Assembly: GCA_902727985.1 (NCBI GenBank) | Contig: CACVAY010000129.1 | Location: 1-64,000 of the forward strand | Source: an uncultured Thiotrichaceae bacterium | Lineage (GTDB): Bacteria; Pseudomonadota; Gammaproteobacteria; Thiotrichales; Thiotrichaceae | DNA length: 64,000 nucleotides | Direction of reading: 5' to 3' | In this document: in pieces, positions 1-64,000 of the stretch | Numbering within the stretch: position 1 is the first letter of the stretch | How the letters are laid out: each line of letters begins with the position of its first letter | Made by a program: the position numbers and the translations under genes | Notes under the pieces: generated by a model | Told to the model about the DNA's origin: nothing | What the model saw: only the letters and a program-made list of their open reading frames with translations | Database searches by the model: none

Positions 1-458
1 AGAACGATTGGCCCAAAGTTCAATCCATCCAAAATCCGTATAGCTTGCTGAATCGTTTATTCGAGGTAGGTTTGGCAGAAATGTCGCTACATGAAGAGGT
101 CGGATTACTGGCTTATTCCCCTTTGGGCTTTGGTGTGCTCAGTGGAAAGTATTTACACGGGCAAAAACCTAAAAATGCGCGTTTAACTATCACATCTGAC
201 TATGGACGTTACAGCAGTGAAAACGCAGTCAGGGCAACAGCGGCTTATGCGGAACTTGCACGTGAACACAATATGATGCCTTCTCAAATGGCATTGGCTT
301 TCGTTAATTCACGAAAATTTGTGACCTCCAATATTATTGGCGCAACGTCTATGGAGCAGTTGCAGGAAAATATTGGCAGTATTGAGATTAGTCTCTCAGA
401 AGAAGTGATAGGGGGGATTGAAAAGATTCATAGCCAGATACCTGATCCTTCTCCGTGA
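1..458 (+). CDS. Aldo/keto reductase, C-terminal part (gene runs in from the left)
   Basis: The frame is open from the first bases, so the gene starts outside the window. The visible part begins ..WPKVQSIQNPYSLLNR and continues with LAYSPLGFGVLSGKY, both typical of Tas/YhdN-type aldo/keto reductases (NADPH-dependent, TIM-barrel, cytosolic). The C-terminal NIIGATSMEQLQENI corresponds to the cofactor-binding segment of the family. An internal TTG at base 45 is not a plausible start because the match continues upstream of it. The stop is TGA at 456-458. The physiological substrate cannot be told from sequence. It marks the left edge of the accessory island. Confidence 0.85.
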   Translation, partial: NDWPKVQSIQNPYSLLNRLFEVGLAEMSLHEEVGLLAYSPLGFGVLSGKYLHGQKPKNARLTITSDYGRYSSENAVRATAAYAELAREHNMMPSQMALAFVNSRKFVTSNIIGATSMEQLQENIGSIEISLSEEVIGGIEKIHSQIPDPSP

Positions 459-702
459 ATTAGGGGGGCAGGGTTTTCTCAGCTCAGCCACCAGATCAAT
501 ACTCTGCACATGCTTATGCACCGTGCTACTGGAACTCATCCGCAGCAGCTCCCAACCTCCATCAAAGTCGGCTGCCTGCCATGTGAGTGTAGAAACCCCT
601 TGATACAGTCGAGTACCTCTTTTTGTTAGGATGGTATTTCGCTTTTTTATCACCCGCTATTAAGGTAGTGAGAAAAAGGCGAAAATGCAAAAATCTAATA
701 AA
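459..702. other. Intergenic stretch between aldo/keto reductase and the defence operon
   Basis: No recognisable gene. A minus-strand frame of about 85 codons is open at 396-653, but it overlaps the reductase 3' end and I recognise no family in it. It could be a decayed gene remnant. The right part (703-760) holds the promoter and operator of the downstream operon, described separately. Confidence 0.4.
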
Positions 703-731
703 TTGCATATCAATGTTATGTAACATAGAAT
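703..731 (+). promoter_or_regulatory. Candidate sigma-70 promoter of the defence operon
   Basis: TTGCAT (703-708) and TAGAAT (726-731) are separated by exactly 17 bases, a good match to -35/-10 elements. The -10 box lies in the gap between two palindromic operator copies. The transcript would start near 738, with AGGAG at about 756-760 ahead of the ATG at 768. Confidence 0.5.
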
Positions 732-747
732 CAATGTTACATAACAT
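712..747. promoter_or_regulatory. Tandem palindromic operator
   Basis: Two copies of the imperfect palindrome ATGTTA-N2-TAACAT lie at 713-726 and 734-747. Their centres are 21 bases apart, two helical turns. The two copies are also perfect reverse complements of each other. They bracket the candidate -10 box, so a bound protein would block RNA polymerase. Such paired half-site arrays are typical of ribbon-helix-helix repressors, and the first gene downstream encodes a protein of that general form. Confidence 0.65.
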
Positions 748-767
748 GAAATAATAGGAGTATCCTG

Positions 768-980
768 ATGGCAGTTGGAGCAAGTGGTCGTATAGTGATA
801 GAAATCAGCCCTGATCTAAAACAGGCATTATATGAGCAGCTAAACCAGGATAATTTAAACCTTAAACAATGGTTTCTAGGTCATGTTGATGAATTTTTAG
901 AAAATAAAACACAATTAAATCTAAGTTTCACGCCCTCTTCAAAAGATGATCAAATAAAAGAACTTGTTGAGGCTAAATAG
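768..980 (+). CDS. Small ribbon-helix-helix-like protein, possible autoregulator
   Basis: A 70-aa protein preceded by AGGAG with good spacing. Residues 7-45 read as one beta strand (GRIVIEIS) followed by two helices (PDLKQALYEQL and NLKQWFLGHVDEFL), the layout of MetJ/Arc-type ribbon-helix-helix DNA-binding proteins. The tail is charged. The stop codon is one base before the ATG of the DUF4007 gene, so the two are co-transcribed. I infer that it represses the operon through the tandem palindromes 20-55 bases upstream. It could instead be an accessory subunit of the modification machinery. I know no named family for it. Confidence 0.6.
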   Translation: MAVGASGRIVIEISPDLKQALYEQLNQDNLNLKQWFLGHVDEFLENKTQLNLSFTPSSKDDQIKELVEAK

Positions 981-981
981 A

Positions 982-1902
982 ATGATTTTTTCAGAAAAAA
1001 AAGTAGCTTTCGGAAGGCATGAAACCTTTCAATTACGTTACAGTTGGTTAACAAAAGGTTTTTTGGAGCTGAAAAAAAATCCAAAAATTTTTAGTTCTGA
1101 TGACGCTACTGTAAAGCTGGGCGTTGGGAAGAACATGGTCAACTCAATACGCTATTGGCTTCAAGCCGCTCAAATAGTTACATTAGAAAAGGGAGAATAT
1201 AAGATCACACCATTAGGTGAGTCTATTTTTGGCGACAAGGGTTTTGATACTTATCTGGAAGATGAGGCCACTATCTGGTTAGTTCACTGGTTATTAACAA
1301 GCAATCCAGCAATGGCTACGAGTTGGTATTGGTATTTTAATTATTTTCATAAGCCTGAATTTACCAATAAAGACGTAGTAGATAGTCTCCATAGCTTTGC
1401 AAAGCAGCATATTGTTTCTAAATTTACATTGGCAACCTTAAAAAAAGATGTGGATATTATTTTACGCATGTATTCACATTCTAAGGTTAACACTAAGCAA
1501 TCGATAGAGGACTCTCTGGACTCACCCTTATCGTTACTTAATCTGGTTTCACACCTGCCTGATATAAAATCCTATTACTCCTTTCCTGAAGAAAGAAATA
1601 AAATTCCTCTAGGCGTGATTGGCTTTGCAGTAATGAGTGTTTTTGAAGAAATAAAGTCAGACTCCATTCCCATTGAAAACTTAATGTATATGAAAGGAAA
1701 ACATCCTGCACTAGGAGCCATCTTCAGGATGACCGAAAGCTCACTTCTGGCGAAACTCGAACTGCTTGCCCGATATATTCCGAATACTTTGGAAATGCGT
1801 GAAGATGCAGGTATTCATCAGCTACACAGATTAGAGAAACGCAAGCCCATCGAATACCTGAAAAAACATTATAATGATGAACAGCTTAAGGTAGCAGCAT
1901 GA
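982..1902 (+). CDS. sspB: DUF4007 protein, SspB-like component of DNA phosphorothioation
   Basis: About 306 aa from the ATG at 982; a TTG 18 bases upstream overlaps the preceding gene and is less likely. The start FGRHETFQLRYSWLTKGF and the following VKLGVGKNMVNSIRYWLQA match the DUF4007 family. From general knowledge, DUF4007 proteins accompany a large ATPase and a PAPS-reductase-like protein in SspBCD single-strand phosphorothioation, where SspB is reported as a nicking component. The helix-turn-helix-like N-terminus here (KLGVGKNMVNSIRYW) suggests DNA contact. The TGA overlaps the next ATG as ATGA, a sign of translational coupling. The cysteine desulfurase SspA that normally feeds sulfur is not in the window. 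Confidence 0.75.
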   Translation: MIFSEKKVAFGRHETFQLRYSWLTKGFLELKKNPKIFSSDDATVKLGVGKNMVNSIRYWLQAAQIVTLEKGEYKITPLGESIFGDKGFDTYLEDEATIWLVHWLLTSNPAMATSWYWYFNYFHKPEFTNKDVVDSLHSFAKQHIVSKFTLATLKKDVDIILRMYSHSKVNTKQSIEDSLDSPLSLLNLVSHLPDIKSYYSFPEERNKIPLGVIGFAVMSVFEEIKSDSIPIENLMYMKGKHPALGAIFRMTESSLLAKLELLARYIPNTLEMREDAGIHQLHRLEKRKPIEYLKKHYNDEQLKVAA

Positions 1903-4900
1903 ATCTAGCAGACGTTATAACGGTAAATACTAATTATACGCGTTCAATCAATCTTGAACGTGACGTTGACTCTGTATCCTTAGTAAAATCTTATATCCCG
2001 ACATCACGGTCTGTCTATGCTTTACAAAAAGCGGTTGATACTTTGAAAACGGAAGCCGATATGCCAAGAGCATGGACGCTAGTGGGGCCTTATGGGTCAG
2101 GTAAGTCATCCTTTGCAGTTTTTCTCTCACACTTATTAGCTAACCCTAATAACCCAGCCTCAAAAGCAGCCCTAAAAGTTTTAGGTGAAACTTACCCTGT
2201 TCTGGAAGATCAGTTTAACGAAGTAAGTGAAATGACACGGGGGCATTGTGTTGTACTAATAACGGGCAGCCCAGAACCACTAGGAAAGAGGCTTATTCAG
2301 GCCGTAAGTGAAGCCGCCATAAAATACTGGCAGCATCGAAAAGAAGAACATCCAGAAGCGGTAAAGATTGTTATTTCATTGGCAAAACAAGAGCAAATTT
2401 CTACATCAGAAATCATGAATGCTATTAAGAGCTTGCAAACAGCCATTGGAAAAGTAGAAGGAAATGGGTTGTTAATCGTTATTGACGAGCTGGGTAAATT
2501 CCTTGAATACGAAGCTAGACATCCCGACACCAATGACATCTATCTGCTTCAGGCATTGGCAGAACTAGCTTTTACTGGTGGCAAGTCTGCATTATCAATT
2601 TACGTCATTCTGCATCAAGCCTTTGAGCAATACGCAAAAGGACTTGGTGATACCCTGAAAAATGAATGGGCAAAAGTACAAGGTCGCTTTGAAAGCATCC
2701 CTTTTCTGGAGGCCACTGAGCAAACACTTCGAGTTGTTGCCAATGCTATTCAGCACAATACCTCTATAGATTCAAAAGCAATAAAAACACAAACTGACAG
2801 CATCGCAAAGGCTCTGGCAAATGCCGATGCATTATCTGGCACACTAGAAGAAAAAGAAGCCAGCAAACTTTTTGCGAAATGCTATCCCCTCCATCCTGTG
2901 AGTGCACTTTTATTACCCGTGCTTTGTCAAAAAGTAGCACAAAACGAGAGAACACTTTTCAATTATCTCGGTAGTGAAGAGCCCTTTGGGTTAAAGCAAA
3001 GCTTAACGACTTTAGGCAAGGTAGGTGACTGGATATACCCTTGGGAAATATACGAATACTTTATTCATAATCAGTCTGCATCACTAGTCGATCATTTTAC
3101 CCATCGTCGTTGGGCTGAGGTAGTTACCGCTGTCGAACGTCTAGGTGATATAGACTCCAATGAAACAAGATTACTCAAGGCAATCGGTCTACTTAATATC
3201 ATTGGCAATCAGGGCGGTTTAAAAGCCTCAAAGACAATAACAAGTCTTTGTTTGCCTGATAAAAATCTGGTAGAGGAAATCATCCAGTCACTTCAAACTG
3301 AATCCATCATCCAGTATCGTAAATACAATAGTGAATATCGTGTTTGGCAAGGCAGTGATTTTGATATTGAAACAGCCATTTACAATGGAGTTCAAAGGCT
3401 GGGTTTATTTAGTATTGCTAACTATCTCAATACGCAATATGAAACTCGGCCCATCATTGCAAGAAGATTCTCTATAAAAACAGGAACCCTGCGATTCTTT
3501 GAAACCGCCTTTGTTGATATTGACACTTATACAAACTTGAGCAGTGAATCCACAAACGCCAGAATTATTTTCTATCTCTCACAAGATCAGGAAGACTCCA
3601 GAAAATTCCAGTCGGAACTCGTTAGTTACTATGGTGAAAGAGATATACTCGTTGAATTTCCACAAACAGAGTTACTTAGAGGCGCTATTGCAGATGTGTT
3701 GGCTTTACGTGAAATTCAAGCAAGCAATCAGGAATTACACAGCGACCCCATAGCCCAACGTGAGTTTAAAGATCGCTATCAGGCAGCACTTCAAATAGAA
3801 GAAACCAAGTATTCAGAAATCATTGATCACCCCGAAACAAGTCATTGGTACTGGAAAGGCGAAGCCTTTACCGTATTAAACAAACGTGACCTGCAAAACA
3901 GACTCTCTGACATTCTGGATGATATTTATAAATCGACTCCAGTGATTAAAAACGAGTTAATTAACCGAATCAAGCCTTCAAGTCAGGCCGCCGCAGGAAG
4001 AAACAAGCTGTTGCAAGCAATGGTGAACCATCCGCAGCAGGAAGATCTGGGTATAGATAAGTTCCCCGCAGAAAAAGCCATGTATCGTGCGGTCCTCAAG
4101 CAAACAGGTTTACACGTCTTTACAGAAAAACAGTGGGAATTTGTTGCGCCTACGCAAGAATCAACCCTTTATCCCGTATGGAAAGCAATGGAGTCTTTCC
4201 TTGAAACGACTGAAAAGACTCCTCGTTCCTTTGCAGAATTGGCAAAGGTTATTTCAAAACCTCCCTATGGTATTAAAAGTGGTTTATTGCCCATTTTGTA
4301 TCTTGCGTTGTACCTGGTAAAAAACGAAGAAATTGCACTCTATGAAGACCGACGGTATTTGCCTTCACTATCCAAAGAAGAGCTAGAGCGCTTTGTAAAG
4401 AAGCCAGATGGCTTTACCGTGCAACTTTTCAAGATTGAAGGTCTAAATGCCTCTTTATTTCAGTGTTACACCGATGCACTGTTTGGCAAGGAAAAACCAG
4501 CATCCGTTATACAGGCAATAAGACCACTGGCTCAATTTATAAATGACCTAAATGAATATACGCAAAAGACAACAACGATACCTAAAAAAGCACAAGCATT
4601 AAGGAGTGCTTTCAACCTGTCTAAATCACCTGAAAGCCTGTTATTTGAAGGTATCCCAAAGGCACTTGGCTATAAAAAGGTAGACAACCAAAATCTGGAA
4701 GGCTACGCAGATGCTCTTAAAGCAGCTATACGTGAATTAAAATATGCCTATGAAAATCTGCTAAAGAAACAAAAGGAACTTCTGGAAAATGCCTTTCATT
4801 TAACAAAAAACAGTGAACTGTCTGAGTTAAGAGTACAGCTCAGAGGGCGATATAAAGGGCTAGAACAATACACCGTCGATATTGATGGACTGAAAGCTTT

Positions 4901-5369
4901 TATTATGCGCTTAACATCTGAAACCGATAATGCTGAAAAGTGGTTCTCCAACCTATTAATGTTTCTTGGCAACAAAGACAGCACAAAATGGAGAGACACT
5001 GATCAGTCTCGCGCAGAGCTACGACTAAGCGAGTATTCAAAACGCATACTGGATTTGGAAACATTAAATCTGGAACAAAAGCGTATGGCAATGAATACGG
5101 ATCAGGATTTTGATGTTATTTTGCTAAAAGCGATTAAAAAAGGTGATAAAGAACGTGTACATGCTGTGGCTATTGATGCCAGTACACATAAGGCAGCAGC
5201 TACTATAAAGGAAAAAATAAAAATCCAGTTAAACCTTGAAAGTGAAGAGTTACAACTAGCTGTACTAGCTGAACTTGTTGACGAGTTTTTACAGGAATAT
5301 CAAACTACTTCACAACAGGCTAGTGCTATCCAGAAAAAGCTGGAATTAAAGAGAATAAATAATGGCTAA
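1899..5369 (+). CDS. sspC: Large P-loop ATPase, SspC-like (related to BrxC/PglY-type ATPases)
   Basis: A 1156-aa cytosolic protein. Walker A GPYGSGKSS is at residues 63-71 and Walker B LLIVIDELGKFLEY at about 191-204. The long remainder is mostly helical, with a charged coiled-coil-like stretch around 940-1010. Size and motifs fit the ATPases shared by SspBCD and BREX systems. The DUF4007 and PAPS-reductase neighbours, and the absence of PglX and PglZ, point to phosphorothioation rather than BREX. The probable role is to power DNA engagement or remodelling during sulfur insertion. The gene overlaps its upstream neighbour by 4 bases and its downstream neighbour by 8, so the three proteins are probably made in stoichiometry. 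Confidence 0.75.
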   Translation: MNLADVITVNTNYTRSINLERDVDSVSLVKSYIPTSRSVYALQKAVDTLKTEADMPRAWTLVGPYGSGKSSFAVFLSHLLANPNNPASKAALKVLGETYPVLEDQFNEVSEMTRGHCVVLITGSPEPLGKRLIQAVSEAAIKYWQHRKEEHPEAVKIVISLAKQEQISTSEIMNAIKSLQTAIGKVEGNGLLIVIDELGKFLEYEARHPDTNDIYLLQALAELAFTGGKSALSIYVILHQAFEQYAKGLGDTLKNEWAKVQGRFESIPFLEATEQTLRVVANAIQHNTSIDSKAIKTQTDSIAKALANADALSGTLEEKEASKLFAKCYPLHPVSALLLPVLCQKVAQNERTLFNYLGSEEPFGLKQSLTTLGKVGDWIYPWEIYEYFIHNQSASLVDHFTHRRWAEVVTAVERLGDIDSNETRLLKAIGLLNIIGNQGGLKASKTITSLCLPDKNLVEEIIQSLQTESIIQYRKYNSEYRVWQGSDFDIETAIYNGVQRLGLFSIANYLNTQYETRPIIARRFSIKTGTLRFFETAFVDIDTYTNLSSESTNARIIFYLSQDQEDSRKFQSELVSYYGERDILVEFPQTELLRGAIADVLALREIQASNQELHSDPIAQREFKDRYQAALQIEETKYSEIIDHPETSHWYWKGEAFTVLNKRDLQNRLSDILDDIYKSTPVIKNELINRIKPSSQAAAGRNKLLQAMVNHPQQEDLGIDKFPAEKAMYRAVLKQTGLHVFTEKQWEFVAPTQESTLYPVWKAMESFLETTEKTPRSFAELAKVISKPPYGIKSGLLPILYLALYLVKNEEIALYEDRRYLPSLSKEELERFVKKPDGFTVQLFKIEGLNASLFQCYTDALFGKEKPASVIQAIRPLAQFINDLNEYTQKTTTIPKKAQALRSAFNLSKSPESLLFEGIPKALGYKKVDNQNLEGYADALKAAIRELKYAYENLLKKQKELLENAFHLTKNSELSELRVQLRGRYKGLEQYTVDIDGLKAFIMRLTSETDNAEKWFSNLLMFLGNKDSTKWRDTDQSRAELRLSEYSKRILDLETLNLEQKRMAMNTDQDFDVILLKAIKKGDKERVHAVAIDASTHKAAATIKEKIKIQLNLESEELQLAVLAELVDEFLQEYQTTSQQASAIQKKLELKRINNG

Positions 5370-6189
5370 ATTAACGATGAGAGAAGCTACAAAGCTTAAA
5401 AACACCCGTCATGTACTCGGTATTTCAGGCGGTAAGGATAGTGCCGCTTTAGCCATTTATATTCGTGACACTTATCCAGAAATACATGAGAAAATCGAAT
5501 ATTTCTTTACCGACACAGGGGCAGAGTTAGAAGAGGTCTATGACTTTCTGGATAAACTGGAAGCCTACTTAGGCAAGAAAATTGAGCGATTGACGCAAGA
5601 AAGGGGGTTCGAACACTTCCTTACCATGCATAATGACTATCTACCTTCACCACGCCAACGCTGGTGTACGTTGATGATGAAGATTAAGCCCTTTGAAGCC
5701 TTTGTAAAAGATGATCCCGTGGTAACTTATGTCGGTATTCGTGCAGATGAAAACCGAGAAGGTTATGTAAGCCAAAAACCAACCATTCAAGCTGTGTTTC
5801 CATTCATTGAAGATGGGCTAGTTCGGGACGATATTTTTCAAATGCTTGAAGATACGGTAGGTATTCCCGATTACTACGAATGGCGTAGTCGATCAGGCTG
5901 TTATTTCTGTTTTTTCCAGAGACAAGATGAATGGCTAGGGCTAAAACGTAGGCATCCTGAATTATTTGAGAAAGCAGTTAAAATTGAAAAAGAATCAGGA
6001 CAGGGCTATACATGGGTACAGGATCGAACTTTAGAACAAGTTATTGAACGAGCAGAAGAAAGAGAAAAAGAAGATAAAGTCAAGTGCTTGAAAAACAAAC
6101 AAGCTAGTGTAAGATGGCAAGATAAAATTCGTTATGATGAAGATGATGATGATCCTGAAGATCAGGCTTGTGTGATTTGTAGTTTATAA
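5362..6189 (+). CDS. sspD: PAPS-reductase-family ATP pyrophosphatase, SspD/DndC-like
   Basis: A 275-aa protein. The PP-loop SGGKDS is at residues 22-27 and binds ATP. Four cysteines sit where an Fe-S cluster could be held: C102 in RWCT, C180 and C183 in CYFC, with a further pair C270/C273 near the C-terminus. In DndC and SspD this chemistry activates the DNA backbone for replacement of a non-bridging oxygen by sulfur. It is far shorter than DndC (about 500 aa). An acidic run at 259-266 precedes the C-terminal cysteine pair. Its frame overlaps the ATPase gene upstream. An ordinary sulfate-assimilation role is unlikely given the neighbours. Confidence 0.8.
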   Translation: MAKLTMREATKLKNTRHVLGISGGKDSAALAIYIRDTYPEIHEKIEYFFTDTGAELEEVYDFLDKLEAYLGKKIERLTQERGFEHFLTMHNDYLPSPRQRWCTLMMKIKPFEAFVKDDPVVTYVGIRADENREGYVSQKPTIQAVFPFIEDGLVRDDIFQMLEDTVGIPDYYEWRSRSGCYFCFFQRQDEWLGLKRRHPELFEKAVKIEKESGQGYTWVQDRTLEQVIERAEEREKEDKVKCLKNKQASVRWQDKIRYDEDDDDPEDQACVICSL

Positions 6190-6219
6190 AGTTTACTTAA
6201 ATCAAAAAGGGGCTAATCA

Positions 6220-7953
6220 ATGCAAAATAAAATTATTCCAGCTAATGCGGGAAAACTCCTCAATGCAGTAGCAAGCATCGGGTACGATGTAGAAGTTGCA
6301 ATATGTGACTTAATAGATAATAGCTTTGATGCCAATGCAAAAAATGTACACCTATATGTAGATGAATTAATAGAAGATGGTGAAGCAACTAATCTTATCT
6401 CTAAATATATTATTGCTGATGATGGGATAGGTATGGATGGAAATGCATTGATCAATGCATTTACTTTAGGAAGTGATAGAAATTATGATGATGGTTCTCT
6501 AGGTAAGTTTGGTCTAGGTCTTAAGTCAGCTGGTTTGTCATTAGGTGACAAAATAATTATTATTACAAAGAAAAAGGATGAGGATAAACCCTTATGTGCA
6601 ACACTTTCTTTACAAGATGTAGAAGATGCTGGTGAGTATCAAATATCAATTGGGGAAGCTAAAGAAGAATATTTAAACTTATGGGATGGCTACTCGGCTG
6701 AAATAGAACATGGGACGGTTCTGATTATTGATTCACTAAATGATGGTCAGTCGACCTCCACAAAATTCATAGACTACTTAACTCGCTATTGTGGGCAGGT
6801 TTATCATATGGCGATAGAAGATAACGATAGCCCAGTTCGCTTATACATAAATAACGATGAAATATCCCCAATTGATCCATTATTTATGGATGAAGCAACG
6901 AAAAATGGTGCATTATCTAATATTGAAGAATGGAATGGTAAAACAACACATCTACTGATAGAAGATACAGAGTTAAGTCTAGATAATGGTATTACTTGCA
7001 CAATTGCGGCTACAAACCTAGTACACCCCCCAACATTTGAAATAGATGGTGAAGCCGAGAGGCAACAAGAACGAGAAAAATATCAAGTAACTCCTGATCC
7101 CTGGACTAAAAAACCAAGGCATGGTTTTTATATCTATCGTAACCGACGCATTATTGTGATGGCTGAGAGATTTCATGGCCTTGTACAGTCTGCTACACAG
7201 GCTTGGGCCTTTAGAGCTCGTTTAATGTTCGATGAATCTGCTGATAATATACTCGCATTAGATGTCAAAAAGCGACATATGAAACTTCCTAAAACAGCTA
7301 GGAATAATTTAAAAAATTTAGTTGCCGGCTATCAAAGTAAAAGTATTAATGCCTGGAAGTATAGGGGTAAAATTTATAGTGAATGGGTGGGCGAGGAAAA
7401 AGAGACTATCGCAAATCAAAGCGTTGCAAACACCCCCGTTGGTAATCTTGATTATGTACCAAACTCAACCATCACTAGTGAGGATGATAAAAAAGAAAGA
7501 AAAAAGCTTCAAAAAGATATTGAAAAAAAGAGTCTAGAATCAATACAAGATCGTGATCTTACCAAGGAAGCTTTGGAAGAGTTTGCCAATAAAAATTACT
7601 CCATAGTACCTTCTAATGGATTAAAAGGTAACGCTATGTGGTTACCTTATCCTTCCGTTGAATTAGGAAGAGCTGAAACAATTTTAAATAAACAACATTC
7701 ATGGGTCGCTGATGCACTACAAGCAGCCGAAGGAAATCCTGAGGCTGCTATAATTTTATATCAACTTCTTGCCATTATATCTCGATCAGAAATGGAAGTA
7801 AGAGCAACACCTTGGCCTAATATTAGTCCTAAAATTATAGATAAAGTCTTTGATATTTTTAGAAGGAAGGTTAGCACTATTGGTGAAGATGTTGCTGATA
7901 GCTTAAACGAGGAGATTACGAACCTTAAAAATGGTGGAATGCGGGAAGACTGA
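6220..7953 (+). CDS. GHKL ATPase (HATPase_c_3/MORC-like), putative defence effector
   Basis: A 577-aa protein starting 30 bases after sspD with AAGGGG upstream. N-terminal Bergerat ATPase motifs are clear: CDLIDNSFDANA (about 29-40), ADDGIGMD (about 67-74) and GKFGLGLKSAG (about 91-101). This is the fold of Hsp90, MutL, topoisomerase VI B and MORC proteins, which close as ATP-driven clamps. The C-terminal third contains a Lys/Glu-rich helix (about 425-460) and no recognised nuclease motif. Position directly after the modification genes suggests it senses or clamps DNA and works with the GIY-YIG/HEPN protein 3 bases downstream. It may correspond to a subunit of the described sspBCD-sspFGH cassette; I cannot check that. 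Markedly AT-rich. Confidence 0.75.
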   Translation: MQNKIIPANAGKLLNAVASIGYDVEVAICDLIDNSFDANAKNVHLYVDELIEDGEATNLISKYIIADDGIGMDGNALINAFTLGSDRNYDDGSLGKFGLGLKSAGLSLGDKIIIITKKKDEDKPLCATLSLQDVEDAGEYQISIGEAKEEYLNLWDGYSAEIEHGTVLIIDSLNDGQSTSTKFIDYLTRYCGQVYHMAIEDNDSPVRLYINNDEISPIDPLFMDEATKNGALSNIEEWNGKTTHLLIEDTELSLDNGITCTIAATNLVHPPTFEIDGEAERQQEREKYQVTPDPWTKKPRHGFYIYRNRRIIVMAERFHGLVQSATQAWAFRARLMFDESADNILALDVKKRHMKLPKTARNNLKNLVAGYQSKSINAWKYRGKIYSEWVGEEKETIANQSVANTPVGNLDYVPNSTITSEDDKKERKKLQKDIEKKSLESIQDRDLTKEALEEFANKNYSIVPSNGLKGNAMWLPYPSVELGRAETILNKQHSWVADALQAAEGNPEAAIILYQLLAIISRSEMEVRATPWPNISPKIIDKVFDIFRRKVSTIGEDVADSLNEEITNLKNGGMRED

Positions 7954-7956
7954 TAA

Positions 7957-8952
7957 ATGACTAGCATCCAAAGATATGCGCCTATAGCCCATTTTAATGG
8001 TACTTTAACTCAGGAGGTAAGTATTACAGATAAGCTTCCGTGGCTTTATATTATTGCTTCATTAAAGCAAAAAATATTATATGTTGGGGAGACATTTGAT
8101 GAAGCAGGAATAACAGGACGGTTATCTAGTCACTTTGGTCGCGCCATAAACAGTAACTTTAAACAATGTGCCTCAACTAATGCTGGTATTAGAAATATTC
8201 CTCCTCCTTATTTGGTAGTTGCTGCAAGAATGCCGTTTGATGATGACCATGCTCCGTTTAATGGGGAAAGTAAAAGGGTAAGGAAAGCATGTGAATCACT
8301 TTTACATGAAGTAATTACAACTAAATTCATACTACCTAAAAAATGGATAATTATTTCTAGTGCTTCATCAAGCCTTGAATTAAAAGAAGAAATGAAAAGC
8401 TCCTGTAATGAGATATTTGATAATTTTATGGCTAGTTATACTTTTCTTGAAAACCTATCATCTAAAATACTACCTTTTAATTTCGTTTTATTAGATAGAG
8501 TAGCAGAACAAGTGCCTAGTCCCCCGAATATTGGGGATATAATTGAAGATATTGAATTACAATTATTTGATTGGATGATTAAAGTTCTTCAAGATGATCA
8601 TGGAGATAAGTGGTGGACAAAGGGAGTCAAAGAATCTATTCGTATAAAGTGTGCCTCAATTCAAGAAAGCGAGGGAGAGAGTGATAATGTACCAAGATGG
8701 GCATATCTTACTTTAATAGATATAAAGGCAATTATTGAAGCAAACTGGAATTTATTTTCTTCAGCTATGGAAGAAGTTTCAAGTTTTCAAGGAAAAGCAA
8801 AAGCAACAAGATGGATTGTTGAAATTAATGAGAAGAGAAAACTGTGGGCTCATCCTTTAAAACAAAGATTTGTAAGTATTGCCCCTAGTGATATTAATAA
8901 GATAAAGACTTACCAGGCAAAACTTAGAGAAGCAATTAAGAATGATGCATAA
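7957..8952 (+). CDS. Putative GIY-YIG nuclease fused to Swt1-like HEPN domain
   Basis: A 331-aa protein. Residues 29-60 contain WLYII, then LYVGET, then R55 and H59 in RLSSHF. This reproduces the GIY..YIG..R..H spacing of GIY-YIG nucleases, with a candidate metal-binding Glu at 113 or 118. Residues 215-325 are helical and end in NEKRKLWAHP (291-300), an R-x4-H motif typical of HEPN domains, closest in feel to the Swt1-type HEPN. So two candidate nuclease or binding modules lie in one chain. It begins 3 bases after the GHKL ATPase stop, so the two are very likely a functional pair. The HEPN part may be a non-catalytic dimerisation module. No family name was recognised for the whole protein. 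Confidence 0.6.
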   Translation: MTSIQRYAPIAHFNGTLTQEVSITDKLPWLYIIASLKQKILYVGETFDEAGITGRLSSHFGRAINSNFKQCASTNAGIRNIPPPYLVVAARMPFDDDHAPFNGESKRVRKACESLLHEVITTKFILPKKWIIISSASSSLELKEEMKSSCNEIFDNFMASYTFLENLSSKILPFNFVLLDRVAEQVPSPPNIGDIIEDIELQLFDWMIKVLQDDHGDKWWTKGVKESIRIKCASIQESEGESDNVPRWAYLTLIDIKAIIEANWNLFSSAMEEVSSFQGKAKATRWIVEINEKRKLWAHPLKQRFVSIAPSDINKIKTYQAKLREAIKNDA

Positions 8953-9217
8953 GCTCTCTTGTTGCTATTTGTAAATTGATATTGAGAAGTTGATGTATGG
9001 CCACTAGATTTAATTGAAAAGCGAAACAACCGTACCCCAGAGCTTGCACGTCACAAATAAACTTAACCGTAACCGTTCACGCCTAGTATCAAGAACTTAG
9101 CAATCAATGATTTACAATTTCAACCGTAAGTCTTTGATAAAACTTTTTTTGAGAGCCAAGTTGAATCAAATAGCTACGTAACTATTTGATTCTTTGCATG
9201 AACGCTTACAACTTAAC
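8953..9217. other. Convergent intergenic region with perfect dyad
   Basis: The region separates two convergent defence transcripts. It contains a perfect 11-bp inverted repeat, GAATCAAATAG (9163-9173) and CTATTTGATTC (9182-9192), with an 8-base loop. There is no long U-tract on either side. It may act as a bidirectional terminator or be a protein site. Confidence 0.45.
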
Positions 9218-11671
9218 CTAATCGCTGAGACTTTCCATTAATGCTGAAACCTCGAAATTCATGAGAAACTCAGTATAGGAGCCATCAAATATTTTCATTA
9301 AATAATCAGGAAGTTCAAGTTCCTCATTCTTGCCAGAGGCTTCGCTTGATTCAGAAATCTGAATTCCTTTGTTTTTGTTGATCATATAAAGGAAAAGTGT
9401 ATGGAAGTAAACAGATGATAAGTATCGCCTTTTAGACAGATTGAGTTCATCCTCATTTCTAAGCTTTCCCATGTGGTTCTTTATAATGGTTGAGTCCATA
9501 TTTATAAAAATACTTTCTAATTTATCCTCTTCAAGATATGGATACATTACCGTGTCATAATCAAAGTCGATATAATTAATATCACCCCATGATGTATTGT
9601 TATCTGTTTTTTCTTTATAGACTTCAACTAGCTTTGGCAATCCTAGCTGACTAGGCTGTTCTTCTTGCTGAGATTTATGATCCTGTTTTGTCTTCTTATC
9701 TAGGATTTTCACTATAAATATTTGTTCTAAATCAGCACCAGGTGATGTGAGTTTGGCTTTAACCGTAAACTGACTCCCAACTTTAGTTTCCTTACTAGGA
9801 TTAATATTGACACGAATTGTCCCCTTGTTTGGACTTGATTTATTCACACTAAGTAAACCTTGAATATCTTTTGGTTCTCCGGGTTTATCACCGCCAGTAG
9901 TGTCATTCTTTTTGGGTTTAAGTATAGCTATTTGTAGTTCACCGTTTTCATCAGTGCGATCAAAGTATTGATCTTCAACGTCTGTTGAGAATTTGATGGT
10001 TTTATCACCATTTATAGGAATTTGTATAACAGGGATTGCGTCTTTTTTGCTCTTTGTATCAATCTTGAAACTGGTTGGAAAACGCTTTGGACTAAAAGGC
10101 TGCTCTTCTTTCCCCTGTGTTTGTGAAGGCATATTTTTTTGCTTCTTTTTGGATTTTGAGCCGCCTTTTTCTTTTAGATCAAATGTATGATTGATCAGCT
10201 TCATTAGATCACTATCAAAGGGGAGGTTTTCGCTAAAATCTTTTAATAAACTACTAGTAGAACCTGTATTTGCTGCAAGCTCCTGTTTCCTCTTATGGTA
10301 TATTTCATCAAGCCTACCATTTTTCTTTTTCAAATAGCTGGAAAGTTTCTTCCTGAGCATAGCAGACTCTTCACCATTTTTGAGCCTGTCACGTGATGCC
10401 ATAAACAACTCACTCCTGAAATCCATTTCAAGTTTTGTACAATCAACATGAATTAGGAGGTAATCTTTTAACAGGTTGAATTTTAAAGAACGTGTTACAA
10501 ATTCAGATGTGTAGTTGCCATGTACTTGGCCATTTAAAGAGAAGATTACAGACATATTATTTTTAAAAAATTCTCTACGAATTGCAGCTTTGGACTCTTT
10601 AATACTTTTCCCTTCAATTCTGTGGTTAAAGACATAAACAGTCACTTTGTAAGTACCAATTTCTGAGTCCTGTATTTCTTCTGAGAATGTTTCGCTAATG
10701 TACTTATTATCATCAGAATCAAGACGATGCTTTAAACCAAACAAATCACGATGAAGGTTTCTGTCTTTTGGATACCTTTCTTCTGAGTCAATAGTGTAAA
10801 CGGGTAGAGCGGGTTGAAATAAATACTCATTAATACTTTGGTTCAAGTCTCTTGAAATAACTGAACGAGAGCCGCTAGGAAGATTATAGGAATAAAGTTT
10901 TATAACCGTTCCAGTTGTGAAATTACGATGATAAAGTCCTAAATCTATACCTTCATCGGGGAGTTTAAAGCTTGGTATGTCGTTATTAACAGTTAGATAT
11001 TCATACCATGTGTTTTTCTTAGTTTTCTTTTCAGCGTCGGATAAAGGATGCTTTCTAATAAGTGTAAAACCAAAGTCCCCTGTGCCATCAAAGCGTCTTG
11101 AGGCCATCAGTTGATAACGCTGTTTTCCACAAAAGACAATTGCGCCCGACCCACCCATATTATATTTTCCTTGTACAAAATGAATTTCGTTTTTGTTTCC
11201 TCGTAACAAAGAAAGAAATGTATCACTAAAATCTTTTGGATGTTGTCCTTCACCATTGTCATAAATAATCAACGATGTATCTTTATTTCTATCTTTGTAT
11301 GAGCCATCAGCAAGTATTTGAATATCTTCAGCTTGAAGCTGTCTATTTTTGGATAAATCCCAATTTGGTGAATTAGAAAAGTAACTTATAATAGCCTCGT
11401 CTACACTTTGAGGTGCTTTTGCTGATTTTGGGTCAAATCCCGCTTCAAGACACTTCTTCATCAAGATGGCATCAATAGAATTTGTTAGTTTTTCCACTAG
11501 TGCTGGAATAGCAGATGCTTGCTGATTTTCTATTACACCAAAGAAGCTTTCATTATCTCCATATGGATGCCAATCAATACTAGAGTCTTCTGAATACTGC
11601 TCTAATACATAACTAACTTCACTTTCTTTTGAGGAACGAAATAATTTGTCAAACAGATTTTTTGTATCCAT
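9218..11671 (-). CDS. Large GHKL ATPase (Hsp90/MORC-like), putative defence protein
   Basis: An 817-aa protein. Bergerat-fold motifs: EKLTNSIDAI at residues 60-69 (motif N), DNGEGQ at 138-143 (motif G1) and NMGGSGA at 171-177 (ATP lid). Around 440-560 the sequence becomes Lys/Ser/Gln-rich and low in complexity (ESGGSKSKKKQK-like), probably a linker. Then comes a beta-rich section and an acidic C-terminus. No nuclease motif is visible. It is oriented against the sspBCD operon but shares the GHKL ATPase type with the product of 6220-7953, although the two proteins are not obvious duplicates. I infer a further effector or sensor of the same system, or an independent defence gene. The motifs support the ATPase call strongly; the function is unknown. 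Confidence 0.7.
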   Translation of the reverse strand: MDTKNLFDKLFRSSKESEVSYVLEQYSEDSSIDWHPYGDNESFFGVIENQQASAIPALVEKLTNSIDAILMKKCLEAGFDPKSAKAPQSVDEAIISYFSNSPNWDLSKNRQLQAEDIQILADGSYKDRNKDTSLIIYDNGEGQHPKDFSDTFLSLLRGNKNEIHFVQGKYNMGGSGAIVFCGKQRYQLMASRRFDGTGDFGFTLIRKHPLSDAEKKTKKNTWYEYLTVNNDIPSFKLPDEGIDLGLYHRNFTTGTVIKLYSYNLPSGSRSVISRDLNQSINEYLFQPALPVYTIDSEERYPKDRNLHRDLFGLKHRLDSDDNKYISETFSEEIQDSEIGTYKVTVYVFNHRIEGKSIKESKAAIRREFFKNNMSVIFSLNGQVHGNYTSEFVTRSLKFNLLKDYLLIHVDCTKLEMDFRSELFMASRDRLKNGEESAMLRKKLSSYLKKKNGRLDEIYHKRKQELAANTGSTSSLLKDFSENLPFDSDLMKLINHTFDLKEKGGSKSKKKQKNMPSQTQGKEEQPFSPKRFPTSFKIDTKSKKDAIPVIQIPINGDKTIKFSTDVEDQYFDRTDENGELQIAILKPKKNDTTGGDKPGEPKDIQGLLSVNKSSPNKGTIRVNINPSKETKVGSQFTVKAKLTSPGADLEQIFIVKILDKKTKQDHKSQQEEQPSQLGLPKLVEVYKEKTDNNTSWGDINYIDFDYDTVMYPYLEEDKLESIFINMDSTIIKNHMGKLRNEDELNLSKRRYLSSVYFHTLFLYMINKNKGIQISESSEASGKNEELELPDYLMKIFDGSYTEFLMNFEVSALMESLSD

Positions 11672-11828
11672 ATTTAACCCTCTTTCAATAATAATAGATC
11701 GAAAGCTGTAGATGCCCTTATGATTGGATTTTCTACTAGCCCATGCAGAATTTGTTTTATATTAGCACTTTATGAAAATGCTCTGCTAGTTTTATTATCA
11801 CTAGAACGTGATTAGATTCACTATTTGA

Positions 11829-13703
11829 TTAAACGAAAGGCTGCTTATTCGTTAGTGGCACAGGCTCAAACTTTCCAGAATAATCAAAGAAATCAATATC
11901 AAGCTCTCTGAGTTTGATTTTCACTCTTTCAAGTAGCAAAGGTTCATTCTTACTCCAATCGTCATAGCGCATCAGGCTAACCTTGCCTGATGTAATATGT
12001 GCTTTAAGAAGCTGGAAGTCGTCAATATCACCATAGAGCTGAGTTGCACAAGCTACATAGATGCGAAGCTCTGAAGGGAGGTCTCCTAAATGGCTTTTAT
12101 GGAAGGCAAAGCTATGACCTTCTTCCATATGACCACAGCCCAGAGTTTTAAATGCAGCCTTACAAGCAGCTTCAATAATAGTTGGGTTGCCAACAGAGAA
12201 TAGTAGCTCACGAGACTCTTCAAGAGCCTTTTGATAGGTTGGAAAGAATGCCTTAATATCGCGCTTTAAACTCTCTGGCATTTTTGTTTGTGGCTTGCGT
12301 CGTTCAAACATGCTCAATGCAAAATAAATCAGAAGATCCTCTCTGCGTCTTTCATTAGCCTCTTGGTAAACAGCTTCACCGAAATGCTTGAGCAGTGCTT
12401 TATGAGCTTTATTATGTGAGCCACAAAGTCGCCTGATCTGATCAGAAAACTCAAACTCGTTATTGGCAGGTATACGGCCTAATTCTAGTGTTGTTTCCCA
12501 GTAGTCAGTAAATAGCTCAATATTTTTGTCTATAACATCTTTTCTGATTTTCTTGGGTTTAAGTGCTAGTTGTCGCTGAGTTTTTTGTTTCCAGTCACGC
12601 TTTATATGCTGGCGTTCTGAAAGAAATAGTTGTTCTTCTAGTTTGTCTTTAAAAACAAGGAAAATTCCCTGGCCTACTGCGATAGCTGTTTCATCGAGCG
12701 CAGACTCAATGTAATAACGGATTTCACTTTGAGAGTAATATTTTTGGAAGGTATTTCTGCTAGTAATAATGCCGTCTTTGTAGGGTTTGAACTGACTGAT
12801 GACGCTTTCACCTGCTACCATAACGGCAATGACGAGAGCTTTATCTGCATGTTTCCATGCGTTAGTTAGTGTTTCTGTACGTTCCTGTCGGTCTTCTATG
12901 ACATTTAATACAAAACCAAGATTAACAATGTCTCGGTTTGAATATTTCTCATCGGGTCGGTGAACGGGATCCCAACCTGTTACGTCAATACCGTGAGCTT
13001 CTAGCTCTCTGACATCATCGCCTTTACCGCATCCGTAATCGAGAATACCGTATTCACCATTTAAGTAGTTATGTCGTGCAAGCACCTGCATAGGTTGTGA
13101 TAACTGATTACGGTTTATAGCGGTTTTATGGCGTTCGACTTCACCCTTAAAATCTGAAGGTTGAGAGGGTGGAATAGGTTTGTCAGTAAGAGGTTTGAGC
13201 CTACCCTTCTTATCCAGATAGTACCCTTTAGACTTGATGAGCTTCTCCCAATTCTTTTTAAATCCAATACGGTTTGTTTTTTCATAAAGACCGATGGCTT
13301 CACCTTCGATTGTGATTTCCTTGAATAAGGGGGCTAAGGGAAAAGATTCACTAACAAATGTTTCTTTGCGGTGCAAGATAGGAGGGTTTTCAGACTTTGA
13401 ATAATCTGATTTTCTAGCACTTTGTTTTTCAAGATCAACAAGCTGGCTAAGGTTTAACGGGGGATAGCTGTTTGTTTCAAAATCAGGGTAGTTGAGATAG
13501 GCTATTTTAAAATCTTTCTTGTAAAATTTGAGAATATTCCAGCTATTTTTTTTTATTTTGAACTGATCACTGGTGTTTAATGCTAGTTTTGCTAAGTTCT
13601 CAGGTAACTCACTCAGCCTGCTTTCATGTACATATATTGAGTCTGGTAATTTCTTACCTATTTTTAATCCTTTAACAATATCTCTATATTCTGAAAATTC
13701 CAT
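11829..13703 (-). CDS. DNA phosphorothioation-associated putative methyltransferase
   Basis: A 624-aa protein. Residues 188-330 match the TIGR04096-type family: RHKTAINRNQLSQP, then the SAM-binding motif LDYGCGKGDD (221-230), GWDPVHRP and NLGFVLNVIED. The flanks before 185 and after 350 are family-specific and without known domains. From knowledge, this family is recorded next to dnd phosphorothioation genes; its substrate is not established. Here it accompanies SspBCD-like genes rather than DndBCDE. A degenerate copy of its 3' end lies at 16223-16332, so this region has been duplicated. The stop is TAA at 11829-11831. Confidence 0.8.
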   Translation of the reverse strand: MEFSEYRDIVKGLKIGKKLPDSIYVHESRLSELPENLAKLALNTSDQFKIKKNSWNILKFYKKDFKIAYLNYPDFETNSYPPLNLSQLVDLEKQSARKSDYSKSENPPILHRKETFVSESFPLAPLFKEITIEGEAIGLYEKTNRIGFKKNWEKLIKSKGYYLDKKGRLKPLTDKPIPPSQPSDFKGEVERHKTAINRNQLSQPMQVLARHNYLNGEYGILDYGCGKGDDVRELEAHGIDVTGWDPVHRPDEKYSNRDIVNLGFVLNVIEDRQERTETLTNAWKHADKALVIAVMVAGESVISQFKPYKDGIITSRNTFQKYYSQSEIRYYIESALDETAIAVGQGIFLVFKDKLEEQLFLSERQHIKRDWKQKTQRQLALKPKKIRKDVIDKNIELFTDYWETTLELGRIPANNEFEFSDQIRRLCGSHNKAHKALLKHFGEAVYQEANERRREDLLIYFALSMFERRKPQTKMPESLKRDIKAFFPTYQKALEESRELLFSVGNPTIIEAACKAAFKTLGCGHMEEGHSFAFHKSHLGDLPSELRIYVACATQLYGDIDDFQLLKAHITSGKVSLMRYDDWSKNEPLLLERVKIKLRELDIDFFDYSGKFEPVPLTNKQPFV

Positions 13704-13849
13704 GCTTGTATTCTAGGGCATCAAGATGAGTTTGTTCAAGCAAGAGTAGCTTATGTGCATAGACCCAAGTGATTATAGTTTCATAGAATTTGATAAACTC
13801 CATCGTGCATGCCAAGTGCTGAATAGTTTACAAGAAGGAGGCACCGCTC

Positions 13850-13969
13850 ATGAATCTTCATAGTCAAGCTCGTACCACCCCGAAAATACGGGAAGAAATC
13901 AAAGCCAGTAAAGGCAAGATGACGATGAATGAAGCTGCTCAGTTCGTAGAAAAATCATCTTTGCAATAA
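13850..13969 (+). pseudogene. IS481-type transposase, N-terminal remnant
   Basis: A 39-codon frame beginning MNLHSQARTTPKIREEI, preceded by AGGAGG at about 13836-13841. The first 35 residues resemble the N-terminal helix-turn-helix of IS481-family transposases, which begin with an Asn-His-Ala-Arg-Thr-Thr-Pro pattern. The frame stops at TAA 13967-13969. No DDE catalytic core follows. I could not identify terminal inverted repeats. Confidence 0.5.
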
Positions 13970-13972
13970 CAA

Positions 13973-14425
13973 GTGACTGAAATTGATGATAAAATATCAA
14001 GGTTAACAAATGCTGAAAGTATAAATCCTAAAGATATTGCAATTATTATCATGGGAAAGTTCCATGAGGCGAAATCTCTTTTGGAAAATACCAAAAATAC
14101 CAAAAATACCAAAAATACCAAAAATACCAAAAATACCAAAAATACCAAAAATACCAAAAATACCAAAAATACCAAAAATACCAAAAATACCAAAAATACC
14201 AAAAATACCAAAAATAGCTATTTGTGGACTTACCAAGAATTTTCTCCCATTTCTAAGGTTTTAGTTGAAACAGCTAAAAGATTTAAAGGATTAGAAGCAC
14301 GTATTATTTTTCTTTGGATAACTGATAAAGAAGCTATGGAAGAAAAACTTCTTTATGTTTCTATATCACGAGCACGATTTAGATTATGGGTTGTAGGAAA
14401 TCAGTATATCGAGACCATTAGATAA
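13973..14425 (+). pseudogene. Superfamily I helicase, C-terminal remnant interrupted by a minisatellite
   Basis: A 150-codon frame opening at a GTG. Its end contains VLVETAKRFKGLEARIIF and LYVSISRARFRLWVVGN, which match the last motifs (V and VI) of UvrD-type helicases. The first 37 codons (SRLTNAESINPKDIAIIIM) fit the segment that normally precedes them. Between the two, a run of Asn-Thr-Lys from a 9-bp tandem repeat replaces the expected 40-50 residues. The ATPase half of the helicase is absent. It is a decayed gene, probably not functional. Confidence 0.6.
14091..14216. repeat. Minisatellite: 14 copies of CCAAAAATA
   Basis: Fourteen consecutive copies of the 9-bp unit CCAAAAATA with no visible divergence, ending in TAG at 14214-14217 in one register. 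Because the unit is a multiple of three and has no stop codon on either strand, all six frames are open. This creates several spurious ORFs (poly Phe-Leu-Val, Ile-Phe-Gly, Pro-Lys-Ile and Asn-Thr-Lys). The perfect identity suggests recent expansion, and copy number is likely variable. Confidence 0.98.
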
Positions 14426-14531
14426 TGCGCCGCTTTGGATATTGGCTAGTAACAACAATTCCATTTTCTCTTCAGGTAAATGATCTGTTTGCTACACAGT
14501 AGCGGTTAATTCTTATAAATTGTAGCTGGAT

Positions 14532-14876
14532 TTATGCTGCCTTAGTCACCATAAAATCCACATGCACTGCATCATAAGGAAATTCAACCTTACCTTGAGT
14601 TGTTTTCTGCAAGACACCACATGACAACAAAACTTGAATATCAGAATGTACTGCGCGAACATCCCGTTCAGTTCGACGAGAGACTTCGCGTATAGCTAAA
14701 GGTCCAGCGCCGGTCATGTTCTTGATGATATCCCAACGCTTTGGTGTTAATGCTTTCCATAGGGCTTCTAGTGTCGGAAAAGTAATAAACGCACCCTGAG
14801 CTTCGCCTTCAAAGGCTGAAAGTAATCGCTGTTTTGTCTTATCCAGCGTGGATACTTCAATTGTTACTGTGTTCAT
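14532..14876 (-). CDS. HTH antitoxin, TumA/HVO_A0114-like
   Basis: A 114-aa protein with a C-terminal winged-helix pattern (KRWDIIKNMTGAGPLAIREVSRR followed by VRAVHSDIQVLLSCGVL). This resembles the HVO_A0114-type DNA-binding proteins that act as antitoxins to TumE (DUF6516) toxins. Its start overlaps the end of the upstream gene by 20 bases. Gene order here is toxin first, antitoxin second, as in TumE/TumA pairs. It would neutralise the toxin and repress the operon. Confidence 0.65.
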   Translation of the reverse strand: MNTVTIEVSTLDKTKQRLLSAFEGEAQGAFITFPTLEALWKALTPKRWDIIKNMTGAGPLAIREVSRRTERDVRAVHSDIQVLLSCGVLQKTTQGKVEFPYDAVHVDFMVTKAA

Positions 14877-15159
14877 TATCCTGCCTCCATTGTTCTATAT
14901 CCAATAAAAAATCATCCACCAATTGTGTCGGAGTCGTAAACACATAAGACACTTCATCTTTGCCTAAATGCTTATGATCTCCTTTACCTGACTCATTGTC
15001 GTATCGTAGTACACAAACTTCATCAACCACATAAGCTAAACGGTATTTAAAATCATGAAGACTGCCTTTCACAGACTGTGGCACTTGCCAAACTACCATT
15101 TCCATAAAACTTGATGGCGTTACCGAACGACGCTCTTTTAACAGTAATTTAGCTTTCAT
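14857..15159 (-). CDS. TumE-like toxin (DUF6516)
   Basis: A 100-aa protein. The segment MVVWQVPQSVKGSLHDFKYRL followed by VLRYDNESGKGDHKH is characteristic of DUF6516/TumE-like proteins (the Y-D-N-E-x-G-K-G-D-H motif), which have been described as toxins. It is translationally coupled to the HTH gene. Both genes appear full length, so this is the least damaged module in the junkyard. Assignment is from remembered family motifs. Confidence 0.65.
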   Translation of the reverse strand: MKAKLLLKERRSVTPSSFMEMVVWQVPQSVKGSLHDFKYRLAYVVDEVCVLRYDNESGKGDHKHLGKDEVSYVFTTPTQLVDDFLLDIEQWRQDNEHSNN

Positions 15160-15270
15160 GTTGCTCAGTCTAGCAACGCCCTAATTTATTGTAAACATGA
15201 AACCTATGAACGTCCTGTCATTAAAGAAAAAACCCAACAAAATACCATTCTATATGAGTTTATCAAGCAA

Positions 15271-15444
15271 ATGCGTTTAGCTTCCGCAATACATGGGTAT
15301 TCAAAAGGTAAAATTTCACAGGAAAAAGCAGCATTGATTGCTGAAATGGGTCGTGTGGACTTCCTTGGTGCTTTAGCAAAAGAGGGGGTTGAGGTTTTCT
15401 CTGTTGACATGAACCAACTAAAACAGGAACTGGAGAATGGCTAA
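15271..15444 (+). pseudogene. UPF0175 antitoxin, probably 5'-truncated
   Basis: A 57-codon frame from an ATG at 15271. It contains YSKGKISQEKAALIAEMG and VDFLGALAKEGVEVF, the helix pattern of UPF0175 antitoxins. Family members are usually 80-90 aa. The frame stays open upstream to at least 15160, but no good start or family-like N-terminus is seen there. Its last codons overlap the start of a broken PIN-domain gene. Confidence 0.55.
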
Positions 15445-15487
15445 ACAGGCTATCGTCAATAGCTCATTGTTGATATTTCTTTCTTAG
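15437..15487 (+). pseudogene. DUF3368 PIN-domain toxin, N-terminal stub
   Basis: A 16-codon frame MAKQAIVNSSLLIFLS ending in TAG. This is the beta-strand start of DUF3368 PIN toxins (…V-N-S-S-P-L-I-x-L), the usual partner of UPF0175 antitoxins. It overlaps the antitoxin gene by 8 bases in the normal arrangement. The rest of the toxin is gone; the sequence after it belongs to the oppositely oriented VapC-like gene. Confidence 0.5.
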
Positions 15488-15502
15488 GGGAAGAAAAGTA
15501 TG

Positions 15503-15901
15503 TCAAGGTGCCTTCACTCCTTCAATTTCTTGGGCAGCCGTATCAAAGGTGTAAATGGCTTCTAAATCCACTTGATTTTGTTCTGCGATATACTTAGCTT
15601 TATTGATAATCAGAGTATCTGAAAAATCAGCCTGTCGATAATCATTCAATGCACGCCAGATAGTTTGTCCATCCTCAAAAATAATATTGGGTTCTTCAAA
15701 TAAGGCATTAATAACGGCCAATGTTTCCTCTTTGGATATACGATACTTTCTGCCTTGTAATATCCACAGTGTTTCAACTAAGACAACATCACTTACAAGT
15801 ACGAAGCTAGAGTCAGTAATAAGTGCTTCTGCTTTTGCTGATTGTTTTTCATCATCCCACAGCAGATAACGGAGTAAGACATTAGTATCAATGGCAATCA
15901 T
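15503..15901 (-). CDS. PIN-domain ribonuclease toxin, VapC-like
   Basis: A 132-aa protein. It begins MIAIDTNVLLRYLLWDD, the first conserved Asp of PIN domains, continues with VLVETLWIL (conserved Glu) and ends with FSDTLIINKA and YTFDTAA, carrying the later Asp residues. All the expected acidic residues are present, so it should be active as an RNase. It lies 4 bases after an AbrB-type antitoxin gene. Confidence 0.8.
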   Translation of the reverse strand: MIAIDTNVLLRYLLWDDEKQSAKAEALITDSSFVLVSDVVLVETLWILQGRKYRISKEETLAVINALFEEPNIIFEDGQTIWRALNDYRQADFSDTLIINKAKYIAEQNQVDLEAIYTFDTAAQEIEGVKAP

Positions 15902-15905
15902 CTGT

Positions 15906-16148
15906 TTATCTAAGCTCTATACTGCTTTGCAAAGATGCCTGATCACTGACTGAAGCATCTCCTTTAATGTGCTTTAGTAATCCTTTTGCTGCGTTAGAGA
16001 CTTGTTTGATGATGGTAATGTGTCCTTCATAAACAAAGCTCATGTATTCATCACCTGGTTGTAGGTTAAGTTGTTTGCATTGCTGTATAGGTAAGGTGAT
16101 TTGTCGTTTAGAACTGATTTTAGGTATATTACTCTCCTCGTGATCCAA
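15906..16148 (-). CDS. AbrB/SpoVT-type antitoxin, VapB-like
   Basis: An 80-aa protein. Residues 8-45 (PKISSKRQITLPIQQC.. NLQPGDEYMSFVYEGHITI) form a swapped-hairpin AbrB domain, the DNA-binding half of VapB/MazE antitoxins. The C-terminal tail would wrap the toxin. It is the first gene of a two-gene operon with the PIN toxin. Confidence 0.75.
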   Translation of the reverse strand: MDHEESNIPKISSKRQITLPIQQCKQLNLQPGDEYMSFVYEGHITIIKQVSNAAKGLLKHIKGDASVSDQASLQSSIELR

Positions 16149-16222
16149 TAGAACACTAGTGTATCTTTACTTAATGGAAATAGTAAAGACATGGTTTTTA
16201 AGAAGGTAAATACAATAACGGT

Positions 16223-16332
16223 TTAAAAGGGGGCTTTATTCAGAAGCGGCACAGGCTCAAGCTTCCCAGAATAATCAAAGAAATCAATATCACCATAGAG
16301 CTGGGTTGCTAACAGAGAATAGTAACCTTTAG
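16223..16332 (-). pseudogene. Internally deleted copy of the phosphorothioation-methyltransferase 3' end
   Basis: The plus strand matches the 3' end of the methyltransferase gene at 11829. 16230-16282 corresponds to about 11836-11900, then jumps to 12031-12046, then to about 12190-12207. The first junction lies in the 9-base direct repeat TCAATATCA (11892-11900 and 12022-12030). The second lies in a GTTGC-type repeat (about 12042 and 12187). A short frame still ends FFDYSGKLEPVPLLNKAPF, close to the real C-terminus FFDYSGKFEPVPLTNKQPF. It is a non-functional remnant of a second copy. Confidence 0.8.
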
Positions 16333-16475
16333 CAGAAAACGTAGTAGATTCGGAGTGAATGCTCTTTCGAACGAAAATGGGTGGGGGGAGAGTTTTACGA
16401 ACTTTCAATAGGACAAGAATATAAGTTCTGCTAGTGTACTAGAGAATCCTTCACAGAATGTAAAAGGGGCATTTT

Positions 16476-16886
16476 ATGCGCGATGATATAGTACTTAAGG
16501 CCTTATTCTTTATTGAGCAAGTGGCATTATTTTTTATTTTGTTAGCCACGCTATATGCTTTCGGTGAGGAAATCATGTTAATCATAAAAAACCGTCATGT
16601 GTCATTAAGTGATTTGCTTTTGCTCTTCATCTATATGGAAGTTATTGCAATGATCGGGATTTACTACGAAGACCATGCTTTACCTATTCGCTATCCTATC
16701 TATATCGCCATTATCGCATTGGCACGATTCCTTATTTTGGATTCCAAAGATCTCTCTTGGTATGCAATGATGGGGGTTGGGGCAACGATCCTGATTTTAA
16801 CCATAGCAATTTTTGTTCATCGCTATGGATCGATAAAACTACCTTACAAAAGTAGACGCAGTTCCATCAAAAGTGATCCGGATTAG
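16476..16886 (+). CDS. psiE: PsiE-family inner membrane protein
   Basis: A 136-aa protein with four predicted membrane segments (about 8-30, 42-62, 70-90, 98-118). LSDLLLLFIYMEVIAMIGIYY and a following PIRYPIYIAIIALARF match the phosphate-starvation-inducible PsiE family, whose molecular role is unknown. No Pho box was identified upstream. It marks the return to core-type sequence after the island. Confidence 0.75.
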   Translation: MRDDIVLKALFFIEQVALFFILLATLYAFGEEIMLIIKNRHVSLSDLLLLFIYMEVIAMIGIYYEDHALPIRYPIYIAIIALARFLILDSKDLSWYAMMGVGATILILTIAIFVHRYGSIKLPYKSRRSSIKSDPD

Positions 16887-16962
16887 GGATACGCCTCGCC
16901 AACGTATTGAAAATAATCATCAGTTTTCTTGATTTTTCGTATAAATGAACCATTCTTAAATA

Positions 16963-17793
16963 ATGTTTAATCCACTGAATCACTGGTTATCTCGAGCTGG
17001 AAAAGCAAGCACCGCCATTTCTGATGAAGCATGGGATGCGGTTTTTCCAGAAAATCCTATGTTTGCCTATTTATCACAGCGTGATGAATACCGTTTACGT
17101 GACCTGGCAGAGAAATGTCTCGGGCGTATTCCTGTCGTGGCAGGTAAAGAGATGCAGGTTACGGAGTACATCAAGCTGACGATTGCTGCACAAATGGCTT
17201 TGCCTATCTTAAATTTAGGGGTGGATCACTATCATGATGTGAAAGAAATCGTGGTTTATCCTGATTTGTTCTTAAGTTACTGGCAGTCTACCGATCGCGC
17301 AGGCGTGGTACATAATCGCCGACGTGTGTTGAGTGGTGAGTCTTGGCAGCGTGGCCCGGTAATATTGTCATGGGCACATTCTCATCCTGAGAAAGAAGTG
17401 CTTTCCTATCCTTCGAATGTTGTGATTCATGAGTTTGCTCACAAACTGGATCAACTCAATGGCAGCATGAATGGCATGCCAGCCTTGCACCGTGATATGG
17501 ATATTCCAGCATGGACACACATTATGTCTCAGGCATTCAATCGCTTGAATGCTGAATGCAAAGATCAACAAGCACAGGAATTTGATCCTTATGCGGCGAC
17601 TAAACCTGCTGAGTTTTTTGCGGTGAGTAGTGAATATTTCTTTTTGGCACCTCAGATTCTTTTCGATTTTTCACCTGACGTTTATGCGCAGCTTTCACTT
17701 TATTATCGGCAAGACCCGTTGATTTATTACATGGATCAATCCTTGCCGGATCATATTGTTAAGATGGATGGTGATCCCCATTTGCTAGCCTAA
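16963..17793 (+). CDS. mtfA: Zinc metallopeptidase, MtfA-like (M90)
   Basis: A 276-aa cytosolic protein. The zinc motif HEFAH lies at residues 156-160 in VVIHEFAHKLDQLNG, and a downstream PAEFFAVSSEYFF supplies the third-ligand Glu. MtfA in E. coli is an aminopeptidase that also binds the Mlc repressor. Length matches the family (about 265). It stands alone, with its start codon inside AATAATG and a weak ribosome site. Confidence 0.85.
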   Translation: MFNPLNHWLSRAGKASTAISDEAWDAVFPENPMFAYLSQRDEYRLRDLAEKCLGRIPVVAGKEMQVTEYIKLTIAAQMALPILNLGVDHYHDVKEIVVYPDLFLSYWQSTDRAGVVHNRRRVLSGESWQRGPVILSWAHSHPEKEVLSYPSNVVIHEFAHKLDQLNGSMNGMPALHRDMDIPAWTHIMSQAFNRLNAECKDQQAQEFDPYAATKPAEFFAVSSEYFFLAPQILFDFSPDVYAQLSLYYRQDPLIYYMDQSLPDHIVKMDGDPHLLA

Positions 17794-17980
17794 ATCTTCT
17801 ATGATGGCCGGGCTGTTTGCTGCATTGGAGCTAAAAGCTAGTTGTTATGATAGTGATCAAGTGTGATGCTGCCATTTGATATACAATAAGAAGCAGGCTT
17901 TATCTAAGCGATAATTCGCTATTCTATAATTAAATCATTATCATCAAGTTTGTTTTCACTAGCAGGGGGGTTAGTGTCGA

Positions 17981-19531
17981 ATGTCTCTTTCTAAAAAAAT
18001 CATCATCCTTATATTTTTACTGTGTTTAATTGTTTTTGCGCTCATTTTTTCACTGAAGAATTCACAAAAGCCACTGAATAATCAGCGTAATAGTGCAGAG
18101 CTTGGTTTACAGCAAGTGGAGTGTTGGTTGCCCTTGAAAGAAGGTTGGCCAAGACTGGATTGTTATCGGATGTATGTGCCTGAAGATCATGAGAAAGCTA
18201 ATAGTCGTATTATTCATTTTCCTGTCATGGTTTTCCATACAGAGTCTGCAAAACCACATCGCGCACCAGTACTACATCTAGGCGGTGGAGGTCCTGGTGG
18301 TGGAATGTATCTGGATAATGCTTATTCGGTGCAGAGCATTATTAATGATCATGATGATATCTCTCTCAAACAAGGGCGTGATTTAGTGGTGATCGATCCA
18401 CGAGGAGCTGGGCTGTCAGAGCCTTTGTTGAATTGCGGACGATTTGTTGATAGTGAAATTGAGCGTTTGCAAAAAGATCTTAGCTTGAAAGAGGAGTTGT
18501 TTTTACAAGATCAGGATTATGTGGGGTGTATTCAAGATTCCGCTAAACGTAATATTGATTTGACAGCCTATAACAGTATTTCCGTCATTCAGGATATGGA
18601 GCTATTGCGTAAGGCGTTGGATAAGCAGCAGTGGGTGTTAATCGGCGTTTCTTATGGCGCTGTGTATGCGCAGTTGCTCGCCAATAAATATCCTGATGTT
18701 GTGCAGTCGATGGTCTTGGATAGTGCTGCTTTTCCTGATTTGAAGTTGCAGCATGAATTTCTGGCACGTTTATTATCGCCCTATGAAGCGCTTTATGATT
18801 ATTGTGATCGATCACTATTTTGTCGTGAGGGAATGCCAAATGTTAAAGAGCGGCTCTGGAATATTGTTGAAAAACTGGATAAAAAACCGCATCAAATCCC
18901 ATTGGTGTATCAGGATCAAGGTGAAGAGAAGAGTTTGGAACTGGTCTTAAACGGGCATCGATTTATAGCTATTTTAGCGTATGCGGTGTATTACGGTGAG
19001 AAAATTTATGAAGATCTTCCCGACATTATCACGACATTGGAAGAAGATAAGCCACGTATAGATTTTAGTTTTAATCGCTATGCCACAAACTATGTTGATT
19101 TTATGGTGGATCGGGGGTTTGCAGATCTGAGCATGTTTAGTCACTATTGCTATGATGATAAATCGTTTGTCGATATTGATTATATTAAACAGCAACTGCA
19201 GAATTTGCCCAATCAGCTACTGAGAGATGCGGCGGCTTATTTGGTCGACAATCATGAATCATGCGAGTTGTTGGCTGAACGTACTGTCGATCCATTGGTG
19301 AATAGTGTGCTCAAAACGGATATTCCGACCTTATTTCTACAAGGTGAATTGGATATTGTTACGCCTCCTAAAGATGCACAGTCTCATTTAGCAAACTTCA
19401 CACAGGGTCATTTAGTAATGGTTGAATATTCTCATAGTGTCTTGCAAGTGGCCCCTTGTGCTGAGTTAATGGCGGCAAAGTTTGTTAACGATCCGTCTAT
19501 CTCAGGTGCTAGCCTGACTTGTGAGCGCTAA
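17981..19531 (+). CDS. Membrane-anchored alpha/beta hydrolase, TAP-like aminopeptidase
   Basis: A 516-aa protein. A single hydrophobic segment at 6-26 acts as signal anchor. An oxyanion-type loop HLGGGGPGGG lies at 99-108, the nucleophile elbow GVSYG at 222-226 (Ser224), the acid Asp in LQGELDIVTP and the His in EYSHSVLQVAPC near the C-terminus, as in tripeptidyl/proline iminopeptidase-type hydrolases. Cysteine pairs suggest an extracytoplasmic enzyme. It probably cleaves peptides or small esters in the periplasm. No operon partner. Confidence 0.75.
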   Translation: MSLSKKIIILIFLLCLIVFALIFSLKNSQKPLNNQRNSAELGLQQVECWLPLKEGWPRLDCYRMYVPEDHEKANSRIIHFPVMVFHTESAKPHRAPVLHLGGGGPGGGMYLDNAYSVQSIINDHDDISLKQGRDLVVIDPRGAGLSEPLLNCGRFVDSEIERLQKDLSLKEELFLQDQDYVGCIQDSAKRNIDLTAYNSISVIQDMELLRKALDKQQWVLIGVSYGAVYAQLLANKYPDVVQSMVLDSAAFPDLKLQHEFLARLLSPYEALYDYCDRSLFCREGMPNVKERLWNIVEKLDKKPHQIPLVYQDQGEEKSLELVLNGHRFIAILAYAVYYGEKIYEDLPDIITTLEEDKPRIDFSFNRYATNYVDFMVDRGFADLSMFSHYCYDDKSFVDIDYIKQQLQNLPNQLLRDAAAYLVDNHESCELLAERTVDPLVNSVLKTDIPTLFLQGELDIVTPPKDAQSHLANFTQGHLVMVEYSHSVLQVAPCAELMAAKFVNDPSISGASLTCER

Positions 19532-19681
19532 AGGGTCTTTGTCATCAGGGAAAACCTGAATTGAAAGTTGTGTGCTTTGCGTTAGGATTGACACCATTTA
19601 AATCAGAAAACGGCTCGCTTAAGGTCAACTTAAGTGCCTTGTTTGGGGGTTTGAGTCGTCGCGACATAAAGGATACTTTCA

Positions 19682-20710
19682 ATGAAAAACCATCTCGTAT
19701 TATCAATGGCTATTGCTTTCTCACTTACGGCTTGCGGAGGGGATAAAAGTGCAGAGCTACAGGAAAAGGCAGCTGCTCCGGTAGCGCAAGCGGCTATAGA
19801 TACCAGTGATCCTAAAGTCTATCACCAAGATATACTGGGAAAGTATGTTCCTCAGAAAGTGGCTGATCGTGTCTATGTCATCCATGGCCCTACTGAGATG
19901 CCAACCCCTGAGAATGCAGGTTTTATGAATAATCCAGGGTTTATTATTGGTTCTGAGAGTGTTGTGGTTATTGACCCTGGTTCTAGTGGTCAAGCTGGAC
20001 GTTCGGTTGTTCAGCGAATAAAAGAGCTCACTGATAAGCCGATTACTCACGTTTTTGTAACGCATATTCATGGTGATCATTGGTTGGGTAATCAGGGGAT
20101 CAAAGAAGCTTTTCCTGAAGCTAAATTCTATGCACACCCGAAAATGATCGAGATGGCGAATGAAGGTGAGGCTGAATCATGGGTTAAGCTGATGATGACG
20201 CTAACAGATAATAAAACGGCTGGAACTGAAGCAGTGATACCTGATCAGGTGTTAGCGCATGTCGAAGAACTCAATATAGGTGATATTACTATTCGTGCGC
20301 ATTTTACGGAGCATGCTCATACGGTAACCGATGTGATGTTTGAGGTTGTTGAAGATAAGGTTCTGTTTACTGGAGATAATATTACTTATAAACGCATTCC
20401 CCGGATGACGGATGGTAACTTCAAGGGCAATATTGCCGCAGCGAACTATGGTTTAGAGATGCCAATTGATGTTGTTGTGCCTGGACACGGCCCTACGGGG
20501 GGAAAAGAGGTGTTGACGGCTTACAGAGATTATCTTGCGACTGTATATGAGTCAGCAGAAGTTATGATGGAAGAGGGTTTGGAGGCTTTTGAAATGAAAG
20601 ATGCTATTGTTGAAAAGTTAGCTGAATATAAAGAGTGGCCTGGAATGATGGATGAGGTAGGCAAGCACATCAGCCTGGCTGTTACTGAGTTGGAAGAGGC
20701 TAGTTTCTAG
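19682..20710 (+). CDS. Metallo-beta-lactamase-fold lipoprotein
   Basis: A 342-aa protein with a lipobox (SLTAC, Cys18). The metal motif THIHGDHWLGN is at 127-137, followed by FTEHAHTVTDV, FTGDN and VVPGHGPTGG, the complete zinc ligand set. It resembles periplasmic MBL hydrolases such as the SoxH-like group, but the substrate is not known. A divergent or convergent ArsR regulator lies just downstream on the other strand and may relate to sulfur or redox sensing. Confidence 0.75.
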   Translation: MKNHLVLSMAIAFSLTACGGDKSAELQEKAAAPVAQAAIDTSDPKVYHQDILGKYVPQKVADRVYVIHGPTEMPTPENAGFMNNPGFIIGSESVVVIDPGSSGQAGRSVVQRIKELTDKPITHVFVTHIHGDHWLGNQGIKEAFPEAKFYAHPKMIEMANEGEAESWVKLMMTLTDNKTAGTEAVIPDQVLAHVEELNIGDITIRAHFTEHAHTVTDVMFEVVEDKVLFTGDNITYKRIPRMTDGNFKGNIAAANYGLEMPIDVVVPGHGPTGGKEVLTAYRDYLATVYESAEVMMEEGLEAFEMKDAIVEKLAEYKEWPGMMDEVGKHISLAVTELEEASF

Positions 20711-20721
20711 CGGATAAGAAA

Positions 20722-20770
20722 GGCAAGCTCGGTGTGGGGTACACAGAGCTTGCCGTGCCATTTTTAGTTA
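20722..20770 (+). terminator. Rho-independent terminator after the MBL gene
   Basis: A 9-bp perfect stem, GGCAAGCTC (20722-20730) and GAGCTTGCC (20746-20754), followed by GTGCCATTTTT. It also lies downstream of the convergent ArsR gene. Confidence 0.6.
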
Positions 20771-20780
20771 AGGCTTTTCG

Positions 20781-21095
20781 TTAATGATGAGCCTGATTGA
20801 CAAGGTTTAATACTGTACGGTGTTCAATCCGGTAGAAAACACGATTTGCTTCTTTTCTTGAGGTCAACACCCCTTTATCGCGCATGACGCTTAGGTGTTG
20901 TGAAATATTGCTTTGAGATGTGCCTACGGCAGTGACAAGATCCTGCACGCTAGATTCATCCGTGCCTAACTGACACAAAATCTGTAGACGCAGAGGATGG
21001 GAAATCGCTTTCAATGTTTGCGACGTATCATCTAGATCAGTGTTTGCGAGTAGACCCTTACTAAATTGGCAATCTGTATTGAAATGTGACATCAC
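20781..21095 (-). CDS. ArsR-family transcriptional regulator
   Basis: A 104-aa winged-helix protein. ISHPLRLQILCQLGTDE, VQDLVTAVGTSQSNISQHL and GVLTSRKEANRVFYRI are the typical ArsR helices. It resembles the BigR/SqrR sulfide-responsive subgroup and keeps the first Cys (Cys41, in ILCQL), but I see no second Cys near the C-terminus. The other Cys, at position 9, could serve instead. The regulated gene is unknown; the convergent MBL gene and the upstream AT-rich region are candidates. Confidence 0.8.
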   Translation of the reverse strand: MMSHFNTDCQFSKGLLANTDLDDTSQTLKAISHPLRLQILCQLGTDESSVQDLVTAVGTSQSNISQHLSVMRDKGVLTSRKEANRVFYRIEHRTVLNLVNQAHH

Positions 21096-21198
21096 GATCT
21101 CTCAGATACATAGTTATTTGAGTATATTACAATACACTGATATAGTGATATTCGCTACATAAAAAGATTAATGGTTAGTTTTAATTTTACTTATGAGC

Positions 21199-21729
21199 TT
21201 AATACTTATACGTTTTTTGGGCGAGAGAAACGTAGTTATCTGCTGAATATTTGATGTATTCAAGTTCTTTTTTAGTCAGTTCTCGTACTTTTTTAACAGG
21301 GTTGCCCACCCAAAGGTAACTACTTTCCAGCGTCTTATTGGGAGGAACAAGGCTTCCTGCACCAATAATGGTGTTTGAGTGGATGGTTGCGTTATCCATC
21401 ACAATACTGCCCATGCCGATCAAGCAATTGTCATGAATAGTGCAGGCATGAAGTAGTGCTTTGTGCCCAACGGTAATATTATTGCCAATAATAAGAGGAA
21501 TGCCATTGGGAGTGGTTCGACTACTGGCGTGCGTAACATGTAGCACACAGCTATCTTGAATATTCGTGTTCTCGCCAATGGTTATGGCTTGCACATCACC
21601 ACGTAAGACACTCATGGGCCATATGGAACTGTTTTCACCTAATGTCACTTGACCAATGAGAAGGGCCGTATCGTCGATATAGGCGTTGTCGGATAGATTT
21701 GGTGTATGTTCCGCGAAGGGACGAATCAT
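21199..21729 (-). CDS. Gamma-class carbonic anhydrase-like protein (YrdA family)
   Basis: A 176-aa left-handed beta-helix protein with hexapeptide repeats (SSIWPMSVLRGD, TIGENTNIQD, IGNNITVGHKALLHAC, IGMGSIVMDNA). The three metal His residues are present in the VTHAS, VGHKALLHAC segments. Enzyme activity in this family is variable. Its start overlaps the folK stop, so it is the last gene of the surA-pdxA-fol operon. Confidence 0.85.
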   Translation of the reverse strand: MIRPFAEHTPNLSDNAYIDDTALLIGQVTLGENSSIWPMSVLRGDVQAITIGENTNIQDSCVLHVTHASSRTTPNGIPLIIGNNITVGHKALLHACTIHDNCLIGMGSIVMDNATIHSNTIIGAGSLVPPNKTLESSYLWVGNPVKKVRELTKKELEYIKYSADNYVSLAQKTYKY

Positions 21730-22226
21730 AATGATGTCTTTTTCAGAGTAATTTCAACAAGAGTATCTTGCTTGAGCGCAGATGTCTTGGCTAATTCTGC
21801 AATACTTTTTTGCAGAGTAGGATGTGTGACATTGGGGGCTATTTCCGCTAAAGGGAAGAGTACAAAGGGGTAATGCACAATTTCATCTCTAGGCACATCC
21901 ATTTGTGGATGCAGGTTTTCCTGATCGTAGAGTAATAAATCAATATCTAATGTTCGTGAGCTAAATTTTTTGCTTTTGCGGTCGCGAGCGCGAGCGTGTT
22001 GATCTTCAATAGCTTTAAGGTGTTTATCTAAGGCTTGCGGCGATAACTTTGTTGTATGTTTGGCGGCAAGATTAAAAAACGGGCTGCCATCAAAGCCTTC
22101 TGCTGGTGTTTCATAGATTTTGGAAAAGACAACATCAGGGAAGTCTGCTTGTAGTTGTTGCAGACAAGAATGAATATTTTTATGGCGATTGATATTGCTA
22201 CCAATGCTTAAATACACTTCAGCCAT
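21726..22226 (-). CDS. folK: 2-amino-4-hydroxy-6-hydroxymethyldihydropteridine pyrophosphokinase
   Basis: A 166-aa enzyme of folate synthesis that pyrophosphorylates hydroxymethyldihydropterin. YLSIGSNINRHKNI at the N-terminus, FFNLAAKHTT and the signature RTLDIDLLLYD are all present. It overlaps folB by 8 bases, so the two successive enzymes of the pathway are translated together. Confidence 0.92.
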   Translation of the reverse strand: MAEVYLSIGSNINRHKNIHSCLQQLQADFPDVVFSKIYETPAEGFDGSPFFNLAAKHTTKLSPQALDKHLKAIEDQHARARDRKSKKFSSRTLDIDLLLYDQENLHPQMDVPRDEIVHYPFVLFPLAEIAPNVTHPTLQKSIAELAKTSALKQDTLVEITLKKTSL

Positions 22227-22584
22227 GTCGGTCTTCTCGGCTACGCTCTATTTGTACGCCAACTTCATCAGAGTTAGTGACCGCAGAGGGCTTTCCAAGG
22301 GTTACTTTTACCCACGGTAATTGCATATCGTTTAATAAGGTCATGGCAATGGTTTCTGCCAATGTTTCCACTAATTGAAATTCACTTTGTTCAACCAGTG
22401 TTGCGACCTTTTTGGCTGCTTCTTTGTAGTTAAGGGTATGTTTAATGTCATCAGAAGCTGCTGGAATACGATTATCCCAGCCCATTTCCAGATCAATTCG
22501 CACTTGTTGACGGATGCGTCGTTCCCACGCATATATGCCAATCAACGCTTTTACGCGGAGGTTTTTAACATAGACAATATCCAT
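22219..22584 (-). CDS. folB: Dihydroneopterin aldolase
   Basis: A 121-aa protein. IVYVKNLRVKALIGIYAWERRI at the start contains the conserved Glu and Tyr of the active site, and LNYKEAAKKV and VETLAETIA follow. It makes the substrate for FolK, the next gene. It is adjacent to the pdxA stop with no gap. Confidence 0.92.
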   Translation of the reverse strand: MDIVYVKNLRVKALIGIYAWERRIRQQVRIDLEMGWDNRIPAASDDIKHTLNYKEAAKKVATLVEQSEFQLVETLAETIAMTLLNDMQLPWVKVTLGKPSAVTNSDEVGVQIERSREDRHG

Positions 22585-23571
22585 CTATTGCTGACTCAGT
22601 GCGCTTGAAGCTGAAAGTTCGCGGGCTAGTTTGATGGCTTCAACCAAACTTCCTTTGTCGGCTTTTCCTGATCCAGCTAAATCAAGTGCTGTGCCATGAT
22701 CCACAGATGTGCGAATGATTGGCAGACCTAACGTGATATTAATCGCTTTGCCAAACCCTTTATACTTCAGCACAGGCAGTCCCTGGTCGTGATACATCGC
22801 TAATACGGCATCGGCATGATCAAGATATCGGGGGGTAAAAAGAGTATCTGCTGGTAGTGCGCCTGTAAGATGCATGCCTTGAGTATTTAAGGTGTCTAAG
22901 ACCGGTTGAATCGTATCAATTTCTTCATGGCCCAAATAACCCCCTTCACCAGCGTGTGGATTCAGTCCGCATACCAGAATATGTGGGTTTTGGATGCCGA
23001 AGGTGTTTTGTAAATCATGATGAATAATACGCAGAACCTGAGTGAGTGATTCTTGAGTGATGGCATCACTGACGTCTTTTAAGGGCAAGTGTGTTGTGGC
23101 TAAGCAGACACGCAAGCCTTCTGTCGCTAACATCATGACAGGTAGTGGGGCTTGGGTTAGTTCCGCCAAGTATTCGGTGTGCCCGCTGAATTCAAGCCCC
23201 GCATCATTGATTATGCCTTTGTGGAGTGGCGCTGTGACCATTGCGGAGAATTCACCACTTTGACAGCCTGCTGTTGCTCTATCAAGTAATGCCAGTACAT
23301 GAGCAGAATTCTCGACATCTAATTCGCCAGCAAGGACTGCATTCTTCGTTGGAATATGTTCAACGATGAGTTGGCATTGCTTGATTTCCTGACGGGTATG
23401 CGCTTGGTATTCAAGAATCTCAAGTTGCAATTGAAGTTGTTGGGCACGTTCCTTTAGTAGTGTGGCATCCGATAAGACGACAATATCACTCAGGCTGTAC
23501 TGTTGTGATAATTGAATGATTAGATCCGGGCCTATTCCGGCGGGATCTCCTGTGGTGAGAGCAATAGGCAT
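22585..23571 (-). CDS. pdxA: 4-hydroxythreonine-4-phosphate dehydrogenase
   Basis: A 328-aa enzyme of pyridoxal phosphate synthesis. It begins ALTTGDPAGIGPDLI, and SGHTEYLAELT and LNPHAGEGGYLG supply the conserved metal-binding His residues. It follows surA with a 1-base gap, the usual gammaproteobacterial order. The next gene in many relatives is ksgA; here it is folB. Confidence 0.95.
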   Translation of the reverse strand: MPIALTTGDPAGIGPDLIIQLSQQYSLSDIVVLSDATLLKERAQQLQLQLEILEYQAHTRQEIKQCQLIVEHIPTKNAVLAGELDVENSAHVLALLDRATAGCQSGEFSAMVTAPLHKGIINDAGLEFSGHTEYLAELTQAPLPVMMLATEGLRVCLATTHLPLKDVSDAITQESLTQVLRIIHHDLQNTFGIQNPHILVCGLNPHAGEGGYLGHEEIDTIQPVLDTLNTQGMHLTGALPADTLFTPRYLDHADAVLAMYHDQGLPVLKYKGFGKAINITLGLPIIRTSVDHGTALDLAGSGKADKGSLVEAIKLARELSASSALSQQ

Positions 23572-23572
23572 C

Positions 23573-24829
23573 TTATAATTTTACTCGATACTCAATGTGT
23601 GCGTTGTCACGCAATTCTTTTAGCCAATTTTTATACGCGCCCGCTTTATCTGTACTGTTTGATAAGACTTGTCGAGCTTGTGCTTGCAGGATAGCTTGTG
23701 CATTCGCTATGCCATCACGACGATCGAGCACTTCGAGAATATGCCAGCCAAACTTGGTTTTAAAGGCTTCGCTGAGTGTCTTTTCTTGAATAGTCGTCAT
23801 GGTTTGTGCAAACTCAGGTACATAACTTTCGGCCGATGACCAACCTAACTCTCCTCCTTGTGAGCCTGATCCTGGGTCGTCTGAGAATTGATTTGCCATA
23901 ACGTTGAATGCTGTACCTGCAAGAATTTTGCTTCTGATATCAGTGATTTTCCGCAAGGCTTGTTCAGAGGTGGTCTTTTCATCGACTTTAATCAAAATAT
24001 GACGTACCAGCATTTCTTGAGGAGTTTTGACAACAGCTTCTCCTGTTTTACTAATCAGCTGTAGAATATGAAAGCCTGCTGTGTCATGAATTACCGAAGA
24101 AATTTGTCCAGCTTCCAGTTGTGCAAGTTGTACGATAAGTGCTTTTGAGGGGGAGTTCTGGGCATTGGCCGTATGTTTTTTGACTCCACTTATGCTTGAT
24201 ATCGCCGTACCATCGATGATTTTGTTGCGAAGTGTATGCGCTTTTTCTTTAATCTTGCGTAATTCTGGGAGTTCGGTGTTTGCAGGAGCAGGAATGAGCA
24301 GATCATAGTATTGATAGCTGCGGTTGGTTATCAGAACCTTGGATGAGTTAGCGATGACATCATTGATGGCTGCATCTGATGCGCTGCTACTTTGTTGTTG
24401 GTGTTGCTTTTTTAATTCATTAATAAGGATTTGGGTGCGTATGCGTTCTCGAAAAGCTAAATAATCGATATTTTCATTCGCCAGAGCCTCTTTAAATTGG
24501 GTGGCATTGAGCTTATTTCTTTCGGCAATTTTTGCTAATGCTTTATTAACGGTGAAGTCATCAATACTTAGGCCTAGCTGTTTGGCGCGCTGAGTCTGTA
24601 GTTTTGTCATGACTAAGCTATCAACAGCCTCCTTGACCACTTCTTTTTGTGATTTATCCGCAAAGTCAGGCAAGCCCTTAAGTTGTTTGGCAAGTTCATT
24701 AACCTCGCTGGCTAAGATAACGTCATTATTTACCACTGCTGCGATAGTATCTAAGGGGTTAGCATTGCTCTGCGTGCTTAGTAGTAATGCTAAAAAACCT
24801 GTGACTAGGATGTTCGCTGTCTTTTGCAT
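23573..24829 (-). CDS. surA: Periplasmic peptidyl-prolyl isomerase and chaperone SurA
   Basis: About 418 aa from the ATG at 24829 (MQKTANILVTGFLALLLS, a signal peptide ending at SNANP). An in-frame ATG further upstream (24952) would run into lptD and hide the signal peptide, so I reject it. The N-terminal SurA chaperone domain (NPLDTIAAVVNNDVI) is followed by two parvulin domains; the second shows VRHILIKVDEKT and GGELGWSSAESYV. It escorts outer membrane proteins, including the LptD encoded just upstream. Confidence 0.93.
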   Translation of the reverse strand: MQKTANILVTGFLALLLSTQSNANPLDTIAAVVNNDVILASEVNELAKQLKGLPDFADKSQKEVVKEAVDSLVMTKLQTQRAKQLGLSIDDFTVNKALAKIAERNKLNATQFKEALANENIDYLAFRERIRTQILINELKKQHQQQSSSASDAAINDVIANSSKVLITNRSYQYYDLLIPAPANTELPELRKIKEKAHTLRNKIIDGTAISSISGVKKHTANAQNSPSKALIVQLAQLEAGQISSVIHDTAGFHILQLISKTGEAVVKTPQEMLVRHILIKVDEKTTSEQALRKITDIRSKILAGTAFNVMANQFSDDPGSGSQGGELGWSSAESYVPEFAQTMTTIQEKTLSEAFKTKFGWHILEVLDRRDGIANAQAILQAQARQVLSNSTDKAGAYKNWLKELRDNAHIEYRVKL

Positions 24830-24848
24830 GATTGTCTTTCTTGAGAGA

Positions 24849-27104
24849 TTAATCTTCATATCCATATATCTGTTCTTTGAGGAAGCTTTCAGCACCTGTG
24901 CCGATATTCCCGAGACCTTTGAGTTCGAATTCAATGAAAGTAGCATTGTCATAGGTGATGTTATCAGAGGTAAGATAACGTCTGCCTACAATACGCGTCT
25001 TCCAGCAACAGCTACTATATTCTATACCAGCCAAGACTTCTAAATTGCGGTCATTTTTCAAGTCTCTTTCATAGTTGCCAATCAGTGCCCACTCATCATT
25101 GACAGGTGTTGAGAAGGAAAGTTGCGCTTGCTCAAACTCTTCGTCCAAGTTGCGATAAACAAGGTTGACAACACGGTCTTTAGGGTCTTTGTAATGTAGG
25201 CGTGTTTCATTCAATGACACTTCTTTGGTATCCGTATCCCAATAGGTGCTTGAAATAAAACGTGTGCGTTTACCAATTTCAGAGGAAAGTTCTAACGCGA
25301 GTTCGGAACTACTAGTGGTGTCTGTTGCAAAACCGGGTAGCGTGACACGTCTATCATCGAAGTAGAATATTTGACCGATGCTGGCGGTTAACTTTTCACG
25401 ACCATCTTTGGTGTCGATTAGTCGGCTGGTGAGGGCTGTTGTTAATTGATTTGTATCGCCAATGCGGTCTTTACCCGTAAAGCGGTTTTTCGCGAACAGC
25501 TGGGTCGAGGTGCCAAAACTGGTGGCTGCGGAATCGAATACGGGGATATCTGACTGGTCTTTGTAAGGTGTGTAAGTGTAGAGAAGGCGTGGCTCTAAGG
25601 TCTGAATAACATCCTTTTCGGGTATGTTACGCTCGAAGAATACGCCAGCATCAATGCTTGCAGTAGGTAAGGTTCTGCTAGGGGAATCATTGTCAGAAGT
25701 TGTGTTGTTATCCAGCGAGTACATGGTGTGCCTTAACTCTAAGGAGGGTTCAACATACCAGCTAGCATCGCCAAAGCGTTTTGAACTAAGAGCATTGATA
25801 TCTAAACGTAAGCCTGTTACCGCATCAGTACTGTGAAAATTCACGAGTTCTGTTTCAAAACGGTTTTGAGTATTGTAGAAACCTTTTTCCGGAGCATATC
25901 GAAAGCTTAACTCGGGTAATCGAGAGTAGGGGGGAGAGCTACTATCAAGAATTTGATAATCTTGCAAAGCGGTCGCAAATGTCCAATCATCTTGTGTTCG
26001 ACTAATTTTCAAGGTTCTTTCGAGTGATACGGTGCTTGAGTTTAGCAAAGAATCTCCAAGGTCATCAAAGTAGTCATCGTCCGAGACATTGGTTGCATCA
26101 ATGGTTAATTCTGTATTGTGAGCGAGTTTTGCGTGGTGTTTGATGCTAGTGAGTACTCGGTCTTTATCATCGTAGTTATTGTCACTAGGAAGCATATCGA
26201 GTCTGTATACACCCTCATTCCTTTTGTCTAGATAACGAAATTCCGAATCTACTTTGAGTCCTCTTTGAGTGAGAATGTTAGGGGTTAGTGTGAGGTCGTA
26301 ATTCGATGCAAGGTTGAAATAGTAAGGTAGGCTGATGCTTGTACCTGATTGCGCAGTAATGCCAATTCTTGGTACGAGAAAACCACTTTTACGTTGATTG
26401 TTTAGCGGGAAATCAAAGTAGGGCGAATAAAATATAGGGGTGTTGCCAACTCTGAGGCTCACATTTCTCGCAGTGCCAATTTGTTTGGTATGATCAAGTG
26501 TTATGTCTTCAGCTTTAATGTGCCAGCTTTTCTGGTTGGCAGGACAGGTTGAGAAGGTTGCATCTTCTAAGGTGGTTTTTTCCTTCGCATCCTGTGTTAT
26601 GCGTTTGCTTGCACCATTTCCATCGCCATTCTTCAATTGATAACTCGTATCGAGAATGATTGCCTTATCGGTCGATAACTGTAATTCGAGGGATTGGCTA
26701 TTAATTTGTAGTGTGGGTGTTTGTAATGTGATGTTGTTTTTTGCATCAACCGTTTGTGTTTTTCGGTTGAAAGTTGCTTCGCCCGCGCTTAGAAAGGTTT
26801 GGTTCTGCTGAATCGTAATATTGCCTTTCAGAACAGATGTGCCAGTTTGAGATATTTTTCCTTCATCAGCTTCCAGGTATATGGCTCCGGGAGTTGGATT
26901 GGCAATGCCGGGAACGATAGTGTTCGTATTGACCGCGCAGCTATTTGACCATTGCCCCTCTGCCAAAGCAGGATTGATGCAGAGTACTGAGGTTGCCAAG
27001 AAGGTGAAGAATGTTTGTTTTGAATGATTCAAGTGGGTATTTGAGTAAAGTCGCCAGTGTGTAGAATAGCAGAAACGTACCGCTGTTATTTTTATGATTT
27101 GCAC
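24849..27104 (-). CDS. lptD: LPS-assembly outer membrane protein LptD
   Basis: About 750 aa. An OstA-type beta-jellyroll (IYLEADEGKISQTGTSVLKG, then NRKTQTVDAK) precedes the C-terminal barrel (SPYFDFPLNNQRKSGFLVPR). The family's disulfide cysteines are represented by Cys pairs near the mature N-terminus and SSCCWKTR near the C-terminus. The signal peptide core (TFFTFLATSVLC) begins about 28 residues in, so translation may actually begin at a TTG near 27032. It inserts lipopolysaccharide into the outer leaflet with LptE. Confidence 0.92.
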   Translation of the reverse strand: MQIIKITAVRFCYSTHWRLYSNTHLNHSKQTFFTFLATSVLCINPALAEGQWSNSCAVNTNTIVPGIANPTPGAIYLEADEGKISQTGTSVLKGNITIQQNQTFLSAGEATFNRKTQTVDAKNNITLQTPTLQINSQSLELQLSTDKAIILDTSYQLKNGDGNGASKRITQDAKEKTTLEDATFSTCPANQKSWHIKAEDITLDHTKQIGTARNVSLRVGNTPIFYSPYFDFPLNNQRKSGFLVPRIGITAQSGTSISLPYYFNLASNYDLTLTPNILTQRGLKVDSEFRYLDKRNEGVYRLDMLPSDNNYDDKDRVLTSIKHHAKLAHNTELTIDATNVSDDDYFDDLGDSLLNSSTVSLERTLKISRTQDDWTFATALQDYQILDSSSPPYSRLPELSFRYAPEKGFYNTQNRFETELVNFHSTDAVTGLRLDINALSSKRFGDASWYVEPSLELRHTMYSLDNNTTSDNDSPSRTLPTASIDAGVFFERNIPEKDVIQTLEPRLLYTYTPYKDQSDIPVFDSAATSFGTSTQLFAKNRFTGKDRIGDTNQLTTALTSRLIDTKDGREKLTASIGQIFYFDDRRVTLPGFATDTTSSSELALELSSEIGKRTRFISSTYWDTDTKEVSLNETRLHYKDPKDRVVNLVYRNLDEEFEQAQLSFSTPVNDEWALIGNYERDLKNDRNLEVLAGIEYSSCCWKTRIVGRRYLTSDNITYDNATFIEFELKGLGNIGTGAESFLKEQIYGYED

Positions 27105-27148
27105 AAAATCTCTCCAAAGACAATGAGGCTAATGGAGAGAGATTGTCA

Positions 27149-28378
27149 CTAGTATGCTCTACAAGATGCCTTGTAAGGTTTATTTCCAATTCCCCAGCGA
27201 TATTCTAACGGGGCATGCGGGTCAGAAATAACTTTGTTTTTTTCCAAGTTAATGCGCAGGTCTCGGAGAGACATGTAATAACTCTCCCCTAAACTCATTT
27301 GCACCATACAAAAATCATTAGTCATTTTTGTTTCTCTTGGTGGTGGTGGTTTAGAGCGAAAAATGGTTGCGGCCATAACCTGTGGCATTGAGTTTGAGTC
27401 TTTTTTCCACGTACTATCCAAGTGTATTTTCACTGAGCTGAAGAATGCACGAAGGCGTTTGTCACGGGAAGGTGTAGAATAGTTATCGTATTCTGTTCTG
27501 GTCATGCATTGACGGCCTTTTTTACGAATTTCCTGTAAATGCCACAGGGCATCATAAACATAAACACTTCGATCGTTTGCATACATGCAAAGGGCAATTA
27601 AAAGTCGCATTGTTTTTTCTGGTACAAGCTCAGGACGTTTCCCAAGGCGGCGAGAAATAACATCAGTAAATGCGACATAATTGTATTTTACATCCCTGGC
27701 AATCTTGTATTGTTCTTCATTGTAGCCAGGTTGAGCCTGTCTTGATTTGCGAATATTTTGTGGCTGGATGAAGCGGCGATAGCCATCACTTTTCCCCTTA
27801 TAGTCTTCTGGAACATAAAACGGGAAAGATGCAATGCGTGATAGAAAGCGTGGGGCTTTAGGGGTTGTTGATGCCATTACCTCAGCAACTCCCGTTTCAG
27901 TAATATTAACGATTTGGTATGAATGGACGCCAGGCGCAACATAGACATCACCGGGTTTTAAATCATGCAAGGCAATCGGGTAAGTATCATGGCGTAAGGT
28001 TTTTGTGCTTGTTGTATCAGAGACGTAGTCCATGAATTTACGCATGCGTTTGTCTTCAGGAAGTTTGTCCCATGTACGCATTTTGTTAGTGATTAGTTTG
28101 CCACGTTTATGAGCATTATTGATGACAAACGGTAATTTGTGTTCATAGGAAAAAATCAGGCGCATTAAGTAAACTGCATCTGCGCAGTCGTGTTCTAGTT
28201 TGTAATAAAGGGGTTTCTTATCATCCATAAAGAACTCTTCAGTCCAATTGGCTTTAACCCATTCTTGGTATTTCTTCTCCCAGTTTCTGTCCCATTTGTT
28301 AGTGTCCTTCCAAACAGCAGCTGTTGATGTTCCTGATACAATAAAGAAAAGGAGAGTTGCTAGAATCCTGAAAATCAT
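27149..28378 (-). CDS. Secreted protein of unknown function with Cys/His pair
   Basis: A 409-aa protein with a cleavable signal peptide (residues 1-20). A Cys in EHDCADAVYLMRLIF (Cys65) and a His in DVYVAPGVHSYQIV (His152) are arranged as in NlpC/P60- or CHAP-like papain-fold peptidases. That similarity is only in pattern. The rest is basic, rich in Lys/Arg, with a further Cys pair (C in RQCMTR and in KASCRAY). It is upstream of lptD with a 44-base gap, so it may be co-transcribed and act at the cell envelope. Confidence 0.5.
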   Translation of the reverse strand: MIFRILATLLFFIVSGTSTAAVWKDTNKWDRNWEKKYQEWVKANWTEEFFMDDKKPLYYKLEHDCADAVYLMRLIFSYEHKLPFVINNAHKRGKLITNKMRTWDKLPEDKRMRKFMDYVSDTTSTKTLRHDTYPIALHDLKPGDVYVAPGVHSYQIVNITETGVAEVMASTTPKAPRFLSRIASFPFYVPEDYKGKSDGYRRFIQPQNIRKSRQAQPGYNEEQYKIARDVKYNYVAFTDVISRRLGKRPELVPEKTMRLLIALCMYANDRSVYVYDALWHLQEIRKKGRQCMTRTEYDNYSTPSRDKRLRAFFSSVKIHLDSTWKKDSNSMPQVMAATIFRSKPPPPRETKMTNDFCMVQMSLGESYYMSLRDLRINLEKNKVISDPHAPLEYRWGIGNKPYKASCRAY

Positions 28379-28731
28379 TCTGAGCCCTTATGGTAATAGT
28401 TTGAGTAATGATTAAAAACGATATGCATGTTTAGAGGGTCATGTTCATCAAAAGTTTCTTGCTATTTTGAGATTCATGAAACGGTGTTCATGATTACATA
28501 AGTATTTAGGGAGTTCTACGTCTTAAATGCCAAGAAGCATGCAAAGAAATTTTTCTTTTAAGATTAAAGGCAATGAGTGAACGAACCTCAATGGATAAAT
28601 CATCGTTTAAGCGCCATGAGAAACCAAGCAATACAGTTGTTTATCTGGGTGTATGTGAGGCTTTCGAATGATCTCTGTAAAAGGGCTTGATGATTATTTT
28701 TACGTTTGTGGAGATTTTATTTTCAGGGCAT
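28379..28731. other. Intergenic stretch without a supported gene
   Basis: About 350 bases. The only small frame worth naming is a 32-codon plus-strand ORF at 28573-28671 (MSERTSMDKSSFKRHEK..) with a weak ribosome site; I do not claim it. The left part should carry the promoter of the secreted-protein gene at 28378. Confidence 0.4.
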
Positions 28732-28763
28732 AAAAAAGGCCAGATAAGTCACTGGCCTTTTTT
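28732..28763 (-). terminator. Bidirectional rho-independent terminator
   Basis: A perfect 12-bp stem, AAAAAAGGCCAG and CTGGCCTTTTTT, with an 8-base loop and T-tracts on both strands. It lies 17 bases after the stop of the lipoprotein gene. Confidence 0.9.
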
Positions 28764-28780
28764 ACAGCTGATTTAAAAAA

Positions 28781-29422
28781 TCACTTACGGTTTTGCATGT
28801 ACTTCTGAAGCGCACTGCGAGTTTCAGGAGTTACAACGCCATTGATAGGGCCTCTGTAATAGCCTTTCGCTTTAAGTTTGCGTTGTAGAGCGTGAACATT
28901 TACTTGTGAACCATTTGAACTAGCACCTTTTCTACAGCTGTACTTGTGTGTGTGGTTACGGTTGTTGTACTTGTGAACATGAGTTACAGAATTAGTACAC
29001 TGTGGAACTGCTGGATGCGTGTGAGCCCACTTGTTACCACGTGCAGGAGCTGCCTGACCTTTACAACCATATTTATGGTTGTGAGTAGTGCTACCGTTAG
29101 GGTGCGTGTGAGTAATGGAATCAGTACAGTTAGGCACTGGTGGGTGGGTGTGAGAATTAGCATCTTTAGCTGGCATTGGCGCTGGCGCTGGTGCTGGAAC
29201 TGGAGTTTCTGTCTCAGGAACGTTTTGTACTTGCTGAGATTGTGAAGGTCCTGCAGCTTCTTGTGAAGGTCCTGCTTCTTGTGAAGATCCAGCTACTTGC
29301 TGTGAAGATCCAGCTACTTGTGAGCCTCCATCAACTTGTTGCTGACTACAACCCGTAGCAAATAAACCAGCTAGAGCTAGTGTTGCTATCGATAGAGTAG
29401 ATGTGATTTTCATTGAGTTCAT
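28781..29422 (-). CDS. His-rich lipoprotein with duplicated metal-binding-like repeat and peptidoglycan-binding domain
   Basis: A 213-aa protein. Lipobox FATGC puts the lipidated Cys at 25. Residues 28-90 are a low-complexity Gln/Ser/Gly then Pro/Ala linker. Two copies of a His/Cys repeat follow (91-120 and 134-163), each with HTHP-x-VP-x-C at the start and HKY-x-C at the end. Residues 175-212 are a PG_binding_1 motif (LQRKLKAKGYYRGPINGVV). It appears to be anchored in a membrane and to bind cell wall. The His/Cys repeats suggest metal binding. No homologue name was recognised. Confidence 0.6.
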   Translation of the reverse strand: MNSMKITSTLSIATLALAGLFATGCSQQQVDGGSQVAGSSQQVAGSSQEAGPSQEAAGPSQSQQVQNVPETETPVPAPAPAPMPAKDANSHTHPPVPNCTDSITHTHPNGSTTHNHKYGCKGQAAPARGNKWAHTHPAVPQCTNSVTHVHKYNNRNHTHKYSCRKGASSNGSQVNVHALQRKLKAKGYYRGPINGVVTPETRSALQKYMQNRK

Positions 29423-29773
29423 CCTCTGATAATTTTTTAATAAGTTAAATCGAATTTAATTGGTATAAAAACGAAATTATAGCTTCAAGGTGAGTGGTCT
29501 ACACTCTTCAGCTCAGTGCTAGTGGCCTACCTTCAATTCTAGTAAATATATTCGTTCAATGCCGAAGTTTGCAGGAAAAATCTGCATTGACGGTAGCTTA
29601 AACATTTTTGCGCGCTATTGGAAGGGGTTTGTGTAGAAAAAACAACATTATTTGTATTTCTTTTTTGTTGGTTGATAAGCCGTGCAAGCCTTTATGTATA
29701 AGGCTTGCACGGAGTCTAATTGCTAAAAAAAATAGACTTGATATTTTCAAACAGTCGCTTTTTTGTGCTACGG
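29423..29773. other. Intergenic stretch with a strong hairpin
   Basis: Between metG and the lipoprotein gene. A perfect 12-bp inverted repeat, CCGTGCAAGCCT (29680-29691) and AGGCTTGCACGG (29701-29712), has a 9-base loop but no U-tract. It may be the metG terminator, or a protein site. Otherwise only the AT-rich promoter region of the lipoprotein gene is visible. Confidence 0.55.
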
Positions 29774-31795
29774 CTATTGAATTTTCATGCCGGATTTTGC
29801 TCCGCTATCTGGAGAGAGTAAAAAGATTCCATTGTCGCCTGAGCCAGCAGCTAAAACCATTCCTTCTGAGAGGCCGAAACGCATTTTTCTTGGAGCAAGG
29901 TTGGCTACAACTACCGTTAGTTTTCCGATAAGTTGGTTAGGTTGATATGCATCCTTAATACCTGCAAATACTGTTCGTTTTTCATCTCCAACTGCAAGCG
30001 TTAATTGGAGGAGTTTATCAGCGCCTTCTACCGATTCGGCGTTAATAATTTCAGCGACACGCAGGTCAATTTTAGAAAAATCATGAATATCTATTGTTGA
30101 TGGTGCGGTTTTTTCTTTCTTGTTTGATTTTTTTGTTGGAGTTTTTGCTATTTCAAGCGGTTTTGTGTTTTCTGCAAGCATTGCGTCAATTGAATCCTTT
30201 TCAATACGTTTTAATAGTGGTTTGAATGATGCAATCGAGACATCTAGTAACGGTGTTTGTAAGTCTTCCCATCTAGTGATTGGCTGATTTAAGAATGTTG
30301 CGCTCTGTGCACTAAGTGCTGGCATGACAGGTGTTAAGTAGCAAATAATTGCTCTAAACATATTAATGCCTTGAGTACATACATCTTGTACAGAGGCGAG
30401 TGTGTTCTCATCTTTTGCGAGTACCCATGGCTTTTGTTCATCAATGTATTGATTCGCTGCATCAGCGAGCTTCATGATTTCACGCATTGCTTGACTAAAT
30501 TTACGTTGCTCATAGAAATTGGCAATGGTTTCGGATGCGTCAATGAATTGTTGATATAACTGAGGGTCATGCAGCGATGCTGAAAGCTTATTATCAAACT
30601 TTTTGTTGATGAAGCCGGCGCAGCGAGAAGCAATATTCACCACTTTACCCACTAAATCGCTATTCACTCGTTGTTGGAAGTCCTCAAGGTTCAGATCAAT
30701 ATCTTCCGCAGTGTTGTTGAGTTTTGCCGCATAGTAATAGCGAAGCGGTTCTGCAGGGAGGTGATTCAAGTATGTGCTAGCTTGAATAAAAGTGCCTCGT
30801 GATTTTGACATTTTCTGACCATTGACCGTCAAAAAGCCATGGCAGAAAACACCGGTGGGTGAACGATATCCGCCAGCATTTAATAGTGCAGGCCAGAATA
30901 GTGTGTGGAAATAGGCGATATCTTTACCAATGAAATGATAAACCTCAGCCTCAGAATCCTGATTCCAGAAATCCTCGAAGCTGGCATCATTATTGTCACA
31001 GTAGTTTTTAAAGCTGGCCAAGTAACCGATGGGGGCATCAAGCCAAACATAAAAATACTTGTCTTCTGTTTCAGGAATTTTAAAGCCCCAATAGGGTGCG
31101 TCACGTGAAATATCCCAAGCTTTTAGGTCGGTTTCAAACCATTCGGTCATCTTATTGGCGATTTCTTTTTGTACTGCTCCACTCTCTAAGAAAGAAGAAA
31201 GAAAGTCTTTGAAATCGTTTACTTTGAAAAATAGGTGTTCGGTTTCTTTCTCGGTTGGTGTGCTGCCAGAAACGACAGACACTGCATTTTTTAGTTCTGT
31301 TGTCTCGTAGGTTGAGCCACAAGCTTCACAGTTATCACCATATTGATCGGATGCACCACACTTTGGACATTCGCCTTTAATAAAGCGATCGGGTAAAAAC
31401 ATGTTTGCTTCTGCATCGTATGCTTGTTTGATGGTACGCGATTCGATATGTCCATCTGCTTTTGCCTGAAGATATATGCCCTCCGCAAAGGCTTTATTTT
31501 CATCGGAGTGGGTTGTGTAGTAATTATCGAAAGCAATGTTAAAAGCGCCAAAATCCCTCTGATGTGCTTCGCTCATATCGGCAATGAGTTGTTCTGGTGT
31601 AATGTTTTCTTGCTGAGCGCGCAACATAATTGGTGTGCCATGCGTGTCATCTGCACAAACGTAATAACAAGTATTGCCACGCATACGCTGAAAGCGAGCC
31701 CATATATCCGTTTGGATGTATTCGACTAGATGCCCGAGATGAATATGTCCATTTGCGTAGGGTAAAGCACTCGTTACAAGAATTTTGCGCGTCAT
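29774..31795 (-). CDS. metG: Methionyl-tRNA synthetase
   Basis: A 673-aa enzyme. The HIGH motif is in [10 protein letters not shown] near residue 20, the zinc knuckle in [18 protein letters not shown], and KMSKSRGT marks the catalytic loop. The C-terminal Trbp111-like tRNA-binding domain ([21 protein letters not shown]) is present, giving the long dimeric form. It charges tRNA-Met in the cytosol. Confidence 0.97.
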
Positions 31796-31964
31796 TGAAA
31801 CCGTCCGATGTAAAGTTAAGGAAGCTATTGTAACGAATCTTATTTTTAATTATTAGATATTATTTGCAGGTTTTAGTTGAGTTGTTTGTGGTGCGAGGGA
31901 TACGGGAGGAAGAGAGAAAGGAAATTGGTGAGGAGCTGAGTCCCCACCAATGCTTAGCAATTAA

Positions 31965-32330
31965 TTACTTCTGTGTAGGTTGAACGGGTGCTTGTGGGGC
32001 AGCAGGAGCTGGTATAGCAGGTGCTTGGTAGCCGTAGCCAGGCTGAGGCATCTGCATTTGTGGGTAGTATGCTGGACCATTGTTGTTAGAGAACATGTTA
32101 TTTGGCATCATTCCACCAAAGCTGTTACCGCCGTAACCATTGTCATCATCAAAGCTGTCCATCATTTCTTCCATCCAGTACATTGGCGTCCATACTGGCC
32201 AGTTGCTTTCATCATAGTAAGGGCCGCTTGGTCCCATTTTCCATTCGCCACCGTTACCGCCAAAGAAATCTGAGCTAGATGCTGTTGAGGTAAGTGCTAG
32301 TAATGCTAATCCGATAAGTGTCTTTTTCAT
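31965..32330 (-). CDS. Small secreted protein resembling sulfur globule proteins
   Basis: A 121-aa protein with a signal peptide (1-19) and a mature part rich in Gly, Asn, Met, Pro, Tyr and Trp. The block GPYYDESNWPVWTPMYWMEE followed by an acidic DSFDDD and a Pro/Ala/Gln tail is like the envelope proteins of periplasmic sulfur globules in purple sulfur bacteria and Thiotrichales. That match rests on composition and on the W-P-x-W-T-P-M-Y-W block as I remember it. If right, the cell stores elemental sulfur. Confidence 0.5.
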   Translation of the reverse strand: MKKTLIGLALLALTSTASSSDFFGGNGGEWKMGPSGPYYDESNWPVWTPMYWMEEMMDSFDDDNGYGGNSFGGMMPNNMFSNNNGPAYYPQMQMPQPGYGYQAPAIPAPAAPQAPVQPTQK

Positions 32331-32492
32331 TGTGAAATCTCCTGAACGATTTAAGTAATGGGGAGAGTCTACCCTAGTATTGTAGAATATTCAAATATTC
32401 TTATATACAAAATGTCATTTGTTCTCTTATGTATTCACTTTGTCTATGCTTAAATGTGCATCTTCAAATATATAGGCAGTAGAGGCTTCGCC

Positions 32493-33164
32493 ATGAATGA
32501 TATTTCTTTAATTACGATAGATGGTTCGGCAGGTTCGGGGAAAGGAACCTTAGCCAAGCGATTATCCCATGAGCTTGAATGGCATTTGTTGGATAGTGGT
32601 GCAATTTATCGTTTGTTGGCATTTGCAGCTTGCAAGAATGGAATAGCTTTGGATGATGAGGCTGCTCTAGTTGCTTTAACGTCAGCTATAAAGATGGAAT
32701 TTATAGCGAAAGGCGGGGCTGAATTAGAAGTTTTGCTAGATGGTGAGGATGTCACAAGGGATATTCGTACCGAAGACTGTGGTTGCAATGCATCAGTATT
32801 AGCAGTGTTGCCAAAAGTTCGAGAAGCACTGCTGGATCGACAGAAGTCTTTTCGTCAAGCGCCAGGTCTGGTTGCAGATGGTCGGGATATGGGGACAGTT
32901 GTTTTTCCAGACGCACCACTTAAAATCTTCTTATTAGCTTCTGCCGAGGTGCGAGCGGAAAGGCGGTTCGGGCAATTGAAAGAAAAGGGTATTGATGCTA
33001 ACATGGATCGTTTGATTCGTGACATAGTTAAAAGAGATGAGAGGGATTGCAATAGGAAGCAAGCGCCTTTGAAGCCTGCTGATGATGCTATTCAGATAGA
33101 TACCGATAAAATGTCTATTGAAGAAGTTTTCAGTAAAGTCTATCAGCTATCGAAGAATCTTTGA
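32493..33164 (+). CDS. cmk: Cytidylate kinase
   Basis: About 223 aa from the ATG at 32493; an upstream in-frame ATG (32454) adds 13 residues outside the family's N-terminus. ITIDGSAGSGKGTLAKRL is the P-loop, LLDSGAIYRLLA and VADGRDMGTVVFP are CMP-binding signatures. It phosphorylates CMP and dCMP. It precedes rpsA, as in most gammaproteobacteria. Confidence 0.95.
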   Translation: MNDISLITIDGSAGSGKGTLAKRLSHELEWHLLDSGAIYRLLAFAACKNGIALDDEAALVALTSAIKMEFIAKGGAELEVLLDGEDVTRDIRTEDCGCNASVLAVLPKVREALLDRQKSFRQAPGLVADGRDMGTVVFPDAPLKIFLLASAEVRAERRFGQLKEKGIDANMDRLIRDIVKRDERDCNRKQAPLKPADDAIQIDTDKMSIEEVFSKVYQLSKNL

Positions 33165-33293
33165 AATTTTACCGTCCTGTGATGTGAATCTCATAAACCA
33201 CAAGATGTTAAGCCGCTCTTACAAGGATGTAGGAGTTGATATTTAACCCGTTAGTACAGAGGACGTTCTAGCGATTTTTAATAGGTCTATATA

Positions 33294-34958
33294 ATGAGTG
33301 AAAGTTTTGCCGAGTTATTTGAAGAAAGTCTCGCCCTGACAGAAATGACGCCAGGGGCTTTAATTAACTCTGTTGTTGTTGATGTGAATCCTGACTTTGT
33401 AACGGTTAGTGCTGGATTGAAATCAGAAGGTGTTATTCCTGCTGAGCAATTCAAAGATGTTAATGGTGAGGTCACGATTCAAGTTGGCGACATCGTTGAA
33501 GTATCTCTTGAAAGTGTTGAAGATGGATTTGGTGAGACCAAACTATCTCGCGAAAAAGCACGTCGTTCACGTGCATGGGAAGTGCTTCATGAAGCCTTCG
33601 AAAATGAAGATATCATCACTGGTATTATCACGGGTAAAGTTAAAGGTGGTTTCACTGTTGAGCTAGGTGCTATCAAAGCATTCTTACCGGGTTCTTTGGT
33701 TGATGTGCGCCCTGTACGTGATACTTCTTATCTTGAAGGTAAAGAAATCGAATTCAAACTTATCAAGCTTGATCAGCGTCGTAATAACGTTGTTGTATCC
33801 CGTCGTGCTGTTGTTGAAGAAGAGTACAGTGCAGAGCGTGAAACATTGCTTGAAAATCTTGAAGAAGGTCAGTCAGTTAAAGGTGTTGTTAAGAACCTTA
33901 CTGACTACGGTGCATTCATCGACCTGGGTGGCATCGACGGTCTTCTACATATCACTGATATGGCGTGGAAGCGTGTTAAGCATCCTTCTGAAGTTGTGCA
34001 AATTGGTGATGAAATTGACGTTAAAGTTCTTAAGTTTGATAAAGAAAAGAGCCGTGTTTCTCTAGGTCTTAAGCAATTGGGTGAAGATCCATGGCAAGAC
34101 CTTATCCGTCGTTACCCTGTTAACACGCATCTATTTGGTAAAGTAAGTAATCTTACTGATTACGGTTGTTTTGTTGAGATTGAAGATGGTGTTGAAGGTT
34201 TGGTTCACGTATCTGAAATGGATTGGACTAACAAAAACGTTAACCCTGCTAAAGTAGTAACTTTGGGTCAGGAAGTTGAAGTTATGATCCTTGATATCGA
34301 TGCAGAACGTCGTCGTATCTCTTTGGGTATGAAGCAGTGTCAAGCCAATCCTTGGGATGACTTCGCTAAGAACTTCAATAAAGGTGATAAAGTTTCAGGT
34401 AACATCAAATCTATCACTGACTTCGGTGTATTCATCGGTCTTGAAGGTGGTATTGACGGTCTTGTACATCTTTCTGATATTTCTTGGGCATTACCAGGTG
34501 AAGAGGCGATCCGTGATTACAAAAAGGGTGATGAGCTAGAAGCTATCGTTCTTGCTGTTGATCCTGAGCGTGAGCGTATTTCTTTGGGTATCAAGCAGAT
34601 GGGGCAAGATCCATTCTCATCATTTGTTGCGGCTAACCCTAAAGGTAGCGCAATTAAAGGTACTGTTATTGAAGTAACACCTAAGATGGCTAAGATTGAC
34701 CTTGGTGATGAGGTTGTTGGTATCCTGCGTGCATCAGAAATCTCGCGCGATCGAGTTGAAGATGTAGGTACTGTGCTGAGCGTTGGTGATGAAGTTGAAG
34801 CTAAGTTTATGGGTGTTGACAGAAAGTCACATTCAATCAACTTATCTATCAAGTCAAAAGAAGCTGATGATCACAATCAGGCTGTGAAGGATTATAGTAA
34901 GACTGAATCTGCTGCTACATCTCTTGGAGATATCTTCAAGGAGCAAATGAACGATTAG
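33294..34958 (+). CDS. rpsA: 30S ribosomal protein S1
   Basis: A 554-aa protein with six S1 OB-fold repeats. The third to sixth are seen most clearly in [51 protein letters not shown] and [17 protein letters not shown]. It binds mRNA on the 30S subunit and promotes translation initiation. Length matches E. coli (557). A terminator follows 17 bases after the stop. Confidence 0.97.
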
Positions 34959-34974
34959 TAATCGTTTCTTGTTT

Positions 34975-35009
34975 AAAAAGCCCGCACGTTGAATGTAGCG
35001 GGCTTTTTT
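34975..35009 (+). terminator. Rho-independent terminator of rpsA
   Basis: An 11-bp stem AAAAAGCCCGC / GCGGGCTTTTT with a 12-base loop, ending in six T. Confidence 0.93.
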
Positions 35010-35336
35010 GTGTCTGAATGTTTTCTCTGGCAAGAATTCTCCCCTGAAATCGCCAAATACACGTTTTAACAAGACTTTTTAATATATTTTGCATTCAAAA
35101 GGCTTCTCTATAAGCCTCGAAGAGGGTTATAATGTTGCTATAACTAGATCAATGAAATTGACATGCGAGTACAGAGCATTCGGGGGTTTTAGGACTGATG
35201 CGTATCAGCAACAGAAAAGTTTTAAACCTACTAGGCCAGCGCGTAGTAATAATTGTTCTTAATTTTCTTGATGAATGTTTAAGCATGATTTATAACGCGT
35301 TACACTGTATATACATATCCATAGGGAGTGGGCAGT
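35010..35336 (+). other. rpsA-ihfB intergenic region
   Basis: About 325 bases with no supported gene. It must hold the ihfB promoter; I see AT-rich candidate elements but none I would single out. Confidence 0.4.
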
Positions 35337-35642
35337 ATGACAAAATCAGAAATTATAGACTTATTATCTAGAAAGCAGAGTCACCTAAGCAGCAAAGACG
35401 TTGAGTGGGCTGTTAAGATTATCCTCGATCGCATGACCAATGCGCTGTCAACTGGAGATCGAATTGAAGTGCGAGGTTTTGGAAGTTTTAGTCTTCATTA
35501 CCGTGAAGGTAGAAAAGGCAGAAACCCAAAGACAGGTGAGTCAGTTGATCTATCTCCAAAGCATGTACCTCATTTTAAACCCGGTAAAGAGTTGCGTGAG
35601 CGTGTTAATGATTCTCGGACTAAGTTTGATATCCAGCAGTAA
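35337..35642 (+). CDS. ihfB: Integration host factor, beta subunit
   Basis: About 101 aa from the ATG at 35337, preceded by [27 protein letters not shown] and the DNA-bending arm [27 protein letters not shown] are diagnostic of HU/IHF proteins; the [16 protein letters not shown] helix and position after rpsA identify the IHF beta chain. IHF also commonly helps looping at sigma-54 promoters, which exist in this window. Confidence 0.95.
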
Positions 35643-35699
35643 GCATGGGTTAAAATAAGGTTGTTGCGCTACTCGATAATGACTTGAATAAATAAATCA

Positions 35700-35731
35700 A
35701 GGGGATGTATGCAAATACATCCCTTTTTTTG
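35700..35731 (+). terminator. Rho-independent terminator of ihfB
   Basis: Stem GGGATGTA / TACATCCC with loop TGCAAA and a run of seven T. Confidence 0.93.
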
Positions 35732-35772
35732 TATGTGGCGTTTGTACATGTTAAAAATATTAAGACCTTTTT

Positions 35773-36927
35773 ATGAAAGAACTTCTCTTCCTATTACTTC
35801 CGTTTGCGTTTCTATCCGGCTGGATGACTGCCAGAAAGCGCTATCGAAAAAGTGAAAACAAAAGTCACCAGCTCTCACATAACTTTGTTCAGGGAATAAA
35901 CCTGTTATTGGATGAGCAGCCAGATAAGGCGCTTGAAGTGTTTTTGAATCATCCCGATATCGATGAGTATACAGCTGAAACCTATCTGCTCATTGGTAAT
36001 ATGTTTCGTGCTAGGGGAGAGGTTGATCGTGCTTTAAAAGTCCATCAAAACCTGATTGGAAGATCGAATTTACATCCCGATAGAAAGAAATCAGCAATGC
36101 TTGCGTATGGTGAAGATTTTTTAGTGGCGGGTATGCTGGATCGTGCTGAGAAAGTTTTTACAGAAGTTCTGGAAAACACGGATAGTGATCCCAAAGCCTG
36201 TGCTGCATTACGCATTATTTATGAGCAGCTTCAACAGTGGGATCGTGCTATTGATGTGACGCGTTGTGTTGAGAAGCATAGTAATAAAGACTTTGGTCGA
36301 TATATTGCGCATTATTATTGCGAATTAGCTCAACTTGATCTTGAAAAAGGGAATGTGCATGTTGTCGAGAAATTGCTAGAGTTGGCTAAAAAGGCTGATA
36401 AAGAATTATCCCGAGTGTTAGTCATACAAGGTGATCTCGCTTCAAGAAAACAGTTGCCAGATGAAGCCTTAAAATACTATCAAGCTGCGATCCGTCAGGA
36501 TTCCAGGTTATTGAGTTTGTTAAATAGCAGACTGCAGTCTGTCACAGACGACATTGGTAAAGACGAAAAGTTAAAGAAGTTTTTGATGCGGATTATTGAT
36601 AAAAATGGCGATATTCAGGTTTTGGGGTATTTGATTGATGTTTTATCACGCAATGATATATCCCCTCAAGATATCAAATATATTGAAAGTACGTTTAAAA
36701 GTGGGACTTCAAGTCCTGCAACATTGATGCGCTTGGTGTCTATGTGGAAAGAGCAAACCACTGATGAAGATAAAATTGCTCAATATGATTTAATTATGGG
36801 AGTGTTGCAAGAATATTTGCAAGATCGTTCTGATTTTCAGTGCCAAGACTGTGGCTATCAAATGAAAGAGTTTATTTGGCGTTGCCCTGCATGTCAGGAG
36901 TGGGATACGGTTGCGCAAATCAAATAG
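35773..36927 (+). CDS. lapB: LPS assembly protein LapB (YciM)
   Basis: A 384-aa protein. An N-terminal membrane anchor (LLFLLLPFAFLSGWMTARKRYR) is followed by TPR repeats (PDKALEVF, YLLIGNMFRARGEVDRAL) and a C-terminal rubredoxin-like knuckle with CQDC and CPAC pairs. LapB controls LpxC degradation by FtsH and so sets LPS synthesis. The usual partner lapA is missing between ihfB and lapB. Confidence 0.93.
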   Translation: MKELLFLLLPFAFLSGWMTARKRYRKSENKSHQLSHNFVQGINLLLDEQPDKALEVFLNHPDIDEYTAETYLLIGNMFRARGEVDRALKVHQNLIGRSNLHPDRKKSAMLAYGEDFLVAGMLDRAEKVFTEVLENTDSDPKACAALRIIYEQLQQWDRAIDVTRCVEKHSNKDFGRYIAHYYCELAQLDLEKGNVHVVEKLLELAKKADKELSRVLVIQGDLASRKQLPDEALKYYQAAIRQDSRLLSLLNSRLQSVTDDIGKDEKLKKFLMRIIDKNGDIQVLGYLIDVLSRNDISPQDIKYIESTFKSGTSSPATLMRLVSMWKEQTTDEDKIAQYDLIMGVLQEYLQDRSDFQCQDCGYQMKEFIWRCPACQEWDTVAQIK

Positions 36928-37020
36928 CGTTTTAATGACATTATTTATATATTCCTTGACGGTTTGTTCATAACGAAATATTTTTCCCTCCTGGTTACGC
37001 CTACAATACGAAGTAAATAC

Positions 37021-37719
37021 ATGATGAAAAGAATAATTGTTGCTTTAGATTTTCCTTCAGCTGAGCAAGCGCTTGGTTTTGTAAAAAAATTAGATCCTGA
37101 TGAATGTCGGTTGAAAGTGGGGTTTGAGTTATATGTAGCAGCAGGCCCTGATTTAGTCAGGAAGCTTGTTGATTCAGGCTTTGATGTTTTTCTTGATTTA
37201 AAATTTCATGATATTCCAAATACAGTAGCATCAGCTTGTAAAGCGGCAGCGGAGCTAGGAGTTTGGATGATGAATGTACATGCATCGGGTGGGAGCGTCA
37301 TGATGAATGCGGCTGCTGAAGCCGTTTCACGTGTATCTCAACCTCCTTTATTGATTGCGGTAACAGTGTTAACTTCAATGGATCAACAGCAAATGAGCGG
37401 TATTGGCCTAGATGCACCGGTATCTGACCAAGTGATGCGCTTAGCCTCGTTAACGAAAAAGTCTGGTTTAGATGGGGTAGTGTGTTCTGCACAAGAGGCC
37501 AGTATTTTACGCTCGGCTCTTGGTGATGCGTTCGACCTTGTTACACCTGGGATTCGCTCCTTAGGTAGTTGTAGTAACGACCAGTCGAGAATAGTCACTC
37601 CAAGGCAAGCTCTTGAAGACGGATCTAGCTATCTAGTCATAGGTAGGCCAATTACACGAGCAGAAGACCCTGTCAGTGTTTTGCGGGATATTAATGTTGA
37701 TATTCAAAAAGCCGGATGA
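37021..37719 (+). CDS. pyrF: Orotidine 5'-phosphate decarboxylase
   Basis: About 232 aa from ATG at 37021 or 37024; an earlier frame start (36964) adds a non-family extension. [14 protein letters not shown], the catalytic block [14 protein letters not shown] (Asp-Lys-Asp) and [10 protein letters not shown] are present. It makes UMP. It follows lapB as in E. coli. Confidence 0.95.
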
Positions 37720-37780
37720 AATAAATGGTGAGGTGTTGCTCATGAACCTGAAGTTAGGCTCATGAGCACTTGTATTTCAG

Positions 37781-38983
37781 CTACTTAAGGGTATGAGTCG
37801 ATATTAGACCACTTTTCCCTTGGGTGTAGACTTGGTTCTCAGCAACATTTACGCCATTGATATAGCCTGCTGTATCAGCTTGAACTCTAGCAGTGGTTTC
37901 ACCTTGGGTGTTGATAACATGTATATAACCAAAAGCATCAGCGATAACAAGTTGCTTGCCTGCTACTAATGTGGGTTGGTTGGGCTGTCGGCGTAGTAAG
38001 GAATCATTTTTCCAGATTTCTTTCCCCGTAAGAGGGTTAAGTTTATAGAGGTAACCTTCTCTGTCGGTTAAATAGAGACCTTGTTCATTGACATCAAAGC
38101 CAGTTGTACTGGCGATTTCAGCTTTCCATCCCACTTTTCCATTACGTAGATCTACACCACTGGTAGTCCCATTGGCGCTGCTGACGAATGCCGCAGTACC
38201 AATCGCTGCCATTTCTGCGTCAAGATCCACTATTTGATCAATTTCAGCTAAGCCATCTCGACTTGCGACTTGGGTTTCCCATTTTTTCTCGCCCGTGTCT
38301 ATGGAATACGCAATAAGTTTGCCATTATCGAAAGCGCTAACAAGATAAGGGCCTATGAGAAGAGGGCTGCTAGCACCAGTAATAGTCAGTTTTTTGGTTG
38401 ATTCTGTATGTTGCCATTTCACCTCACCAGAATCTGCATCAACAAGAATAACTTTGCCATTTATTGTGCGAAAGGCCACCTTATTTTCTAGCTGATTGGA
38501 AATGGATACAATTGGTGTGTTGAAAAGCTTAATCCAGCGGGTAGCGCCATCAGTTGGAGAAAAAGCGACAATGGATCCATGCTCAGTGCCGAGGAAAAGG
38601 TTTTTGCTGCCAATGCGTATGCCAGCAGTAATATTTTCTCCCAGTTTCTTATTCCATATCTCAGCGCCTGTATCCTTATTTAAAGCGAAAACAGTATCAG
38701 CCCCAGCGGTATACAGACCTTGGTTCTTCACTTGTGGAGGAAGAATTCGATAGCCATTCAATACTGCAGGTATTTTTTTCTGCCACTTCAGGTTAAAACT
38801 TTGACCGTTGCTAATGGGGCTGAGCGCTTCAGGTGGGGCTTCTTCGGCGGCTTGCTGGCTAGGTGTGGCTTGAGAGATTTGTTGTGTGGGAAGGAGGCTG
38901 CAGCTCGTTAAAAGAAAAGGTGCGATGATCCCTATAGCCATTGCTTTCAAGTGAGGAGAAAGCAATGATTTAAAGTTTAACAC
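37781..38983 (-). CDS. bamB: Outer membrane protein assembly lipoprotein BamB
   Basis: A 400-aa protein. Lipobox LLTSC gives the lipidated Cys. Repeated PQQ-like beta-propeller blades are visible (VFALNKDTGAEIWNKKLG, IAYSIDTGEKKWETQV, LYKLNPLTGKEIWKND). It is a scaffold of the BAM complex. It follows yfgM by 3 bases, the typical order hisS-yfgM-bamB. Confidence 0.95.
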   Translation of the reverse strand: MLNFKSLLSPHLKAMAIGIIAPFLLTSCSLLPTQQISQATPSQQAAEEAPPEALSPISNGQSFNLKWQKKIPAVLNGYRILPPQVKNQGLYTAGADTVFALNKDTGAEIWNKKLGENITAGIRIGSKNLFLGTEHGSIVAFSPTDGATRWIKLFNTPIVSISNQLENKVAFRTINGKVILVDADSGEVKWQHTESTKKLTITGASSPLLIGPYLVSAFDNGKLIAYSIDTGEKKWETQVASRDGLAEIDQIVDLDAEMAAIGTAAFVSSANGTTSGVDLRNGKVGWKAEIASTTGFDVNEQGLYLTDREGYLYKLNPLTGKEIWKNDSLLRRQPNQPTLVAGKQLVIADAFGYIHVINTQGETTARVQADTAGYINGVNVAENQVYTQGKSGLISTHTLK

Positions 38984-38986
38984 GTT

Positions 38987-39595
38987 TTAGACTCCGTTTC
39001 CGAGGCTGTCCAATTTCATTTGCAGATAACGAGGGGCCATGTTCCCTGATTGGAAGATGGCGCGTCGATATGCTTCAGCTGCAGATGATTTGTCTTCTTT
39101 AGCAAGTGCTAGGTCGCCTTTTAACTCTTCAACTAAGGGATTATAGGTAGCGGGAAATTCATCGCTCAATAACGTTGCTGCTTTATCTAGTTGTGCGGTT
39201 GCGATGAGCAGTCGGGTGAGTCTGATTTTAGCGATGTGTTGAATAGTGTCTTCTTTGGCATTATCAGCAGCCCATTGCAGTTCAGTAATGGCTTCTGCTT
39301 CTTTACCCGACTCAGCAAAGTGTTTTGCTGCGGAAAGTGCAGCAATGGAAGCATAAGGAGAAGAGCTATGATCTGCTTTGAGGCTTTCTAATGATTCCGC
39401 TGAATACGTTGTTTGGGTTGTACTGTAGAGAGCAGATGCTGTCTCAGCTTGTGTTTTAGTGTGGCTTTGCCATTGTTGCCAGCCAAAAATACCGACAATT
39501 GCAACAGCAACACCTGTTAAAACGGATTTGCCGTTTTCTTTCCACCAAGCTTTTATCTCTTCCGCTTTTTCAGCGTCTGTTTTTAAATCTGTCAT
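38987..39595 (-). CDS. yfgM: YfgM-family membrane-anchored TPR protein
   Basis: A 202-aa protein. A short cytosolic N-terminus (EKAEEIKAWWKENGKSVL) precedes one membrane segment (GVAVAIVGIFGWQQW), then helical TPR-like repeats in the periplasm. YfgM is an ancillary SecYEG translocon factor. Second gene of the hisS-yfgM-bamB string. Confidence 0.9.
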   Translation of the reverse strand: MTDLKTDAEKAEEIKAWWKENGKSVLTGVAVAIVGIFGWQQWQSHTKTQAETASALYSTTQTTYSAESLESLKADHSSSPYASIAALSAAKHFAESGKEAEAITELQWAADNAKEDTIQHIAKIRLTRLLIATAQLDKAATLLSDEFPATYNPLVEELKGDLALAKEDKSSAAEAYRRAIFQSGNMAPRYLQMKLDSLGNGV

Positions 39596-39635
39596 GTTTT
39601 GATTATTCTAGTTAATTCTGCAAGGAGTGAATATA

Positions 39636-40910
39636 TTAAACGAGGTTAAGACTTTCAATATATTCTTTCAGTTCTGCTTGGGGAATAAGCTTCTGCTCAT
39701 CCCTGGATTGTAAAGGCTTAATACTAATGTGTGCACTGTCTACTTCAGTATCTGCAAGGATCAACGCATAAGCTGCATGGGATTTATCCGCGCGTTTCAT
39801 TTGTGCTTTAAAGCTGCCCCCGCCGCAGTTGCAGATGATTTTTACACCATCAACAGTATCTCGTAAAGATTCTGTCAATTGCATGCCCGCTATCTGTGCT
39901 TTTTCACCACGCATGATAAAGTAGAAATGGGGTGCCTTTTGGGGGGGCTGGACATCTTGAGCTTCCAATAAGCCTAATAGTCTTTCAATGCCTAATCCAA
40001 AGCCACAAGCAGGCGTTTCCCTGCTGCCAAGATGTTCCACTAATTTATCATAGCGACCACCGCCACATACAGTGCCTTGTGAGCCTAATTGTGTGGTTGT
40101 CCATTCAAATACCGTATTAGAATAGTAATCTAAGCCACGTACTAGTCGAGGGTTGATAACGTAGTGTATCTGCATGGCATCGAGCAGTGCTTTTAGTTGC
40201 TCAAAATGCGCTGATGATTCCTCATCCAGATAGTCAAGAATATTGGGGGCTTGCCCAATCATTTCCTGCATGGACGGGTTTTTACTATCCAGAATACGCA
40301 TTGGGTTACTTGTCAGTCTGCGTTGCGAATCTTCGTCAAGCAATTCACGGTGTTGATTGAAGTACTCAACCAGGCTCTCTTTGTAGTTTTCTCTGGATGT
40401 CGTGTTGCCGATTGAATTGAGTTCAAGTGTTATTTCTTTGAGGTTCAAACGCTCCCATAAACGAGCAGTAAGCGCAATAAGCTCTGCATCAATGTCTGGG
40501 CCTGCCATGCCAAAAGTTTCTACACCAAATTGGTGGAACTGACGATAGCGTCCTTTCTGTGGACGTTCACGTCGAAACATGGGGCCACAGTACCAAAGGC
40601 GTTGTTGCTGATTGTAGAGTAGGCCATGTTGAATGCCAGCTCTTACACAGCCAGCAGTTCCTTCAGGGCGAAGCGTGAGTTTGCTGCCATTTCTATCGGT
40701 GAAGGTATACATCTCCTTCTCAACGATATCAGTGACCTCACCAATAGAGCGAATAAATAAGTCTGTAGACTCAAGAATGGGCATACGAATTTCTTTGTAG
40801 CCATAGTCGCTCATTAAATCGCGAAAAATGGATTCAACATATTGCCAATGAATGGACTGTTCTGGAAGTACGTCATGTACACCACGAATGGATTGAATGG
40901 TTTTTGCCAT
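39636..40910 (-). CDS. hisS: Histidyl-tRNA synthetase
   Basis: A 424-aa class II synthetase. [13 protein letters not shown] at the start, [13 protein letters not shown] (motif 2 region), [15 protein letters not shown] and [13 protein letters not shown] (motif 3) are all present. It lies 7 bases after rodZ. Confidence 0.96.
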
Positions 40911-40917
40911 GACTTAT

Positions 40918-42006
40918 TTATTCCAGCCCAAACTTCGCAATGCTGCCGTTAATGTATTTGGAGATATCGGTTTCTTCACCATCAACAAAGAGTTTCATGC
41001 CTTGAGCATTCCCAATTTTGAACTTCAATGGTTTATTGAATAATAATTCTTTTTCAGTACCAGCTGGGTTAAGAGCCTCAAACAAGCGTTTGCCTTCGCC
41101 GTCATTAATGCGGATCCACACCTCATCACTAAATACCAACTTTAATTTTGTCGCTCCATTGGCTTCTTCAACTGTAGGATCAGAATTTTCTACAGGTGTT
41201 TCGGTGGTAGCAGAGGAGGCTACCGAGCTAGAGTCTTCTACGGTATTTTGTGTCGAACTTGTGGTGGTTTCTGGTTCAGTATCAGGACTTTGTTCTACGG
41301 CTTCTTCAGTAGAAGATTCTGATGTGGCATTGTCAGAGATCGTAGTGTTAAATGTGCCATTCCCTGAATCTGTGGTGGTATTTGTTGCTATGTCAGTCGC
41401 CTGGCTTTCTGTATTGTCCGTGGGTTCTTCTACGGGGGCGGGCGCACTTACGGGTAAATTGCCTGCAACATTATCACTAATAGTGGTGTTGATAGTTGTT
41501 TCAACGTCTTGGATTTCTTTATCAGGTGAAAAGCTTGACCAAATATTCCCCGCCTTCTCCTGAACAGAAGGAATCATTGAAAAAATAATCAAGCCAAGAA
41601 TACCTAGTGACAGTAACCCCATTTTAAATCGAAACGGAGAAATTAGTTCCTGTGGTGGGTTTTTGGGTGAGTAATGTGCATTTTCAATGGCTGTCGGAAT
41701 TCTTGTCTGTCTATTGCTATCACTGCCACGTATCGTTTCGTATAGGGTAATGGCTTGCTGCGGATCAGCATCAGCCAAGCGAGCATAGCTTCTCAAATAC
41801 CCTCTAACATACGGAGGCTCGGGTAATTCTGAAAAATTCTCATTTTCTAATGCTTCTACTGCAGAAACCGGAAGGCGCAATGCTTGTGCAACGCTTTGAA
41901 TATCAAGATTGGCCTGTTCGCGGTATTCTTGCAATAAGGAGCCGAGAGAGCCTGTATTGATTGCTTCGTTTTCTACTGTGTTATCGCTTCCTGTATCCTT
42001 AGACAT
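40918..42006 (-). CDS. rodZ: Cytoskeletal protein RodZ
   Basis: A 362-aa protein. N-terminal HTH (SLLQEYREQANLDIQSVAQAL, ..ENENFSELPEPPYVRGYLRSYA) contacts MreB, one membrane segment is at about 129-147 (MGLLSLGILGLIIFSMI), a long Thr/Ser/Glu-rich periplasmic spacer follows (150-275), then a DUF4115 domain (LVFSDEVWIRINDGEG). It maintains rod shape. The low-complexity spacer produces a 181-codon antisense frame which is an artefact. Confidence 0.92.
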   Translation of the reverse strand: MSKDTGSDNTVENEAINTGSLGSLLQEYREQANLDIQSVAQALRLPVSAVEALENENFSELPEPPYVRGYLRSYARLADADPQQAITLYETIRGSDSNRQTRIPTAIENAHYSPKNPPQELISPFRFKMGLLSLGILGLIIFSMIPSVQEKAGNIWSSFSPDKEIQDVETTINTTISDNVAGNLPVSAPAPVEEPTDNTESQATDIATNTTTDSGNGTFNTTISDNATSESSTEEAVEQSPDTEPETTTSSTQNTVEDSSSVASSATTETPVENSDPTVEEANGATKLKLVFSDEVWIRINDGEGKRLFEALNPAGTEKELLFNKPLKFKIGNAQGMKLFVDGEETDISKYINGSIAKFGLE

Positions 42007-42015
42007 ATTTTTCCG

Positions 42016-42753
42016 TTATTTAAGACTGAGAGCTTCCGAGCTGTTCGGGAATTGTTCTAGTAGACGATTGCCGCACTCGTCTGCCTTAGCAATTTCACCG
42101 AGTTGGACATGAATTGCATGACATAATGATAGTGCATTCGCGCTTTGTTCCGCTATCCCATTATATCGAAACAAAAAAGCCTGAGCTCGTGCATAATCCC
42201 GTCGATGATATGCTAATTTTGCCATAGCATAAAGCGCCGAAGGGAAATTTTGTTTTTTCTTTAAGGCGCGACGAAGAAAATCTTCGGCCTGACTGAGGTG
42301 TCCCGATTCGTGCGCACAAATACCTGCATTGGTGAGTGCAAATTCAGGAGTACTGTATAAAGGATCTTTAATCGCTCTCAAGAAGTGTTTCTCAGCAGCA
42401 GGGTAGTCTTTCATCTTGCACAGAAAGGTGCCGTAGTTGTTATTGATTTCGGGGTCTTTAGGTTTTTCTGATATAGCACGTTTGAAATGCTTTTCTGCCA
42501 CCAGGTCTTGTTTTAATCGTTCTTGTAGAAGTGCGTAATAGTGATTCGCCTCAGCAGAATATTCATCCTGTTCCAGCGCCTTGAGTAGTTTTTCATTGGC
42601 AAGTCGTAAGTGGCCTTTTTGAAGGTATTGAGCGCCTAATCGTGCATTGTAGCCTGCTGCCTCTTCAGGTTTGGATTGTGGCGTTGAAGAACAACCCACT
42701 AAAAATGAAATGAATGCTGTATAAAGAATTGTTGAGGAAATGACTTTTAACAT
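42016..42753 (-). CDS. pilW: Type IV pilus biogenesis lipoprotein PilW/PilF
   Basis: A 245-aa TPR protein with lipobox FLVGC. NARLGAQYLQKGHLRLANEKLL, EINNNYGTFLCKMKDYPAAEKHF and ALTNAGICAHESGHL are the family's repeats. It helps secretin assembly in the outer membrane. The order rlmN-pilW-rodZ-hisS is conserved in gammaproteobacteria. Confidence 0.9.
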   Translation of the reverse strand: MLKVISSTILYTAFISFLVGCSSTPQSKPEEAAGYNARLGAQYLQKGHLRLANEKLLKALEQDEYSAEANHYYALLQERLKQDLVAEKHFKRAISEKPKDPEINNNYGTFLCKMKDYPAAEKHFLRAIKDPLYSTPEFALTNAGICAHESGHLSQAEDFLRRALKKKQNFPSALYAMAKLAYHRRDYARAQAFLFRYNGIAEQSANALSLCHAIHVQLGEIAKADECGNRLLEQFPNSSEALSLK

Positions 42754-42993
42754 AGTCTGAGTTCTTATTATTCTAAGTTATTAATAGAGGTTCTTGCACG
42801 AAGGGTTTGACAGATAAAAGGCGTGCTTTTTTCGTCATCTTTTCATATCAAAATCTTTGATAGTTTTTCTAATGAATTCACGGTGTGTGAATTGTTCTGT
42901 TGTTTTCTAGTTAATCGAGCCCTAAAACTATCAATAGTTCTTTATTGTACGATGAATGGACATACAGAAAATAGGAAAATCTGATGAGGGATA

Positions 42994-44106
42994 TTACTTG
43001 CTGACGTTTTCAATACGTGCAAAATGAACTTCACGGCGACTTTTATCGTTGACCTTGCCAGCCAGTTGCCCACAAGCTGCATCTATATCATCACCACGCG
43101 TTTTACGAGTCATGCAGATTTGTCCAGCATTGAATAAAATATCGTAAAAACGATGAATACGATTATTGCTAGAACAACGATAGCGTGTTTCTGGGAAGGG
43201 ATTGAAAGGAATCAGATTGACTTTGGAAGGAACATCTTTGAGAAGCGCGACCAAGTCTCTTGCATGCTGGTCACTATCATTGACACCATCAAGTAACACA
43301 TATTCCATGGTAATGCGTTCACGAGAGGCTTTTTTCTCAAGAAATCGGTTACAAGCGGCAAGTAGTTCTTTGATTGGGTACTTTTTGTTTAAAGGGACGA
43401 GTTGATCTCGCAGAGCATCATTCGGAGCATGTAAAGATATAGCTAATGCTACATCCATCTTATCTGAAAGACGATCCAAAGCAGGCACAACACCTGAGGT
43501 ACTGACAGTAACGCGACGTTTGCTCAGGCCATACGCATTATCGTCCAGCATCAAACTTAAGGCGTCAGTGACATTGTTGAAGTTTAACAGGGGTTCACCC
43601 ATGCCCATCATCACGACATTACTGACAACACGGTCGTCCTCAGGGTTCGGTTGTAACTTCTTTTTTGCAATCCACAGTTGACCAATAATTTCAGCAACCG
43701 TGAGGTTACGATTAAAGCCTTGGCGTGCTGTTGAGCAAAAGGTGCAATCGAGTGCGCAGCCAACTTGTGATGATATACAGAGCGTACCGCGTGTAGACTC
43801 TGGAATGAAGACCGTTTCAATACAGTTTCCATCATCGAGGCGCAACAACCACTTGATTGTTCCATCGCTTGACTGTTGCTCCATGACGATTTCAGGGACA
43901 CGGATCTCAGCATTTTGCATCAAGTCCTGGCGAAGTGATTTGCTCAGATTAGTCATGCCCTCAAAATCATCAAGGCTAGCTTGATGCATCCACTTAATGA
44001 GTTGTACGGCACGAAACGGCTTTTCTCCGATATCAGTAAAATGCTGTTTTAAACGCTCCGTACTAAAGTCAAGTAAGTTTAAGCGTTGTGTCGTGTCGTT
44101 ATTCAT
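42994..44106 (-). CDS. rlmN: Dual-specificity 23S rRNA/tRNA adenine-C2 methyltransferase
   Basis: A 370-aa radical SAM enzyme. [20 protein letters not shown] carries the C-x3-C-x2-C cluster motif, and [10 protein letters not shown] and [18 protein letters not shown] (catalytic Cys) follow. It modifies A2503 of 23S rRNA and A37 of tRNA. It sits 23 bases after ndk. Confidence 0.95.
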
Positions 44107-44129
44107 GAGTGAGTATCAAGTTTGCGAAA

Positions 44130-44561
44130 TTAGCGAGTACGTGGACAAATTTCGTCTGCGGTAAAGAAGTAGTTGATTTCGATTTCTGCATTTTCAAGGC
44201 TATCAGAACCATGCACAGCATTTTCATCGATCGTTTCAGCGAAGTCTGCGCGGATTGTACCTTTATCCGCTTCAGCAGGGTTAGTAGCCCCCATTACTGT
44301 ACGGTTTGCAACAACAGCATTTTCGCCTTCAAGTACCTGAACCATTACTGGGCCAGATGTCATGAAAGCAACAAGGTCAGCAAAGAAAGGACGTTCTTTA
44401 TGAACCGAGTAGAAACCTTCAGCTTGTTCTTGAGACAAATGTATCATTTTTGAGGCAACGATTTGAAGGCCAGCTTCTTCAAAGCGAGCATAGATTTGTC
44501 CAATAACGTTTTTAGCGACTGCATCAGGTTTGATGATTGAGATAGTTCTTTCGATAGCCAT
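44130..44561 (-). CDS. ndk: Nucleoside diphosphate kinase
   Basis: A 143-aa enzyme. [16 protein letters not shown], the [18 protein letters not shown] loop, and the active-site [12 protein letters not shown] with catalytic His are present. It balances NTP and dNTP pools. First gene of the ndk-rlmN unit. Confidence 0.96.
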
Positions 44562-44819
44562 GATAATACTCCAAATAATTTGACGGCGAAGATTCGCGGG
44601 GTGTTTTTAAATCGCGACATTGTACGCGCGCAAGAAACGAAGGTAAACAAGCAATGAATATTGTCGAAGGCACTACTTTAGGCGCCTGTGCTTTGACTAG
44701 ATAAGGAAGGTTATCGTATAGCTAGAACCAGTCGTCAACACATTAGTCAGTTCAGAAGCATCAACACGTACTATGGGGAATTAAAAAAAATCTATTAAAG
44801 AAGGCTTACCTGCAATTTT

Positions 44820-45770
44820 ATGCTGAATCGTTTATCCATTTTGTTCGCGAGTATACTCAGTCTTTGCATAGTTGCTTTTCTATGTATGTCCTATTACATC
44901 GATGATGCTGAGAAAAAAAAGCAGCAGAAATTAATGGATGGTAAGTCTACATCTATAACGTCTGAGAATGATAAGAGACAGCCAGCTCATATGAAGAGCG
45001 ATACGCCTGTTGTGGTTGAAATTATCAAAACGCCAGAAGCCGAGTTACATTTGGTGGGTACTATTGCCAGTAATCAAGAGCGTCAAAACTTCCTGGTCGC
45101 ACTTGAAAGGAATACAAAAACGTCACTTATTCATGATAATTTAAGTATCGTTAAGGAAGGCTCGCCGATTGAACCAATACGTATGCATGCTGTTTTGCCG
45201 ATACTCAAAAGTATGAAATCAGGTGTTATTTCTTTTTGGGCAAAAAAAGTGAACATAACCGCTGTAGTGGATACACAGCTAGAAAATGATTTGCTGGAAG
45301 AGGAAATAGCACTGATTAAATGGCAAGATGTGGAGTTGGCAAAGAAAATTATTGTGATGGAAGATCAGCGGTCAACGAATGTCTCTGGGCAAATTAAGAA
45401 GGCGCAATTTTGTCAAAATGCACTGGCTAAAAAATCTCAAGCATTTTCGATTGAGTTTACCAAAATCAATGGCGAAGAAAAATTAAAAGAAAATGCTGTG
45501 TTGCAAGAATTTCTTACTATCATCCTTTCTTGTCGGGAGCATTTAATTGTTATTGAAGGACATTATGCAAATGCTAACAGTCATAAAGTCAATCAACAGC
45601 GAAGTGAGCGTTTTGCGACAGAAGTATTAAAGTATTTTCAAACTCATTCATCGCAAGCATTAAATCTTGTTGCGCGAGGACAAGGTGATACTGCTCCCTT
45701 GTATGATAATTCTACGACAATGGGTAAAACCATGAACCGAAGAATTGAGTTCAAAGTAAAGGAACAATAA
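44820..45770 (+). CDS. OmpA-domain envelope protein
   Basis: A 316-aa protein. A signal anchor at 5-25 (LSILFASILSLCIVAFLC) precedes a BON-like segment (LHLVGTIASNQERQNFLVAL, 76-95) and a C-terminal OmpA-like domain (about 195-316: EGHYANANSHKVNQQRSERFA, then NRRIEFKV), which binds peptidoglycan. The stop is 2 bases before the coiled-coil gene, so the pair is co-expressed. The specific role is not known. Confidence 0.7.
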   Translation: MLNRLSILFASILSLCIVAFLCMSYYIDDAEKKKQQKLMDGKSTSITSENDKRQPAHMKSDTPVVVEIIKTPEAELHLVGTIASNQERQNFLVALERNTKTSLIHDNLSIVKEGSPIEPIRMHAVLPILKSMKSGVISFWAKKVNITAVVDTQLENDLLEEEIALIKWQDVELAKKIIVMEDQRSTNVSGQIKKAQFCQNALAKKSQAFSIEFTKINGEEKLKENAVLQEFLTIILSCREHLIVIEGHYANANSHKVNQQRSERFATEVLKYFQTHSSQALNLVARGQGDTAPLYDNSTTMGKTMNRRIEFKVKEQ

Positions 45771-45772
45771 TA

Positions 45773-48019
45773 ATGACCGAAGTTATTAGTCAAATTTGGT
45801 TTGGTATTCTTCTTGCGGGGATCATTGGTGGAATCACGGGTTGGTTTTTACGCGATAATGGCAAGAAACGTATAGAGGAGCTTGAAAAGAGTTGGGAAGA
45901 ACGCTACGAACAATTAATGCAGGAAAAGACAAGTTGCCAAGAAAAGATCAAGCATTTACATGTCGTCAAACATGAGCGGAATGCGTTAAGTAATAAGCTG
46001 AAACGATTACATGGTGCGACCAAAAGACATGCTGGTCTGGAGGCCCGATTGACTAATTTGCATCAAGCTCTGGAAAAAAAGAATCAACAGTATATTGAAG
46101 AGCATAATAATCTTGGTTTGCTGCAGAGGAAAATCGCCAAGATGCAAGCGATGATGCATGAAAAAGATACCATGATTCATAAAATCACGGAAAAGCTCAC
46201 AAGCGCAGGTGTAATGAATACAGAAAAGCAGCAGTATGTTGAGCAATTAGAGCAAGAGACCAGTAGTTTACAGCAGCGCTTGGCAAATTCTGAGAAGAAA
46301 CTGATGGCGAACGATGCGCAGATTCAGCAATTAATGCTAAACACAGAACAAAACACTACTGATGAGATGGAGCGATCTCAAATCGATGTAGAAGAATTCG
46401 AAAAGTCTCAAAATGAAATCACAGAATTACGGTCGAGTTTAGACGCTGCGAATGTGCGCATTCAAGCAGACCAAGAGAAAATTAGTCGCCTGGTTGGTGA
46501 ATTGCCTGTCATGGCGAAACATTTACATCAGTCTCAAGAAGAAATACGAAGAAGGGATGATGAAGTGATAGCGCTTCAGAATATTCTTGAGGGTAAAGAG
46601 CTTAGCTATCAAAAGGTGGATAGTAAGCTCGACGAATCCCGAATGTTTCTGTTGGATGCTGATTCCAAAATTGAAGTGCTTTACGATGCGCTGGATCAGG
46701 AAAGAGATAAAAATCGGCAGATCAATGCAGATAATAAACTAAAAGATTATCGTTTGTCTGAATATGCTGAAGATGCAGAAAACAAAGCCCTGGAAATACA
46801 CGCATTATATGAAAAATTGACGAGTGCCGAATTTGATTTAATTGAGAGGGGGAATGATGGTACAAACTCACCCTTAGCGAATAATCTACTCACTGCGCAT
46901 GCTGATGAAGTTGAGCATGAAAGACAGCAGCTACTAAAAAAATGTGACGTTATTGAATCTGAATTAGGCCATTATAAGTCAAAGCTTGAATCAAAGGATC
47001 AGCAACTCGAAGTTCAAAAGGTCGTAAATCGCAAATTGCGTGAAGAACTTGGTCGTATTCAAGGTAAAGAGTCTAGTGCTTTTGAGGAAAAAGAGCTTGT
47101 TGCAGATATACCTGTTAATGCTTTGGCAGACGAATCTGATTCTATTGCATTGGATGACTCAGAGCAGGTTGAGTTGGTAGAGAGTTTAGAAGAAGGAAGC
47201 CCAAACAATAGCGAAGATGTTGCCCAAAGTATTTATGATGAGCCACAAGCACCGTTGAATACTGAAGCTTTTGCAGTATCGGCTGAGGCTCGTCAAAATA
47301 TTGAGGGGGAAGAGAATTTAGCAAATAAGAGTAGTCATTTGACTGCGGGTTTGCTCTCAGGGGCTACTGTGGGAGCCGCTGCTAGTCAAATTGTTGATTA
47401 TGATGGTGATAGCAAGGTTGATTCCCAAGAAGATCAAGAGCGTGATGCACGTTCAGCTGATAGTGATGTTTTAGCGTCAATGACAAATGATGTTATACCT
47501 GAAGCTTCTGAAGATATGGGGCAAGAAAAGCTTGCGATTCTGGGATGGTATGGTGATGATGTTCCGAAAATCAATCTTCTCAGGCATGGTGCGGGGTATA
47601 GTAATGTTGAAGAAAAACCGCATGATTTATCCTTGGAAAAACTTGATGGCATGTCAGATGCTAAAATATCTAAGCTCAAAGCTTATGGCATTACTTCCAT
47701 TCATGATCTCCATGAATTCGCAAAGACGACTAAAGGCAAACATTCTGCTTTAACGTCAAAAATCCATGATGATGAATGGAAAGAGTGGTGTTCTCACGCT
47801 GATTTGATGCGTGTTGATGGTATGAATATTACGGAATGTAAAATATTGAATGAGCTGGACGTATTTAGTGTCGAAGACTTATCGAAAGTTGGAGTGTCTG
47901 AGTTGAAGGGCAAGATTCACCAGTTGAAACGTAGGCAAAAAATCGCAGCGGCCATTGGGCCTAATACGGTTAGTAATTGGGTTAATGCATCGAAGGAACT
48001 TATGCAGCTCAGAACATAA
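45773..48019 (+). CDS. Membrane-anchored long coiled-coil protein with C-terminal helix-hairpin-helix-like domain
   Basis: A 748-aa protein. One membrane segment at about 7-27 (IWFGILLAGIIGGITGWFL) is followed by continuous heptad-rich coiled coil to about residue 440, an acidic Ser/Glu-rich linker to about 585, and a C-terminal part with two HhH-like repeats (EKLDGMSDAKISKLKAYGI; LMRVDGMNITECKILNELDV), similar to DUF4332-type modules. With the OmpA-like partner it could link inner membrane to cell wall. No named homologue was recognised. Confidence 0.65.
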   Translation: MTEVISQIWFGILLAGIIGGITGWFLRDNGKKRIEELEKSWEERYEQLMQEKTSCQEKIKHLHVVKHERNALSNKLKRLHGATKRHAGLEARLTNLHQALEKKNQQYIEEHNNLGLLQRKIAKMQAMMHEKDTMIHKITEKLTSAGVMNTEKQQYVEQLEQETSSLQQRLANSEKKLMANDAQIQQLMLNTEQNTTDEMERSQIDVEEFEKSQNEITELRSSLDAANVRIQADQEKISRLVGELPVMAKHLHQSQEEIRRRDDEVIALQNILEGKELSYQKVDSKLDESRMFLLDADSKIEVLYDALDQERDKNRQINADNKLKDYRLSEYAEDAENKALEIHALYEKLTSAEFDLIERGNDGTNSPLANNLLTAHADEVEHERQQLLKKCDVIESELGHYKSKLESKDQQLEVQKVVNRKLREELGRIQGKESSAFEEKELVADIPVNALADESDSIALDDSEQVELVESLEEGSPNNSEDVAQSIYDEPQAPLNTEAFAVSAEARQNIEGEENLANKSSHLTAGLLSGATVGAAASQIVDYDGDSKVDSQEDQERDARSADSDVLASMTNDVIPEASEDMGQEKLAILGWYGDDVPKINLLRHGAGYSNVEEKPHDLSLEKLDGMSDAKISKLKAYGITSIHDLHEFAKTTKGKHSALTSKIHDDEWKEWCSHADLMRVDGMNITECKILNELDVFSVEDLSKVGVSELKGKIHQLKRRQKIAAAIGPNTVSNWVNASKELMQLRT

Positions 48020-48030
48020 AAGATGGGCTA

Positions 48031-48068
48031 CTTCGGGCTTGCTGATAGGGAGATAAGCAAACCCGAAG
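48031..48068. terminator. Hairpin between convergent genes
   Basis: CTTCGGGCTTGCT (48031-48043) pairs with AGCAAACCCGAAG (48056-48068), 12 of 13 positions. No U-tract. It lies between the coiled-coil gene and purH and probably terminates one or both. Confidence 0.55.
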
Positions 48069-48093
48069 GTCTAACGCGAATGAGTTGTTAGAC

Positions 48094-49665
48094 TTAGTGA
48101 CGGAAGTGGCGCATGCCTGTCATTACCATTGCCATACCGTGCTCATTAGCAGCAGCGATAACCTCATCATCGCGCATTGAACCACCAGGTTGGATTACCG
48201 CAGAGATGCCTGCTTTTGCTGCTTGATCAATACCATCTCTGAATGGAAAAAAAGCATCAGAAGACATGGTAGAACCAGGTACTTCTAATCCAGCATGTTC
48301 AGCTTTAATCCCCGCGATACGGGCTGAGTTAATACGACTCATTTGCCCCGCACCCACACCAATAGTCATAGAGTCTTTTGCATAAACAATTGCATTCGAC
48401 TTCACGAACTTCGCCACTTTCCAACCAAATAGCAGGTCACGCATTTCGTCTTCGCTTGGCTGGCGCTCGGTAACAATTTGTAAATCGTTATGAAGCAACA
48501 AGTCGGCATCCTGAACCAATAAACCACCATTGACACGTTTGTAATCTAAGCGAGAACCTTCATCACTAAACTCACCACAAGCAAGCAAACGTACATTTTT
48601 CTTAGCACTAACTGCTTCACTCGCTCCATCGCTGACAGTAGGAGCAATAATGACCTCTACAAATTGCTTATCAACGATAGCTTGAGCAGTTTCAGCATCA
48701 AGTTCTTGATTGAAAGCAATAATGCCACCGAATGCAGATTCTGGATCTGTCGTAAATGCACGCTCATACGCTTCAAGTAAGGTATTACCATAAGCTACAC
48801 CACAAGGGTTAGCGTGTTTGACGATCACACATGCAGGACGATCAGTGAATTGCTTTACACATTCCAAAGCAGCATCGGTATCAGCGATATTGTTATAAGA
48901 AAGTGCTTTCCCCTGAATAGGGGTTGCCGTTGAGATGCTTGCTGTCTGTGGATTTTTTTCCACATAAAACGCGGCGCTCTGATGTGGGTTCTCACCATAA
49001 CGCATCTCAATAGGCGTCTTCTCAAACTGCATGTTGATTGTGCGAGGGAACTGAGCCACTTCATCACCCAAGCGATTGCCTAGGTAGTTTGCAATCATGC
49101 CATCGTAGTTTGATGTGTGTTCGAACGCTTTTACAGCTAGGTCAAAACGTAAGCTATGTGGTAGTGAACCACTATTAGCGTCCAGAGCTTTGATCAAATC
49201 TGTGTAATCTGTAGGATCGACAACAATGGCTACATTGGCATGGTTTTTGGCACTTGAACGAACCATGGTAGGGCCGCCAATATCAATATTCTCAATGGCA
49301 TCAGGGAGTGTGCAATCTTCACGAACGACAGTCGCCTCGAAAGGGTAGAGGTTCACAACCACCAAATCAATGGGAGGAATATCGTGTTCTGCCATGATGG
49401 CATCATCTGTACCGCGACGACCCAAAATGCCACCATGAATTTTAGGATGCAGTGTCTTAACGCGGCCATCCATCATTTCAGGGAAGCCTGTGTAGTCAGA
49501 GACTTCAATAACGGGAATAGCATTGTCCGCTAATAATTTAGCTGTGCCACCTGTCGATAAAATTTCAACATTACGCTCATTAAGCTGTTTCGCAAACTCG
49601 AGAACATCCGTTTTATCGGAAACGCTGATTAATGCACGGGTTACGTTGCAAGTACCTTCACTCAT
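48094..49665 (-). CDS. purH: Bifunctional AICAR transformylase/IMP cyclohydrolase
   Basis: A 523-aa enzyme for the last two steps of IMP synthesis. [16 protein letters not shown] opens the cyclohydrolase domain, [17 protein letters not shown] follows, and the transformylase shows the [11 protein letters not shown] motif and [12 protein letters not shown]. Full length. Confidence 0.96.
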
Positions 49666-49771
49666 TACTTTGTCCTAAAAAATTTCAATTCTTGTCACTA
49701 CTCAGAGTGTAAATATGTTTATTAATAACAACACAACGGCCCTGAATAATTTATCTATCGATTAACTACCC

Positions 49772-51478
49772 TTACGCAAGTTTACCAGCAATAAAGTCAT
49801 TGATTGTATCGATGCTAATCGCCTCAGCTGCATCGCCAGTACGTGACTTATATTCAAACTCACCATTGCCGATACCGCGGTCAGAAATTACCACGCGGTG
49901 TGGAACACCAATCAGCTCTAAATCGGCAAACATAGCGCCTGGGCGCATATTGCGATCATCTAGAAATACATCATATCCAGCTTGCAACAACTCTTGATAA
50001 AGTTTGCCAGCGGCTTCCTGTACGCCTTCTGATTTGTGATAGTTGATGGGGACAATAGCGATTTGGAAAGGTGCAATAGCCTCAGGCCAGATAATGCCAT
50101 TCTCATCATGGTTTTGTTCAATAGTAGCGGCAACAACGCGAGACACGCCGATACCATAACACCCCATGGTCATGGTTTGGTCTTTACCTGATTCGTTCAG
50201 AACAGAGGCATTCATCGCTTTAGAATATTTATCACCAAGCTGGAAAATGTGTCCAACCTCAATGCCACGCACAATAGATAATGTACCGTTGCCATCTGGG
50301 CTTGGATCACCGTCAACGACGTTACGAATATCCATAAACTCTGGTTCAGGAATATCACGCACCCAGTTAGCATTGATAAGATGTTTATCTTCTTTATTGG
50401 CACCACAAACGAAGTCAGCCATGCAAGACGTTGCATGGTCAGCAATGATGCGTAGATTCAGACCAAGAGGTCCAATGTAGCCAGGGACACAACCAGCAGC
50501 AATAACTTGCTCATCGGTTGCAAATGTCAAAGGAGAGGCAATACTTTCGATATGCTCCGCCTTGATCTCATTTAATTCATGATCACCCCGTACGAGAAGG
50601 GCAATAACGACATCCTCTTCCTCACCTTGAACCAATAAGGTTTTAATGGTCTGTGTGGGTTCAACCTTCAAGAATTCCGCGACATCTTGGATCGATTTTG
50701 TATTTGGTGTTTCAACGGTTTTCATGCCACCTTCAGGAGCAGGGCGCGCATCCCCCGTAGGAATAGCTGCTGCTTTCTCAACATTCGCTGCATATTCAGA
50801 GCCATCAGAGAAAGCAATCGCATCTTCACCTGAGTCCGCTAAGACATGGAATTCGTGTGAATCATTCCCGCCGATAGAGCCAGTGTCTGCTTCTACAGCG
50901 CGAAATTTCAAGCCCAGGCGAGCGAAAATCGAACTATAGGTTTGATACATGATGTCGTAAGTTTCTTGCAAGGATTCCTGATCGATATGGAAAGAGTAAG
51001 CATCTTTCATTAAAAATTCACGGGCACGCATTACGCCAAAACGAGGGCGAATTTCATCACGGAATTTCATTTGAATTTGATAATAGTTGATCGGTAGCTG
51101 TTTATAGCTGGTCAAATCTTTACGCGCGTAATCAGTGATGATTTCTTCGTGGGTAGGGCCGTAGCAGAATTCACGATTATGGCGGTCGGTAATGCGTAGC
51201 AACTCAGGGCCATATTGTTCCCAACGCCCCGACTCTTCCCATAATTCAGCTGGCTGAACGGTCGGCATGGATACTTCTACCCCCCCAGAACGATTCATCT
51301 CTTCACGCACAACGCGTTCGACATTGCGTAATACACGTAAGCCGATAGGCATCCATGTATATAGGCCTGAAGCAAGGCGACGAATCATGCCTGATTTAAG
51401 CATGAGTTGATGGCTTACGATCTCCGCATCAGCAGGTGTTTCACGTAGGGTAGATAAAGGAAACTGGGATGTTCTCAT
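49772..51478 (-). CDS. proS: Prolyl-tRNA synthetase
   Basis: A 568-aa class II enzyme of the bacterial type. [19 protein letters not shown], the motif 2 region [20 protein letters not shown], the internal INS editing domain (about 225-400) and C-terminal anticodon-binding domain ([27 protein letters not shown]) are present. Confidence 0.96.
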
Positions 51479-51727
51479 AGATAAGCTGTTTTGATTGGTT
51501 GATCAACGAAAAAATAGCAATCGAGTATAACTGACAAACGGGAACCACAGAAGTAGCTTATCCGATTGAATAGTGGATTTATAAGAGAGAAATCGGAAAT
51601 AAAAGCCTAACCCTGTCAATTAAGGGGCTGTAACGACGTCACAAAACAAATAAAGGCTAACAGTATGTTTGAGATGACCTAATCTAGCAGAGCTAGTCTA
51701 GCAAAGTTCATAGCCTAAAGGTCTGGT

Positions 51728-52006
51728 CTATCTACGTGAACTCCAGATTTTAGCAACAGCACGATCATTGCCAAGCAGTCCAATAATGAGGCTGACAAAA
51801 CCTAGGGTACCGAAGACCACAACAGGTAGAAAATAGACAATATCATGACCGATAGCCGACCACAAAACGAGAGCTGCTAATCCTAGAAACAAACTTCCCA
51901 TGACTAACAAAATGGTGCGATGTGATGGCTTGTATTCATAGTCTTCAGCGCCCGATTCGAAAACGGTTAAAAGTGGCGAAAATAAAGATCTTAGAATGGC
52001 TTTCAC
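51728..52006 (-). CDS. Small inner membrane protein of unknown function
   Basis: A 92-aa protein with two hydrophobic helices (ILLVMGSLFLGLAALVLW and IVYFLPVVVFGTLGFVSLII). The conserved-looking YEYKPSHRTILL precedes the first. It is followed downstream of a 249-base gap by proS. Function unknown. Confidence 0.6.
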   Translation of the reverse strand: MKAILRSLFSPLLTVFESGAEDYEYKPSHRTILLVMGSLFLGLAALVLWSAIGHDIVYFLPVVVFGTLGFVSLIIGLLGNDRAVAKIWSSRR

Positions 52007-52051
52007 GATTGTTCTCGAAGTTGATTTTTGGATTTACGATTAGAGTTGATA

Positions 52052-52477
52052 TTAGGAAACAGATGCTTTTTCACTTTCCTTCCATCTCCAATACAATACA
52101 TAAACAAGAATCATAAGGCTAAAACTCAAGATGATCCAGATATCAAGATTATGAATAAGGAATATTTCTCTGCCTAAGGTAAGCGTTGACATGAAAATGA
52201 AATGATAAAGGACAATGGTATGAGAACGTTTTTCGATACGAACTCTAGCCATTTGAAATAACTCGAAGGCAATGACTGAATAGAAGATCTCATGTGCGAG
52301 AACCGTTTTGAGTGTCGAAAAATCGAGGTATAGAGCATAGCTTGCTTTAATCAGCATCCCTAGCGCGCCAATAATGGTAATGGCTGCACTGAGAGACCAA
52401 AAGATCATTTCAAGCACGACAAAACTTTGCTTTATAAACTTCATCGAATGTTGTGTTTGATCGTTGCTAAGGAACAT
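52052..52477 (-). CDS. PsiE-like four-helix membrane protein
   Basis: A 141-aa protein with four hydrophobic segments. IAFELFQMARVRIEKRSH and FMSTLTLGREIFLIH resemble PsiE/DUF-type small membrane proteins. A second protein of this general kind is encoded at 16476. The role is unknown. It may share transcription with the 92-aa gene 45 bases downstream. Confidence 0.5.
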   Translation of the reverse strand: MFLSNDQTQHSMKFIKQSFVVLEMIFWSLSAAITIIGALGMLIKASYALYLDFSTLKTVLAHEIFYSVIAFELFQMARVRIEKRSHTIVLYHFIFMSTLTLGREIFLIHNLDIWIILSFSLMILVYVLYWRWKESEKASVS

Positions 52478-52534
52478 GATTCGTCCTCTTTTATGTTACC
52501 CCTGGATATCCGAAAATTTATGTGATCGCGTAAG

Positions 52535-52590
52535 GAGCCGTAGACTGGTCCACGGTTAGTATACTGCGCAGACGAGTCTGCGGCTCCTGT
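52535..52590. repeat. Compound inverted repeat
   Basis: Outer arms AGGAGCCGTAGACT (52535-52548) and AGTCTGCGGCTCCT (52577-52590) pair over 14 positions with one G-U. Two alternative inner hairpins exist: CCGTAGACTGGTCCACGG (52540-52557) and CGCAGACGAGTCTGCG (52569-52584). It lies just after the nrt ATPase stop on the minus strand and could terminate that operon or be a mobile palindromic repeat unit. Confidence 0.65.
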
Positions 52591-52596
52591 CCGAGA

Positions 52597-53493
52597 TTAG
52601 CCATGAGTTCCGGCTTTTAGAGGTTCTGCTTCACCTTCAATATTGCTACTTGCCAGTTTAACAACGGTAGCTTTTTCTTCTTTTTCTTCCTTCGGCATAT
52701 CCTCTTCTTTTGCGCCATGGCGTGCATATAAGAAGCGTAAGACTTCATGGCGACAGTGGTTGTAGGTTTCTTGTTCCGAGACTTCGATACGATCGCGAGG
52801 TCTCTCAATATTCACATCCAATATCTCTCCCACGGTTGCAGCAGGGCCATTGGTCATCATGACAATACGGTCAGAAAGCAAGACAGCTTCATCCACATCA
52901 TGCGTCACCATCATCATGGTATTGCCCAAATCGGCTTGAATCTCCATCACGGAATCCTGTAAATGTGCGCGCGTAAGAGCATCCAATGCACCAAAAGGTT
53001 CGTCGAGCAGCAACACCTCTGGTTCCATCGCTAGTGCTCGTGCGATACCGACACGCTGTTTCATGCCGCCCGAGATCTCATCAGGGCGTTTGTGCATGGC
53101 ATGTTCCATGTGCACGAGAGAAAGGTTGTGTTCGATCCACTCCTTGATCTCAGCTTTGCTCTTCTTGCCTTTGAAGATTTGCTTTACGGCTAATTCCACA
53201 TTCTCATAAGAAGAGAGCCAAGGTAATAGGGAATGGTTCTGGAAGACCATGGCTCGCTCAGGACCTGGTACAGTGACTTCTTGTCCATTTAAGATGACGC
53301 CGCCTGCCGTCGCCTGATATAGCCCAGCCACGATATTTAAGACCGTGGATTTACCACAACCAGAGTGGCCAATGATCGACACGAATTCGCCTTTGTTGAT
53401 TTTTAGATTGACGTTTTCCAAGGCTCGATATGGGCCCTTGGGTGTCGGGAAGTCCATATTAACGCCAGTGATTTCAAGATGTGGGATGCTCAT
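52597..53493 (-). CDS. nrtD: Nitrate/nitrite-type ABC transporter, ATP-binding protein
   Basis: A 298-aa ATPase. Walker A GHSGCGKST at 42-50, signature ISGGMKQRVGIARAL, Walker B VLLLDEPFGALD. It belongs to the taurine/nitrate subfamily; the neighbours (NrtA-type binding protein, NrtB-type permease, Ntr genes) point to nitrate or nitrite. It lacks the fused binding domain of NrtC. Cyanate or bicarbonate (Cmp) are alternatives. Confidence 0.85.
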   Translation of the reverse strand: MSIPHLEITGVNMDFPTPKGPYRALENVNLKINKGEFVSIIGHSGCGKSTVLNIVAGLYQATAGGVILNGQEVTVPGPERAMVFQNHSLLPWLSSYENVELAVKQIFKGKKSKAEIKEWIEHNLSLVHMEHAMHKRPDEISGGMKQRVGIARALAMEPEVLLLDEPFGALDALTRAHLQDSVMEIQADLGNTMMMVTHDVDEAVLLSDRIVMMTNGPAATVGEILDVNIERPRDRIEVSEQETYNHCRHEVLRFLYARHGAKEEDMPKEEKEEKATVVKLASSNIEGEAEPLKAGTHG

Positions 53494-53543
53494 TTTGTTT
53501 CCTCCGGTAATCGGTATAGATGATGTGGGTTTGACGTTAAGAA

Positions 53544-54530
53544 TTAGCGTAAAGCAACGCTCTTATCCCATGAAACCTTACTTTGTAAGAACAACATAGT
53601 GCGGTCTAATAAGAAGCCAATTAATCCGATGACAACGACCGCCACCATGATTCTGCCCAGAGAATTTGAACTACCATTCTGGAACTCATCCCAAACAAAT
53701 TTACCTAAACCTGGGTTCTGAGAAAGCATTTCTGCTGCGATGAGTACCATCCAAGCGATACCGAGCGATAAGCGTAGGCCAGTGAAAATCATTGGGATAG
53801 CCGAAGGGAGAACGATTTTTGTCACATGTGTCCACCAGTTAAGGCGCAATACATGGCTAACATTTTGCAGGTCTTTGCTGACAGCAGTAACACCAACAGC
53901 GGTACTAATAATGGTTGGCCATAAACAGCATAGCAGTACAGTGATCGCTGAATTCACAAAAGACTTATCAAACATGGGATCGTTGGTGACATAAGTCGCA
54001 CTCACAATCATGGTGACAATCGGTAGCCATGCGAGTGGTGATACGGGTTTAAATATTTGCACTAGAGGGTTAATTGCGGCGTAAACCGTTTTACTTAAGC
54101 CAGCCACAATGCCGATAGGAATAGCGATGACGGAAGCTAAAATAAAACCAGCCATCACGGTAAAAACACTGGTACCAATTTGATCAAAGAAAGTTGGATT
54201 ACCTGTGTATGGACGAATCTTGGTTTTAGCATCAGGGTTCTCAGCAAGCTTTTTCGCATTGCGTTTTTCCTGACGTTCATAGAAAGCGGTCTCTTTAACG
54301 CGCTCTTCTTTATGCTCTTCAACTAAGGTCTGGAATTGTGCATAAACTTGGGAAGGGCCAGGTACTGCGCCGAGAGAGGTGACAACCTTTGGTGCTAATA
54401 AGCCCCATAGCATCAAAAATATACCGACACCAACAATTGGAATGACTAACGATTGAACAAGCTGTTTCGCGTTAATTCGCGCAAAAAACTCGAACATCTT
54501 CGTCGCATTATCGACTGTTTCTGTACTCAT
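53544..54530 (-). CDS. nrtB: Nitrate-type ABC transporter permease
   Basis: A 328-aa protein. A first membrane segment (about 27-47), then a cytoplasmic-looking charged insert (70-110, EEHKEERVKETAFYERQEKR) and five further helices with the permease EAA-like loop (AIPMIFTGLRLSLGIAWMVLI). NrtB/TauC family. It is second in the operon, after a terminator-like hairpin that follows nrtA. Confidence 0.85.
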   Translation of the reverse strand: MSTETVDNATKMFEFFARINAKQLVQSLVIPIVGVGIFLMLWGLLAPKVVTSLGAVPGPSQVYAQFQTLVEEHKEERVKETAFYERQEKRNAKKLAENPDAKTKIRPYTGNPTFFDQIGTSVFTVMAGFILASVIAIPIGIVAGLSKTVYAAINPLVQIFKPVSPLAWLPIVTMIVSATYVTNDPMFDKSFVNSAITVLLCCLWPTIISTAVGVTAVSKDLQNVSHVLRLNWWTHVTKIVLPSAIPMIFTGLRLSLGIAWMVLIAAEMLSQNPGLGKFVWDEFQNGSSNSLGRIMVAVVVIGLIGFLLDRTMLFLQSKVSWDKSVALR

Positions 54531-54553
54531 GATGAACCCTTAAAATGGTTAGT

Positions 54554-54581
54554 TAAAAACCCCCGCCCGAATAGAGCGGGG
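54554..54581 (-). terminator. Intercistronic hairpin between nrtA and nrtB
   Basis: Read on the minus strand, CCCCGC pairs with GCGGGG across an 8-base loop and is followed by GTTTTTAAC. A leaky terminator or processing site here would raise the amount of binding protein over permease and ATPase, as in many ABC operons. Confidence 0.6.
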
Positions 54582-54652
54582 TATATGCCTAAGGAGAGGA
54601 AAGACATTGACTAAAGCGCCTCTGGCTACGTAGAGGCTTTTTTGTGGGTGTT

Positions 54653-56068
54653 TTACCCTTTATCGTCAGCTTTTAAGCCGATCTTGAATGATTCGATGTA
54701 TTCATTAGGTTTTGAACCGTCAAAAGTAACGCCGTCGATGAATTCACTTTGAGGGGGTTTGAAGCCTGTTTCTGTCTCGAAATCAGGGAACTCATCCGCC
54801 TTCATTTTGCCTTCTTCGATAAGCTCTTTTGCCGCTAGTGCATAAAGTGCTGGGTCGTAGACTTTCTTCGCTGTGTCCATATACCACTCATCAGACTTCT
54901 TCTCGTCGATCTGTCCCCAGCGACGCATTTGCGTTAAATACCAAATCGCATCTGAGTAGTAAGGGTAGGTGGCGTTGTAACGGAAGAATACGTTGAAATC
55001 AGGCACTTCACGTTTATCCCCTTTTTCATACTCAAACGTACCCGTCATAGAGTTCGCAATCACATCCTTATCTGCACCAACATAGTTCGGTTTAGCAAGA
55101 ATCTTCACCGCTTCCATACGGTTCTTATTGTTATCTTCGTCCAACCACTTTGCGGCACGAATCATCGCTTTAACAACGCGAATCGTGGTGTTTGGGTTTT
55201 TCTCGGTAAATTCTTTTGTCATGCCAAATACTTTCTCTGGGTTGTTTTTCCAGATTTCATAGTCGGTGATGACAGGAACGCCAATGCCTTTAAATACAGC
55301 TTGTTGATTCCAGGGCTCACCCACGCAATAGCCGTCAATTGTTCCAGCTTCAAGCGTGGAAGGCATTTGCGGTGGTGGTGTTACTGAAAGTTGTACGTCA
55401 GCTTGTAACTGACCTTTAATATCGCCTTTTGATGGCGCGTAATAACCAGGGTTTAAACCACCTGCTGCGAGCCAATAACGAAGCTCATAATTATGTGTCG
55501 ATACCGGGAAAACCATGCCCATTTTGAAAGGCTTACCTTCATCTTTATAGGCATCTACTACTGGTTTAAGGGCGTCGGCTTTAATAGGATGAACCGGTTT
55601 TCCATCTTTCATTTCTAGATGTGGCTTCATCTTTTCCCATACAGTATTTGAAACCGTAATACCATTACCATTTAAGTCCATAGAAAGAGGGGTAACAATA
55701 TGTGCTTTTGTACCAAAGCCGATAGTCGCAGCAAGTGGCTGACCTGCTAGCATGTGCGCACCATCAAGCTGACCGTCAATCACACCATCCAATAAAACTT
55801 TCCAGTTAGCCTGAGCTTCAAGTTTTACGTATAACCCCTCGTCTTCGAAGTAACCATTCTCTAAGGCAATGGCAAGCGGTGCCATATCGGTCAGTTTAAT
55901 AAAACCGAATTTGAGTTCTTCTTTCTCAGGCTCACCTGTTTTGGCTAAAATCGGCATTGAGATGAGTGAAGTTCCCAAGGCAACAGCAAGGCCAATTGCT
56001 AATGAACTTTTTTTAAGAAAGCTTCTACGACTTGTTTTGTAGTGTGGTGCGTTATTCATTTTTTTCAT
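54653..56068 (-). CDS. nrtA: Nitrate-type ABC transporter substrate-binding protein
   Basis: A 471-aa protein with a Tat signal: SRRSFLKK (residues 13-20) followed by a hydrophobic stretch ending about residue 43 (PILAKTGE). The mature part begins [20 protein letters not shown], typical of the NrtA/CmpA/NasF family. It captures nitrate (or a related anion) in the periplasm. The 170-base leader holds a sigma-54 promoter and an attenuator-like hairpin. Confidence 0.88.
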
Positions 56069-56088
56069 TCGTCACTCCGGTTTTTGAC

Positions 56089-56148
56089 AAAAAAAACGCC
56101 CAACACGAACAGAAAGAAGGAGGAAAATCCTGTCGTATTGAGCGTCAT
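56089..56148 (-). promoter_or_regulatory. Terminator-like hairpin in the nrtA leader (candidate attenuator)
   Basis: On the minus strand ACGCTCAATACGACAG pairs with CTGTTCGTGTTGGGCGT (about 15 bp with G-U pairs and one bulge) and runs straight into eight T. It lies between the sigma-54 promoter (56238-56253) and the nrtA ATG. Transcripts would stop there unless antiterminated. In other bacteria, nitrate operons use ANTAR proteins (NasR, NasT) for this. Smaller hairpins upstream (around CCCATCAGGG) could be the binding elements. Confidence 0.7.
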
Positions 56149-56237
56149 TACTCGAATCCCTGATGGGCATTGATATCCGCGCCGTTGCAGTTATCGTTTT
56201 GGCTATCGTCGTTGATTGCACTATGTGGAAAAGCTGA

Positions 56238-56253
56238 TGCAAAGAGTATGCCA
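56238..56253 (-). promoter_or_regulatory. Sigma-54 promoter of nrtA
   Basis: Minus-strand sequence TGGCATACTCTTTGCA fits the -24/-12 consensus TGGCAC-N5-TTGCW in both boxes and spacing. It lies about 170 bases before nrtA. An almost identical element lies ahead of glnK. No clear NtrC dyad was found in the following 400 bases. Confidence 0.8.
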
Positions 56254-56657
56254 ATAACTGTCTGTATCTTTAGGGTGATTTATAAGAGGCTGATAAACAT
56301 GTTTAAAACAGAGGCTGTGGTTAAAGGGTGAGCATAAAGAGGAAGCTGGCTATTGTGCTGATGAGCGATATATCAGTGTATCGAATGACCCTGTTTGAAT
56401 AAAACCTGCCCCAAAGTAGAGCAGATAATGTTGCGTTGCATCATACTAAATTCATGCAGCTTTACCTTTTCAGCAACTACTTTCTTAAACATCACCTTTT
56501 TGAGCCGCGCTTGAGTTACCCCGTGTGGGGTTTTACTCACGTACTCAAACGAAAAGATGTTATGGAATATGGCTTTGCCTTACCCTTACCCTAAAAAGCG
56601 TCATATTATCAACCCTATGGAGATTGCTGTGGGCATTAGCTGCCGTTAATAATTGCT
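56254..56657. other. nrtA-ntrC intergenic region
   Basis: About 400 bases with no gene. A dyad GAGT-ta-CCCC-gtgt-GGGG-tttt-ACTC at 56513-56538 may terminate ntrBC transcription or act as a control site. Enhancers for the nrtA promoter would be expected here, but I could not pick one out. Confidence 0.5.
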
Positions 56658-58067
56658 TTAAGTAGTAATGTTTAATTCAGCAATTTTACGGGTAAGCGTA
56701 TTCCTGCCTAGTCCAAGCAACTCAGCCGCTTCCTGTTTTTTCCCACCCGTTTGTGCAAGTGCTGTTGTGATCATAATGCGCTCATAGCTTGGGGTAATAT
56801 CGTCCATGATACGTGTTTCACCTTGGGCAAGGCGTTTACCAGCGTATTGAGCAAGTGCTTCTTCCCAATTGCCTGCTTCCATGGGAAGTTCACCTACCTC
56901 CAGGAACTCTTCAGGCAAATCATTGATTTCGATTTCTTGTGACGGCACCATCACCGTTAACCAACGAGCGATATTTTCCAGTTGGCGAACATTACCCGGC
57001 CAAGCAAACTGTTGCAGTGTTTTGGATGCTGCTTCAGAAGGGGTTTTCTGTTCTGCGTTGAGTTCTTTGGCTGAGGCTTTTAAGAAGTGCTCTAGCAAAA
57101 GCGGTACATCGTCAGGGCGTTCACGTAAAGCAGGGGAGTGAATATTAATGACATTGAGTCGATGGTAGAGATCCTGGCGGAAGGTCTTGTTTTGAACACG
57201 TTCCAATAGGTCTTGATGGGTTGCCGCGACGATGCGAACATCAACAGTTACTGGTGCTTGTCCGCCCACACGATAGAATTGTCCTTCCTGCAAGACGCGT
57301 AGCAAGCTGGTTTGTAAGTCTGCAGGCATATCACCGATTTCATCTAAAAACAGTGTTCCGCCATCTGCTTGTTCGAAACGTCCTTTGCGTTTGCTATGTG
57401 CGCCTGTGAATGACCCCTTTTCGTGTCCAAAGAGTTCGGATTCGAGTAGGTCTTTGGGGATAGCCGCCGTGTTGATGGCTATAAACTCTTTATCAACACG
57501 TGGGCTATGTTCGTGTAATGCCTTTGCGATGAGTTCTTTGCCTGTACCCGACTCGCCTGTGATAAGCACGGAGATACTGGATTGTGAAAGTCGTCCAATG
57601 GCATGAAAGACCTTTTGTATTGCGGCTGATTTCCCGATGAAGGTTTTGGAGGCAATGCTTGTTTTGGTTGTGGATTCATCGGGTGTTGTGTTAATGCGCT
57701 GTTGTTCCAATGCGCGCTTGGCAACATCGGTGACTTCTTTGATGTCGAAGGGTTTGGCAAGATATTCGTATGCACCGGTTTGGAAGGCAGTAACGGTGCT
57801 GTCCAAATCGGAATGTGCGGTCATGATAATGACGGGTATTTGTGGAAAGTCGTTCTGTAGTTTTTCCAGAAAGGTAAAGCCATCTGTGCCAGGCATGCGT
57901 AAATCGCTAAAAATAATCGCTGGTGCTGATGTTTTTAGTGCTTTTAGAGCGTCATCAGCTGAGGCGAAGGTGAGGGCGGATAGCTCTTCGCGTTGGAAAG
58001 CTTTTTCCATGACCCAGCGAATAGATTGATCATCATCGACTACCCAAATTTGTTCAGCGTCATTCAT
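56658..58067 (-). CDS. glnG: Nitrogen regulation response regulator NtrC
   Basis: A 469-aa sigma-54 activator. Receiver domain with phospho-acceptor Asp55 (IIFSDLRMPG), AAA+ domain with Walker A GESGTGKE (171-178), Fis-type HTH at the end (KKQEAAELLGLGRNTLTRKI). The sigma-54-contacting loop reads GSFTGA (218-223) rather than the canonical GAFTGA. It would drive the sigma-54 promoters ahead of glnK and nrtA. Begins 6 bases after ntrB. Confidence 0.95.
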   Translation of the reverse strand: MNDAEQIWVVDDDQSIRWVMEKAFQREELSALTFASADDALKALKTSAPAIIFSDLRMPGTDGFTFLEKLQNDFPQIPVIIMTAHSDLDSTVTAFQTGAYEYLAKPFDIKEVTDVAKRALEQQRINTTPDESTTKTSIASKTFIGKSAAIQKVFHAIGRLSQSSISVLITGESGTGKELIAKALHEHSPRVDKEFIAINTAAIPKDLLESELFGHEKGSFTGAHSKRKGRFEQADGGTLFLDEIGDMPADLQTSLLRVLQEGQFYRVGGQAPVTVDVRIVAATHQDLLERVQNKTFRQDLYHRLNVINIHSPALRERPDDVPLLLEHFLKASAKELNAEQKTPSEAASKTLQQFAWPGNVRQLENIARWLTVMVPSQEIEINDLPEEFLEVGELPMEAGNWEEALAQYAGKRLAQGETRIMDDITPSYERIMITTALAQTGGKKQEAAELLGLGRNTLTRKIAELNITT

Positions 58068-58073
58068 GCGTTT

Positions 58074-59168
58074 TTACTCACTCTTGCCTAGCGGTAATAT
58101 AATAGAAAAAGTTGTTTTTCCAGGAATGGAGTCCACTTCGATAATGCCTCCATGTTGGGTGATTAGAGTTTGGGCGATGCTTAAGCCGAGACCTGTTCCT
58201 TCTGCACGCCCTGTTATCATTGGGTAAAAGATCTTACCACGGATATCATCTGGAATACCTGGACCATCATCGGTAATAGAGATGCTTGCAACGTATGGGT
58301 GCAATGTTTGATGGATGGTGTGTTTCCATAATATACGTGATCTGATGAGGATGTTGCCTTCATGGTCACCAATGGCATTCAATGCATTTTGCAGAATGTT
58401 CAGAATGACTTGTACCATTTTGTCCCGATCAGCGACGATGTCTGGGATGCTTGGGTCATAATCAAAGCTTAACCTTATATTGCTCCCTATTTTTAAGGAA
58501 AATACATGGCGGCAATGTTCAAGCACTTCGTGAACATTGATCAGTTTCTTTTTTGGAATATTGGCAGGGCCGAGCAGTTCATCGACCAAGGATGTTAAGC
58601 GAGCCGTTTCTGACAGAATAATTTGCGTACATTCTTTTGCGGTATCGTCCTGAGCATCCATCGCCATTAATTGTGCTGCACCGCTGATACCACCCAGTGG
58701 GTTTTTGATTTCATGTGCCATGCCACGCAGGATGGTTTGATTGGTATCCAGAACTTCCATGAGATCATTATCGCGCGCAATGCGTAGCTGACGATCAATT
58801 TGTTTCATTTCGAGGATGATGCCTGTGATATCGTCCCCATCTGTTTTAGGGCTGATCGAGAAATCCAAGTGCACATCGCCTTGATCTTTGATGTGAAATG
58901 ATGTTGCCCGGTTGGTATAGGATTGTTCACCATGAAGGATTTTATTTAAGCGCTTTTTAAGTCCAAGATAAGAGATGAAGCGAGTAATCTCTTCGCCATT
59001 AACTTGTGAAAAGCTTTTACCTAATGTTTCTTCAGCTGAATTGTTGAGGTAGCGAATACATAATGCTTTGTCTGTGATGATGATGCCACAGAGCAGGGAA
59101 TCAAGGATGTCAGGGGTATTCGGTGTTTTATTAGGCATTGCTTCTAGTGTGTTTGAAGATGGGTGCAA
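58074..59168 (-). CDS. glnL: Nitrogen regulation sensor kinase NtrB
   Basis: A 364-aa soluble kinase. PAS domain (DSLLCGIIITDKALCIRYLN), HisKA with MAHEIKNPLGG (His152), HATPase with NILQNALNAIG, DDGPGIP and GTGLGLSI. It phosphorylates NtrC under nitrogen limitation and is held back by PII (GlnK). Translation may instead start at residue 11 (MPNK). A NtrC-type dyad lies about 90 bases upstream. Confidence 0.94.
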   Translation of the reverse strand: MHPSSNTLEAMPNKTPNTPDILDSLLCGIIITDKALCIRYLNNSAEETLGKSFSQVNGEEITRFISYLGLKKRLNKILHGEQSYTNRATSFHIKDQGDVHLDFSISPKTDGDDITGIILEMKQIDRQLRIARDNDLMEVLDTNQTILRGMAHEIKNPLGGISGAAQLMAMDAQDDTAKECTQIILSETARLTSLVDELLGPANIPKKKLINVHEVLEHCRHVFSLKIGSNIRLSFDYDPSIPDIVADRDKMVQVILNILQNALNAIGDHEGNILIRSRILWKHTIHQTLHPYVASISITDDGPGIPDDIRGKIFYPMITGRAEGTGLGLSIAQTLITQHGGIIEVDSIPGKTTFSIILPLGKSE

Positions 59169-59258
59169 ATTTATTTATGCAGTTTCTCTGTTATCAAAAA
59201 AACTGGGTAAACAAAGTCGTGCTTTTTATAGAAGGATAGAGGTTTTACGAGGTATTGT

Positions 59259-59275
59259 CGCACTTTTTTGGTGCG
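59259..59275. promoter_or_regulatory. NtrC-binding site upstream of ntrB
   Basis: CGCACTTTTTTGGTGCG matches the core GCAC-N6-GGTGC and 17-bp length of the NtrC consensus TGCACYAAAATGGTGCA. It lies 91-107 bases upstream of the ntrB start with no sigma-54 element in between, so autorepression by NtrC, as at E. coli glnLp, is the simplest reading. Confidence 0.7.
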
Positions 59276-59306
59276 AAAAAAAAGAGGGCGCAATGCCCTC
59301 CTTTTT
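59276..59306 (-). terminator. Terminator of glnK-amtB
   Basis: GAGGGC (59284-59289) pairs with GCCCTC (59295-59300) over a 5-base loop; the minus strand then has eight T. It is 14 bases after the amtB stop, and T-runs exist on both strands. Confidence 0.9.
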
Positions 59307-59319
59307 TTACTCATCTTAC

Positions 59320-60606
59320 TTACTTTGTAGTGAACTCAGGATAAGCTTCCATTCCACATTCAGAAATGTCAGAACCTTCGTACTCTTCTTCTTCGCTGAT
59401 ACGGATTCCCATCACCATTTTCAGGACAAACCATACGATGAATGAAGTTACAAATACCCAGATGAAGATCGTTGCTGCGCCAATGATCTGACCCATGAAC
59501 GTGCTTCCGTCGTTAGTTAGAGGTACTGCCAGTAGACCCCATAAACCAACCACACCATGTACTGAAATCGCCCCAACTGGATCATCAAGCTTCATCTTAT
59601 CAAGCATCGTGATTGAGAAGACTACGATCAAACCACCGACTGCACCAATTGCTGTTGCCATTGCAGGAGTTGGTGTTGAAGGCTCAGCAGTGATTGCTAC
59701 AAGACCTGCCAATGCGCCGTTAAGTGCCATGGTTAAGTCAGCTTTGCCAAACATTAAACGAGACAGTATCAGAGCCGAAATTACACCACCAGCTGCTGCT
59801 GCGTTTGTGTTTAAGAACACCATTGCTACTGCATTTGCGTTGCCGATATCGCCAAGCTTTAGTACAGAACCACCGTTGAAGCCGAACCAGCCCATCCATA
59901 GGATGAATGTACCCAGTGTTGCTAGGGGTAGGTTTGCACCAGGGATTGGGTTGATTTTGCCATCTTTTCCGTACTTGCCTTTACGAGCGCCAAGTAGAAT
60001 AACACCAGCAAGAGCAGCAGCAGCCCCCGCCATATGTACGATGCCAGAGCCAGCAAAGTCAGAGAAACCAAGGTCGCCAAGTGTATACATACCGAAGACC
60101 GCTTTGCCGCCCCACGTCCATGCACCTTCCATTGGGTAGATGAATGCCGTCATTACAACAGCGAAAGCCAGGAAAGCCCAAAGTTTCATGCGTTCTGCTA
60201 CTGCACCCGATACGATAGACATTGCCGTTGCAACGAATACGACCTGGAAGAAGAAGTCAGAAGCGTTTGAGTAAATAGCGCCACCTGTGAAGCCGTCTTC
60301 TCTATCTGCAAATTCTTTCAATACGGTAGCCGTCATTGCATCAGCACTTGCAGCACCGTCGTTTGCGATACCTGACAGGAATAGACCGCCGTCATACATA
60401 ATATCGTAGCCGACAATCAAATAAGCAGTACAGGAAATGGCGAATAATGCGATGTTTTTAGTTAAGATTTCAGTGGTACTTTTCGAGCGTACCAAACCAG
60501 CTTCAAGCATTGAGAAACCTGCTGCCATCCACATAACTAATGCGCCACATACTAAGAAGTAGAATGTGTCTAAGGCGTATTGTAATTGAAAAACGTTACC
60601 TTCCAT
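59320..60606 (-). CDS. amtB: Ammonium transporter
   Basis: A 428-aa membrane protein with about 11 helices. FYFLVCGALVMWMAAGFSML, DFAGSGIVHMAGAAAALAG and ISVHGVVGLWGLLAVPL (pore His) are diagnostic of Amt/Rh channels. The first residues do not look like a long cleaved signal peptide, unlike E. coli AmtB. Co-transcribed with glnK, which plugs it when nitrogen is plentiful. Confidence 0.95.
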   Translation of the reverse strand: MEGNVFQLQYALDTFYFLVCGALVMWMAAGFSMLEAGLVRSKSTTEILTKNIALFAISCTAYLIVGYDIMYDGGLFLSGIANDGAASADAMTATVLKEFADREDGFTGGAIYSNASDFFFQVVFVATAMSIVSGAVAERMKLWAFLAFAVVMTAFIYPMEGAWTWGGKAVFGMYTLGDLGFSDFAGSGIVHMAGAAAALAGVILLGARKGKYGKDGKINPIPGANLPLATLGTFILWMGWFGFNGGSVLKLGDIGNANAVAMVFLNTNAAAAGGVISALILSRLMFGKADLTMALNGALAGLVAITAEPSTPTPAMATAIGAVGGLIVVFSITMLDKMKLDDPVGAISVHGVVGLWGLLAVPLTNDGSTFMGQIIGAATIFIWVFVTSFIVWFVLKMVMGIRISEEEEYEGSDISECGMEAYPEFTTK

Positions 60607-60618
60607 TTTACTGCTCCT

Positions 60619-60975
<357 letters not shown>

Positions 60976-61078
60976 TTAAAAAGTAATTTGTAATGATGGT
61001 CATTAAATAGCGACTGAGCTTTTTTAATGGCATCGTCAATTTGTTAATAATTCGGTGAAGATGTGTTGTTGTTAGATG

Positions 61079-61129
61079 AAAAAACGCTGAAAATCTTTGC
61101 AGAGAGGAGTCAGGTTTTTCAGCGTTTTT
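61079..61129 (-). terminator. Terminator-like hairpin between ureG and glnK
   Basis: Arms AAAAACGCTGAAAA (61080-61093) and TTTTCAGCGTTTTT (61116-61129) are perfectly complementary, with T-runs on both strands. It could end the urease transcript, but it lies downstream of the glnK sigma-54 promoter, so it could also attenuate glnK. Confidence 0.75.
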
Positions 61130-61168
61130 GATTCTTTACAACAAAAGAACATCATCTGGCCCAGTAAA

Positions 61169-61184
61169 AGCAAAGAGTATGCCA
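61169..61184 (-). promoter_or_regulatory. Sigma-54 promoter of glnK-amtB
   Basis: Minus-strand TGGCATACTCTTTGCT is a full match in length and boxes to TGGCAC-N5-TTGCT. The leader to the glnK ATG would be about 200 bases. Confidence 0.85.
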
Positions 61185-61279
61185 ATTGCTATAAAACATT
61201 GATTATTTTAATTATTGAGTAAAGGGTGTGTTTTGGGTGCAACGATTTGCTAATTAGCAACAAGAAAGAGTGCTACATT

Positions 61280-61296
61280 TGCACCAAAAGTGTGCA
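61280..61296. promoter_or_regulatory. NtrC enhancer upstream of glnK
   Basis: TGCACCAAAAGTGTGCA matches the NtrC consensus TGCACYAAAATGGTGCA at 15 of 17 positions. It lies about 100 bases upstream of the sigma-54 promoter, the usual enhancer distance. A weaker half-site GGGTGCA is at 61235-61241. Confidence 0.8.
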
Positions 61297-61309
61297 AATG
61301 CGGGGGAGG

Positions 61310-61912
61310 TTAAAGCATGCCTTTATCGATAATGAAGTTGATGATGTCTTGAGTGCCTTGTCCTTCTTTAAGGTTTGTAAATACAAAGGGACGCTCAATT
61401 CGCATACGTTTTGTATCACTTTCCATGACATCAAGCGATGCTCCAACATAGGGTGCAAGATCAATTTTATTGATGACTAGTAGGTCAGAGCGAGTAATGC
61501 CGGGGCCACCTTTACGTGGGATTTTTTCGCCTTCAGCGACATCAATCACATAAATAGTAAGATCTGCGAGCTCAGGGCTGAAGGTTGCGGAGAGGTTATC
61601 ACCACCACTTTCGATAAAGATGACATCTAGTGTATTGAATTTGATTTGCAGGTCTTCTACAGCAGCGAGATTCATCGAGGCATCTTCACGAATCGCGGTA
61701 TGTGGGCAGCCACCAGTTTCAACACCGACAATTCGCTCGGCTTCTAATGCTTCGCTTTTGGTGAGAAATTCTGCATCTTCTTGCGTATAAATATCGTTGG
61801 TAACGACAGCGATTTCATAGTTATCACGCATGGCTTTGCATAGTGCATCTAGCAGGGCTGTTTTACCAGAACCTACGGGGCCTCCGACACCGACGCGTAA
61901 AGGGTTGGACAT
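61310..61912 (-). CDS. ureG: Urease accessory GTPase
   Basis: A 200-aa SIMIBI GTPase. P-loop GPVGSGKT (residues 11-18), the metal motif ..[17 protein letters not shown] with the Cys-Pro-His nickel site, and [13 protein letters not shown]. It delivers nickel to urease with UreDFE. It ends at 61310, and the NtrC site of glnK begins just beyond. Confidence 0.96.
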
Positions 61913-61923
61913 GTTTTGTTCTC

Positions 61924-62601
61924 CTATGATCTAAAAATACGTGTGTATTGTGTTTCATGGCAGCTACTAGCGATGGCCAGTGCTGGCGATGATGCGCCAA
62001 TATCGTTATCAGCTATCGCTAACCCCTGGGAAACGCTTTCAGGAATAGCAGCTGTCATTTGATGTAATATTTTTTGTCCTTGAGTTTGCCCCAAAGGAAT
62101 AATTTTGACGGCGGATAGTGTCAGGTTTTCCAACCAACTCCAGACATAGCCATAGGCGGCATCCTCTAAGGGTATTTTCCAATGCACGGCGGCTACTGCG
62201 TAAGCCGCTGATTGACTTTGTGATAGTAAAGGCTTCCAGCTTGAGGCCAAGGGCGTATCAAGGCCGATTAACAGGTCTGTTAATGCTCGGCCGCGGTTTT
62301 TTTCCTCTTGCAGTAGTTCGCTGGTTTCGCGACTGGCGTTGAGATAGTCGATCCAGTATTGCAGAGTTTCCTTATCTTCTTTCTCCACTGCATGGTAGAG
62401 GTTTTTTAGAATTGGCAAATCTAGGTAGGTGATGCTTGTTTGCAGTTGATTTTCTAGCCAGTCTTGCAAGTTATTGGCTGATTCAATCCAACCTGATTCA
62501 ACTGCCCATTCAATCCCCTGAGAATAGGTGAACGAGCCGATGGGCAAGCTTGGGCTAATCAGGTGCATGAGACGAAGTAGGGCGGTATTCGGTGCTTTCA
62601 T
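61924..62601 (-). CDS. ureF: Urease accessory protein
   Basis: A 225-aa helical protein. [27 protein letters not shown] at the start and [23 protein letters not shown] at the end are the family marks. It lies between ureE and ureG with 3- and 11-base gaps. Confidence 0.94.
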
Positions 62602-62604
62602 GGA

Positions 62605-63096
62605 TTAGTGGCTGTGTTCATGCACATGATGCTGGTGTGTGTCATCAGCGTGTGAGTGCCCATGACCGCCACCATATGCGCCTGCCTCAGGTTGAAACGA
62701 TGCCTCCTCGACAGTAACGTGTAGGCCAAGTCCATGCAGCATGTCATCTAGCACATGATCATGTTGGTAGCGCAATAGATTGGTACTGATCTGTAAGGGG
62801 ACATGGCGATTGCCAAGGTGGTAGCAAGCGCGTGCCAGCATCAAAGAATCATTACAATAGAGAGTGGAAACCGTTTCTTTTGCCGCTTTTACTTTGATGA
62901 CTTCCCCTGTTTCAGCTTGCAGACAATCATCGTCATGTAAGATTGTGCCACGAGTTAAGAACAAACCAGCGTCAGTACCGTTATCAAGGCTTACGCGTTG
63001 ACGGCTGATAATGCGACGTTCATACGGTAAGGTGAGTGTTGCAATTTCCTGGCTTATCTCTTCTGTGTCGGCAATTTTTTTGTGAATTTTGAGCAT
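62605..63096 (-). CDS. ureE: Urease nickel metallochaperone
   Basis: About 163 aa from the ATG at 63096, preceded by AAGGA; a longer frame (63156) overlaps ureC and is not family-like. The fold is visible in LTLPYERRIISRQRVSLD and LGNRHVPLQI. The C-terminus is a His-rich tail (GGGHGHSHADDTHQHHVHEH) that stores nickel. Confidence 0.95.
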   Translation of the reverse strand: MLKIHKKIADTEEISQEIATLTLPYERRIISRQRVSLDNGTDAGLFLTRGTILHDDDCLQAETGEVIKVKAAKETVSTLYCNDSLMLARACYHLGNRHVPLQISTNLLRYQHDHVLDDMLHGLGLHVTVEEASFQPEAGAYGGGHGHSHADDTHQHHVHEHSH

Positions 63097-63104
63097 ACGT
63101 ATCC

Positions 63105-64000
63105 TTAGAAAAGAAAGTAGCGTTGTGCTAGTGGTAATTTGGTGGCTGGTTCGCACACGAGTAGTTCACCATCTGCACGCACTTCATAGGTTTGCGAATC
63201 TACATCGATAACCGGTTTATAGTTGTTGAGTAGCATGCTGTCTTTGCTTACTTTGCGGCAATTTTTCACTGTGCCAATCATGCTTTGTAGACCAAGTTTT
63301 TCATGCACGCCAGCTGAGTAGCCTGATTCTGAAAGAAAGGTCATTGACGTTTTGTATTTGGCTTTTCCAAAGGAACCAAACATGGGGCGATAATGCACGG
63401 GTTGTGGTGTTGGTATTGAAGCGTTTGGATCCCCCATAGGTGCAGCATTGACCATGCCGCCTTTAATAATCAGTGCGGGCTTTGTCCCGAAAAAGGCAGG
63501 CTTCCATAGAACGAGGTCGGCGAGTTTGCCGACTTCTACAGAGCCAACTTCATGTGAGATGCCATGTGTAATCGCTGGGTTGATAGTGTACTTGGCGATA
63601 TAGCGTTTGGCCCGGAAGTTGTCGTGAGTTGTAGGGTCAGGGCCAAGGTTGCCGCGTTGTACTTTCATTTTATGCGCAGTTTGCCAGGTGCGCGTAATCA
63701 CTTCGCCGACGCGCCCCATTGCTTGCGAGTCTGAGGCAATCATCGAGAATGCGCCCAAATCATGCAGAATATCCTCTGCTGCAATAGTTTCACGGCGAAT
63801 ACGTGATTCAGCAAAGGCAACATCTTCGGCAATAGCGGGGGATAGATGATGACATACCATCAACATATCCAAATGCTCATCAACAGTATTGATGGTATAG
63901 GGGCGGGTTGGGTTGGTGGATGAAGGTAAGATGTTATCGTAACCTGCAGCCTTGATAATGTCGGGCGCGTGTCCACCACCGGCACCTTCGGTATGGTAGG
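63105..64000 (-). CDS. ureC: Urease alpha subunit, C-terminal half (continues past the window)
   Basis: The frame is open to base 64000, so the N-terminus lies outside. [13 protein letters not shown], the flap CHHLS with catalytic His, and [12 protein letters not shown] with the nickel-binding Asp are present. It ends [21 protein letters not shown]. It hydrolyses urea to ammonia and carbon dioxide, feeding the nitrogen cluster. Confidence 0.97.

What the first reader, a model, noticed from the sequence alone, without database searches (positions are those of the whole stretch)
7957..8952. Apparent fusion of GIY-YIG nuclease and Swt1-like HEPN domain
LYII..LYVGET..R..H (29-59) and an R-x4-H motif RKLWAH (294-299) occur in one 331-aa protein translated 3 bases after a GHKL ATPase. 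A DNA nuclease module plus a possible RNase/dimer module suggests a two-target or gated effector driven by the GHKL clamp.
Basis: partly seen in the sequence, partly recalled or inferred. Interest (0 to 1): 0.75.

Follow-up and report, generated by a model that had tools for sequence, protein, structure and literature searches.

The report
Sulfur-marking phage defence with fused nuclease
A rare bacterial gene joins a likely DNA-cutting domain to a likely RNA-cutting domain and sits with an ATP-driven partner at the end of a gene set that tags the cell's own DNA with sulfur, so it is probably an undescribed weapon of a known type of virus defence.

Summary
Window 7957-8952 encodes 331 aa, starting 3 bases after a GHKL ATPase. 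The N-terminal half is a divergent GIY-YIG nuclease with Y31, Y42, R55, H59 and E118 in place. The C-terminal half is a Swt1-like HEPN domain; N291, R294 and H299 are invariant in seven sequences from three gene contexts. Both assignments beat column-shuffled controls; Pfam alone leaves both below cut-off, and the AlphaFold models are poor.

The two genes close an sspB-sspC-sspD operon, the Ssp DNA phosphorothioation system, next to a TIGR04096 methyltransferase. The one other full-length homologue found (Leucothrix mucor MAG, 82% identity) has the same order, the same 3-base junction and strong purifying selection. In five of ten other SspBCD loci sampled, an SF2 helicase-GHKL pair sits beside sspBCD, followed by an HKD nuclease in the four that could be read to the end. 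So the GHKL subunit appears constant and the nuclease exchangeable.

Best explanation: a rare two-gene Ssp effector in which a GHKL clamp controls a GIY-YIG DNase, with HEPN as a second, RNA-directed arm or dimeriser. Catalysis, targets and the response to phosphorothioation are inferred, not shown. New variant of a known kind.

The parts
964..1902 (+). sspB (DUF4007), PT-modification nickase/target component by homology
   Evidence: Pfam PF13182 270 bits; PADLOC SspB 1.1e-90
1899..5369 (+). sspC, AAA+ ATPase, overlaps sspB by 4 bases
   Evidence: PADLOC SspC 1458.6 bits
5362..6189 (+). sspD, PAPS-reductase-like ATP pyrophosphatase, overlaps sspC
   Evidence: PADLOC SspD 7.6e-106; Pfam PAPS_reduct
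6220..7953 (+). GHKL ATPase, 577 aa, MORC/MzaB-like; ATP-site motifs DLIDNSFDA, DDGIGM and GKFGLGLKSA intact
   Evidence: Pfam HATPase_c_3 97.1 bits; MzaB 98.1 bits, far below its cut-off of 850; homologous to GHKL of SspBCD-helicase-GHKL-HKD loci
7957..8952 (+). GIY-YIG + Swt1-like HEPN fusion protein, 331 aa (the finding)
   Evidence: strong purifying selection between orthologues
8014..8376 (+). GIY-YIG domain, residues 20-140; Y31, Y42, R55, H59, E118
   Evidence: hhalign 30.7 vs at most 16.0 shuffled; predicted strand-strand-helix-strand-helix order
8542..8871 (+). Swt1-like HEPN domain, residues 196-305
   Evidence: hhalign probability 99.3; PADLOC PDC-M34B 6.6e-8
8836..8853 (+). HEPN catalytic motif R294-x4-H299 (RKLWAH)
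   Evidence: invariant in 7 sequences with N291
9218..11671 (-). Second GHKL-type protein, 817 aa; a separate recurrent Ssp neighbour, not part of the conserved core
   Evidence: 46-51% full-length homologues next to sspBCD-type genes on three plasmids; absent from the Leucothrix locus
11829..13703 (-). DNA phosphorothioation-associated putative methyltransferase (TIGR04096)
   Evidence: 608.6 bits, cut-off 150; conserved in the Leucothrix locus

Best explanation
The GHKL ATPase and the GIY-YIG-HEPN protein form a two-gene effector of an Ssp phosphorothioation (PT) defence system. SspBCD, with the genome's IscS standing in for SspA, puts sulfur marks on host DNA (inferred from homology). The GHKL protein is proposed to dimerise around DNA with ATP and to control its partner. 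The GIY-YIG domain then nicks or cuts invading DNA, the job done by an HKD/PLD nuclease in sister SspBCD-helicase-GHKL loci. The HEPN domain is proposed to act as an RNase when the DNA arm is engaged or fails; a purely dimerising role is possible. Shown here: operon, domain homology, intact catalytic residues, conserved pairing, purifying selection, and a nuclease of a different fold in the matching slot elsewhere. Inferred: activity, substrates, complex formation, trigger, and whether unmodified DNA is attacked (SspFGH-like) or PT is needed for activation (SspE-like).
For: SspB, SspC and SspD give very strong PADLOC matches directly upstream on the same strand. GHKL-nuclease coupling at 3 bases and gene order are conserved in L. 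mucor HyVt-493. pN is 0.10 against pS 0.75 over the fusion gene, and dN/dS is 0.07 in HEPN, so both domains are maintained. Catalytic residues are intact in both domains. Five of ten other bona fide SspBCD loci carry an SF2 helicase-GHKL pair, four with a visible HKD nuclease; the GHKLs of those four align with the window GHKL over 230 columns at 97.6% probability. An iscS-type gene is elsewhere in the genome, and IscS can replace SspA (PMC8092258).
Against: Only two full-length homologues are known, so co-occurrence of the fusion with SspBCD rests on two loci of one family. No experimental data. The helicase of the sister modules is missing here. The GIY-YIG domain is below Pfam's cut-off and no structure was obtained with confidence. 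A second GHKL candidate effector lies next door (9218-11671), so the division of labour is unclear.
Confidence: 0.62

Rival explanations
1. The HEPN domain is the real effector (an RNase causing dormancy or cell death, as in abortive systems), and the GIY-YIG domain only binds DNA or senses nicks made by SspB. The GHKL protein transmits the signal.
For: N291, R294 and H299 are intact and invariant across three contexts; many bacterial Swt1-like HEPN domains are predicted active and occur in defence operons (PMC3710099).
Against: All catalytic GIY-YIG residues including E118 are kept, unlike a pure binder; sister modules have a nuclease of the HKD family and no HEPN in this slot.
Confidence: 0.22
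2. The HEPN domain has no RNase role; it dimerises the GIY-YIG domain so that two monomers cut both strands, and the protein is a plain DNase.
For: HEPN domains dimerise (general knowledge); GIY-YIG domains act on one strand each (general knowledge); eukaryotic Swt1 HEPN is inferred inactive (PMC3710099).
Against: The R-x4-H motif and N291 are fully kept, whereas inactive HEPN domains usually lose them.
Confidence: 0.25
3. The GHKL and fusion genes are an independent defence unit (MZA-like or other) that only happens to lie next to sspBCD.
For: The nearest GHKL sequences elsewhere lie in operons sized like MZA, with no Ssp match among their near neighbours; the SspD-GHKL gap is 204 bases in the Leucothrix locus.
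Against: Same-strand adjacency in both known loci; GHKL modules recur beside SspBCD; only 30 bases separate sspD and the GHKL gene in the window.
Confidence: 0.13

Closest known systems
SspABCD-SspFGH (Wang 2021, PMC8092258)
   Same: sspBCD with IscS, plus a separate multi-gene restriction module on the same cluster
   Different: SspFGH has a Walker A ATPase and an FtsK-like subunit; here GHKL and GIY-YIG-HEPN, with no PADLOC SspF/G/H hit among the genes scanned
SspABCD-SspE
   Same: Effector gene after sspBCD; SspE couples an NTPase to a nickase
   Different: SspE is one protein with a GmrSD/DUF262-type N-terminus (as in L030); not found among the genes scanned here
SspBCD + SF2 helicase + GHKL + HKD nuclease loci (L026, L028, L030, L032)
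   Same: SspBCD partner, homologous GHKL, nuclease as the following gene
   Different: HKD/PLD nuclease instead of GIY-YIG-HEPN; helicase present; no sequence relation between the nucleases
MZA system (MzaB)
   Same: Closest named GHKL family of the ATPase gene
   Different: Score is far below the MzaB cut-off; the neighbours are Ssp genes
PDC-M34 (PADLOC candidate)
   Same: Swt1-like HEPN domain closest to M34B
   Different: M34 is a DUF5343 + HEPN pair; no GIY-YIG, GHKL or Ssp
MORC/paraMORC GHKL restriction operons (Iyer 2008, PMC2292703)
   Same: GHKL ATPase paired with nucleases, proposed DNA-looping role
   Different: Methylation-based contexts; no PT genes mentioned

Membership tests
Ssp phosphorothioation system | sspB, sspC and sspD as a contiguous operon | tested here: met
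   PADLOC SspB 1.1e-90, SspC 1458.6 bits, SspD 7.6e-106; overlapping genes
Ssp phosphorothioation system | Cysteine desulfurase (SspA, or IscS elsewhere) | tested here: met
   iscS-type gene on contig C7 of the genome, 291.6 bits to PF00266; IscS-like by inspection of the sequence, not by a family-level test
Ssp phosphorothioation system | PT modification of host DNA | not testable with these tools
   Needs LC-MS/MS or PT-seq
SspE or SspFGH effector type | SspE, SspF, SspG or SspH gene present | tested here: not met
   No such PADLOC hit among the seven genes of the locus
GIY-YIG nuclease | Y, Y, R, H and E catalytic residues in order | tested here: met
   Y31, Y42, R55, H59 and E118 conserved in both orthologues; profile alignment 30.7 vs at most 16.0 shuffled
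GIY-YIG nuclease | Three-stranded sheet with GIY-YIG fold | tested here: inconclusive
   Model pLDDT 52.7; strand-strand-helix-strand-helix order; VIA matches to I-TevI 1ln0 (Z 2.5, rmsd 4.6, 73 aligned) and 1mk0 (Z 2.4, rmsd 4.9, 78 aligned) tie with unrelated folds
GIY-YIG nuclease | Pfam PF01541 gathering score | tested here: not met
   18.5 vs 22.6 bits. A curation threshold rather than a biological feature; called here a divergent relative on profile and motif evidence
Swt1-like HEPN | R-x4-6-H motif in a homologous domain | tested here: met
   R294-x4-H299 invariant in 7 sequences; hhalign probability 99.3
Swt1-like HEPN | Four-helix bundle structure | tested here: inconclusive
   C-terminal half predicted all-helical but pLDDT under 50
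GHKL ATPase (MORC/MutL type) | N, G1 and G2 box motifs of the ATP site | tested here: met
   DLIDNSFDA, DDGIGM, GKFGLGLKSA; HATPase_c_3 1.1e-27; MORC2 1.8e-7
MZA system | MzaB equivalog score and MZA partner genes | tested here: not met
   98.1 vs cut-off 850; neighbours are Ssp genes

The most novel reading that the evidence does not exclude
A PT-linked effector in which one GHKL-gated polypeptide cuts DNA with its GIY-YIG half and RNA with its HEPN half, giving restriction first and cell shutdown second. GHKL would be a general hub of Ssp systems that accepts interchangeable nucleases.
Probability: 0.3. Interest if true: 0.75.

Novelty: new variant of a known kind. Interest (0 to 1): 0.52.

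Why it matters
Published Ssp effectors found in the open literature are SspE and SspFGH. Here a different effector class is attached to the same marking genes: a GHKL ATPase with a GIY-YIG-HEPN fusion, and in sister loci a helicase, a homologous GHKL and an HKD nuclease. If right, GHKL ATPases are a recurring but undescribed control subunit of phosphorothioation defence, with a swappable nuclease. The fusion would also let restriction and RNA-level shutdown be tested in a single protein.

Tried and rejected
Wide homologue search: the fusion was sought in relatives, class, phylum and order samples, plasmids, viral contigs and one genome-contig scan that used only two short peptide patterns; one other full-length homologue emerged, so distant ones may be missed. 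GIY-YIG half alone: no match at E 1 in plasmids or phages. PDB sequence search: nothing relevant for the fusion. AlphaFold on the whole protein (pLDDT 39.5) and on residues 20-142 (52.7): too weak for a fold claim; Foldseek gave nothing below E 0.3, and VIA on the full model gave mixed unrelated folds. Relation of the fusion to the HKD proteins rejected (probability 0.2%). Viral HEPN relatives for a deeper alignment: none. Viral GHKL relative L043: a lone phage gene, no nuclease partner evident.

Full report
Observation. The ORF at 7957-8952 encodes 331 aa and begins 3 bases after the stop of a 577-aa GHKL ATPase. Pfam puts GIY-YIG (residues 29-69) and HEPN_Swt1 (202-303) just below the curated cut-offs, so I tested both halves separately. 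Residues 16-150 align to 29 GIY-YIG domains taken from related genomes with score 30.7; 60 column-shuffled copies reached at most 16.0, and the C-terminal half scored 8.3. The alignment pairs E118 with the E of the family's conserved (R/H)E motif. Residues 191-331 align to five other Swt1-like HEPN domains at probability 99.3 and score 116.5, against at most 21.9 for shuffles. N291, R294 and H299 are invariant across the fusion proteins, DGQHR/DndB-type HEPN proteins and PDC-M34B proteins.

Structure. AlphaFold had only two sequences to work with. The whole-protein model is poor (pLDDT 39.5). The N-terminal model (52.7) shows strand-strand-helix-strand-helix. A structural second look lists I-TevI's catalytic domain twice and the restriction enzyme PD-T4-3 twice among 12 rows, but at Z 2.2-2.5, tied with unrelated folds. 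I count this as inconclusive.

Context. Directly upstream and on the same strand are sspB, sspC and sspD, with overlaps at sspB/C and sspC/D and 30 bases between sspD and the GHKL gene. On the other strand lie an 817-aa GHKL-type protein and a TIGR04096 phosphorothioation-associated methyltransferase. An iscS-type gene is elsewhere in the genome; IscS is known to replace SspA (PMC8092258).

Conservation. One further full-length homologue was found, in the Leucothrix mucor MAG HyVt-493 (DRMS01000405.1; 82% identity), in a different genus of the same family. It has sspC (cut by the contig end), sspD, GHKL, fusion, then the methyltransferase, but not the 817-aa gene. The GHKL-fusion junction is conserved base for base (GGACTGATAAATGA). 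Synonymous sites are near saturation while pN is 0.10 (0.09 in GIY-YIG, 0.16 in the linker, 0.09 in HEPN), so both domains are under purifying selection. Only 2 of 63 genomes of the order carry the fusion, which fits a mobile defence gene.

Sister modules. A search for SspD in 398 Pseudomonadota genomes gave 14 matches including the window's own; leaving out three weak ones without an SspB/SspC pair (L035-L037), there are ten other bona fide SspBCD loci. Five hold an SF2 helicase-GHKL pair, and in the four that could be read to the end the next gene is an HKD/PLD nuclease (L026, L028, L030, L032). The window GHKL aligns to these four GHKLs over 230 columns at 97.6% probability. The fusion protein is unrelated to the HKD proteins. 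The simplest reading is a GHKL subunit with an exchangeable nuclease. Apart from these, the GHKL sequences closest to the window's lie in operons sized like MZA; I did not family-search those neighbours.

Mechanism. SspBCD marks host DNA. The GHKL protein, by analogy with MutL and MORC proteins and the DNA-looping proposal for MORC-containing restriction operons (PMC2292703), would clamp or loop DNA using ATP and position or license its partner. The GIY-YIG half would nick or cut DNA. The HEPN half has an intact RNase motif and could shut down the cell or simply dimerise the protein. Which PT state triggers the effector cannot be told: SspFGH attacks unmarked DNA and SspE needs the mark (PMC8092258).

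Known and new. Burroughs and co-workers list URI (GIY-YIG) and HEPN nucleases as separate neighbours of Dnd modification genes (PMC10853773). The HEPN survey lists Swt1-like HEPN fused to PLD, ParB, Vsr and other nucleases but shows no GIY-YIG fusion in the passages read (PMC3710099). Literature searches found no description of a GHKL effector or a GIY-YIG-HEPN fusion in Ssp systems; the library is open-access only, so this is not proof. I rate it a new variant of a known kind.

Noticed in passing
window 9218-11671 (-): 817-aa GHKL-type protein whose 46-51% full-length homologues on Devosia, Ensifer and Hymenobacter plasmids all lie within a few kb of ATP-binding/PAPS-reductase (and DUF4007) genes: a second, separate Ssp-linked candidate effector.
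   Followed up: partly
window 16226-16291 (-): Remnant of a second TIGR04096 methyltransferase 3' end, 86% identical over 58 bases to the Leucothrix gene; a relic of rearrangement around the locus.
   Followed up: partly
window 14085-14210: About 14 exact 9-base repeats (AAAATACCA) inside a short ORF that ends in a helicase-like C-terminus.
   Followed up: no
L109 11533-16035 and L110 4333-8708: Pairs of a protein with two HATPase-type domains (annotated 'sensor histidine kinase') and a 635-680 aa protein with no Pfam hit, next to Ssp genes on Devosia and Ensifer plasmids.
   Followed up: partly
L039 7025-9310 and L042 4096-6405: DndB/DGQHR-type proteins with a C-terminal Swt1-like HEPN domain and an intact R-x4-H motif; the L039 copy also has a weak NERD match.
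   Followed up: partly
L043 7971-9344: A lone GHKL ATPase gene related to the window GHKL (29%) in a viral contig.
   Followed up: no

Follow-up and report, generated by a model that had tools for sequence, protein, structure and literature searches.

A probable NasT-type ANTAR attenuator with three hexaloop hairpins before the nitrate-uptake genes nrtABC of an uncultured Thiotrichaceae bacterium

Several described systems come close to the one considered here. The nas genes of Paracoccus denitrificans, Azotobacter, Pseudomonas and Bradyrhizobium are controlled by NasS-NasT, a system that combines a NasT-type ANTAR protein, a leader terminator before the nitrate-assimilation genes and nitrogen control of the NtrC type (PMC3795266, PMC5424462, PMC6759348). 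In P. denitrificans, NasT is kept inactive by NasS as long as neither nitrate nor nitrite is bound, and a mutant in nasS shows constitutive expression; for nasA of this species, "a series of regulatory hairpins" has been described (PMC3795266). The nasF leader of Klebsiella oxytoca, the target of NasR, carries two hairpins whose hexaloops have A as first and G as fourth base (A1/G4), the second overlapping the terminator (PMC7496416), and the eut leaders of Enterococcus faecalis, controlled by EutV, have the hexaloop signature with a mutually exclusive terminator (PMC8934654, PMC3369931). Dual-hexaloop ANTAR targets in which the second hairpin overlaps the terminator are established for EutV and NasR and have been reported for NasT systems (PMC3369931, PMC6759348, PMC7496416, PMC8934654). 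For EutV, a hand-over from a recruitment hairpin to an antitermination hairpin has been proposed, and an additional hexaloop is mentioned in the EutX RNA (PMC8934654).

The window analyzed here is a stretch of 64,000 nucleotides from an uncultured Thiotrichaceae bacterium, and the leader of interest lies on its minus strand, upstream of nrtA. This gene (54653-56068, minus strand) encodes a nitrate ABC transporter substrate-binding protein of 471 amino acids with a twin-arginine-like signal (PF13379, 335 bits) and has orthologues of about 75-87% identity in relatives. Downstream of it are the permease gene nrtB (53544-54530, minus strand), whose best NCBIfam match, TIGR01183 at 158 bits, falls below the 209-bit cut-off, and the ATPase gene nrtC/D (52597-53493, minus strand; TIGR01184, 344 bits, above the cut-off). 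Upstream lie ntrC, encoding a sigma-54 activator (56658-58067, minus strand; TIGR01818, 658 bits, above the cut-off), ntrB, and a pair of genes that we take, from their sequence, to be glnK and amtB. The preliminary description had placed a consensus sigma-54 promoter ahead of nrtA, and the -24/-12 element TGGCATACTCTTTGCA (56253-56238, minus strand) is indeed an exact match to the pattern TGGCAYNNNNNTTGCW, of which the window holds 2 exact copies against 0.32 expected by chance; it is kept in all 13 family leaders aligned. Judging from promoter spacing, transcription is predicted to start near 56226, which gives a leader of about 158 nt up to nrtA. A weak NtrC-box-like inverted repeat (TGCCCCAAAGTAGAGCA, 56407-56423, no strand assigned, 2 mismatches), which precedes the -24 element by about 155 bp, is suggestive only of an NtrC site; the box pattern occurs 43 times in the window against 68.7 expected, which is not above chance.

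Scanning for stems that close an A1/G4 hexaloop reveals three such hairpins in the leader, all on the minus strand: hairpin A (GCAATC-AACGAC-GATAGC, 56219-56202, -1.8 kcal/mol), hairpin B (GATAACTGC-AACGGC-GCGGATATC, 56195-56172, -6.6 kcal/mol, z -3.2) and hairpin C (GAGT-AATGAC-GCTC, 56153-56140, -3.4 kcal/mol, z -2.7), the putative antiterminator. Hairpins A and B are 6 nt apart and are the sole strict AANG tandem pair in the window, both strands scanned; the linker from B to C measures 18 nt and contains a mini-hairpin of the minimum free energy structure (CCC-ATCA-GGG, 56158-56167, minus strand). When the 3' half of the terminator is left out, the minimum free energy fold of the leader consists of exactly the three hexaloops and this mini-hairpin. 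The intrinsic terminator hairpin (56146-56095, minus strand) has 19 predicted pairs with one bulge and a pyrimidine-rich loop, and runs into eight T at 56096-56089; a 75-nt piece containing it folds at -28.7 kcal/mol, against a shuffled mean of -15.8 (z -5.3; 0 of 200 shuffles as good). The earlier account of a 15-bp stem with eight T was thus right in kind for 56146-56089, and the "extra hairpin potential" that it saw before the terminator is more specific than claimed, consisting of three A1/G4 hexaloop hairpins. Positions 56143-56140 form the 3' arm of hairpin C and also part of the 5' arm of the terminator (56146-56128), so that hairpin C and the terminator are mutually exclusive. Hairpin A is weak, and up to the terminator arm the leader as a whole folds no better than its shuffles (z -0.75); because this pre-terminator stability is unremarkable, the case rests on signature and conservation.

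Conservation is seen in an alignment of 13 leaders from the family. In the helix of hairpin A, 97.4% of cells are paired and three pairs have changed on both sides; hairpin C retains its stem in all 13 leaders and includes a two-sided change; for hairpins A and C together, 98.4% of cells are paired, with two-sided changes in four pairs; and the outer six pairs of the terminator are 100% paired, with two two-sided changes. The leader L004, left out of the alignment for its length of 302 nt, likewise has three hexaloops. An arrangement in which A and B alone serve as P1 and P2, with the terminator separate, was dropped, since in the alignment it is the terminator-overlapping hexaloop, C, that is conserved. 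Leader-peptide attenuation, or a small-molecule riboswitch, would be another way to regulate such a terminator, and open frames of 32 and 48 codons do cross the leader. No ribosome-binding site is evident by eye before these frames, however, the start codon at 56170 is not kept in the 13 aligned leaders and the window contains no Rfam riboswitch, and we regard an explanation of either type as extremely improbable.

The same architecture recurs well beyond this alignment. From 98 nrtA loci, 5 duplicates and 1 locus with too little upstream sequence were removed, leaving 92 leaders for scanning, of which 72 have a terminator. In 45 of these 72, the 3' arm of an A1/G4 hexaloop hairpin is also part of the terminator, compared to 1.06 expected from shuffling the adjoining 43 nt (200 runs, maximum 4), and 45 of the 49 hexaloop-sized hairpins found at the overlap position have both A1 and G4. 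The scan finds no overlap hairpin in the remaining 27, at least one of which (L004) is a scan miss, a longer terminator having been chosen there. Further strict hexaloops are located upstream in 32 of the 45 overlap leaders (one in 20, two in 12) and are absent from 13, whereas dinucleotide shuffling predicts 1.3 leaders with one extra hexaloop and 0.04 with two; at least three hexaloops are therefore present in 12 of 45 leaders against about 0.04 expected. By eye, the Thiodiazotropha leaders L038, L041 and L083 have up to four.

Within the family, 63 genomes were searched and 18 have a true nrtA orthologue. All 13 that also encode a full NasT have a promoter about 159-184 nt before nrtA with a leader in between, versus a long leader in one of the five without a full NasT (Fisher 0.0016), an association that is suggestive but not phylogenetically independent, because all five exceptions belong to one genus-level group. 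Three of the five (G001, G010, G012) have no ANTAR protein and a fourth (G011) has a degenerate one (35.7 bits); in all four the promoter is 48-63 nt before nrtA, with neither leader nor terminator. The fifth (G002) has kept a three-hexaloop leader, and no ANTAR protein was found in its genome, which is 85% complete. These comparisons bear on the idea that the terminator merely ends ntrBC transcription or insulates nrtA and is unregulated. It follows ntrC on the same strand at a distance of about 510 bp, which would suit such a role. Transcription from a consensus sigma-54 promoter, however, runs through it, the overlap with an A1/G4 hairpin is conserved in leaders with different neighbours, and no terminator is present in the NasT-less G001, G010 and G012 or in G011 with its degenerate NasT, where the promoter is at -48 to -63; we consider an unregulated terminator very unlikely. 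The degenerate case in G011 (L132, 915-2052) is a nasT gene adjoining nrtA, with both nasS and the leader missing; it may encode a regulator that is being lost. In G046 (L131), two ABC-transporter ATPase genes, presumably of the urea/branched-chain type, stand immediately before a NasT-like ANTAR gene, and neither NasS nor NrtA was found.

In our view the leader is very probably a conditional attenuator of the ANTAR (NasT) type, acting on transcription of the nrtABC nitrate-uptake operon. The preliminary description had recognized the layout of operons under ANTAR antiterminators, and this is borne out by A1/G4 hexaloops of which the last excludes the terminator, by their recurrence in relatives, by the co-occurrence of NasT and by the presence of an ANTAR gene in the genome. 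A search of the genome for nasT or nasR, proposed at the time, returned one NasT-type ANTAR gene outside the window, on contig C33. It is the only ANTAR gene of the genome (G000:C33:90-668) and encodes a diverged NasT of 192 amino acids (PF03861, 69 bits, above the cut-off). Pfam matches it to the ANTAR family alone and leaves its receiver domain undetected; in the NasS-paired NasT of the relative G062 the Pfam receiver is detected (46 bits). Of the NasR/NasT-type control suggested beforehand, the NasT part probably stands; the NasR part does not, as Pfam finds no NIT domain fused to ANTAR in the sole, 192-residue ANTAR protein. Of its leading matches in 369 genomes of the class, none is more than 45% identical to it, with alignments that span part of the protein, and the nearest solved structures are 6wsh/6ww6 (EutV), 1s8n ("putative antiterminator") and 4akk ("nitrate regulatory protein"), the last of which we assume to be NasR.

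Immediately upstream of nasT is an exact sigma-54 site, and the 12-kb stretch there contains three exact sites against 0.04 expected, one of them inside nirB. Genes that we take from their sequence to be nirB, nirD and a nasA-like reductase gene are found about 4-9 kb downstream of nasT; nirB has a near-consensus sigma-54 site about 35 nt before its likely start, which leaves no room for a leader. The gene after nasT, presumably a sugar-phosphatase-like one, is unrelated to nasS, although family relatives have nasS at that place. The interval between nasT and nirB (L134, 748-4604) is occupied by sugar-phosphate-type genes, which appear to us phosphatase-like, glycosyltransferase-like and glycosidase-like.

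If the leader is such an attenuator, NtrC and sigma-54 would start transcription near 56226, and with NasT absent or inactive the nascent RNA would fold the terminator (56146-56095) and transcription would stop at the T run. Active NasT would be recruited to hairpins A and B and would stabilize hairpin C, blocking the terminator and allowing nrtABC to be transcribed. The extra hexaloop would fit the recruit-then-hand-over proposal (PMC8934654). There are differences from the described systems. The eut leaders are dual and this one is triple; eut linkers are 5-12 nt long and a 14-nt linker impaired induction (PMC3369931), a range into which the 6 nt between A and B falls and the 18 nt between B and C, with its mini-hairpin, does not. 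Compared with NasR and nasF, the ANTAR protein lacks a nitrate-sensing domain in Pfam, there is one more hexaloop, and hairpin C is closed by a U-G pair, whereas C-G was favoured in the NasR SELEX (PMC7496416). Compared with the NasS-NasT systems, NasS was not found, NasT has diverged, the target is nrtABC and there are three hexaloops. We found no paper on antiterminator leaders with three hexaloops or on NasT without NasS in the open-licence literature searched, as far as its accessible text extends; the three hexaloops, together with a NasT apparently working without NasS, seem to be novel.

In family relatives the gene order is nasT-nasS-nrtA. Searching the present assembly with PF13379 and with the NasS of a relative (E up to 1) recovers NrtA only. 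It may be that the attenuator is the same and an ordinary NasS was missed by the assembly, a variant of our reading that would imply plain nitrate induction. NasS-NasT is the characterized system (PMC3795266), nasT starts 90 bases from a contig end and the assembly is in 152 contigs, all of which would be in keeping with a missed gene. Yet the assembly is 99.4% complete, both searches return NrtA only, an unrelated gene takes the position of nasS, and the C33 NasT itself has a receiver domain that Pfam no longer recognizes and lacks the Arg-Asp motif described below; a missed NasS is, on balance, rather unlikely.

The wider class offers parallels. In the class, a genome was counted as having NasS when a second protein scored higher to NasS than to NrtA. 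Of the 28 class genomes whose NasT matches are the best, 15 contain such a protein or domain; one of these calls is marginal (G206, 249 vs 245 bits) and several of the proteins are long (open frames of 447-799 amino acids). Seven (G064, G193, G204, G221, G107, G267, G310) have an NrtA orthologue and no NasS-like protein, including assemblies of a single contig (G193) and of two (G310). In one (G090) the only protein scores higher to NrtA and is nevertheless no close orthologue, and the other five have neither NasS nor NrtA, or a weak match only. With the genome of the window and G011, the NasTs that occur with NrtA and without NasS number nine. A terminator-overlapping hexaloop is present at nrtA in six of the seven NasS-less class genomes, G204 being the exception, and is also absent from G011.

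An Arg-Asp motif in the receiver domain, typically SPDRD, separates the two groups. It is present in 20 of 20 readable NasS-paired NasTs, out of 21 in all (6 from the family and 15 from the class; L179 is unreadable at the motif and was left out), versus none of the nine NasS-less ones. Among eight NasTs of unclear NasS status, one (G090) has it. The count over all proteins followed recognition of the motif in a subset of them; G064, G193, G221 and G204 were outside that subset, although the sequences of G064 and of the start of G193 were available when the motif was recognized. A Fisher value for this contrast is for that reason optimistic, and it takes no account of relatedness. The tree does not unite the NasS-less NasTs in one clade; it needs three changes, and long branches make it unsure. 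The NrtA precursor, as a twin-arginine protein folded in the cytoplasm, was considered as a stand-in for NasS and rejected, since the RR motif is found in NasS-plus and NasS-minus genomes alike; by scan it is missing in two of the nine NasS-minus genomes, and in G310 and G107 the matched RR may fall outside the signal peptide. Lost in nine of nine NasS-less NasTs, the Arg-Asp motif is a concrete candidate for the site at which NasS docks.

Nitrate responsiveness of the leader should not be assumed: NasS, the known nitrate sensor of NasT, was not found in the assembly, and the sole ANTAR protein is not of the NIT-ANTAR type. Without NasS, free NasT would be expected to antiterminate constitutively, so that the attenuator would follow the supply of NasT. 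Given the missing NasS and the sigma-54 site of nasT itself, the likeliest control is the level of NasT or a new partner, and not release by nitrate. The sigma-54 sites at both nasT and nrtA suggest that the former would amount to a feed-forward gate on nitrogen limitation; another partner of NasT in place of NasS is equally plausible. Tentatively, and with less than even confidence, we suggest that there may be a recurrent, previously undescribed class of NasS-independent NasT attenuators, in which NasT has lost the receiver motif that contacts NasS, nitrate sensing has given way to control by a new partner or by a NasT supply driven by NtrC and sigma-54, and the hexaloops form a three-step relay of two recruiting hairpins and one antiterminator.

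The leader of glnK (61184-60957, minus strand) also contains an exact sigma-54 site (TGGCATACTCTTTGCT, 61184-61169), the second in the window. An NtrC-like box is found at 61280-61296, and the promoter is separated from glnK by a terminator hairpin and T run at about 61127-61080. This leader was rejected as a second ANTAR site, there being no strict A1/G4 tandem. Upstream sequence is available for 28 further glnK loci of the family; one (L227) has a recognized sigma-54 site followed by a terminator, and many have no recognized site. The glnK leader may be an attenuator or a small RNA. By eye, the loop of the nrtA terminator (56127-56115, minus strand) holds a pyrimidine-rich, CTCCTCC-like stretch resembling an anti-Shine-Dalgarno sequence, and such loops are likewise seen by eye in most family nrtA leaders (L009, L012-L014, L016-L020) and in the glnK leader. 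The terminated leader might, by this resemblance, serve as a small RNA.

In an Rfam scan of the window, every family stayed below its gathering score. The best relevant sub-threshold match is the narK RNA (RF03032; 16.1 bits vs a cut-off of 43.2, E 2.1, 56182-56252, minus strand), of which the leader is by score not a member. The consensus of this family reads as a sigma-54 promoter followed by two A1/G4 hexaloops, and in 369 Gammaproteobacteria 14 of its 16 matches (L185-L200; exceptions G162 and G396) have a NasT- or NasR-like gene no more than 10 kb away. The open-licence literature searched makes no mention of "narK RNA"; our comparison suggests a function for the family, that of an ANTAR target.

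Leaders with at least three hexaloops bear on how an ANTAR dimer uses two of them, simultaneously or sequentially, and provide natural tests of the hand-over model (PMC8934654). A NasT without NasS raises the question of what, if anything, signals nitrate to the antiterminator.
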